A stretch of 34,352 nt of DNA from positions 1 to 34,352 of the IMG/VR virus record IMGVR_UViG_3300025543_000099. One strand, written 5' to 3'. Each line of letters starts with the position of its first letter. Within the stretch, counting starts at the first letter, position 1. Positions 1 through 34,352 of this stretch are shown in pieces. This stretch comes from a virus. The position numbers and the translations under genes were made by a program. Under the pieces are notes generated by a model. That model saw only the letters and a program-made list of their open reading frames with translations. It was not told the origin of the DNA and did no database searches.

Positions 1-340
1 TCCCAGCGTTAGGGTTAAATTGAGGGTCTGTTAGTAGTTTATTTATGTGTTTAATTGCTTCATTTCTTTCATCCATATCACCTAAGTAATATTTTTTGGC
101 TCCTATTTTTACCATTAATGAAAATTCCTCGAAATAAATCATAAATGATGTTCCATTTAATAATCTAACTTCATAGGAAGGGGGAACAGTATTGGCTGCT
201 TTTAGAGTATCAACATATCTAATTAAAGGATTTAATTTTAAATCATCTTTTAAAGCCGATACTATTTCTGCTGGTGCAGGATATTTTTCCTCCATTAAAC
301 GAGAAACTTCTTTTTTAATATATTCTTTAAGTTGTTTCAT
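1..340 (-). CDS. Unknown phage protein, C-terminus cut by window edge
   Basis: Read from ATG at 340, the frame stays open for 113 codons to the window edge, so the gene is partial at its 3' end. Its ATG shares one base with the TAA of the upstream gene (TAATG junction), which supports both the start and translational coupling. The N-terminus [19 protein letters not shown] is a charged amphipathic helix of the type that begins several other proteins here. It is followed by an alpha/beta stretch with the segments YEVRLLNGTSFMIYFEEF and KKYYLGDMDERNEAIKHI. I do not recognise the family. Because it lies downstream of other phage proteins of unknown function, I infer a virion or assembly role, with low certainty. 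Confidence 0.75.
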   Translation of the reverse strand, partial: MKQLKEYIKKEVSRLMEEKYPAPAEIVSALKDDLKLNPLIRYVDTLKAANTVPPSYEVRLLNGTSFMIYFEEFSLMVKIGAKKYYLGDMDERNEAIKHINKLLTDPQFNPNAG

Positions 341-2154
341 TATTTTTTGGTTGCTTTAGAAATAGCTTTTCTTCTGTTGGCTAAATATTTATCTGTTTTG
401 TCTACTTTACCATCATTGTTGATGTCATCGTCTTCTTTTCCTACTGGATCTAATTTTTCGTCCATTACAGCATCTAGTTGAGCTAATTTTTCTTCTCCAT
501 CTAAATAGTGTTTAGCACCTACCAAATAATCTCTAGCTTTAATGATTTTCTTTTGCCACCAGTGTGGAAAATCTACTTCACCTTCCATATCATCGTACTT
601 GTCTACCATTTTAAATAATTCAGTAGCATACTTAGCTATTCTGTAAAGGTCAGATTTTAGCATGTGTGGTTCATCATCTTGGTGACCTATATCTAGATCT
701 TCGTCTATTCTTGTTACATTACCTTTTACTAAATAGTAAGTGCCTTTAGTAGGATGGGTAATTTTAGTATTTCTATCGACTTTTTTTTCTAATTCGGGAT
801 TTTTTATAATTCCTAAATCATTAACGTAAACATCTCCTGTTTGTGTGTTTTTAAGAGAAACTGCTTTTGGGACTTTTATGGTTTGTTGTTGTCCGTAATC
901 TCCTGTTTTTGATATAAGTACATTTAAATTGTTAGGATCGTTTTGAACTAATTTAGTTTTTAATCTGATAGCGTCATTTTTGCTGATTTTATCTTTAAGA
1001 ACTTGATACTCCCAACTATCCATGTCTGGATTTTGTTTTACAGCAGTATATAAAGGACTAGCAAGGCCTTGTTTTACCTTATTCATCCAATCATTTCTAA
1101 ACAATCCTTTAAATGATTCTCCTGATTTTCGATCACCATAAAATGATTCCCCAGTAGATTTTAGAGTTACTTTAACTAGTTTTCTATCTTGATCTGTATT
1201 TTCGTCTACTTTATCTACTAGTTCTACGTCTACACCTTTTTTAGCTAATTTTTCAGCTTCAGCAGCGTCGTCTGTTTTGACTGATCCATTTTGTTCTTTA
1301 ATATTATTTCTTAGATCATTCATAAACTTATTCATTGATATAGCTTGTTTTTGGTCTATATCTTTTAAATTTTCTGGAAACTCTATACCGTACATAGATT
1401 TAAATCTATTTTTCCAAAAATCAGGTGTACTAGAATTATTTACAGCGTTGAATACCTTTTCAAGTCTTTCAGGTTGAATTGCAAGTGTTTCTTCTTCTAT
1501 TGTTTCTTGCAATTGAGCCATTTTAGACTTTACAATATTTTTAAATTCATTTGCGGCTTCAGAACCAAAGTTACCATCAACAACTCTAAACATTTTTCGA
1601 TAATGTCTCATCATATCTTCAGCATATATTTTAGCATTTAATGATGGTGATTCGTTTTCATCTAAAGATTCAAATTGAGATGATTGTGTTCCTCCTTTTG
1701 GTGCTGTATAATCTTTTGCTAAATCATTAAACATTACCCACAAGTAAACATTACCATAAACACCCGCTGGAGATACATCTGTTATTTCGTAATCTTCTAT
1801 GTATGTTTTATATTGGGTATATGTTTTAAGTGCTGCTGCTTTTGCTTTTGCTTTTGATCTTTCTATTTGGTCTGTTGTTTCTCTACCAAATAATGCTCCT
1901 GGTCCAGGTCCATTATAATGTGGGAATTTAATAATTGTTCCGCCTGTTCTTTTATCTAGATATGAAGAGATTTCATCAGTATCTGCATCATCAACAAGTT
2001 CATCATGATACACATCAGCAGCATATAACATTTCTCTAACTAAACTAAGAGTGTCTGGATCAAATGTTTTGGGTGTTTTAAATTCTGTTAGATTTTCGCT
2101 TACTACCTCTTGGATAGCTTCTTGTACTAGTTTTATAATGTCTTGCTTTTTCAT
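340..2154 (-). CDS. Unknown 604-residue phage protein with C-terminal EF-hand/dockerin-like loop
   Basis: A long, hydrophilic, lysine- and aspartate-rich protein. The N-terminus [20 protein letters not shown] is an amphipathic helix like those of neighbouring proteins. Around residues 488-555 there is a compact segment beginning [19 protein letters not shown] and containing [10 protein letters not shown] believe this segment recurs in hypothetical proteins of marine T4-like phages, but that is recollection and was not searched. Residues 577-588 read [12 protein letters not shown], a textbook calcium-binding loop (D at 1, N at 3, D at 5, G at 6, hydrophobic at 8, D at 12), followed by a basic tail. 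No catalytic motif is visible. The start is preceded by A/T-rich sequence without a Shine-Dalgarno motif. A structural or capsid-associated role is possible but inferred only from context. Confidence 0.85.
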
Positions 2155-2155
2155 A

Positions 2156-2407
2156 TTAAAATTTTGTAAAACGTGTTCTATTAGGATTACCTATGGATTG
2201 TGTTTTTTCCATTCCACTCGTATGGTTTCCCATAGCACCGTATCCTACATTTTTATTTGCATAATTTTCTACTTCATCTTGGTCATCAGCAAAAGGTCTA
2301 GGAGAAGTAATATTATTGCCGTCTGTGGCGTTTCCACCACTGGCACCAGTACCAGTATATTCTCTGATTACTGACCTAATTAGTTCCCTTAGTTCCTTTT
2401 TCGTCAT
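2156..2407 (-). CDS. Small unknown protein with amphipathic N-terminal helix
   Basis: An 83-residue protein. It begins [19 protein letters not shown], an amphipathic helix of the recurring type, and continues as a Gly/Asn/Asp-rich, probably disordered tail containing [16 protein letters not shown]. Its first 32 bases overlap the 3' end of the upstream zinc-finger gene in another frame, and its stop lies one base before the next start, so it sits in a tightly packed operon. No family is recognised. The helix plus disordered tail suggests a small structural, scaffold-associated or decoration protein, which is inference only. Its in-frame length, its ATG and the shared N-terminal motif argue that it is a real gene. 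Confidence 0.7.
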
Positions 2408-2975
2408 TTAATTCTTTTTTTAAATGTTCACGACGTGTTTTGGCAGCTTCTTTTACGTTTTTAGTAAATTCTTTTTTATCAATACCACCAACCCATCTTT
2501 CAATTACTCCATCTTCTGATACAAAGCTTGAGTTTGATGCGTTTATTGCGTCTAATAAATATGACTCCATTTCGTCTACTATGTCAAGTGAGTTTTTGTT
2601 TTTTAATTTTTTAATATAATCATTATACTCACCACGAATTCTTAACTTATGTTCGAATTCTATAACACAATCAAAACATTTTTTATGTATTTTATAGTTT
2701 GGTTTATCCAAACGTTTTTTCATTATTTTACCACAGTTAGGACAACTTAAGGGTGTAAATACTTCTTTTTTAATTACATCTAATTTTGATACTGTTTGTT
2801 TAATACCATTTTTTATTGTCCATGTTTTTCTACCTTCCGTCCAAACATCACCTTCTTTGTAATCTTCTGTTTTTTTATTGTAACCTATTTGTGTACCAGT
2901 TGATGCACCAGTTTTCCCTGTAATTAAATTACGGGCTCTTTGTACGTCTTTTCTTTTAAATTCTTTTTTTAACAT
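2376..2975 (-). CDS. Zinc-finger phage protein of unknown function
   Basis: A 199-residue protein with a four-cysteine zinc ribbon: CPNC at residues 78-81 and CFDC at 100-103, separated by a basic segment. Before it comes a basic N-terminus (KRKDVQRARNLITGKTG) and the segment GDVWTEGRKTWTIKNGIKQT. After it comes a helical, charged C-terminus. I believe proteins of this build are common in marine T4-like phages and remain uncharacterised. The zinc ribbon and basic ends suggest nucleic-acid or protein binding. The downstream 83-residue gene starts inside its last codons. The start follows the upstream stop closely, within an operon. No enzymatic motif is visible. Confidence 0.8.
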   Translation of the reverse strand: MLKKEFKRKDVQRARNLITGKTGASTGTQIGYNKKTEDYKEGDVWTEGRKTWTIKNGIKQTVSKLDVIKKEVFTPLSCPNCGKIMKKRLDKPNYKIHKKCFDCVIEFEHKLRIRGEYNDYIKKLKNKNSLDIVDEMESYLLDAINASNSSFVSEDGVIERWVGGIDKKEFTKNVKEAAKTRREHLKKELNDEKGTKGTN

Positions 2976-2983
2976 AACTTTTT

Positions 2984-3880
2984 TTAACTTACATCCATAG
3001 CAGCATCGTGGTCTGCGTCGATTCCTTTTTCTTTTAATTGAGCTACTATTTTGTCTAATATTGACTCATCGTAGCTTCTTGGTATTTCCATATCAATACC
3101 TAATCCTTTAAGATATTTTGTTCCTTCTTCTCTGTCTAATCTTTTACCATCTACTTTCATTTTATAAAATCTAAAACCAGGATCTGTGTATGATATATCT
3201 ACACTTTCGTTTATACTATGTAATTTATTATACCAAGCTTTATATTCAGGATCTCTGTCAAGATTAGCTGCTACCATATTTGATAATGCATCAAATCCTC
3301 CTTGATCAAAACGATCTAATTCAGCTTGGGCATCATCTGGATCTTCAACATATTTTAAAATAATGTTAAGTAATTCATCCATACTTTCATCGTCAAAAAC
3401 TGTAGGTTGGTTTTCGTTTAGATATCCTAATTCGGATGCTATTTCTTTTAAATTTTCAAACATAGAATCATCATCTTCCATACCTGCCATTTTTTTAGCT
3501 CTTGCTGCGGGCATTAAATCTTCTGGTTCCATAAAAGTTCTTTTATCTTTACCAGAAATACTACGACCATAATCATCTGTATCCATCATCATGCTAACAT
3601 AAGCTGCTTTTGGGTCTTCTGGTAATGTGTCTATTTTACCTTGTCTAACTAGACCCATAAAGTATAATTTAGCTTTTTGGTCTAATGATAATTCTTGTAT
3701 TTTTTCCTTAAGTGATTTTTTTTCTTGAGCTTTATCAACATCTTTAACACTTTGAAGGCCGTTTAATCTTTTAGCTTCAGCATCTGCTCTTTCTTTAGTA
3801 GCAAAGTCAGTTACTATTTTATCACCATCCATTACTCGATAAGTATCGTTTGTTTTTGAATATTCTACTTTATATTTCAT
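2984..3880 (-). CDS. Unknown 298-residue acidic phage protein
   Basis: The N-terminal 40 residues (MKYKVEYSKTNDTYRVMDGD, then KERADAEAKRLNG) look like a small beta-beta-alpha module. The rest is acidic and mostly helical, rich in Asp and Met, with segments such as MFENLKEIASELGYLNENQ and DESMDELLNIILKYVEDPDD. No catalytic motif, signal peptide or membrane segment is visible. The start codon is preceded by an uninterrupted A/T run (mainly AAAAAATAAAAAAATAAAAA), with no Shine-Dalgarno sequence, as expected in Bacteroidota-type initiation. It lies 18 bases downstream of the large nucleotidyltransferase fusion gene and probably shares its transcript. Function unknown. Confidence 0.8.
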   Translation of the reverse strand: MKYKVEYSKTNDTYRVMDGDKIVTDFATKERADAEAKRLNGLQSVKDVDKAQEKKSLKEKIQELSLDQKAKLYFMGLVRQGKIDTLPEDPKAAYVSMMMDTDDYGRSISGKDKRTFMEPEDLMPAARAKKMAGMEDDDSMFENLKEIASELGYLNENQPTVFDDESMDELLNIILKYVEDPDDAQAELDRFDQGGFDALSNMVAANLDRDPEYKAWYNKLHSINESVDISYTDPGFRFYKMKVDGKRLDREEGTKYLKGLGIDMEIPRSYDESILDKIVAQLKEKGIDADHDAAMDVS

Positions 3881-3898
3881 TTTTTATTTTTTTATTTT

Positions 3899-6800
3899 TT
3901 AAAAGTCTGAGGCCATTCCTCCTAATATAAATTTTCCAGTAATTTTAAAAGGAACTTTAGCTATGCTTTCATCCCTAATTACTACACCTTCGTGGTTTTC
4001 AACTGAACCCATAGGTGAATCTAATACTTTAAGTACTTCATCTCCTAATTTTTCAGTTGCAAGGTAAGTTACAAATCCATCTATAGCTTTTTTCTTGTCG
4101 GCTTCATTGTCAAATAAATCATCAACATTTTCGCCATTTAATATAGCAAGATAAACTTGTTTAGAAACAGCTCCAACTTTTTTTCTGTTAATAGTGCTGC
4201 TTCCTTCCTTGTATCCAACATTCATAAATATAAAATCATCTTTAGGAATAGAACTTACTGTATCTAACCATTGTGATAAGGATTTAGTTTCTGTTCCTTC
4301 ACTTGATTCAACACTGTAGTTTTTTGATAGTGCTGAGCTAAAATTTGGTTTTTTCTTCATTTCAGTTGGCACTGAACCATATACTTCAAAATTTCTTTTT
4401 TTAGCTATTGGTTTTAGATTATTTAAGAGTGATTGAAGTGCATTTTTATCATAAGATATTTCAGAAGAAGAACGTTTAACTAGTGGTCCTTTTTTACCTT
4501 GTACTTCTTCCATTTTGACTTTATTTAAACCATGAATAGCTATAAAGTTAGAGCCATAATCTTGTACGTTAGTTTTTCCACTAACATATTCCATATTGAA
4601 TAGTATGTTTGGATCATCCCAAGCACCTAATTTTTTAAGATCATTTTCAATTTTAGGTAAGGCTTCATTAAACATATCTAATACTTCTCCCCCTACTTTT
4701 ACCATTCCATGGCCTTTTCCAAATCTATCTAATAAATCATCTTTTGTAATACCTTTAATATCGAGTTCTTTTTTAGAACCTCTATCCATTACAAACTGTT
4801 TTTTACCATCTATATCTACTAATCTAATAGATGAGTTAACACCATCTATTTTTACAGAACCCGGGTTTTTATCTAATGAATTTGCTGCTTTTTCAAATGT
4901 TGTTTTTAAATCTCTACCTGTTTTTACATTTGGTAGATCGAAAGGATGAGCCATATGTCCTGCTGCTCCTCCTTCAGTTAATAACATTTCGTTGATGATT
5001 TCTTTCCACCAGTTTTTAGTAAATGTATCTTCTTTTCTCATACGTTGTGTTTTTTTCTTAGATGCTTCTTTACGTTTTTTAATATAATCAAAAGCTGTTC
5101 TTAAACGTTTTTTAACATCTGGATCTTTAGCTCTATTTAAAGCTGCTCTTACTCTTTGATGGATTAAATTTATTACTTGAGATTGACGAGCGTGAGATTT
5201 ACTTTTAAATGATTTTTTATTTAAAGTATCTACTATATCTTGCCTAGTTGAAAATTTAACACTTACTGTATCTGTGGGATCTTCGTCTGTATATAATCTT
5301 CTTCCTGATCCTTTTGGTTTTTTACCTGTACCTTTTTTAGGATCAGCTTCATTAATAGGTTCGTAAGCTGAGCCATAAGGGGCTGCTTTACCTTTATGTT
5401 TAGCTTGTGCTTTAGGATCTATGTTTTCTTTATTAGTTGTTGTTTTTAATGTTTTAGCTAAATTTAAGGCTTTAAGGTATTTTTTATTTTTTTCGCTCGG
5501 ATTATCCATTTTTTTAATCCGTGAGATTTCTTTGTTGATTAAAGATAAAGGAATTTTTTCTCCGTCTTTAATTTTAAGTCTTTTTCTTACAGTACCTTGT
5601 TTTAGATTACCTTTTTTCTTACCCTTAGCAGCCATTTTTTCATAAGTGTCACCTTCTAAATAACCTTTCTTTTTAGCGTCTTTAGGGCTGTTTGTAAAAG
5701 TATCACTTGCTTGGTATCTTACTTTTTGTACTTGGTCTGCTTTATATGGTGGATAATTTTCGTTCTTTTTAGCCATTTTAGTTGCTGTAGCTATCTTAAC
5801 TGATTTCCAATCTTTACCATAACGTTTTTTAAATTCTTTGTCTGGTAAACTTTGAGCTATTCTTTCCTCTTCAGCTGAAAGATCTCTTTCTAAGGATAGT
5901 TGGGGATTAGGTGTTTGGAAATCTTTTTTTCTTAAAATTGTTTTAGCTATTATCTTATCTGCTTGTTTTAAGAAAGGTATATTAAGGTTTGTTCTACTAT
6001 CCGATGCTACTATTTCTTTATATTTTGATAAGAAATCAAATAAATCTTTTTTCTTTTTAGCTAAACGTTTAAAAAACCCAATTAATTCAGCATTTGATAT
6101 TTCTTTATCATTACGGGGATCATTTAGTCTATTAAAAAAGTGATCTGAAGTTAAATCAACATCTACAGGATCTAATTGTTTGTCTGCGAAAGTATCTATA
6201 GCATCTAAATCTCCGGGGGATACTTTTTCATACATTTTTCTTGTTAAAGTACCTTTTAAATAATCAGGTACTTCCATGTATTGATCTCCTTGTTTAGCTG
6301 TGTCTTTTTTTAAGCGTTTAAGATTTTTAGCATGTTTTTTCTTTTCAGGTTCAGTCATCATGCCCATCATTAATTCTTCCATTTCCTGTTCTACTTCATA
6401 CATTCTGCCATATATGCCTCCTCTTTTATATTTGTAAGAAGGTTCAATGTCATCTTTGGGACCAGGATCGTTTGATTTTGCAAAATCATAAAACTTATTT
6501 CTTGGATCATAAAAGTCTTCATTTAAAGAAGAAACTAATTCCCATGCTCTGTCTTTTTGTTCGTCTGTTAGGAATTCAGGGATATATTTTTGAAATGATT
6601 CTTTATCGCCATTTTTAATAAACTCTCTCATTTTAGTACCTGATACTCCTCCTGCTTGGGGTGGTACTAAAGTTGTTTCGAATTTGATACCTCTTGGTTC
6701 TGCAAATTTATAGATATTTTTAAAACGAGCATCATTTATATCCTTTTCGCCCATTCCTAAATAAATTGTAGATTCACCAGGTGCTTCTTTTTCTACAAAA

Positions 6801-7057
6801 TCATATACATCTTGTACAGGAGAATTTGAATTTGAGGCTACTACTGTTATTTTTTGTGAATTTGAGTTAGGGTCATTTTTTAAGAAAAGATCCCATAATT
6901 GTAAAGATATTTCTCTTGTGATGCCATCTCTTTCTTTGGCTCCCACTTTTACTATTACGGTATCAGCGTCAGTATTTTCAGCTAACCATATAGCCATATT
7001 ATAATGACCAGCATGAGGTGGTTTAAATCCTCCAGGTAAAAGTGCGATTCTTTCCAT
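3899..7057 (-). CDS. Fusion of HxGH nucleotidyltransferase and ligase-type nucleotidyltransferase
   Basis: This 1052-residue protein carries two unrelated nucleotidyltransferase signatures. Residues 1-180 match the cytidylyltransferase/NMN-adenylyltransferase fold: GGFKPPHAGH with HxGH at 15-18, and GGVSGTKMREF at 136-146 in place of the family's ISSTxxR motif. Residues about 180-700 are lysine-rich and helical, with SGRRLYTDEDPTD and a histidine/arginine-rich helical segment. Residues 700-1052 carry ordered motifs of the covalent DNA/RNA ligase and capping-enzyme superfamily: KIDG at 736-739 (motif I, K736 the candidate nucleotide-accepting lysine), NMEYV at 821-825 (motif III-like), EGVVIR at 1023-1028 (motif IV) and FKITGKF near 1037-1043 (motif V-like). 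I recall similar uncharacterised proteins in marine phages. Substrates are unknown; NAD, nucleotide or RNA-end metabolism is conceivable. A candidate late promoter lies just upstream. Confidence 0.85.
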   Translation of the reverse strand: MERIALLPGGFKPPHAGHYNMAIWLAENTDADTVIVKVGAKERDGITREISLQLWDLFLKNDPNSNSQKITVVASNSNSPVQDVYDFVEKEAPGESTIYLGMGEKDINDARFKNIYKFAEPRGIKFETTLVPPQAGGVSGTKMREFIKNGDKESFQKYIPEFLTDEQKDRAWELVSSLNEDFYDPRNKFYDFAKSNDPGPKDDIEPSYKYKRGGIYGRMYEVEQEMEELMMGMMTEPEKKKHAKNLKRLKKDTAKQGDQYMEVPDYLKGTLTRKMYEKVSPGDLDAIDTFADKQLDPVDVDLTSDHFFNRLNDPRNDKEISNAELIGFFKRLAKKKKDLFDFLSKYKEIVASDSRTNLNIPFLKQADKIIAKTILRKKDFQTPNPQLSLERDLSAEEERIAQSLPDKEFKKRYGKDWKSVKIATATKMAKKNENYPPYKADQVQKVRYQASDTFTNSPKDAKKKGYLEGDTYEKMAAKGKKKGNLKQGTVRKRLKIKDGEKIPLSLINKEISRIKKMDNPSEKNKKYLKALNLAKTLKTTTNKENIDPKAQAKHKGKAAPYGSAYEPINEADPKKGTGKKPKGSGRRLYTDEDPTDTVSVKFSTRQDIVDTLNKKSFKSKSHARQSQVINLIHQRVRAALNRAKDPDVKKRLRTAFDYIKKRKEASKKKTQRMRKEDTFTKNWWKEIINEMLLTEGGAAGHMAHPFDLPNVKTGRDLKTTFEKAANSLDKNPGSVKIDGVNSSIRLVDIDGKKQFVMDRGSKKELDIKGITKDDLLDRFGKGHGMVKVGGEVLDMFNEALPKIENDLKKLGAWDDPNILFNMEYVSGKTNVQDYGSNFIAIHGLNKVKMEEVQGKKGPLVKRSSSEISYDKNALQSLLNNLKPIAKKRNFEVYGSVPTEMKKKPNFSSALSKNYSVESSEGTETKSLSQWLDTVSSIPKDDFIFMNVGYKEGSSTINRKKVGAVSKQVYLAILNGENVDDLFDNEADKKKAIDGFVTYLATEKLGDEVLKVLDSPMGSVENHEGVVIRDESIAKVPFKITGKFILGGMASDF

Positions 7058-7074
7058 TAATTAACTATAGTTTG

Positions 7075-7085
7075 TTATAAATATA
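7075..7085 (-). promoter_or_regulatory. Candidate late promoter element before nucleotidyltransferase fusion
   Basis: On the minus strand the sequence is TATATTTATAA, followed by CAAAC, 17 bases before the ATG at 7057. It is the same motif as at 11955, 21631, 25025 and 30644. It fits the Bacteroidota -7 consensus (TAnnTTTG) except for the last base. Candidate target of the gp55-like sigma factor; inferred from recurrence and position. Confidence 0.45.
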
Positions 7086-7090
7086 AACCT

Positions 7091-8014
7091 TTATGACAAG
7101 GCTAATTTTTTCTTTATCAATACAGAAGCTGTTAATTTGGTTGCTTTGTGTAGTAATTTTGTGAAAGCTTCAAAACCCAATTCAGATGGGTCTTTATCGC
7201 CCATTTCTATAAGGTAGACTTTTTTTCCATAACCCATAAGTGTTTCAGCGTGTTTAAAAGCATCCTTAAGAGCATCTTCATCCAAAGCAAGATATATTTT
7301 TTCAACATTTGATTCAATTATTTGTTTCATTAAAGAATCAGAAATTCGTTTACCAAATAAAGGAATCGCATTACGTTTTATGGCCATTGCATCAAACGCA
7401 CCTTCGCATAAAATAATGGGTAAATCCCAGTTTATATACATTTCAAACCCAATTATATCCTTGGTACTGGAAGCGAGTTTATGTTTAATATATGCGTTTT
7501 TATCAAATGATCTACCAACATAATAATTTAAAAAACCATCTTTATCGTATGAAGGTATCACCACCATATTTCTTAAATCACCTTGTTCACAATAATGTAA
7601 ATCATATTTAACTACATCTTGTTGTGTGATTCCTCTTTGATTTAAATAATGTAATGCATGTTTTGACAATATCGCTGAAGAGGACATTATAGGCGTTACA
7701 CCCTGTGGTAATTGCAAAGAACCCGATGGGGCTTTAATGGTGGTTTGTTTTTTGAAACTGTATTGAGAATCAATGTCTTTTAAAAGTTCGTATGCTTTTG
7801 GTGATGCACTTACTGCTTTGAGTAGTTTGGATGCTCTGTGTCCTTTATATCCACAAACCCAACATTGGAATTTTTGTGTTGTTAAATTTAGGGTTAATTT
7901 TTTCTTATGGTGGTTGCAAGAAGGGCAACTAAATACAGCTTCTTCGCCTCCACGAGCTGATTTACTTTTACCTAAAACTGATTCTAATAATTGTCTTAAT
8001 AGATCTTCCTTCAT
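7091..8014 (-). CDS. DNA primase (zinc ribbon plus TOPRIM)
   Basis: A 307-residue DnaG-type/T4 gp61-type primase that makes RNA primers for lagging-strand synthesis. An N-terminal zinc ribbon is visible (CPSC at 30-33, CWVC at 51-54, with His35/36 nearby). A catalytic TOPRIM core follows: ILCEGAFDAMAIK with the glutamate at 204, ALDEDA with D245 and D247, and GDKDPSELG at 272-280. There is no helicase domain, so it would partner with a separate helicase outside the window. Its length is close to that of stand-alone phage primases. It is the only clear replication enzyme in the window and sits next to a GIY-YIG nuclease at the edge of the tail module. The start is supported by the zinc ribbon lying close to the N-terminus. 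Confidence 0.92.
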   Translation of the reverse strand: MKEDLLRQLLESVLGKSKSARGGEEAVFSCPSCNHHKKKLTLNLTTQKFQCWVCGYKGHRASKLLKAVSASPKAYELLKDIDSQYSFKKQTTIKAPSGSLQLPQGVTPIMSSSAILSKHALHYLNQRGITQQDVVKYDLHYCEQGDLRNMVVIPSYDKDGFLNYYVGRSFDKNAYIKHKLASSTKDIIGFEMYINWDLPIILCEGAFDAMAIKRNAIPLFGKRISDSLMKQIIESNVEKIYLALDEDALKDAFKHAETLMGYGKKVYLIEMGDKDPSELGFEAFTKLLHKATKLTASVLIKKKLALS

Positions 8015-8040
8015 ACTGTGAATATACGAAAGAAAATTAA

Positions 8041-8481
8041 CTAAACAAAATCTCTATCGAAAAACTTACCTAAAATATTGTCATTAAGCCATTCATTCGA
8101 TTCAATCACACCTAGCGTAAATTGATATTTACACTCCAAGTAAGTTAATTCTTTTTTATTATAGGCAATTTCTAATATCTCTCTTGAAAATTCATCTTCA
8201 CCACCTGTTTTTAACATTTCTTTTATAAAATGGTGGGAGCCATAATATGTTTTCCAATCGCTTTCTTTTTGTACTCTGGTATGTGTGGGGGTTCTTCCCT
8301 TCTTACCGGCGTACTCTAAAAGTTCTTTTTTAGTAAGTTTTTTCTTACGATTGTACATTAGTGATTTTTTACCAATGTATTTTTTACCTGTGATGTGGGT
8401 TGTTTTGTAGACAAAACCGTATGCGTTTTCAGGCAAATCAGCGATATCGTTGATTTCCTTTTCTTTATAAAACCATTTCAT
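8041..8481 (-). CDS. GIY-YIG family endonuclease
   Basis: A 146-residue protein with a variant GIY-YIG nuclease core: YGFVYKTT at 21-28 in place of GIY, GKKYIGKKS at 32-40 containing YIG, R100 in FSREIL as the conserved arginine, and E116 in YLECKYQ as the candidate metal-binding glutamate. It is short and has no obvious DNA-binding extension, so it may be a resolving or repair nuclease, or a reduced homing-type enzyme. It stands alone between the tail-fibre genes and the primase, a module boundary where free-standing phage nucleases often insert. An A/T motif resembling the candidate late promoter lies 9 bases before the start. Its exact role is not determined by the sequence. Confidence 0.8.
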   Translation of the reverse strand: MKWFYKEKEINDIADLPENAYGFVYKTTHITGKKYIGKKSLMYNRKKKLTKKELLEYAGKKGRTPTHTRVQKESDWKTYYGSHHFIKEMLKTGGEDEFSREILEIAYNKKELTYLECKYQFTLGVIESNEWLNDNILGKFFDRDFV

Positions 8482-8490
8482 ATTTTAGTG

Positions 8491-8501
8491 TATTAAATAT
8501 T
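8491..8501 (-). promoter_or_regulatory. Weak copy of the candidate late promoter before GIY-YIG gene
   Basis: The minus strand reads AATATTTAATA, 9 bases before the ATG at 8481. It differs from the better copies at the first base and in the tail, but has the same ATATTTA core and lies in the short intergenic gap. It may be chance in an AT-rich genome. Confidence 0.25.
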
Positions 8502-8503
8502 TT

Positions 8504-10189
8504 TTATGTATCCCAACGAACTATAAAAGTGGTATCTGTTTCGTTGGATGTTCTAATAGGTTGGCCTAGTTTACCTACTACTAATAACTCATTATTTTCA
8601 TTGTATAAACCAATTGTTGTAACATAGGGTCTAAATAAAGAACCTGTTGCAAAATCTGCTAATTCATCTGAATCTTTAGATTTAATTTTTCTTGCTGATA
8701 TGTTTAGAGTATCATTAAATTCATGTTCATCTACTGTACATTGATACTCATTTTCATAAATTAAATGAGAACCTTGGAATTGTAGGGTGTTAATTATCCC
8801 ATCTCCTGTTGTATCTAAAGCAGATATGTAGTTAGGGTGTGTTATAGTTACAAAACCATTTTGATAAAAAACATTTCCTATGTAGGGAGAGCCATTACTA
8901 CTACTATAATGGTTTAATATTTGGGTGTCACTTAAAGCTTCTTCATATATATTTATTTGACTTAAGGATCCAGATAAAAACTTAGAATTTCCACCTTTAT
9001 TACCTATGTAAATATTAGCTTGATTTTGTGTTTGATCAACTGTATTATCTGTGCCAGATGTTAGTGATATACCATTTTTAAATATAGCCATTGTACCATC
9101 TTGTACTCTACAAGTAAAATGGGTCATTGTTTCTAAAGTAAAAGTACCATTTATAGTTGTGGTTATATTTCCATCAGATCTACTAAAATATATATTATTA
9201 CCTATTGCATATACTTCAAAGGGGAATTGTGGTTCGGCAAAGGTGTCTTTAGGTTGAAGAGAACCAGTTGCACTAGTAGAATATCTTCCTGATTTTCCTT
9301 CATTGGGTGTAGCTACAACTGTTTTTGTAGTTGATTTAGATATTAAATAAGATGTTTCATCTGATGAGTGTGATACTAGGGCATTTAAGGTTATTGTGAA
9401 ATTATCTCCAGGATTAAAATTAAATTTATCATCATGTCCTACTTTGACTTCTGAGGTAGAGCCATTAAAATCAACTCCTGGAAAATTACCCCCAAATAAT
9501 GTTTTTTCGGAAAAATTAACATTCTTATATTTAATTAGGTTAAAATAGTAACTATCATCAAATTCGTCCCCAAAATCTGGTGTTGAATATGAAGATAATT
9601 TATTTACTCTAGGTTGACCATCTCTATAAAAAACACTATTTTCATATCCGTTAAATGAAACATATCCATCTATAGTATTTAAATCGTATCTTTTAAAACC
9701 ATTTATAGGACCTATATTTAAAACATTAGCTCTAAAATCTGTAACATAGTTATCTGTATTGGTTCCACTAATTATTAGGTTTCCTCTACTGTCATCTGTG
9801 ATTTCATAATTGCTAGAGGATATATATAGGGTTCCGGGTTTTATTTCATGCCCATATAAACCTGTGGGGATTGATAATGTATTTGCTTGTTTGTATAGTG
9901 TTCTTTTCTGGTACACATAATGTGTATTACCAAATTTATTAGAAATATCTCTTTTAAAATTACGGTAGAAAAGATGGTCTAGTTGGTTATATTTTATTGT
10001 GTTTATTGTATCACCCCCATAAACAGCACTAGCTGAACTATATAAAGAAATAGATTCAGATGTCCATGAAACACTATAGTAATTTATTGAATTAGAAGCT
10101 GCTGAAGCAGATGTAAAGTCATATTGTTTATGAGCGTTAAATGGGACTACTGCATAGTCTTGGGCTGTGAATTTTTTGTATACAGACAT
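8504..10189 (-). CDS. Tail/fibre structural protein with LamG-like domain
   Basis: A 561-residue virion protein. Residues about 240-430 form a concanavalin A-like/LamG jelly roll: VDFNGSTSEVKVGHDDKF, FTITLNALVS, NGTFTLETMTHFTCRV, MAIFKNGISL and LSQINIYEEALSDTQILNHY are its typical strands. The flanking parts resemble the next protein upstream (10202-11221). Both have a HxLKPGTL or HEIKPGTL segment in the N-terminal half and end in a YVTTIGLYN...L..V.KL.QP module of about 40 residues. LamG folds bind glycans, so this is a candidate receptor- or polysaccharide-binding fibre or baseplate-edge protein. It is the last gene of the structural run. Family name not assigned. Confidence 0.8.
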   Translation of the reverse strand: MSVYKKFTAQDYAVVPFNAHKQYDFTSASAASNSINYYSVSWTSESISLYSSASAVYGGDTINTIKYNQLDHLFYRNFKRDISNKFGNTHYVYQKRTLYKQANTLSIPTGLYGHEIKPGTLYISSSNYEITDDSRGNLIISGTNTDNYVTDFRANVLNIGPINGFKRYDLNTIDGYVSFNGYENSVFYRDGQPRVNKLSSYSTPDFGDEFDDSYYFNLIKYKNVNFSEKTLFGGNFPGVDFNGSTSEVKVGHDDKFNFNPGDNFTITLNALVSHSSDETSYLISKSTTKTVVATPNEGKSGRYSTSATGSLQPKDTFAEPQFPFEVYAIGNNIYFSRSDGNITTTINGTFTLETMTHFTCRVQDGTMAIFKNGISLTSGTDNTVDQTQNQANIYIGNKGGNSKFLSGSLSQINIYEEALSDTQILNHYSSSNGSPYIGNVFYQNGFVTITHPNYISALDTTGDGIINTLQFQGSHLIYENEYQCTVDEHEFNDTLNISARKIKSKDSDELADFATGSLFRPYVTTIGLYNENNELLVVGKLGQPIRTSNETDTTFIVRWDT

Positions 10190-10201
10190 TCAAATGACAT
10201 T

Positions 10202-11221
10202 TTAGTAGTCTAATTTTACTCTAATAAGTGCTTCTTTTGTAAAGTCTTTAGTAACTGGTTGGCTTAATTTTGCTACTGCTACTAAGTCTCCACTATCATT
10301 ATATAAACCAATAGTTGTAATATAAGTTGTTGGGTTATCTATAAATGAATCTATGTTTACATTCCCATTAATATCTACAAATGAGGGGTTGGTTGTATAA
10401 TTAAATTCTCCATTTTTAGCTCTTGCAAAATAAAATTGTGAGCTTACCTTTTCTTCACTATCTAATATAAAATACCCACCTCCAGATATGTGATTAAATA
10501 ATTTTTGGTGGTTATTATTAGCTGTGTTTTGTGATGTTCCTGGTACTAAACCATCAATATAATGATCAACAGCTGCAGGATTTAATATTATAAAACCTGC
10601 GTCTGGGTAAAATAAACCATATGATCCACTATTTGTTACCTGGGTCAAATTAGAACCTAACCTAACACCTAAAGAACCAGATACAATATTAAATTGTCTA
10701 CCAATATTTGTTATGGTTGAGGACCCTGTTTGTGTTAAACTATCATCTGTTAAGTGTAAGGTTGTAAGGGTACTAGAACCTGATAGTCTTAAATCTAGGG
10801 TTCCTGGTTTTAAATTATGTTTATATCTAGCTCTATTTACATTAATTACATAAATATCATCAGGTGTATAGTCATTAAATGTAAAGTTTGAAGCTTCATC
10901 CCCAAATACTAATTGGCGATATTGATTATAAATATTTTTTGATGGACTATTTCCATAAGCACCTACATCATTTGTAAAATCTAATGAACCAGATCCATTT
11001 TTATGACCATAAGCTACAGCGTATTGTACACTTTGAGTTGTAGCTAAATGATATACTTCTATATAATGGGCCCCAGAACTTGTAGCTGATCCCAATAATG
11101 CTTGTGCTGAAGAAGTATATGCTACTTGTAGGTTATTTGTGTTATCTGACCAAGTAGATGTTACAACTTTTTGTACATCATTTACTATATCTTCTTGATC
11201 GAATCTAATTAGTCCTGCCAT
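10202..11221 (-). CDS. Structural protein, paralogue of the LamG-bearing neighbour
   Basis: A 339-residue beta-rich, Ser/Thr/Asn-rich protein typical of phage tail fibres or baseplate periphery. It shares an architecture with the 561-residue protein downstream: HNLKPGTLDLRL in the middle, a GLFYPDAGFIILNP segment comparable to NVFYQNGFVTITHP, and a C-terminal TYITTIGLYNDSGDLVAVAK module. It lacks the LamG insertion. No enzymatic motif, signal peptide or membrane segment is visible. It lies 12 bases from its paralogue and 13 bases from the preceding structural gene, within one operon. A trimeric or oligomeric tail component is likely from composition and context. The precise role is unknown. 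Confidence 0.8.
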   Translation of the reverse strand: MAGLIRFDQEDIVNDVQKVVTSTWSDNTNNLQVAYTSSAQALLGSATSSGAHYIEVYHLATTQSVQYAVAYGHKNGSGSLDFTNDVGAYGNSPSKNIYNQYRQLVFGDEASNFTFNDYTPDDIYVINVNRARYKHNLKPGTLDLRLSGSSTLTTLHLTDDSLTQTGSSTITNIGRQFNIVSGSLGVRLGSNLTQVTNSGSYGLFYPDAGFIILNPAAVDHYIDGLVPGTSQNTANNNHQKLFNHISGGGYFILDSEEKVSSQFYFARAKNGEFNYTTNPSFVDINGNVNIDSFIDNPTTYITTIGLYNDSGDLVAVAKLSQPVTKDFTKEALIRVKLDY

Positions 11222-11234
11222 TGGTTTTTGTTTT

Positions 11235-11939
11235 TTATCTTAATGTAATACCAGTTTCTCCTTGAGCCGTAGATTGGGCTATTACTTCTTTAGAAATTTC
11301 AACCGGAATAGTTACTCTAGCTCCTGTGTCTTTTCCTTCAAGGGTTAATGTTGTTAATAATTTTGTATTTGTTCCAAATAGTGAAGTACTATTGATAGCA
11401 GTTAAACTAAAACCATTACCTACTACTGTTTCACTTACAGCCGTTGAAGTATATGGTCTAATAGTTGATTGCTGTTCTGCTTGGTCAGCTGCTAAGCCTG
11501 TTCCTCTAAAAGAAGTTAATAAACGTCTATCTGCAATTGTTGCAGTATATCCACTTGGTTCTGCTTGGTTTGTAATCCCATTAAAATTAAGTGTAGTTGG
11601 AAGAACGTTTGTAGTAGCTCCTATAGTTAAAGTAATTTTAGATATATTAGCGGTTACAATAGGTAGTTTAGAAGTACCCCTATTAAGGGTGATTAATTTA
11701 TGCCTCATAATGTTATTTTCATCAGGTATAGCCTCAATAAGGGGCATATTTTCTATTGCTTCACCTGAATACTGAGAACCATTAGGATGATTTTCATTGA
11801 ATAAAGTATAATCGATTTCATCATCACCTAATGCAAATTGTGTAATTCTAAAAGAACCATCATTTCTTGATAGTAATTCACGACCTCTTTTTGTTAGTAT
11901 CGCATCTACTGTTATTGAGCTATTATCTAAGTATCCCAT
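11235..11939 (-). CDS. Structural protein, probably tail or baseplate
   Basis: A 234-residue protein. The first 60 residues are distinctive: MGYLDNSSITVDAILTKRG, followed by SRNDGSFRITQFALGDDEID. The remainder is beta-rich with many Thr, Ile and Asn residues and looks like one or two immunoglobulin-like sandwiches (ANISKITLTIGATTNVLPTT; TKLLTTLTLEGKDTGARVTI). I believe similar N-termini occur in structural proteins of marine phages, but cannot name the family. A copy of the candidate late-promoter motif lies 15 bases before its ATG, which would make it the first gene of the fibre sub-operon with the two downstream paralogues. Function inferred from context. Confidence 0.78.
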   Translation of the reverse strand: MGYLDNSSITVDAILTKRGRELLSRNDGSFRITQFALGDDEIDYTLFNENHPNGSQYSGEAIENMPLIEAIPDENNIMRHKLITLNRGTSKLPIVTANISKITLTIGATTNVLPTTLNFNGITNQAEPSGYTATIADRRLLTSFRGTGLAADQAEQQSTIRPYTSTAVSETVVGNGFSLTAINSTSLFGTNTKLLTTLTLEGKDTGARVTIPVEISKEVIAQSTAQGETGITLR

Positions 11940-11954
11940 TGTTGATTTGTTTTG

Positions 11955-11965
11955 TTATAAATATA
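11955..11965 (-). promoter_or_regulatory. Candidate late promoter element before fibre sub-operon
   Basis: The minus strand reads TATATTTATAA, followed by CAAAAC, 15 bases before the ATG at 11939. The first 16 bases from the motif on are nearly identical to the copy at 7075 (TATATTTATAACAAA shared), which is a longer match than A/T content alone makes likely. Confidence 0.45.
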
Positions 11966-11982
11966 TATGTTTTTAAAAAATA

Positions 11983-12693
11983 TTATCTTCTTGGTGATTG
12001 GTTTTTAAATTTAGTTGTTTTATCAATTAACCCAGCTTTTTCTAAATAATATTCTATGTTATTTTTTACTTTAGGGTGACAATCTTGTGGTATTAATACA
12101 AAACCAGAATCACCTAAACCTTCGTCTAATTCACTTTCTTTATTTAAATCTACTACTAATGTGGGTTCATCTCTTAATACACTTAATTGGTGACTAGAGA
12201 ATGGGTAGAAATAAGCAGCCTCTACAGTTCTAGATTGGGTGGTTGTTCCTAATACTGAATCATTTACTTGATAGTCGTATGTTCTTGTTACACTTATAGA
12301 AGAAGTGATTGTTGATTGCCAATATCTTCTAGAATTTATCTCTGTGATTGTTATAAAACCATTATACTGGTGGCTATTTCTAACTGAAGATCCTACAGCT
12401 AAAGATTCAGATGTTTGTTGAAAAACATTAGCTGGGTTACTAACTCTATTATACCCCGTTTGGAAAGAGCCAGTTGAAGAATCATATCCTTGGGCAACAT
12501 GGGGGTATGTTATTTCCATTGTTGCTATGGATTCTTGTTTATTATTAGGGAGGCCATACTCTCCTTTCATAAACGTAACGTAGAATTTATTACTACGTTT
12601 TGCCATTTCCCAATAAACTATATCATCATAAAAAGCTTTTAGGCTTCCCCCCGATTTTAAGGGTCTATAGTTACTTATTCTTCCTACTGCCAT
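11983..12693 (-). CDS. Structural protein of unknown function
   Basis: A 236-residue protein beginning MAVGRISNYRPLKSGGSLKA. It is beta-rich and high in Ser, Thr, Asn and Tyr in the middle (for example TSSISVTRTYDYQVNDSVLG), with a charged C-terminal helix ending KFKNQSPRR. No known catalytic motif, transmembrane segment or signal peptide is visible. It is embedded in the run of tail genes between two other structural proteins and is presumably a baseplate or fibre component. The C-terminal basic tail may mediate binding to another virion protein. Not recognised as a named family. Confidence 0.75.
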   Translation of the reverse strand: MAVGRISNYRPLKSGGSLKAFYDDIVYWEMAKRSNKFYVTFMKGEYGLPNNKQESIATMEITYPHVAQGYDSSTGSFQTGYNRVSNPANVFQQTSESLAVGSSVRNSHQYNGFITITEINSRRYWQSTITSSISVTRTYDYQVNDSVLGTTTQSRTVEAAYFYPFSSHQLSVLRDEPTLVVDLNKESELDEGLGDSGFVLIPQDCHPKVKNNIEYYLEKAGLIDKTTKFKNQSPRR

Positions 12694-12718
12694 GTTTTTA
12701 TTTTATTGATTCTTTAAT

Positions 12719-13546
12719 TTATCTATTTGTATCTTCTACTTGATTTGCATTAATAGGTCGTATATCGAAGAAACCACCTGCCGAAGCTGATGCGGGGATT
12801 AAATTGATCCCCAAAGTAGTTAAATCTACATCCCCTGAATACTCGTTTAATTCACTAGGTAAACTTCCTACAAATTGAATTGAATTAGTATCGAATAAAG
12901 ATCTACTTACATCTGCTGTAGTTCCATACCCAAATAAACCAGGTCCTTCTAAACTAGCTGTGTAAGATTCAGATACATTAGCTATATTATTTTTTATACC
13001 AAATCCACCAAATACTCCATCTTCAAAACCATCATCATTAGCTGTGTATTCATAAAGTTTCATAAATGAACCTCTATTAAATTTTATAAAGTGAGATGTC
13101 TTAAGTGAATGTTTGATTGTTTTATCTATTAATCTTATATTGACTTCAGATCCTTCAGGAAAATCTCTTGTTATATATCTTTTAAATGCTCTTTCTTCGC
13201 CCGTTGTATTAGTGGTAACCTCTACAATACTTTGTCTATTTATTATTTCTACTTCGTCTGTTTCTACGTTAATAAGTAAAATTCTATCTATAGTTAAGTA
13301 GCTATGCCCATTTATACTTACTCGAGAAGGATCTTCTTGGTTACCCCCAATAATTGTAGTTCCTATATATAAAGCTGCTATTTTATTTTCTATAACGGGG
13401 TTTTTACCATAGGTAGTATCTCCTTCAGTATATACATTTATACTATTTCCAATCAATTTGGATCCTTCGTATCTTGAATTTTTCCACCCTGCTTGATCTA
13501 AAAGAGCGTCATCAAATTCTACGTCAAAACTTTGTGTGAATGCCAT
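12719..13546 (-). CDS. Structural protein of unknown function
   Basis: A 275-residue protein. The N-terminal half is beta-rich (AFTQSFDVEFDDALLDQAGW; NSINVYTEGDTTYGKNPVIE) and contains a regular strand pattern around LTIDRILLINVETDEVEI. The middle has a glycine-rich segment (NDDGFEDGVFGGFGIKNNI). There is no enzyme signature. It starts three bases after the stop of the 1133-residue wedge-like gene, so the two are probably translated from the same message. Composition and position suggest a baseplate component. Family unknown. Confidence 0.75.
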   Translation of the reverse strand: MAFTQSFDVEFDDALLDQAGWKNSRYEGSKLIGNSINVYTEGDTTYGKNPVIENKIAALYIGTTIIGGNQEDPSRVSINGHSYLTIDRILLINVETDEVEIINRQSIVEVTTNTTGEERAFKRYITRDFPEGSEVNIRLIDKTIKHSLKTSHFIKFNRGSFMKLYEYTANDDGFEDGVFGGFGIKNNIANVSESYTASLEGPGLFGYGTTADVSRSLFDTNSIQFVGSLPSELNEYSGDVDLTTLGINLIPASASAGGFFDIRPINANQVEDTNR

Positions 13547-13549
13547 ATT

Positions 13550-16500
13550 TTAATAGTCTAATTCTTTTCCTTTATCTAAACTGCGATAATACCTACGTGA
13601 CAATTTTCCTTTAGTAGCGTTTCCTAAAAGAGTATTTGATTTTCTTACTCCAGTTCCGGGTGTAATAGGCGCTTGAGCTATATTTTGAACTTCATCTAAT
13701 ATATAACCACTTACGTCAATAGTTGTGTTGGTTCCTTTTTCTAATCTTTTACCATCACTACCTGTAGTAGGTGATAAATTGTTTGTTGTAACAACAGAAG
13801 AATCAGATAAAGTAAATGCTCTTTCAGGATCAACTTGAAAATCGATTGTTTGGTATGATCCTTGAGTCATTGTAGTGCCATAATCAACTACAGGTAATTC
13901 TCTTGCAAATTTGCTTCTTTCTAAATAATGTGGTTCAATTAATAAACCTGTTTTTAGATTTGCTTTAAAAGGAACAAATTGTTCAACTATTTTAAATAAT
14001 GTATGATCTATATATTGGATTGTTTTTATATAATCCCAATAATTATATCTTTTGTTTACTCTTTTAAAGTATATATCTTTTAGTGTTTTTAAGTCTTCAT
14101 AGTTTGAAGCTGTTTGGGTTGAAGGTAAAGGTGAACCTATATAATCATCTAACCTAAAAGCACCTAATTGGTAGATTATATCTTCATTTATTTCGTTAGT
14201 TGGAGAAAAGAATACACCTAAATCTTCATAATCTGGTGGTTGTCTATCTAACATAGAGTCTTCTGATCTTATAGTAGTAGATAAAATATTATCATCTATA
14301 GTACCTGTATCTATTCTGACTTTTTCACTTGTAGTAGAAATACCAACAGTATCAGGGGTAGGTAAGTAGTGATTTTCTATTATTTCTTCCCATAAGGTAG
14401 TTGTATTAGAAGCTGCTATATTATTTGTTGTGTTAATAGAAGTATCAGGTATATGGTTTTCAAGAGTTTCTACATCTGTACTTCCTAAAGGATATCTAAT
14501 TACTACATTACTAAAAGAAGAAGAAATTGTATTACCAGCATACATAAAGGGTTCAAGTGAATGTTTTGTAAGGGTTGCGTCTGTTAAGATTTCTCCCCAG
14601 TTAGCTTTTAATTCTTGAACTGATCCTTCATATCCATTAGTTCCTGCGAATATATAATCTGCTGCTGTTTTATTAAAGTTATTTGCAAAAGTATTTGCAC
14701 CCCATGTATTTGTATATTTAGATGTATTTTTTAAGTGGTTAGTTTGGTAAGCTCCAAAATCAACATTTGTCCCTGTTCCCATTAAATGCAGGTTCCAAAA
14801 ATCTCCATTATATAAAGGGAAATAACTAGTAGATGCTCTAACTGTTCCATTTTGTTCTAAGTTTATTCTACCATAAGTTGAAGCATCATTACTAGAACTT
14901 ATATCATTACCTGTGTATTTGTCTAATACTAATTGTAAACCATTAGCATCAGCTGCTGTGTCGCCTAAACTTAAAGCTATACCTTCATTACCTTTTATAG
15001 GTTTAATTCTTAATTCTATTGATATAGATGTAGGAGTAAAACTCACTACTGTGTTTTTGTATTCAACTCTAGCCATATAATCATCAGTGCTTACTACACC
15101 ATCTGATTTTAGTGCTAAACTTGATTTTTCATATGTGAATGTTTTATATGTATCTGCTATATCTAAGTCTTTTAAAGGACCCGTTGTTGGGGTAGAACCC
15201 GCATATTCTTTTACGTTTAATATGGTTGATGGTACACCATAACAACTCATAAGAGCTCTTAATCCTCTTTCTGTTCCTTTTGTTTTTAAAAGATATGGTG
15301 CATTATGATATAAACGTTTCCAGACTTCTTTTGTAATATCTTGTTTTGGAATTGAACCTGCATTTGAAGCAGTTACTAATGTTTGGGTGGAGGGGGCATC
15401 ATAAAATGTACTACTACCTGTTCCATGACCTAAAATATATTCTATTAGGTTTGAATTTTCAAATTGATCAAAAGTGTCTATTCCTAAACTTTTAAGTTGG
15501 AAATAAACTAAATCTTTTGAAATACCTCTTGTGTGATGTGTATCTTGTGTATCTGTTATTGCTTTTATATGTGTCCAAACAGTATCAAAATGGTGCCCAA
15601 TCATGTGGACAAATGTTTGATAAAAATCATTGTCTGGGTTATCTACTATATGATTAGGTACTAAACGAATTAAAGCATATTCGTTTTGTTTATCATATAA
15701 GGAAGCAGATAATAATTGACCACCATAATTTGGGAAAGATGATCTTTCATCTCCTAACCAAGTTTTAGCTTGAGAAGAGGTTACAGAATATAAAGTATAG
15801 GGATATGATGTATTTGATTTTGGCCATGTAAAACTACTACCTGAAGTAAAATATAGGAATTGTTCATACCCATCAAGACCCTTTATTAATTTTTCTTTTT
15901 TACTATTTATATCTTCTTTATTAGTTAATACAAAAGAAGAAGCTGAAGTATCACCTGTGATAGAATTTATATTGGATATTTGAGAATCATACAATTCTAT
16001 TAATTCTACTTTATATGCGAAATTTTTTAATCTCTCTACAGCACTACCAAAGTGTACAAAACTTTCAAAATGGTAAGCTACATCAGTGCTTTCGGTACTT
16101 GATGAAACTGATCTTATGTAATCGTATTGTATTTCAGGTACTTCTCTGTTTTCAAGTTGATTTAAAAGGTTTTGATATGAGGAAGTTAAACTGTATTCTA
16201 ATACTTGATTATAATTTTTGTATGCAGAAGGAACACTATTATTTAATCTAATATCAATTTTAAAATTAGGTCCTTGTAGTGGTATACTATTATCTGTTAT
16301 TTCTATTTCCCCCAAATCTACTGTTAGTGATATTGGGTCTGATATTTCTTCTGCTACTGCAAAAGTATCTCTTGTAGAAATTGATGAAGGTAGAGGATCT
16401 AATAATTTTATTAATATCTCATGTTTAGAAGGATTAGTATTTAATAATATATTTACTCCTAATGGATTTACGTTTTCCCCAAAATTTAAAACAAAATCTT

Positions 16501-16951
16501 TAAAATATAAAGAACTTTCAATCTCAGCTATAAAACTTTTTACAGCGGTATCAAATGATTCATTATTAATGTTATTTGCTACTGCTCTTATTTCTCTCCT
16601 AGTTGTGGATATTTCTGTTATTGTAAAAGATGGAGATGTAGTATTGAATATTTTTCTTCTTTGAATATTAAACGCTAATCTATATTTGCCTGTTGAGTAT
16701 CCATAAGATCTTAAAACTTCTACAGGATCCATATTAATCTCAGAAGTTAGGGATTGGAGATCAACTGAATCAGAAGAAATATTGTATTGAGTGAAATTTT
16801 GTTCTGAAAATAATTTTTGATTATTAGTATTATAAATGTGTAATTCTATATAATCCTCTGGTCTACCAAATTTCCTTGATATATCTCTTGATGTAACTTG
16901 ATCATTTAAGATAAGTTTTTTTTCTGTTGATATGTTAGTTACTTCTGCCAT
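13550..16951 (-). CDS. Very large baseplate wedge-like protein (gp7-like position)
   Basis: An 1133-residue structural protein, the longest of the tail run. Residues about 545-590 (KEVWKRLYHNAPYLLKTKG, then LMSCYGVPSTILNVKEYAG) resemble the conserved segment of phage tail protein I/baseplate wedge proteins, where a LLKTKGT...YG pattern is typical. Residues about 635-805 look like a LamG/jelly-roll insertion (SISIELRIKPIKGNEGIALS; YNGDFWNLHLMG; YEGSVQELKANWGEILTD). The C-terminal part is helical then basic. T4 gp7 has a similar length and also follows gp6, so I infer a wedge scaffold role, but homology to gp7 is not demonstrated. The start overlaps the preceding stop by one base (TAATG). Confidence 0.82.
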   Translation of the reverse strand: MAEVTNISTEKKLILNDQVTSRDISRKFGRPEDYIELHIYNTNNQKLFSEQNFTQYNISSDSVDLQSLTSEINMDPVEVLRSYGYSTGKYRLAFNIQRRKIFNTTSPSFTITEISTTRREIRAVANNINNESFDTAVKSFIAEIESSLYFKDFVLNFGENVNPLGVNILLNTNPSKHEILIKLLDPLPSSISTRDTFAVAEEISDPISLTVDLGEIEITDNSIPLQGPNFKIDIRLNNSVPSAYKNYNQVLEYSLTSSYQNLLNQLENREVPEIQYDYIRSVSSSTESTDVAYHFESFVHFGSAVERLKNFAYKVELIELYDSQISNINSITGDTSASSFVLTNKEDINSKKEKLIKGLDGYEQFLYFTSGSSFTWPKSNTSYPYTLYSVTSSQAKTWLGDERSSFPNYGGQLLSASLYDKQNEYALIRLVPNHIVDNPDNDFYQTFVHMIGHHFDTVWTHIKAITDTQDTHHTRGISKDLVYFQLKSLGIDTFDQFENSNLIEYILGHGTGSSTFYDAPSTQTLVTASNAGSIPKQDITKEVWKRLYHNAPYLLKTKGTERGLRALMSCYGVPSTILNVKEYAGSTPTTGPLKDLDIADTYKTFTYEKSSLALKSDGVVSTDDYMARVEYKNTVVSFTPTSISIELRIKPIKGNEGIALSLGDTAADANGLQLVLDKYTGNDISSSNDASTYGRINLEQNGTVRASTSYFPLYNGDFWNLHLMGTGTNVDFGAYQTNHLKNTSKYTNTWGANTFANNFNKTAADYIFAGTNGYEGSVQELKANWGEILTDATLTKHSLEPFMYAGNTISSSFSNVVIRYPLGSTDVETLENHIPDTSINTTNNIAASNTTTLWEEIIENHYLPTPDTVGISTTSEKVRIDTGTIDDNILSTTIRSEDSMLDRQPPDYEDLGVFFSPTNEINEDIIYQLGAFRLDDYIGSPLPSTQTASNYEDLKTLKDIYFKRVNKRYNYWDYIKTIQYIDHTLFKIVEQFVPFKANLKTGLLIEPHYLERSKFARELPVVDYGTTMTQGSYQTIDFQVDPERAFTLSDSSVVTTNNLSPTTGSDGKRLEKGTNTTIDVSGYILDEVQNIAQAPITPGTGVRKSNTLLGNATKGKLSRRYYRSLDKGKELDY

Positions 16952-17718
16952 TATCTTACTGATCTATTTTGTGAAGAAGGTGCTTGTTGTATATTACTAA
17001 TATTAGAGTTTTGTCTAAGATCTCTTACTCGTGCTTGACCTATATTTCTTACGGCTTCTTTATCTTCTATTATAGCTTTTAATTCGGCTAACTGTCCTGC
17101 GTTTACTCTTACATTTTGTAAAGATGTTCTTGTATCTATAAAATTAGTTTGTTGTACCGGAACTATTTCTTCAAAATCGCTTAAATCTGAAAGAGATCTT
17201 ATAGTTTTTCCTCTTCCTATTTCATTTGGTGTAGAGGCGTCTACTTCTGTGTATGGTTTAGGGGTAGCATCTGGATCTAATCCTTGTGCTTTAGCCATTT
17301 TTCTATAAAGTGTTTCGTTTCTGATTGGTCTTGCTTTTCCTTCTTGCATATAGAAAATAGTAGTATTAGGAGTACGTAAAAATGTTCCATTTCTAAAAAA
17401 TAGGTGTTCTTTAGTATCGCTAATTTGAATCAACTGTTCTTCTAATTCTATAATCCTATCCAATAAACTATCTATTTGTTCATCTTTAGGATCAACAAAA
17501 TCTTGAACGTAATCTGTGCTTTGAACTATTAAAGTAGTATGTGATTGATCTCCTTCTTTTGGTATATCGTAAAATAATTCATTATATAGTTGGAAGAGTT
17601 TTTCAACATTAATTGGATCTTTTGACCTTAATAGCTCAGAAAAAGAACGATCAATTACATCATTAGCTGATTTAGCCCCATAGACTTTTTTATTTATTTT
17701 TACATTTTCTTGAGCCAT
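16951..17718 (-). CDS. Baseplate-module protein with central coiled coil
   Basis: A 255-residue, mostly helical protein. Residues about 77-100 (DEQIDSLLDRIIELEEQLIQ) form a clear coiled-coil segment. It is followed by a short ordered piece (HLFFRNGTFLRTPNTTIFYM) and a long, polar, probably disordered C-terminus rich in Arg, Gln, Asn and Ser. It has one-base TAATG overlaps with both neighbours, so its translation is probably coupled to the 384- and 1133-residue proteins and stoichiometric with them. No catalytic motif is visible. A connector or chaperone-like role in wedge assembly is possible. Family not recognised. Confidence 0.78.
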   Translation of the reverse strand: MAQENVKINKKVYGAKSANDVIDRSFSELLRSKDPINVEKLFQLYNELFYDIPKEGDQSHTTLIVQSTDYVQDFVDPKDEQIDSLLDRIIELEEQLIQISDTKEHLFFRNGTFLRTPNTTIFYMQEGKARPIRNETLYRKMAKAQGLDPDATPKPYTEVDASTPNEIGRGKTIRSLSDLSDFEEIVPVQQTNFIDTRTSLQNVRVNAGQLAELKAIIEDKEAVRNIGQARVRDLRQNSNISNIQQAPSSQNRSVR

Positions 17719-18872
17719 TATCTAACTACTTTAAAGTGATATTTGTTATCATATATAGTTGTTCCTTCGTTGTTTGTATGTTTGAATAAAACTCTATAGT
17801 ATCTTTCAGGTTGTAAACCCTTCATAAATATTTTAAAGTACATACCATCGTTGTCAGCACTTAATTTTGTAAATGTAGTATCAAATGGTATTATTTCTTC
17901 TTCTGTGTGTGCATCTCTTACACTATAATAAGAAGCTGTCGTAAAATATCCTGGGTTTAGGTAATTTGATGATGATGCGAATTGTCTAGCTGGGTATTTG
18001 TCTCTTACATGTATTCTAAAAGTTGCTTCATCATTCTGATTGTATTCTTCTTTATTTCTATATAATGAAACACTTAATTCACCATTTTGTTTTGCAGATG
18101 ATTGTTTAGCATGTGAGCTATCGTCCCATTTAAAAACTAATCTTGGTGGGTAAATTGTATGGGTATCTACTGAGAAATATTTCATTTCACCAAAACTATT
18201 AGATGTATTTGTTTCTATAGTATCAGGTTGTTTTATAATAAACCCATTATTTTCTATACCTGTTGGGTACGTTTGTGATGCTAATAAACTTGATGAATAT
18301 TTTTGAACTATAGCAGTTACATCTATATTTGTATCTAGATTATCCCCACGCAAAAATTGTTGAGTACCTTGAAAATTACTACCAGTATACCAAACTCCAC
18401 CACCCTCGGTGATTCCAATAGCATCTATTGAGCCCGTGGATCCATTTCCAAAACTTGAAGTTGACCAACTTGTTTTATCTATATCATTATCTCTATACTC
18501 CCAACTTACACCATTTGAACTTGTGGGGATATTAGAAAATCTTCCTGTTCCTTCACTCCATGATTGTGAAACTGCATATACTTCTAAATTTAGTGTTGAT
18601 GATAGGTTTTTATGTTCAGTTGATAATAATTGTAAATTTACACGTGAAGTAGCATTATTAAAAATAGAATGTCCTATTTTATTTGATATTACATCCGTTA
18701 TTTCTTCATTTTTAAATTTGATTAAAACCCTTGATGGGTAATATCTTTGATCTGAACTTCCTTTTTCTTTTACAATTTCAAGAATTTCATCACCACCAGT
18801 ATTCATTGTAGTTCTATCTGGGTGACTATATATTGTAGCGTCCTTTTCTGGAAATAAAAAATAATATGCCAT
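17718..18872 (-). CDS. Baseplate-module protein with DNRLRE-like domain
   Basis: A 384-residue beta-rich protein. Residues about 1-250 resemble the DNRLRE domain found in extracellular bacterial proteins: an N-terminal FLFPEKDATIYS strand, SRVLIKF and RVNLQLLS strands, AVSQSWSEGTGRFSN, GVSWEYRDND, and VDTHTIYPPRLVFKWDD at the end. Residues 265-384 form a separate beta domain (ELSVSLYRNKEEYNQNDEAT; RYYRVLFKHTNNEGTTIYDN). It lies directly downstream of the gp6-like gene and shares a TAATG junction with the next gene. It is probably a wedge component in the position of T4 gp8 or gp53, although similarity to either is not evident. The domain assignment is by eye. Confidence 0.78.
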   Translation of the reverse strand: MAYYFLFPEKDATIYSHPDRTTMNTGGDEILEIVKEKGSSDQRYYPSRVLIKFKNEEITDVISNKIGHSIFNNATSRVNLQLLSTEHKNLSSTLNLEVYAVSQSWSEGTGRFSNIPTSSNGVSWEYRDNDIDKTSWSTSSFGNGSTGSIDAIGITEGGGVWYTGSNFQGTQQFLRGDNLDTNIDVTAIVQKYSSSLLASQTYPTGIENNGFIIKQPDTIETNTSNSFGEMKYFSVDTHTIYPPRLVFKWDDSSHAKQSSAKQNGELSVSLYRNKEEYNQNDEATFRIHVRDKYPARQFASSSNYLNPGYFTTASYYSVRDAHTEEEIIPFDTTFTKLSADNDGMYFKIFMKGLQPERYYRVLFKHTNNEGTTIYDNKYHFKVVR

Positions 18873-18873
18873 T

Positions 18874-20766
18874 TTAGTATGTTGTTACTCTTCCTTTAAT
18901 ATCTGTGTTTGGGTATTTTAGCTCAAAAATACTTGGATCTAACGAAGGATATACTACTTTATTCTTAGTTGCTTGTGTAAAGTCATATTTGTATTGTGAA
19001 TATCCTAATGCTGTTCCACTTTTGTTGATTAATTCTATTTTTTCTACTGTTTGTACTCCTTTAACTCCTCCTATTAGATTTTCAATTTCTGAAATGATGA
19101 TAGGTTGATTTACTTGCCATTTATCTACATTAAAATAATCTTGAAGTTCTGCTATACATTCTAATATAACTTCTTCATTATTATAATTTCTAAATGCAGT
19201 GATTTCAAAATCAAGAGAAAAATTAATTACAAATGCGTCTTTAATATTAATAGAATCAGTTAACATTCTATACTGTTCTAGATATGTAGATAGATTTGTT
19301 TTTGTAGCTGTATTTAGAGTTGTTAGGTTTTTATTTGAATCATAACCCAATGTGTATAAATTTAAAGCTAAAGGATTAGGAATACGATTTGGTTCTGTTG
19401 TTAGAGGTGAAATTTGATCATCTTGGGTAATATAAGCTTTAGCTACTCTACCAAAACGAGCGGGCATTGATAAAGTTCTAACTAAATAGTCATCTTTAGT
19501 TACAGTTCTTTGTTGTGCACCAAAATTAGCTATTGTATTTTGTCTTATTTCTTCTACTGAATCACCTGCTCCTCCACCTTTTGCGGCTTCTGGGTTTGTA
19601 GATGATACTGAACTTTTTATAAAATTCAACATTGAACCATTTAAATTAGGTTTATTAACCGTAGTTATGGTTCCTATTTTTGTAATTGTATTTGAATTTA
19701 CATTAGACTCTAAACCACCACCTGTAACGTATGTTACAGTTAATGTTGTGTTTGCTGGTACTTGTCCGTATGCTTTAGTGTATAAAAAGTTTGATGGGTC
19801 ATAAGCTACATCTAGTTTATTTCTTCCATCTTTAATTCCTAAACCTATATTATCTGGATTTGGTATAATATCTTCGTCAGCTTTATCACTTACTCCTGAT
19901 CCAAATTGGATTTCAAGTTGATTGTTGGTTTTAAATCTAGATATAAATCTACGTGGTGTTCTTTTAACTTTTAGTAAATAAGGGGTTTGTTGATTAAAAC
20001 CATATAGTTCAGGATCATTAGCTGCTGTATTTTCTATTTCTTCAAAAGTAGTATCTTGAGCTAAATATGGTACTTCGGTCCAATTATTACCTTCAGAGTC
20101 TATAATTGATTCTATAGAAATAACATTTGTATCAAATAATGTTAATGTTTTAAATCTTTCAGCACTACCAATAGAAAATGTTTGTGTTTTAGTTTCTCCA
20201 GATATAGCTTTAACTGATTTTTTTAATAAATAATATTCAGGGTTATTTGAACCATCAAATTGGTATACACTTACTGTTGTAGGGTCGAATGAAGATGAAA
20301 AATCAAAACTTACTTTTCTGTCTGTATAAAATTTAGGACCCTCAGTTGATTCAAAAATAGAATTAGCTTCTATATCTAATGCGTAATTAAAATCAGGTTT
20401 ATAATCTCCACTTACTAAAATAGATGGTACTAATTGAAATAAATCAAGATCAACAGAAGCAGCAGTTGTTACTTTAGGTTTATAACCCATAGCATACGCT
20501 AAATTGTATAGGTTTTCTTTTTCTTGTGCTAATGTTAAAAATGATTCTCTTAATTGTGTATCTGTGTAAAAAGATAAAACATCACCTACATACGATGCTA
20601 TTTCTAAAAACATCATTCCAGGATTACCTTCACTAAAATCATTAAAGTTATTAGGAAAATATACTTCAGCAAATTCTATTAATTGGTTTTTAAAAGAGTT
20701 ATAATCCTTGTTTAGGTACTTAACATCTTTATCTTGTGTTTTATTTGATACTTTATTGTAAGCCAT
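18874..20766 (-). CDS. 6: Baseplate wedge protein, gp6-like/J-like
   Basis: A 630-residue protein of the Baseplate_J/T4 gp6 family, which forms the ring that holds wedges together and triggers sheath contraction. The N-terminus shows the family pattern clearly: LNKDYNSFKNQLIEFAEVYF, then FSEGNPGMMFLEIASYVGDV, then FYTDTQLRESFL. Around residues 400-440 comes GGAGDSVEEIRQNTIANFGA and RTVTKDDYLVRTLSMP, the typical J-family core. The C-terminal 150 residues form the alpha/beta domain (INFSLDFEITAFRNYNNEEV). Its length is close to T4 gp6. The ATG shares a base with the TAA of the gp25-like gene upstream. The gp25-gp6 adjacency is conserved in contractile systems and supports the call. Confidence 0.9.
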   Translation of the reverse strand: MAYNKVSNKTQDKDVKYLNKDYNSFKNQLIEFAEVYFPNNFNDFSEGNPGMMFLEIASYVGDVLSFYTDTQLRESFLTLAQEKENLYNLAYAMGYKPKVTTAASVDLDLFQLVPSILVSGDYKPDFNYALDIEANSIFESTEGPKFYTDRKVSFDFSSSFDPTTVSVYQFDGSNNPEYYLLKKSVKAISGETKTQTFSIGSAERFKTLTLFDTNVISIESIIDSEGNNWTEVPYLAQDTTFEEIENTAANDPELYGFNQQTPYLLKVKRTPRRFISRFKTNNQLEIQFGSGVSDKADEDIIPNPDNIGLGIKDGRNKLDVAYDPSNFLYTKAYGQVPANTTLTVTYVTGGGLESNVNSNTITKIGTITTVNKPNLNGSMLNFIKSSVSSTNPEAAKGGGAGDSVEEIRQNTIANFGAQQRTVTKDDYLVRTLSMPARFGRVAKAYITQDDQISPLTTEPNRIPNPLALNLYTLGYDSNKNLTTLNTATKTNLSTYLEQYRMLTDSINIKDAFVINFSLDFEITAFRNYNNEEVILECIAELQDYFNVDKWQVNQPIIISEIENLIGGVKGVQTVEKIELINKSGTALGYSQYKYDFTQATKNKVVYPSLDPSIFELKYPNTDIKGRVTTY

Positions 20767-21173
20767 TAGTTAAAGTTTAATTGTATAGCATCATTAGTTC
20801 CATCTAAATTAAATCTATATGTTATTGTTATAAATAATTTATGTTCATCATCTTCAAATTTTACAGATGTGTCTATTAAAGATATTTCTGGGATATAAAA
20901 TACAATTTGGTTATTTATTCTTTCATTTAATTCTTCTGTATTTATACCTTGTTCAAATAATAATTTTTTTAGACCTACGCCAAAATTTGGTTCATTAACT
21001 CTTTCACCCGCTTCTGTAAGAAGTAAATTTATTAAATTGCTTTTTACTTGTTCTTTTACAGTTTGGGTTCCTTTAAAAATATTAACTTCATCCAAAGGAA
21101 ACGCTACCCCTATCCTAACATTTTTATTAGAATCTAATGGGTTTATTCTACGTACTCCTTGAATTAATGGCAT
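20766..21173 (-). CDS. 25: Baseplate wedge protein, gp25-like
   Basis: A 135-residue protein of the gp25/GPW family, the small wedge subunit that starts sheath polymerisation. The hallmark segment LLTEAGERVNEPNFGVGLKK followed by LLFE (residues 51-74) matches the family pattern of an E-x-GER turn and a PxFGxGL loop. The preceding helix (QTVKEQVKSNLINLLL) and the C-terminal strands (HKLFITITYRF) complete the fold. Despite the historical name lysozyme for this family, it is structural in known contractile systems. Its TAA overlaps the start of the gp6-like gene by one base, consistent with coupled production of two interacting wedge subunits. Confidence 0.92.
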   Translation of the reverse strand: MPLIQGVRRINPLDSNKNVRIGVAFPLDEVNIFKGTQTVKEQVKSNLINLLLTEAGERVNEPNFGVGLKKLLFEQGINTEELNERINNQIVFYIPEISLIDTSVKFEDDEHKLFITITYRFNLDGTNDAIQLNFN

Positions 21174-21176
21174 ATT

Positions 21177-21611
21177 TTATAGTCCTTTTTTCTTATTAAT
21201 TGCTTTCATTAAACCACTATAATCTCTTGTTACAGCATTAGCTACTGATTCAGGCATTCCTGTTGTATCCATGTGGGTAACCCCTCCTGTTGTAAAAGGT
21301 TGTGATAAACTTACGGGTGCTTGGGCTGTTTGGGTGTTTGTATTTCCCATAGCTGTTTCATTTAATAAATCATTTAAAGTATTATCACCTACAAAATTTT
21401 GTTTTTGCATAATAGGTTTTTTACCCATGATTTTTTCTTTTAAAGATGATTGTTGTGGAACTTCAACTTTTCTTTCAGTGTGTTCTACTATAGATGGTTT
21501 AAGTTCATCACGTAAGTCTTCTTTAAGTGATTTAATTTCTCTACGTAACGCATAATCGATTTCTTCTCTAACTACTTTTCTAATTAGATCTTCAAAAGTT
21601 TTTGCTTTCAT
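21177..21611 (-). CDS. Small helical phage protein of unknown function
   Basis: A 144-residue protein. The first 50 residues form a long charged helix (MKAKTFEDLIRKVVREEIDY, then ALRREIKSLKEDLRDE) of the amphipathic type shared by several proteins here. The rest is a Thr/Gln/Asn-rich, probably disordered region ending in a short helix and a basic tail (GLMKAINKKKGL). It immediately precedes the gp25-like gene. A copy of the candidate late-promoter motif lies 19 bases before the ATG, so it may be the first gene of the gp25-gp6 transcript. No family recognised; an assembly or chaperone role in baseplate formation is speculative. Confidence 0.75.
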   Translation of the reverse strand: MKAKTFEDLIRKVVREEIDYALRREIKSLKEDLRDELKPSIVEHTERKVEVPQQSSLKEKIMGKKPIMQKQNFVGDNTLNDLLNETAMGNTNTQTAQAPVSLSQPFTTGGVTHMDTTGMPESVANAVTRDYSGLMKAINKKKGL

Positions 21612-21630
21612 AATGTTAATTGTTGTTTGT

Positions 21631-21641
21631 TAATAAATATA
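21631..21641 (-). promoter_or_regulatory. Candidate late promoter element before gp25-gp6 operon
   Basis: The minus strand reads TATATTTATTA, followed by ACAAAC, 19 bases before the ATG at 21611. It starts the transcript that would carry the small helical protein, the gp25-like and the gp6-like genes. One base differs from the 7075 copy within the core, and the trailing ACAAAC is shared. Confidence 0.42.
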
Positions 21642-21649
21642 AATAAATT

Positions 21650-22528
21650 CTAGATTTTAAAACGTCTATATCCTATTTGTTGGAAATTAGCGTTATATAT
21701 TTTTTCTATTACTTCATCCTTTCCTTGAAGCTGTAGTTCATTAATGATTCCTGTGTATAAACTACCTAAACCATCAAGTGTGTTTTGATTTAGGGTTCCA
21801 TCTGGGTTTAATAAATCAGATTCTGATAGATTACCTTCAACTATATTCCCTTCTGAATCTGTTATTTCGTCTCCTCCTATATTACATTTTTGTAGATATT
21901 GTAAATAAGATAATTCTAATAATGTTAATAGAAAATTAATAAAATTAATTAAAGTTACTAATGCTACTATAGCTGCTGGTACTATAATAAGTACAGCCAG
22001 TGCTTTTTTCCTATATTTTGATGTAGATTTACCCAATGCTTTAACAGCACTATCAAAAAATTTAATTTTTACCCTTGCTTTATCTATTAAATCTAATAAT
22101 TTGGGAATAGGTGCCCCTGGTATAGCGAGTGATGCTGTTAGAGCTAATATAAGTACTTTAGCTATTCGAATAATTGTATTTAATAATATTAATAAAGATT
22201 CTATTTTAGTGATTATTCCTCCTTCTTCATCAACTATTTTGTTTAATTTTTCTTGTATTTTATCTAATTTATCTTTACCCCGGGATACTTGATTTTTTAA
22301 TCTATTTATTTTATTTTTTAATTTATTATAATTGGCTGTGAGTTTTTGTTCTGTTTGTGGGCTACAAACATTAGATTTAAATTGTTGCTTTATCTGTTCT
22401 TCAGTTGGTAGTTGTTCTTTTACCTTTCCTACTTGTTTATTAGATTGTTCCCTTAGCTCATTTTTAGCTTCAAATATTTTTTTATCTATGCCATTCTCTA
22501 GTAAAGATTGTATTGCTGCTACTGCCAT
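21650..22528 (-). CDS. Tail-module protein with two hydrophobic segments
   Basis: A 292-residue protein. Residues 1-100 are a long, charged coiled-coil-prone region (KLKNKINRLKNQVSRGKDKL) with one cysteine near 55. Residues about 111-138 (LLILLNTIIRIAKVLILALT) and about 176-209 (ALAVLIIVPAAIVALVTLIN) are strongly hydrophobic and long enough to cross a membrane. The C-terminus is polar. It lies between the spike-like protein and the gp25 block. Membrane segments are unusual for a baseplate-position protein, so it might be a tape-measure-like or ejected protein that inserts in the host membrane, or an assembly factor anchored there. The function is not known. Composition is as AT-rich as its neighbours. 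Confidence 0.8.
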   Translation of the reverse strand: MAVAAIQSLLENGIDKKIFEAKNELREQSNKQVGKVKEQLPTEEQIKQQFKSNVCSPQTEQKLTANYNKLKNKINRLKNQVSRGKDKLDKIQEKLNKIVDEEGGIITKIESLLILLNTIIRIAKVLILALTASLAIPGAPIPKLLDLIDKARVKIKFFDSAVKALGKSTSKYRKKALAVLIIVPAAIVALVTLINFINFLLTLLELSYLQYLQKCNIGGDEITDSEGNIVEGNLSESDLLNPDGTLNQNTLDGLGSLYTGIINELQLQGKDEVIEKIYNANFQQIGYRRFKI

Positions 22529-22529
22529 T

Positions 22530-23000
22530 TTATGCTAATTTATTTATTTTACTTTTGATATCTTCTATTTGATTCTTTAATTGAACTATTTCAGCTCGTC
22601 TTGTACCTAATAACCCATCGTTAGCTGGGTTGGGGGCTGTTGGAGTACCTGGGGCACCTGTTATAAATGATACTTTGTAAATCATATCGTCCATTAAACC
22701 ATCTATTACATCTAATATATCAGATAATAATTGTCCTGTTTTATCTCCTAAAAGAACAGGTTCTGTAGGTAAATTTCCATTTGTTTGTAAACCTAAATAG
22801 ATATTAGGGGAATTGATTACTAATTTGCTTTCTTTGTTTTCACTTGTATCAAAATGAATACTTCCATTTGTACTAAATCCAATAGCTTTATCTGAAAATA
22901 AAAGGATAGAATCCTCCTTAGCATTAAATAATAATCTATCAGAATTTATTATTACTTGCTTTCCTTGATAAGTGGATGGTGATTTTGGTACGTATGCCAT
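22530..23000 (-). CDS. Small beta-rich protein, possible tail spike/hub partner
   Basis: A 156-residue protein directly downstream of the hub/peptidase gene. Residues 14-72 are a regular series of short beta strands (KQVIINSDRLLFNAKEDSIL; DKAIGFSTNGSIHFDTSE; KLVINSPNIYLGLQ) with the repetitive look of spike beta-helices from the gpV/gp5/VgrG group. The C-terminal third is a Pro/Ala/Gly-rich linker followed by a coiled-coil helix (AEIVQLKNQIEDIKSKINKL). A trimeric needle or spike attached to the hub would fit the position and the fold impression. This is inference from pattern and context; no named family is recognised. Confidence 0.75.
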   Translation of the reverse strand: MAYVPKSPSTYQGKQVIINSDRLLFNAKEDSILLFSDKAIGFSTNGSIHFDTSENKESKLVINSPNIYLGLQTNGNLPTEPVLLGDKTGQLLSDILDVIDGLMDDMIYKVSFITGAPGTPTAPNPANDGLLGTRRAEIVQLKNQIEDIKSKINKLA

Positions 23001-23001
23001 T

Positions 23002-24645
23002 TTATACTTGTTTTGCTTCTGTTATTCCATCTTGATAGACTCCTCTTCTTTCCCCACCATATAAATTATGAATTTCATCTCTTGTAGAAGCTAATGTTGT
23101 TCTTTTTGAGTTAATTATTTGGTAAGATACATGAATCCACGAGTTTGATTCTTTTTCAGGGAATTCCCATATTAATTGATTCCAAGAAGATAAATTATTA
23201 ATACACCAATTAAATACATCTTTTGTAGAAACTCCAGGTACTTGAAAATCTATAGCCATACCAAATACATGTTCTGAGTTTGTACTTGAACCTAAAGCTA
23301 CACATAATGTTTTACATCTATAACCCGATGTTATTACCATATTAGGGTATTGATCAAATATTTTATCACCCACATTTTCCATTAACTGTTTTAGATTATT
23401 AATTATTTGATCTCTAGTGGGAAAACCATCAATACCCGGTGCATTGTTTATACTCAATCTTTCTGCTTCACCTGACTTTAAAAAATGTTTTAATATAAAC
23501 CCTCTATTTCCTATTTCTATACCTGTATCTATATCTCCCGTTGCATCATTGGATTCTATATTTAATATAAAAGATGTATCACTAACAGATATAGCATGGT
23601 TATCTGTGTTTTCTTCTACCTCATAATAACCTACTTCAGTTTCTTCTGCTAATTGATCAAATGGGGAGAGTTCGTCTTCTTCTTGAGATTGTTCTTCTTG
23701 AACTGGTGGTGGAGTATCTACAGGTTCATCTTGTATTGTTTCTATTTGTTCTTCTTCCTCAGGTGGTTCTGGTTCCGTGATTGTATTTAAAATAGGGTCT
23801 GTTAATTTTTGTTCTATTGTTTGTGGTTGTTCTAAATTAGCACCAAATGATTTTTGATTTAAAGAAGCTGGAATAAAACCAGCTATTTGTTGGTTGGATG
23901 TTAAATAAATACTTGATGCATCACCATCTATATTTTCTATTGTATGTACCCATCCTTTTTCATCTAAATCTTCTGATTGACCATTTCTAATAATAGTGAT
24001 AGGATCACCTGTTTGACCACCTTCACTCCATCTGTTTTTATTTTCATCTGGAATAGTGTCTCCTAAAGTAGTAGAACCAAATCTAATAGAATTACCAAAC
24101 CTTCCCTCAATAATCATATCACCTTCGTATGGTAATAAAGGTTTTATATTTAATTGTTCACTAAAATATTTTCCTAATGTTATATCAGTGCCCCCATCGT
24201 CTACTTTTCTAACTACACCATTTTCTGTTTGTTGGTAGTCGTTTGATGTATTTTCTTCGCCTAATCCTTTTAAAGAAGGAAGAGCATTATGGTGGGGGTG
24301 ATTCCAAATATTTACTTGTGGTAAATAATATGTTGATAAAAAATTACCATTATATATATTTTTATCTTTAGTTGATAAAATTAAAACTATTTCATTTATT
24401 AAAGGATAATATTTTAAATGGGTAAATAATGGTTTGGCTATATTAGCTGTTTCTGGGTTTTCTAAAGGTGTATTATCGTCTACTTTTGTATAAAATATAG
24501 TCCCAATAGAATCATAACCACCTAATTCCACTGCTTTGGGGTGGTTTAAATCTAAAATAATATCAAGTACCCTAACAGCTATTAATTTTCTGTCACTGGA
24601 TACTGATATTTTTTGGTTACTTTTATTTGACTTAACTATCGCCAT
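23002..24645 (-). CDS. Tail hub protein with C-terminal M15-type peptidase
   Basis: A 547-residue protein. Residues 1-~280 look like the hub/OB-type part of a gp5-like protein (KLIAVRVLDIILDLNHPKAV; YEGDMIIEGRFGNSIRFGST). Residues ~285-345 are a Pro/Glu-rich disordered linker. Residues ~385-515 are a zinc D-Ala-D-Ala carboxypeptidase/M15-type endopeptidase domain: FPTRDQIINNLKQLMENV, VITSGYRCK, SEHVFGMAIDF with H459 and D466, and WIHVSY with H505 as zinc ligands. It would cut peptide bridges of host peptidoglycan during tail penetration, the job T4 gives to the lysozyme domain of gp5. Its start lies inside the end of the upstream gene by 14 bases. Equivalence to gp5 is inferred. Confidence 0.88.
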   Translation of the reverse strand: MAIVKSNKSNQKISVSSDRKLIAVRVLDIILDLNHPKAVELGGYDSIGTIFYTKVDDNTPLENPETANIAKPLFTHLKYYPLINEIVLILSTKDKNIYNGNFLSTYYLPQVNIWNHPHHNALPSLKGLGEENTSNDYQQTENGVVRKVDDGGTDITLGKYFSEQLNIKPLLPYEGDMIIEGRFGNSIRFGSTTLGDTIPDENKNRWSEGGQTGDPITIIRNGQSEDLDEKGWVHTIENIDGDASSIYLTSNQQIAGFIPASLNQKSFGANLEQPQTIEQKLTDPILNTITEPEPPEEEEQIETIQDEPVDTPPPVQEEQSQEEDELSPFDQLAEETEVGYYEVEENTDNHAISVSDTSFILNIESNDATGDIDTGIEIGNRGFILKHFLKSGEAERLSINNAPGIDGFPTRDQIINNLKQLMENVGDKIFDQYPNMVITSGYRCKTLCVALGSSTNSEHVFGMAIDFQVPGVSTKDVFNWCINNLSSWNQLIWEFPEKESNSWIHVSYQIINSKRTTLASTRDEIHNLYGGERRGVYQDGITEAKQV

Positions 24646-25015
24646 CTTGGTCAGGTGCTTTTATTTGTTTAGGTTCTTCAACAGTTTTAGCTATTTCTTC
24701 CGTTAAGTCTTGAAGCTGAGCCATTTCTTCTTCTGTTAATAATCCACCATCACCTGAATTTGCTGTACCTGTAGATAAGCGTTGTACAATGGCTGCCATT
24801 TTTATTAATGCATCATCGTTTTTGACACTAATTTCCATGTATTCTTTTATTAATGGAACTACAACAGTGGCATCACCTAAAGATTGTACTAAAGGTTTTA
24901 ATTCAGATATGAGTTGAGCTAATTGTTTAGCTTTTTTCTTTTGATTACCATGAATATCTTTCAATAAATCAGAAAAAGAAACATCATCAAATAATATTTG
25001 GTTTAATGGATCCAT
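24632..25015 (-). CDS. Small helical phage protein, hub-operon leader
   Basis: A 127-residue, mostly helical acidic protein (MDPLNQILFDDVSFSDLLKD; KAKQLAQLISELKPLVQSLG), with a Gly-rich turn near 97 and an acidic tail ending PDQDGDS. I recall similar small proteins next to hub genes in marine T4-like phages but cannot give a function. Its end overlaps the start of the hub/peptidase gene by 14 bases, indicating coupled translation. A copy of the candidate late-promoter motif lies 9 bases before its ATG in the short gap after the sigma-factor gene, making it the likely first gene of the hub operon. Confidence 0.75.
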   Translation of the reverse strand: MDPLNQILFDDVSFSDLLKDIHGNQKKKAKQLAQLISELKPLVQSLGDATVVVPLIKEYMEISVKNDDALIKMAAIVQRLSTGTANSGDGGLLTEEEMAQLQDLTEEIAKTVEEPKQIKAPDQDGDS

Positions 25016-25024
25016 ACTATTTTA

Positions 25025-25035
25025 TTATAAATATG
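25025..25035 (-). promoter_or_regulatory. Candidate late promoter element before hub operon
   Basis: The minus strand reads CATATTTATAA, followed by TAAAA, 9 bases before the ATG at 25015, inside the 27-base gap after the sigma-factor gene. It would separate hub-operon transcription from that of the sigma gene. Confidence 0.4.
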
Positions 25036-25042
25036 GAAAAAA

Positions 25043-25810
25043 TTAAATTCTTACGTACCCTGTTTCGGTGTATTCTATATAGAGTTTTTTATATAATTTT
25101 TTAAGTATCTTAGTTACTTTAGTAATTATAGGAGTATCTACACCAGTCATTTCTCTTATGTAAATATAAAGGGCCTTTTTATTAAAGATTTCTAAATTTT
25201 CTCTACGTTTAAATAATATATTTATAGCATCACATACCTTTCTATCATGGTCTTTTTTAAATAAAGTAAACATATGTTTGTCTACATATTCAGTGTAATA
25301 ATCTATAAATTCTTTTATATCTTTTTTACGATCATCTCTACCTAATTGACGTAATACACCTGCATCCTCATCTGCTGATAGTGGATCTACTTTAGCTTTT
25401 TTCTTTTTATAGTTGTTATTATTATATAGTATAAGATAATTTTTACCTACAATTGAAAAATACGAAAATGCTTTAGAACCCTTTTCTGGTTTAAAATAAT
25501 CTAATTTTTCTAAGAAAAAGCAACAAACTTCATGTTTTAAATCTTCTAATGATTCTACCTCTGTATAGTAAAATTTGAATGTATGGATTAAATTTTCAGC
25601 TAATTTATAAAACGCGTATGCTATACGAGTACGATATATTTCGTTTCTTTCTTCTTGATTAGATGATGACAAATATTCTTTTATAGCAGCGTCTACATCT
25701 GCAGTAAAATATTGTTTTTTAGAAGGCTTTCTACCTCGTCTTTTTTTAACAACTGGTTCGGGAGCAAGAGAACCGGTGGTAGCCGGTTCTTGTTTTTTTT
25801 CGTCTGACAT
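25043..25810 (-). CDS. 55: Late-transcription sigma factor, gp55-like
   Basis: A 255-residue protein that would direct host RNA polymerase to phage late promoters. Residues about 60-130 show the sigma region 2 core as in T4 gp55: IAYAFYKLAENLIHTFKFYY, LEDLKHEVCCFFLEKLDYF, then KPEKGSKAFSYFSIVGKNYL, which corresponds to the core-binding and -10-recognition segment. The C-terminus is helical and basic. Unusually, residues 21-32 (VKKRRGRKPSKK) form an AT-hook-like motif preceded by a flexible N-terminus; the same core occurs in the 66-residue protein at 29517-29717. T4 late transcription also needs a gp33 co-activator and the sliding clamp, neither seen here. Candidate promoter motifs upstream of several modules may be its targets. 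Confidence 0.85.
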   Translation of the reverse strand: MSDEKKQEPATTGSLAPEPVVKKRRGRKPSKKQYFTADVDAAIKEYLSSSNQEERNEIYRTRIAYAFYKLAENLIHTFKFYYTEVESLEDLKHEVCCFFLEKLDYFKPEKGSKAFSYFSIVGKNYLILYNNNNYKKKKAKVDPLSADEDAGVLRQLGRDDRKKDIKEFIDYYTEYVDKHMFTLFKKDHDRKVCDAINILFKRRENLEIFNKKALYIYIREMTGVDTPIITKVTKILKKLYKKLYIEYTETGYVRI

Positions 25811-25818
25811 TTAAGGAT

Positions 25819-26067
25819 CTATTTAAGGGTAAATTCGTTTAAGGCGTCTTGTATTTTTTGTATTTCTTTAAAAAACCAACCTATTTGATCGTCAGCATAA
25901 AAAATACCTTTATCGTCTATTTCTTGTAATCTTTTATCACAAGCAGCAATTGCTTCACTTTGTTTAGATATAAAATCCTCTAAACGCTCATTTTTTACAA
26001 TTAAATTTCTAATTACAAAAAAAGAAGATGTTATTACTACTGCTAATATAATACTAAGTGTTATCAT
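25819..26067 (-). CDS. Small single-pass membrane protein with coiled coil
   Basis: An 82-residue protein. Residues 2-22 (ITLSIILAVVITSSFFVIRN) form an N-terminal membrane anchor. The rest is a charged helix (NERLEDFISKQSEAIAACDK) followed by a conserved-looking stretch, DDKGIFYADDQIGWFFKEIQ, and a final helix. I believe similar short proteins with this IFYADDQIGWFF-type segment occur in many T4-like phages and are uncharacterised. Its ATG overlaps the TAA of the HD-domain gene by one base. It could be an inner-membrane factor in late infection, but no function can be read from the sequence. Confidence 0.8.
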   Translation of the reverse strand: MITLSIILAVVITSSFFVIRNLIVKNERLEDFISKQSEAIAACDKRLQEIDDKGIFYADDQIGWFFKEIQKIQDALNEFTLK

Positions 26068-26852
26068 TAATCTTTAAAAAATGAATCTATAACATCAATA
26101 GTTGCTTTGGATAGATTCGGATTATTATCTGTGTTAATCTTTTTAGCTGCTCTTAATGTTTTATCACCTTTACTAGCATTTGATGGTTTACTAGTTTTAG
26201 GTACTGCATCTGTAGCATTATTCCAAATTTCGAATTCAATTTGGGCAGCCATATGATCCGCTTGATGCATTAGTATGGGCAAATGGGATCTTAATTTAGT
26301 TTCTTTTTGACCAGACATAAAATAAAACTTATTTGACTCATCATATAAACCATCATGTATTTTAATACCAATATACTCATTCTGAGTTACTTTACAACCA
26401 ATTTCTTGAAGTAAAAATAAAGATCGTTCTGGCACTTTCATAGCAGGTATATCAGTGTTAAATTTATAAACTTGACCCAATTTATCAACATGCCATTGTG
26501 AATCGTTTGGTTGATAATATTCACCTTCTTGTTGACCCATTTTACCTAAATCATGGAATAATGCAACAAAATGCATTTCTTCAACAGAGTATGTAGAAAC
26601 GTCTCCGCCCATTTTACTCCACGTTTTATATAATTCGTTTGCACAATCATATACACGTAAAACGTGATCAACATAACCACCAGCAAATGCTGAATGGTGC
26701 CAATTTTTAGATGATGCTGGCATCATCATAAAACGTTCTTGGTACTTTTCAAAGAATGGGATTAATATATCTGTTCGTTCTTTAGATATATTAGTTTTAA
26801 TTACCTCAATATAACGATCCCAATTTGATTGGATTTTTTCTGCTGATAACAT
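26067..26852 (-). CDS. HD-domain phosphohydrolase
   Basis: A 261-residue protein with an HD-superfamily metal-binding core: WHHSAFAGGYVDHVLRVYD (His52/53 and H63), then FVALFHDLGKMG with the signature H100-D101 and K104, IHD at 165-167, and HQAD at 196-199 near the end. The order and spacing resemble HD domains of the kind seen in the YhaM exoribonuclease or nucleotide phosphohydrolases. There is no OB domain, so the substrate (nucleotide, cyclic nucleotide or RNA) cannot be told. It sits just upstream of the membrane protein and sigma factor. A role in nucleotide metabolism or in degrading host signal nucleotides is possible but not shown. Confidence 0.85.
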   Translation of the reverse strand: MLSAEKIQSNWDRYIEVIKTNISKERTDILIPFFEKYQERFMMMPASSKNWHHSAFAGGYVDHVLRVYDCANELYKTWSKMGGDVSTYSVEEMHFVALFHDLGKMGQQEGEYYQPNDSQWHVDKLGQVYKFNTDIPAMKVPERSLFLLQEIGCKVTQNEYIGIKIHDGLYDESNKFYFMSGQKETKLRSHLPILMHQADHMAAQIEFEIWNNATDAVPKTSKPSNASKGDKTLRAAKKINTDNNPNLSKATIDVIDSFFKD

Positions 26853-26866
26853 AACTTTTATTTTTA

Positions 26867-27085
26867 TTAAAGAGGACGTGTGTTTTGAACTCCTCTAGCA
26901 CCGTAATTACCAGTGCGAGATACATTTATTATATTACGAAGTTCTTCAAATTTATCTTTTAAATCACCTTCTAACATAAAACGACTAGCCGCCTCATTTT
27001 CACCTCTTTTAATTAATGTGTGTAAACGTGCTAATGATTGATCTAATCTTTCTAAATGTTCGTCTATTTGCCTTTCGTAAGCCAT
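26867..27085 (-). CDS. Small helical protein of 72 residues
   Basis: Begins MAYERQIDEHLERLDQSLAR and continues as a charged, coiled-coil-like helix to a basic, glycine-containing tail. The frame is open further upstream to an ATG at 27193, but that extension would overlap a separate 46-codon gene and has an unusual Lys/Gln/Leu content, so I place the start at 27085, five bases after the stop of that gene and next to a clean A/T-rich leader. Small helical proteins like this are common accessory genes of T4-like phages. Function unknown. Confidence 0.65.
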   Translation of the reverse strand: MAYERQIDEHLERLDQSLARLHTLIKRGENEAASRFMLEGDLKDKFEELRNIINVSRTGNYGARGVQNTRPL

Positions 27086-27089
27086 ATTA

Positions 27090-27230
27090 TTATTTTTTAG
27101 TTGATTTAAACGTACGACCCTCCTTTGCAGAATCCAAGTTTTTTTTACTAGGTTTTGTTCTTCTAATTTTTTGCTTTTTTGGATAATAATCATTATCCTC
27201 AGACCAACGGTCTAAATTTTTAATCTTCAT
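27090..27230 (-). CDS. Short basic protein of 46 residues
   Basis: A very short gene reading MKIKNLDRWSEDNDYYPKKQ, then a Lys/Arg-rich region (KIRRTKPSKK) and the end KEGRTFKSTKK. It overlaps the last 11 bases of the upstream 123-residue gene and ends four bases before the next ATG, exactly filling what would otherwise be a 134-base gap in a window without such gaps. That tight fit and the natural composition (W, D, Y, P) support it as real. The basic tail suggests nucleic-acid contact, but no family is recognised. The longer reading of the next gene crosses this region in another frame. Confidence 0.6.
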   Translation of the reverse strand: MKIKNLDRWSEDNDYYPKKQKIRRTKPSKKNLDSAKEGRTFKSTKK

Positions 27231-27591
27231 TTGTGTATTGTTTATAGATTTTATTACACCAAATCATATTTTCTTTGAGTAGTTTTTTCCGATCTGGTTT
27301 TAAATTAATAAAGTTAGTAGTTTCAATCAAAGCACCTATGGCAGTAATACGGTGTATTTCTTCTGGGGTACCTATATTTTCAACTAATTTTTTTAGGGAA
27401 TTTACTTTTTCTAAGTATTGTTCTTTTTTTAATTCAGCTGCTGATTTTTGTTTTTCTAGCTGATTATCTTCTTCTATATCATTGAAAAATGACATAATAT
27501 TAGTATCAGGGCGATGTATACCCTTTAACGCATCGGATTTTTCCATCCGTTTTAATGCTTTATCTATGTGTTTGGGATCATATTGATTCAT
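27220..27591 (-). CDS. Small helical protein of 123 residues
   Basis: A charged, mostly helical protein: MNQYDPKHIDKALKRMEKSD at the start, a polar linker (NDIEEDNQLEKQKSAAELKK), then a compact helical end with EEIHRITAIGALIETTNFIN and KLLKENMIWCNKIYKQYT. No enzyme motif. It is the first gene after the longest spacer in the left half of the right-hand module, where a hairpin lies upstream. Its last 11 bases overlap the next short gene. I do not recognise it. The leader before its ATG is unusually GC-rich for this window (CGCCCGGTT). Confidence 0.72.
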   Translation of the reverse strand: MNQYDPKHIDKALKRMEKSDALKGIHRPDTNIMSFFNDIEEDNQLEKQKSAAELKKEQYLEKVNSLKKLVENIGTPEEIHRITAIGALIETTNFINLKPDRKKLLKENMIWCNKIYKQYTNED

Positions 27592-27611
27592 AACCGGGCG
27601 CTCGTTTCGAC

Positions 27612-27634
27612 CTAAAAACCCCTACAGTTGTAGG
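27612..27634 (-). terminator. Possible hairpin/terminator in the longest spacer
   Basis: On the minus strand, CCTACAACTGTAGG (27634-27621) can fold as a 5-6 bp stem with a 2-4 base loop, and is followed by GG and a run of five T residues. The stem is short for an intrinsic terminator, so this may be a weak terminator or an RNA-processing site. It sits in the 76-base gap between the 480-residue and 123-residue genes, the longest spacer in the window. Confidence 0.3.
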
Positions 27635-27667
27635 ATATGGAAAATATTAATGTAATCCAAGTTTTTT

Positions 27668-29110
27668 TTAAGATATTTTTATAAATTGAGATGATACTTT
27701 AGTTGCTGATGAAGCATATCGCATAACATCATTAAGTACTTCATTAGCTTTGTTTTCATTATCCTCTAAGCGTAATAAAAACTCTAAGTTCATATAGTTT
27801 GAAGTTTTCCAAGCTAACGGTTTTTCTTTATATAATTCTGCAAAGTCTTTTTCTGACATATTTTCTATAAATCTATCAACTAAATAGTATAATTTATCAT
27901 AAAAAATCTTGTCGTTTGTTTTAAATGCATTTAATGTTTCTTTTTGTGCTGGTAATAAAGGTAATCCATTTATTTTTAAAACATCATTAACTCCTGTATG
28001 ACCACATTTACCACCTTGGGCTGCTTTACCTTTTATTTCGGTAGCCCACCCAGTTTCAACACTAAAATTTCTACAAGTTATAGACCCACCAGTATATAAT
28101 ATATCTAATGTTGATGATTTTAAAGTACTTTTATAACCCTCATATTCATAAACATTACCAGCAGGGATACCAGGATCATTAAATATTTTGGCTTTTGCGT
28201 CTGCTTTTTTACCAATCATTTTTAATGAAACCCCTATTAAATCTCCATCTTCATAAAATTGAGATATTTGACCATTTAAAACCTCTAAATTACCCGAATA
28301 ATCATAGTTCTCAGCTTTACTAGTCATCAACCAAATATCAGCTGGATTCCATTTATCATCCATTAATTTAAGTTCCTTTTCAGTTTTACCTACTTTCCAA
28401 GCATTATATATTCTTTCTACTTGTTCAGAACCCCTATGAAACTTATACCCTTTATTAGGAAATAAATTATATATTTTATTAACGGATTTAGCTGTTGAAT
28501 TATACCATAGGGGTTTTCTTTCTAAGAATTCTTCAATTTCATCAATGGATGCATCTACATCCACATATTTAGTAACTTTTTCGAAATTTTCTTTAACTAA
28601 ATCATCTTCAACTATATTGCCTTTTTTAAGATAATATGCAATGGCACAACCATAGCAATGAGCAGATTCCATTATTCTAGTATCTACAGCACCACCACCA
28701 GCACCCGAACCTGCTCCAAATTCAGCCGTTTTTTTAAATTGATTTAATTTTAGTTGTTTACCTGAAGTATCAGTAAATAATAAATTATTGAAATCTTTAT
28801 CTTTTAATTTTTGAATTGAATCAGCTGATTGTTCTTTATCTATAATAACCATAGAACCGTCCATTAATTCAAATTCTTCGTCATTTTCGATTTTTTTAAG
28901 AAAAACTTCTGCGCGATTAGGATCACGTTCTTTTCTTAATTCACCAGGGTTTAAAGAAGCTTCAAATATTCTATCTATAATAGTATCTGATGGTAAATCT
29001 AATTGTTCTAATAATTCTTTTAAAACAGAGACATCAGAGGGGTTATCCAATGATGGATATCCCCTTTCTGACCTATAAGACCATTCTAATAATAACTCAT
29101 CAAGAGTCAT
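27668..29110 (-). CDS. 480-residue phage protein with PD-(D/E)XK-like residue pattern
   Basis: An unrecognised protein with one very distinctive segment: KTAEFGAGSGAGGGAVDTR (residues 127-145), a Gly/Ala-rich loop, leading into MESAHCYGCAIAYYLKKG with E148. Downstream, KWNPADIWLMTSK (D258) and DLIGVSLKMIGKK (S295-L296-K297) give the order E...D...SxK seen in PD-(D/E)XK nucleases, and GGSITCRNFS near 341-350 could be a further strand. This is a pattern argument, not a family match. The N-terminal 20 residues (MTLDELLLEWSYRSERGYPS) and the helical C-terminus are typical of a globular enzyme. I believe relatives occur in marine T4-like phages, unannotated. It could be a DNA-degrading or DNA-processing enzyme. 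Confidence 0.8.
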   Translation of the reverse strand: MTLDELLLEWSYRSERGYPSLDNPSDVSVLKELLEQLDLPSDTIIDRIFEASLNPGELRKERDPNRAEVFLKKIENDEEFELMDGSMVIIDKEQSADSIQKLKDKDFNNLLFTDTSGKQLKLNQFKKTAEFGAGSGAGGGAVDTRIMESAHCYGCAIAYYLKKGNIVEDDLVKENFEKVTKYVDVDASIDEIEEFLERKPLWYNSTAKSVNKIYNLFPNKGYKFHRGSEQVERIYNAWKVGKTEKELKLMDDKWNPADIWLMTSKAENYDYSGNLEVLNGQISQFYEDGDLIGVSLKMIGKKADAKAKIFNDPGIPAGNVYEYEGYKSTLKSSTLDILYTGGSITCRNFSVETGWATEIKGKAAQGGKCGHTGVNDVLKINGLPLLPAQKETLNAFKTNDKIFYDKLYYLVDRFIENMSEKDFAELYKEKPLAWKTSNYMNLEFLLRLEDNENKANEVLNDVMRYASSATKVSSQFIKIS

Positions 29111-29117
29111 AAGTATA

Positions 29118-29492
29118 TTACTTAATAATGTTAGCTAACTTTTTAAATCTTTCTTGAAGATGTGTAACTTCAGCAGACACTTCTTCTTCGAGATCTTCGT
29201 CTTTAGCTTCTTCGATTTCTTCTGCTAATTCAGCATCTTCTTCTTCAGCTTCTTCAGCGTCCATGTCATCCATTTCTTCTTCAGCTTCTTCTTCAGCTTC
29301 TTCTTCGCCTTCGAATTTATCTTTTAACATGTTATAGATTTGCATAAGTACTTCATCTGAATCATCACCTGATTCTGCACCATCGGCGTCAACATCACCT
29401 GCATCCATATCTACATCTACGTCTACTTCTTCTTCGTTCATGTAAGCGTCAAGTTCTTCCTTGATCATCTCTTGTAATTCTTTTAAATTCAT
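29118..29492 (-). CDS. Highly acidic low-complexity protein, possible prohead-core-like
   Basis: A 124-residue protein made largely of Asp, Glu and Ala: the N-terminal helix MNLKELQEMIKEELDAYMNE, then DVDVDMDAGDVDADGAESGD, then runs of EEAEEEAEEE type, then a final amphipathic helix (VTHLQERFKKLANIIK). The coding strand shows GAA/GAG-rich near-repeats over this part. T4 has comparably small acidic prohead core proteins (gp67, gp68), so a scaffold or core role is possible, but no sequence homology is visible. The helix at the start belongs to the group of similar N-termini found in several neighbours. The start is preceded by an A-rich leader (AACCAAAAAAA). Confidence 0.75.
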   Translation of the reverse strand: MNLKELQEMIKEELDAYMNEEEVDVDVDMDAGDVDADGAESGDDSDEVLMQIYNMLKDKFEGEEEAEEEAEEEMDDMDAEEAEEEDAELAEEIEEAKDEDLEEEVSAEVTHLQERFKKLANIIK

Positions 29493-29516
29493 TTTTTTTG
29501 GTTTTTAGAATGGTTG

Positions 29517-29717
29517 TTATTTTTTAGGCTTTCTACCTCTTCGTTTTTTACCTTTAGCAGCATCAACAACATCTTTAGTTTGTTTAACTACTTTCTTAGC
29601 AGATGATTTAACATCTTCTAATTCTTTTACGACTTCGTCATATCTGGATTTTAACTCTTCGTCTATTGTTGTTTTAGCCCAAAGAGCATTCCATAAATTT
29701 TTAAAATATTCTATCAT
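29517..29717 (-). CDS. Small basic-tailed protein with AT-hook-like end
   Basis: A 66-residue protein: an aromatic N-terminal helix (MIEYFKNLWNALWAKTTID), a long charged helix (RYDEVVKELEDVKSSAKKVV), and a very basic end with RGRKP at residues 60-64 within KKRRGRKPKK, the core of an AT-hook that contacts the minor groove of A/T-rich DNA. The same core is present near the N-terminus of the gp55-like sigma factor. In an AT-rich genome such a protein could be an internal, DNA-associated or nucleoid-like protein. The function is inferred from the tail only. It is transcribed between the 298-residue coiled-coil gene and the acidic protein. Confidence 0.72.
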   Translation of the reverse strand: MIEYFKNLWNALWAKTTIDEELKSRYDEVVKELEDVKSSAKKVVKQTKDVVDAAKGKKRRGRKPKK

Positions 29718-29725
29718 AACTAATA

Positions 29726-30622
29726 TTATTCTCCTCTTAAACCTGCTGTTAAACCTTCCATATAAGCTATTTTAGCTATTTCATAGTATGGTTTAATTGA
29801 ATCAGATCCTTCTCTAAGTGAAATGCCTTGTTCTTTAATTATATTTAAAAGTTCCATATGTACTTCTCTATCCATAGCAGTTCCTGCAACAGTACGTCTG
29901 TCTTCTTTTTCTTTAACTAATATAGCTTCTTTTTCTTTATCAATTTCACCTAAACGTGCATTTATATCTTTAATTTGTTGAGGAATATCTCCTACTTTTT
30001 TCTCGTATTTTTCTTTGTCGATTTTTTTATTTTTAAAATCTTGAATAAGTGGATATATTTTGTCTTTTAGTTTTGCCTTTTGATCACGAAGTTTTTCTTC
30101 TTCTTTATCTAGAGCTTTCATACCTTTAGAAGATTTTTTAGCAACTTTAGACGCCAATTTTTCTTCCTTTTCATCATCATCATCTTTAGCTTCAGATAAC
30201 ATATTTTTAACTTCTGCTTTAATGGCTTCTTTAAGGGTATAAAGTGCTTTGTCGTATTTTGGCTCTTCCATTTTATCGTCTTTTATTTCTTCATCTACTT
30301 CAACCATACCATCACCTCTTTCAGACGTGTAAGACTCTAAGTATTTTTTAAATGACGTTTCTTCAATTTTACCACCTTGATTCATTCCTCTTTCGAATTG
30401 CTCTAAAGCAGAATAATAAGCAGCATGTTCTTCTAAATTTTTAAGAACTTTTTCAGTTGCTGTTTCTCTTTGTTCTGGTGTAGATTCTGCTAGTCTGGGA
30501 ACACCCATTTCTGCTAGTTCAAAATACATACCTTTTTTGAATTCGTATGGATTTACTCTGTCTAACTTAGATGGAGATTCCTCTTTTTTAGGTGAATATC
30601 CGTAAAATTTATCGTTTGCCAT
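29726..30622 (-). CDS. 298-residue charged coiled-coil protein
   Basis: Unknown protein beginning MANDKFYGYSPKKEESPSKL. The middle contains YTLKEAIKAEVKNMLSEAK (about residues 127-145), resembling the amphipathic N-termini of neighbouring proteins, followed by an acidic DDDDEKEEK segment and a long coiled-coil region (KLRDQKAKLKDKIYPLIQDF; INARLGEIDKEKEAILVKEK). The C-terminus is more globular (KPYYEIAKIAYMEGLTAGLR). It is very hydrophilic, with no enzymatic motif. A head-scaffold or internal virion role would fit the composition and the acidic and basic neighbours, but this is inference. The candidate late-promoter motif is 21 bases before its ATG, in the gap after the T9SS-type gene. Confidence 0.78.
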   Translation of the reverse strand: MANDKFYGYSPKKEESPSKLDRVNPYEFKKGMYFELAEMGVPRLAESTPEQRETATEKVLKNLEEHAAYYSALEQFERGMNQGGKIEETSFKKYLESYTSERGDGMVEVDEEIKDDKMEEPKYDKALYTLKEAIKAEVKNMLSEAKDDDDEKEEKLASKVAKKSSKGMKALDKEEEKLRDQKAKLKDKIYPLIQDFKNKKIDKEKYEKKVGDIPQQIKDINARLGEIDKEKEAILVKEKEDRRTVAGTAMDREVHMELLNIIKEQGISLREGSDSIKPYYEIAKIAYMEGLTAGLRGE

Positions 30623-30643
30623 TATTATATAAGTATTATTCTA

Positions 30644-30654
30644 TGATAAATATA
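30644..30654 (-). promoter_or_regulatory. Candidate late promoter element after the T9SS-type gene
   Basis: The minus strand reads TATATTTATCA, followed by TAGAATAATAC, 21 bases before the ATG at 30622. It lies in the 50-base gap between the T9SS-type gene and the coiled-coil gene, so the two may be separate transcription units. Confidence 0.4.
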
Positions 30655-30672
30655 AAACTATCCTAGAAGCTG

Positions 30673-33600
30673 TTATTGTTTAATGATTTGTTTATTATAT
30701 CTTTTACTTTCATGTATAATTGATAAATTATATAACCCATTAGATAAATCAGATAAATCTAATCTATTAACATTTTCAGTTTTTATTAATAATTTACCCA
30801 TTAAATCATGTACTTCTATTTGAATATCTAATCTAGTGTCTATACTTAATACATTATGTGTTGGGTTTGGATAAACAGCAATTCCTAAAGCTGAAACATC
30901 AGGTATAGAAGTTGGCCATCCTAATTGACAATAGTCATACATTGATTGACATGTAGGATCCCAATCATTAGTACAACAATAATCATCTACATCAATTACC
31001 CAAGCATAACATTCATCATTTAACCAATATGGAACACCTGGTCCACCATAACAACCAGCATCATATAAACATGCTGTAGAATCTGTTACGTTTGCTGCTG
31101 GGTCATAATTGTAAGCTGAAACGTCAGTACAACCAGGAACTGCTGTTATACATGAATTATCATCAAAACAAGCAAATTCGTTATAATTAACTGCTAAAGG
31201 ATCAGTACAACCCGCAATTAAACAACAGCTATTGTCATTTGTGTTAGCTAAAGGATCGTAATTAAAAGCAGCTGCATCAGTACATCCATAAACAAATGGT
31301 ATACAAGATCCGTTATCTGTATTAGCTAGTGGGTTATAATTAAATTGAGTTGAATCAGTACACCCATAAATGAATGGCATGCAAGATCCATCATCTGTAT
31401 TTGCTAAAGGATCATAATTTAATGCTATTGGGTTTGTACAACCATATACCACATCTATACATGAACCATTATCAGTATTCGCACTTATACTGTAATTAAA
31501 CGCAGTACTATCAGTACACCCATAAATATATGGAATACAAGAGCCATTGTCAGTATTCGCATTTATATCATAATTAAATTGTGTAGGATCTGTACAGCCA
31601 TAAATAAAATCAACACAACTCCCATCATTAGTATTTGCTAAAGGATCAAAATTAAATGCATCAACATCAGTACAACCAAGCACAGGATATATACATCCAT
31701 TGTTTGTATTTGCAAGTACATTATAGTTAAGTGCTGTTGCGTCTGTACACCCAATTACTACATCAACACAACTACCATCGTCTGTATTTGCGTTTATATC
31801 ATAATTGAATGCTGATGGGTCTGTACAACCCAAGATTGGATAAATACACCCAACATTAGTATTAGCTGATTCACTAAAGTTTAAAGCTGTTGGATCTGTA
31901 CATCCTAAAACAACATCTACACATGAACCATCATCTGTATTAGCATTAATATCATAGTTAAAAGCATCAGGATTAGTACAACCTAAGATTGGATAAATAC
32001 ATCCTGAATTTGTGTTTGCTAATTCTTCATAATTAAGAGCAGTTGGGTCAGTACAACCAATCACAACAGCTACACAAGAATTATCATCTACGTTTGCATT
32101 TGGATCATAATTAAATGCATTTGGATCTGTACATCCTAATAATGGGTAAATACAACCTACATTAGTGTTGGCTTCTTCTAAATAATTTAATGCTGTTGGA
32201 TCTGTACATCCTAGTACAACATCTACACAAGTTCCATCATCAACATTCGCATTAATGTCAAAGTTAAAGGCATCTGGATTTGTACACCCTAATACTGGAT
32301 AAACACATCCAATATTAACATTTGCTAATTCGCTAAAATTTAATGCAGTTGGATCAGTACATCCTAATACTTCAGGTATACAAGATTCATCATCTGTGTT
32401 TGCATTTACATTATAATTAAATGCTGATGGGTCTGTACAACCTAAAACAACTGGTATGCAATTACCTATATCAGTATTAGCATTAACATCAAAATTAAAT
32501 GCATTAACATCTGTACACCCATAAACAAAAGGAATACATGAACCATCGTCTGTGTTAGCTGCTGGGTTAAAATTAAATTTACCATCATCCATACATCCTA
32601 AAATCACTGGGATACAAGACGCTTCATCATTTACGTTTGCTTCTTCGTTATAATTGAATGCTTCTTCATCTGTACAACCTATAATTTCGGGAACACATGA
32701 ATCATCATCAGTATTAGCTTCGGGATTATAGTTAAAAGCCAATTCGTTTGTACAACCTAATATTTTAGGGATACAATTACTTTCTGTATTAGCTTCAGGA
32801 TTATAATTAAATGCTGTTGGGTCTGTACAACCAACCACAGCAGGTATACAATAATCACCACAATAAGGTATAGAGGAATAAGTTTCCCAAAATGGTGATT
32901 CAAATGATTGTAATGCACCTTGACCATTATCAGCAAAAGGGTTAGTACCTTCATGTAATAATACAACACCATCAGCGTTTGTTAGTTTAAATGAATTGTG
33001 CCATGTTTGGAATTGTACCTCTTCTGGCGGTTGCTGTGGCCCACCAACTTCAAAATAATATACATTAACTGGTATACCAGCGTCTAATACTAATAAAAAT
33101 GAATCTTGATAACTACCAGGACCCATTGTAAATGTTCCAAAATTAACTCCATTTTGATAAACACCAATATAAGAATTACCCCAACCATCACCACCAGCGT
33201 CTCCAATCCATAATTGATACTGGCAATCAGGAACTATATCGTTTATAGATGCATCTGGATCGTAGTTAAAAGCACTAGGATCAGTACACCCATATATATG
33301 TAAGTCTGTACAACTTCCGTCATCATCTGTAGCTAAAGGATTAAACTGTTGATAATCATCATCAGTACAACCAAGCACTGATTCAGCTAATTCACATTCT
33401 ATACCAAATTGTGTTCCTGAATATAATACATCCCCAAATCCTGGATTATCCATATTCCAAATAGTGTCTCCTTCGCAGTCATATATGGTAATCATTCCAT
33501 CCATTGAACCACCAGAGGTAGAACCTGCTAAACCATCACCATAAGTATCGTTAACAATTAACTCAAAACCTGCTTCTTGGTCTACACAAAAAGTATAAGT

Positions 33601-34352
33601 ATATGTTTGACCTATATCGTTAAAATTATATGTTCCTGGAAGTTCTTCTTGTATTATACCTAATTCACCACTTGTAAGAGACCAACTAGTTTCATTAGGC
33701 CAATTATCAAATGTAATATCCATTGTGATTTGATAAGTAGTAGCTTGATCACAATTTGTTCCTGAACATGAACCATCATCAAAAGTAGCCCATGGGTTAA
33801 ATGTAGGTTGTGTTGGATCAGTACAACCTGCTATACAAGATGAAGGAATGTAAGTTATAGTATCCGAAAAAGAACCATCAACAAATTCAACCCAACCATA
33901 ATGCTCTACTGACCAATTTGGGGGCATTTGACCATTACCTGCAAATACTGCAAAATCTTGTGCATTAGGATTTAACATGTATTGTGAAGGGTTTGGATTG
34001 CTTTCGTTTGAGTACCAGAATTTAAATGGTTCACAGTTACCATTATTTTGGTCGAGTGACCAGAAAAATTGAACTAAAGTTTGTCCATTTGGTAAACATG
34101 TTTGATCTGCGGTAAATGTATCAAGACCATCACATGCTGGGTATTCACATAACTCGTTATTATTAATATATGCTAATGAATCATAATTTAAAGCATAAAT
34201 ATCGGTACATCCTTCTGTGGGTGGTGCACATGGTGCAATATAAAGTGTATCTACATATAAATCACCAAAATCACCAGCAACATACAGTAGTGTATCTTGA
34301 CATGCGTTTTTAACTAAAAACCACCCATCAACTCCCGAATTTGCCCATTGAG
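30673..34352 (-). CDS. Giant cysteine-repeat protein with T9SS C-terminal sorting domain, 5' end outside window
   Basis: The frame is open to the right edge (1225 residues visible; the ATG at 33978 is internal, since the frame continues upstream with matching repeats such as EGCTDIYALNYDSLAY). About 27 copies of a unit of the form GCTDPxAFNYDPxANTDDGSC, each with two cysteines, fill most of it. Two inserted domains with DxYGDGL or GDGWG loops (near 33180-33215 and 33525-33545) look calcium-binding. A Cys-rich segment near 30945-31055 (DDYCCTNDWDPTCQSMYDYC) follows. The last 68 residues, from AVYPNPTHNVLSID to SNGLYNLSIIHES and KQIIKQ, are a type A T9SS sorting domain, used by Bacteroidota to export proteins to the cell surface. 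Such repeats and sorting domains are typical of flavobacterial secreted proteins. In a phage it may be a surface-exported adhesin or a captured host gene. The signal peptide is not in view. Confidence 0.88.
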   Translation of the reverse strand, partial: QWANSGVDGWFLVKNACQDTLLYVAGDFGDLYVDTLYIAPCAPPTEGCTDIYALNYDSLAYINNNELCEYPACDGLDTFTADQTCLPNGQTLVQFFWSLDQNNGNCEPFKFWYSNESNPNPSQYMLNPNAQDFAVFAGNGQMPPNWSVEHYGWVEFVDGSFSDTITYIPSSCIAGCTDPTQPTFNPWATFDDGSCSGTNCDQATTYQITMDITFDNWPNETSWSLTSGELGIIQEELPGTYNFNDIGQTYTYTFCVDQEAGFELIVNDTYGDGLAGSTSGGSMDGMITIYDCEGDTIWNMDNPGFGDVLYSGTQFGIECELAESVLGCTDDDYQQFNPLATDDDGSCTDLHIYGCTDPSAFNYDPDASINDIVPDCQYQLWIGDAGGDGWGNSYIGVYQNGVNFGTFTMGPGSYQDSFLLVLDAGIPVNVYYFEVGGPQQPPEEVQFQTWHNSFKLTNADGVVLLHEGTNPFADNGQGALQSFESPFWETYSSIPYCGDYCIPAVVGCTDPTAFNYNPEANTESNCIPKILGCTNELAFNYNPEANTDDDSCVPEIIGCTDEEAFNYNEEANVNDEASCIPVILGCMDDGKFNFNPAANTDDGSCIPFVYGCTDVNAFNFDVNANTDIGNCIPVVLGCTDPSAFNYNVNANTDDESCIPEVLGCTDPTALNFSELANVNIGCVYPVLGCTNPDAFNFDINANVDDGTCVDVVLGCTDPTALNYLEEANTNVGCIYPLLGCTDPNAFNYDPNANVDDNSCVAVVIGCTDPTALNYEELANTNSGCIYPILGCTNPDAFNYDINANTDDGSCVDVVLGCTDPTALNFSESANTNVGCIYPILGCTDPSAFNYDINANTDDGSCVDVVIGCTDATALNYNVLANTNNGCIYPVLGCTDVDAFNFDPLANTNDGSCVDFIYGCTDPTQFNYDINANTDNGSCIPYIYGCTDSTAFNYSISANTDNGSCIDVVYGCTNPIALNYDPLANTDDGSCMPFIYGCTDSTQFNYNPLANTDNGSCIPFVYGCTDAAAFNYDPLANTNDNSCCLIAGCTDPLAVNYNEFACFDDNSCITAVPGCTDVSAYNYDPAANVTDSTACLYDAGCYGGPGVPYWLNDECYAWVIDVDDYCCTNDWDPTCQSMYDYCQLGWPTSIPDVSALGIAVYPNPTHNVLSIDTRLDIQIEVHDLMGKLLIKTENVNRLDLSDLSNGLYNLSIIHESKRYNKQIIKQ
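31069..32832 (-). repeat. Coding tandem repeat array, about 23 cysteine-rich units
   Basis: This is the dense part of the repeats in the giant protein: about 23 units of 24-27 codons (roughly 75-80 bases) each with the pattern G-C-T-D/N-x-x-A-x-N-Y/F-x-x-x-A-N-x-D/N-x-x-S-C. Between about 31600 and 32365 units alternate between an AFNYD...DDGSCVDVVL type and a TALNY...NVGCIYPVL type, giving a superimposed period of about 153 bases. The repeats are translated and degenerate at the DNA level, so this is a protein-level repeat and not a CRISPR or origin iteron array. Confidence 0.9.

Follow-up and report, generated by a model that had tools for sequence, protein, structure and literature searches.

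The window (the whole 34,352-nucleotide stretch of viral DNA analysed here) encodes, on its minus strand and read from 7057 to 3899, a multidomain, probably head-delivered phage effector with a previously unrecognized, predicted ligase-like family at its core. A nucleotidyltransferase (NTase) of the HxGH type (hereafter, the N-domain) stands at one end, and a domain resembling the covalent nucleotidyltransferases of the ligase fold (hereafter, the C-domain) at the other (Table 1). The motifs that the original prediction had quoted for this ORF were all verified at the residue positions claimed. Its description of the protein as a fusion of two domains held in that both lie within one phage ORF, but the junction is not direct, as ~500 residues of exchangeable modules separate them. 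The fold assignments and the pairing are well supported computationally, and head packaging of the family moderately so.

Table 1 Features of the two-domain ORF, with positions in the window.
Feature	Residues	Window position	Strand	Basis or remark
Whole ORF		3899..7057	(-)	1052 aa, ATG start, stop included
N-domain, HxGH nucleotidyltransferase	1-180	6518..7057	(-)	PF01467 match, profile to PPAT structures, alignment of relatives
SLNE, possible prohead-protease site closing the N-domain	177-180	6518..6529	(-)	putative; [ILV]xE in relatives
M module	279-393	5879..6223	(-)	stand-alone phage homologues; weak RegB similarity
Module around GDTYEKMAAKG	464-545	5423..5668	(-)	common to L045 and other relatives
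Module KGTGKKPKGSGRRLYTDE, INE before it	571-680	5018..5347	(-)	comparison of relatives
MLLTE, [I/L]xE joint ahead of the C-domain	691-695	4973..4987	(-)	[IL]xE before GG[AT][AG]GHM in relatives
C-domain, ligase-fold covalent nucleotidyltransferase-like	696-1052	3902..4972	(-)	predicted model and conservation
Motif I KIDG (K736)	736-739	4841..4852	(-)	75/75 relatives
Motif III NMEYV	821-825	4583..4597	(-)	E in 75/75 relatives
Motif IV EGVVIR	1023-1028	3974..3991	(-)	EG in all relatives
Motif V FKITGKF	1037-1043	3929..3949	(-)	K.TG in 75/75 relatives

In the N-domain, PHAGH occupies residues 14–18 and SGTKMR residues 139–144. The domain matched PF01467 with an E-value of 9e-4, just under the curated cut-off, and a profile built from relatives matched the solved structures of phosphopantetheine adenylyltransferase (PPAT; E 1.5e-6) and, more weakly, those of NMNAT. 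These matches back the cytidylyltransferase/NMNAT-type fold that had been proposed for residues 1–180, and by motif and profile alike the N-domain is assigned to the HxGH nucleotidyltransferase superfamily (PF01467), with an active site that looks intact from its residues. Two forms of the active-site motif were found among 164 distinct fusions, HxGH (~85) and GxHH (~66); in the latter, which replaces HxGH in ~40% of the distinct fusions, the first His is gone and a new His stands two residues further on. Phage NadM/NatV (NTase plus Nudix) and NadR (NTase plus kinase) likewise place an NTase of the HIGH superfamily in a multidomain phage protein (PMC9503650), but in the window protein the partner is a ligase-fold domain instead of a Nudix or kinase domain, and they differ from the family also in its frequent GxHH form.

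The C-domain (residues 696–1052) matched no Pfam, PHROG or NCBIfam model, and searches of Pfam, NCBIfam, PHROGs and PDB sequences (phmmer/hmmsearch) gave no significant homology to ligases; hhalign comparisons with T4 Rnl1 and T4 Rnl2 were also not significant and did not place the domain within either profile. Nonetheless, its motifs are strictly kept: K736, D738, G739, the Glu of motif III and the K.TG of motif V do not vary in any of the 75 aligned relatives. Three of these are divergent, and the alignment takes in the divergent protein of Microcystis phage Mel-JY01 and two huge-phage genomes. By inspection, the EG of motif IV is present in all aligned relatives, the three exceptions in the column count being a misplacement caused by an insertion. 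On these ordered motifs, the C-domain is assigned to the covalent nucleotidyltransferase (ligase/capping) superfamily. An AlphaFold model built from 19 relatives (m9c070f289cc6; mean pLDDT 84) aligned best with RNA ligases in VIA-align, led by T4 RNA ligase 1 (Z 8.4, 4.2 Å over 182 residues) and Naegleria RNA ligase, with RNA editing ligase 1, fungal tRNA ligase, T4 Rnl2 and DNA ligases in lower rows and no capping enzyme among the best 50. Foldseek against the PDB also returned ligases on top, T4 Rnl2 first, with an E-value of only 0.06, which is not significant. Given this E-value and the lack of detectable sequence homology to the T4 ligases, we consider the ligase nucleotidyltransferase fold predicted here to be well supported but not proven; it rests on a middling Z-score together with motif order. 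The ligase/capping-type motifs of the original prediction have thus withstood both a fold prediction, which came out ligase-like, and a survey of homologues, which keep the motif residues. The C-domain resembles T4 RNA ligase 1, T4 Rnl2 and Naegleria RNA ligase in carrying motifs I, III, IV and V in order and in giving its best predicted-fold alignments with them; it differs in sequence, in the long, mostly helical insert between motifs III and IV, and in its fusion to an HxGH domain. Sequences of this type are already on record: one BFVD entry, with 79% identity to the C-domain, is named 'Cytidyltransferase-like domain-containing protein', leaving the ligase-like half without a name.

The pairing is not peculiar to one phage. 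The HxGH NTase and the C-domain share one ORF in 72 of the 77 distinct, 5'-complete relatives from IMG/VR, always with the NTase first, and in 44/45 members of a divergent subtype, whose profile joins the C-domain family by hhalign (E 3e-12); stand-alone C-domains also exist among the relatives. Protein WWT39297.1 of the cultured Microcystis phage Mel-JY01 (639 aa) is a distant member that has both domains. Hhalign connects it to the family at E 4e-10 across the C-domain; GIHH replaces HxGH, and the annotation is only cytidylyltransferase-like. As the original prediction had supposed, no characterised enzyme with this domain pair emerged from Pfam, NCBIfam, PHROGs, PDB sequences or the searched literature. 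An assembly artefact was rejected as the source of the architecture, which recurs in dozens of contigs and in Mel-JY01. A bacterial origin was not supported: 84,980 prokaryote species genomes contained no window-type relative, and one weak partial match to the divergent subtype. The family of the window protein is large and apparently phage-only. Weak matches to a betacoronavirus SUD domain and to Csx1 HEPN were judged to be due to chance.

Only the two ends of the chain are constant, and the modules between them come and go even between close relatives. Linker length ranges from nearly nothing to about 1000 residues, the smallest versions of the protein (609 and 553 aa) having almost no linker. 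Recognised passengers include DUF192, SET, a zeta/AAA_33 kinase, cupredoxin, a zinc protease and an M78-like protease, and some linkers contain HNH-type endonuclease insertions. In Flavobacterium phage immuto and in Methylophilales phage Melnitz, the M module of the window protein forms a protein of its own. The similarity of this module to RegB is weak (PF10715 E 0.003 in relative L004, below the cut-off), and hhalign to T4 RegB (E 0.19) did not confirm RegB identity. An HNH-type endonuclease sits in the linker right at LLTEGGAA in several relatives (L026:4570-7041, L281, L269 and L274), and in relatives with remnants of this insert or none, a Cys replaces the Glu (LTCGG, LVCGG), perhaps as a scar of HNH insertion. 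Modules resembling Pol-beta-type nucleotidyltransferases were also observed in L008 and L341.

In L045 and many other relatives, the C-terminal slot behind the same N-domain is filled by DUF6267 (PF19782), a Pfam family of unknown function that is present in 464 phage records, mostly from cyanophages. DUF6267 shows comparable motif residues of its own (KxDG, GTKS, QGD, EGxV and KLVDR), and its model aligned best with RNA ligases in VIA-align (Naegleria RNA ligase, Z 8.6; T4 Rnl1, Z 8.0), on which the ligase-like case rests, Foldseek of this model being not significant. The window-type C-domain and DUF6267 were colinear at motif I in hhalign at a non-significant E-value of 0.03, and DUF6267, ligase-like on its model, is regarded as a family distinct from the window type. 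In the cyanophages P-HM2, S-PRM1 and S-RIM32, a gene annotated as 'cytitidyltransferase' overlaps at its start with the DUF6267 gene; this is the same kind of pair as in the window protein but with a different ligase-like family and usually as separate genes. Unfused DUF6267 in IMG/VR has the NTase gene downstream on the same strand in 32/32 loci with an NTase in the examined stretch, and 42 further loci had no NTase gene in that stretch. PHROG 455 holds both NTase and DUF6267, in reverse order. No description of DUF6267 or of the enzyme pair was found in the literature searched.

The joints between domains resemble the cleavage sites of T4-type prohead proteases. In T4, the site has the form [I/L]xE, with which the N-terminus of IPII/IPIII taken from the genome (MKTYQEFIAE|A) agrees. 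According to PMC9026906, T4 gp21 cleaves proteins of the head after a short glutamate-terminated motif, and the internal proteins of T4 have a capsid-targeting sequence at the N-terminus. Of 12 records searched, among them relatives, 9 have a T4-type prohead protease (S77); it is absent from the 34 kb window fragment. Among distinct fusions, [IL]xE with a free middle residue lies directly ahead of the C-domain GG[AT][AG]GHM in 69/71 and [ILV]xE near the NTase end in 90/103; [IL][NT]E occurs in linkers about four times as often as in shuffles (226 vs 59); [ILV]xE falls within residues 5–20 in 43/45 divergent fusions vs 122/467; and a targeting-like N-terminus is present in 44/77 stand-alone DUF6267 proteins vs 199/1684 other ORFs of the same loci, all of these statistics being inflated by relatedness and by the choice of patterns after inspection. 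Many relatives have an N-terminal targeting-like peptide ending in [I/L]xE; the window protein, which starts MERIALLPGG, has none, and we therefore infer its packaging from its relatives and from its joints. The likeness to the T4 internal head proteins IPI-III and Alt thus lies in the targeting-like N-terminus of many relatives, the [I/L]xE joints and the S77 protease of most records searched, whereas the window protein differs from them in lacking such a peptide and in being a chain of several modules, from a family whose packaging is deduced. A similar helix with many charged residues (MxKxxLxxLIxxxIxE) begins the window proteins at 2156-2407, 340-2154, 21177-21611 and 29118-29492 (all minus strand), which may, judging by these residues, share a targeting signal.

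NMNAT-like proteins have been detected in purified virions of S-CREM2 (PMC10665884) and S-SCSM1 (PMC9602691), a detection that could be carry-over according to the authors of both papers. Both of these proteins begin with a targeting-like peptide, as T4 IPII/IPIII do. The DUF6267 protein has no such peptide in either phage and is not among the virion proteins reported for them, which fits the N-terminal peptide being the packaging determinant; the ligase partner is not packaged in every phage. S-CREM2 ORF156 (L264:7013-7726), which is listed in the published virion table, has the look of a Pol-beta-type nucleotidyltransferase (PF01909, E 3e-4).

With respect to domain composition, the window family joins at least two mutually unrelated activities in a single phage polypeptide and is probably head-delivered, as with polyvalent proteins (PMC5512222), which combine several unrelated enzyme domains. 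Text searches of that paper showed no HxGH-ligase pair, and the Pfam matches of the window family include no ArdC, MuF or ART domain.

Other genes of the window were also inspected. The 1101-aa protein at 30673-33978 (minus strand) combines numerous GCTDPxAxNYNPxAN repeats with a sorting domain of type IX secretion at its C-terminus (PF18962, E 6.8e-11), which is unusual for a phage gene and points to a Bacteroidota host. The gene at 8041-8481 (minus strand) encodes a GIY-YIG endonuclease of the SegE type (PF19835, E 1.6e-25); the matching PHROG 447 is named 'NAD synthetase', which looks like a misnomer. At the C-terminal end of the protein at 340-2154 (minus strand), an EF-hand-like peptide resembles one in PHM2_164 of cyanophage P-HM2 and is matched in several PHROG families.

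We tentatively favor a reading in which the window protein is head-packaged, protease-released cargo whose ends serve NAD/nucleotide metabolism and RNA-end sealing, although the proposal as a whole is plausible rather than probable. As the sequences show, the two enzymes are produced as one chain or from neighboring genes. In the manner of the T4 internal proteins, the chain would enter the prohead, in many relatives with a capsid-targeting peptide of the T4 type as its guide; the phage S77 prohead protease would cut the [I/L]xE joints and free the modules inside the head, and these would be injected along with the DNA. Least certain are the activities: the N-domain would make a dinucleotide, most likely NAD+ from NMN and ATP, and the C-domain would charge Lys736 with AMP and then seal or adenylate nucleic-acid ends, the likeliest target being RNA broken by host defence RNases. 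Against this reading, the structure search placed PPAT rather than NMNAT nearest to the N-domain, and no kinase or phosphatase partner that could heal ends is constant in the family; the missing targeting peptide of the window protein and the absence of DUF6267 from the reported virion proteins of S-CREM2 and S-SCSM1 also speak against it. NAD-type synthesis and RNA-end sealing are both known needs for phages that face NADase and anticodon-nuclease defences; defences that deplete NAD or cut RNA, and the phage answers to them, have been reviewed (PMC9503650, PMC7824862), and the common purpose of the two ends may be to reverse NAD+ loss and RNA cleavage by the host at the very start of infection. 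It is a more doubtful extension that aquatic T4-like and huge phages carry a protease-released kit in their heads, with an NAD-type NTase and a new RNA-sealing family (the window type plus DUF6267) as its constant parts, that is ready-made and injected to restore NAD+ and mend RNA before phage gene expression.

The chain may instead be cargo without functional coupling, a set of unrelated host-takeover enzymes whose fusion secures co-packaging and equal dose. This is rather unlikely: the passengers between the ends (DUF192, SET, zeta/AAA_33, cupredoxin, proteases) are indeed unrelated in kind, the joints carry [I/L]xE sites and C-domains are also found alone, yet the two ends are constant while everything between them is exchanged, and the pair recurs with another ligase-like family, in reverse order and as neighboring genes. 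The constancy of the pairing across distant phages, with both active sites apparently intact, is also what would be expected of one bifunctional enzyme, in which NAD+ or an activated nucleotide made by the N-domain is used by the C-domain to cap or ligate nucleic acid. However, a linker that varies from almost absent to about 1000 residues and contains protease-like sites fits such an enzyme poorly, as does the occurrence of both domains as separate genes, and we regard it as improbable. With joints that resemble T4 prohead-protease sites and with separate genes known for each domain, the single bifunctional enzyme is weaker than the original prediction implied; the two ends are no less likely to be delivered together or to serve one pathway. 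A chemical link between the two active sites through NAD capping, nucleotide activation or tRNA repair would be conjectural.

Both of these alternatives, like the cargo reading that we favor, concern how the two ends work together; others concern the C-domain itself. It is unlikely to be a covalent nucleotidyltransferase other than a ligase, such as an enzyme that caps RNA or transfers AMP to proteins or to RNA ends. Capping enzymes do have motifs I, III, IV and V, a long insert lies here between motifs III and IV, and no known RNA-binding extension was recognised, but the best structural rows are RNA ligases followed by DNA ligases, and capping enzymes do not appear in the best 50. That the motif match is coincidental and the C-domain not a nucleotidyltransferase at all is very improbable. 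The absence of a significant sequence match to any known ligase and the Foldseek E-value of 0.06 would agree with coincidence, whereas the ordered motifs are invariant in 75/75 relatives and, in two families modelled independently of each other, the top structural rows are almost all ligases.

The occurrence of an NTase and a ligase-like domain in one chain with cut sites at the joints suggests tools that are carried in the head for the start of infection. DUF6267, with its 464 mostly cyanophage records, thereby gains a testable function, and so does an unannotated C-domain that has hundreds of relatives in viral metagenomes. Both are linked to the unexplained NMNAT-like proteins of cyanophage virion proteomics. 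If packaged, these proteins would give common aquatic phages a set of nucleotide and RNA enzymes for injection, with a role comparable to that of T4 Alt.
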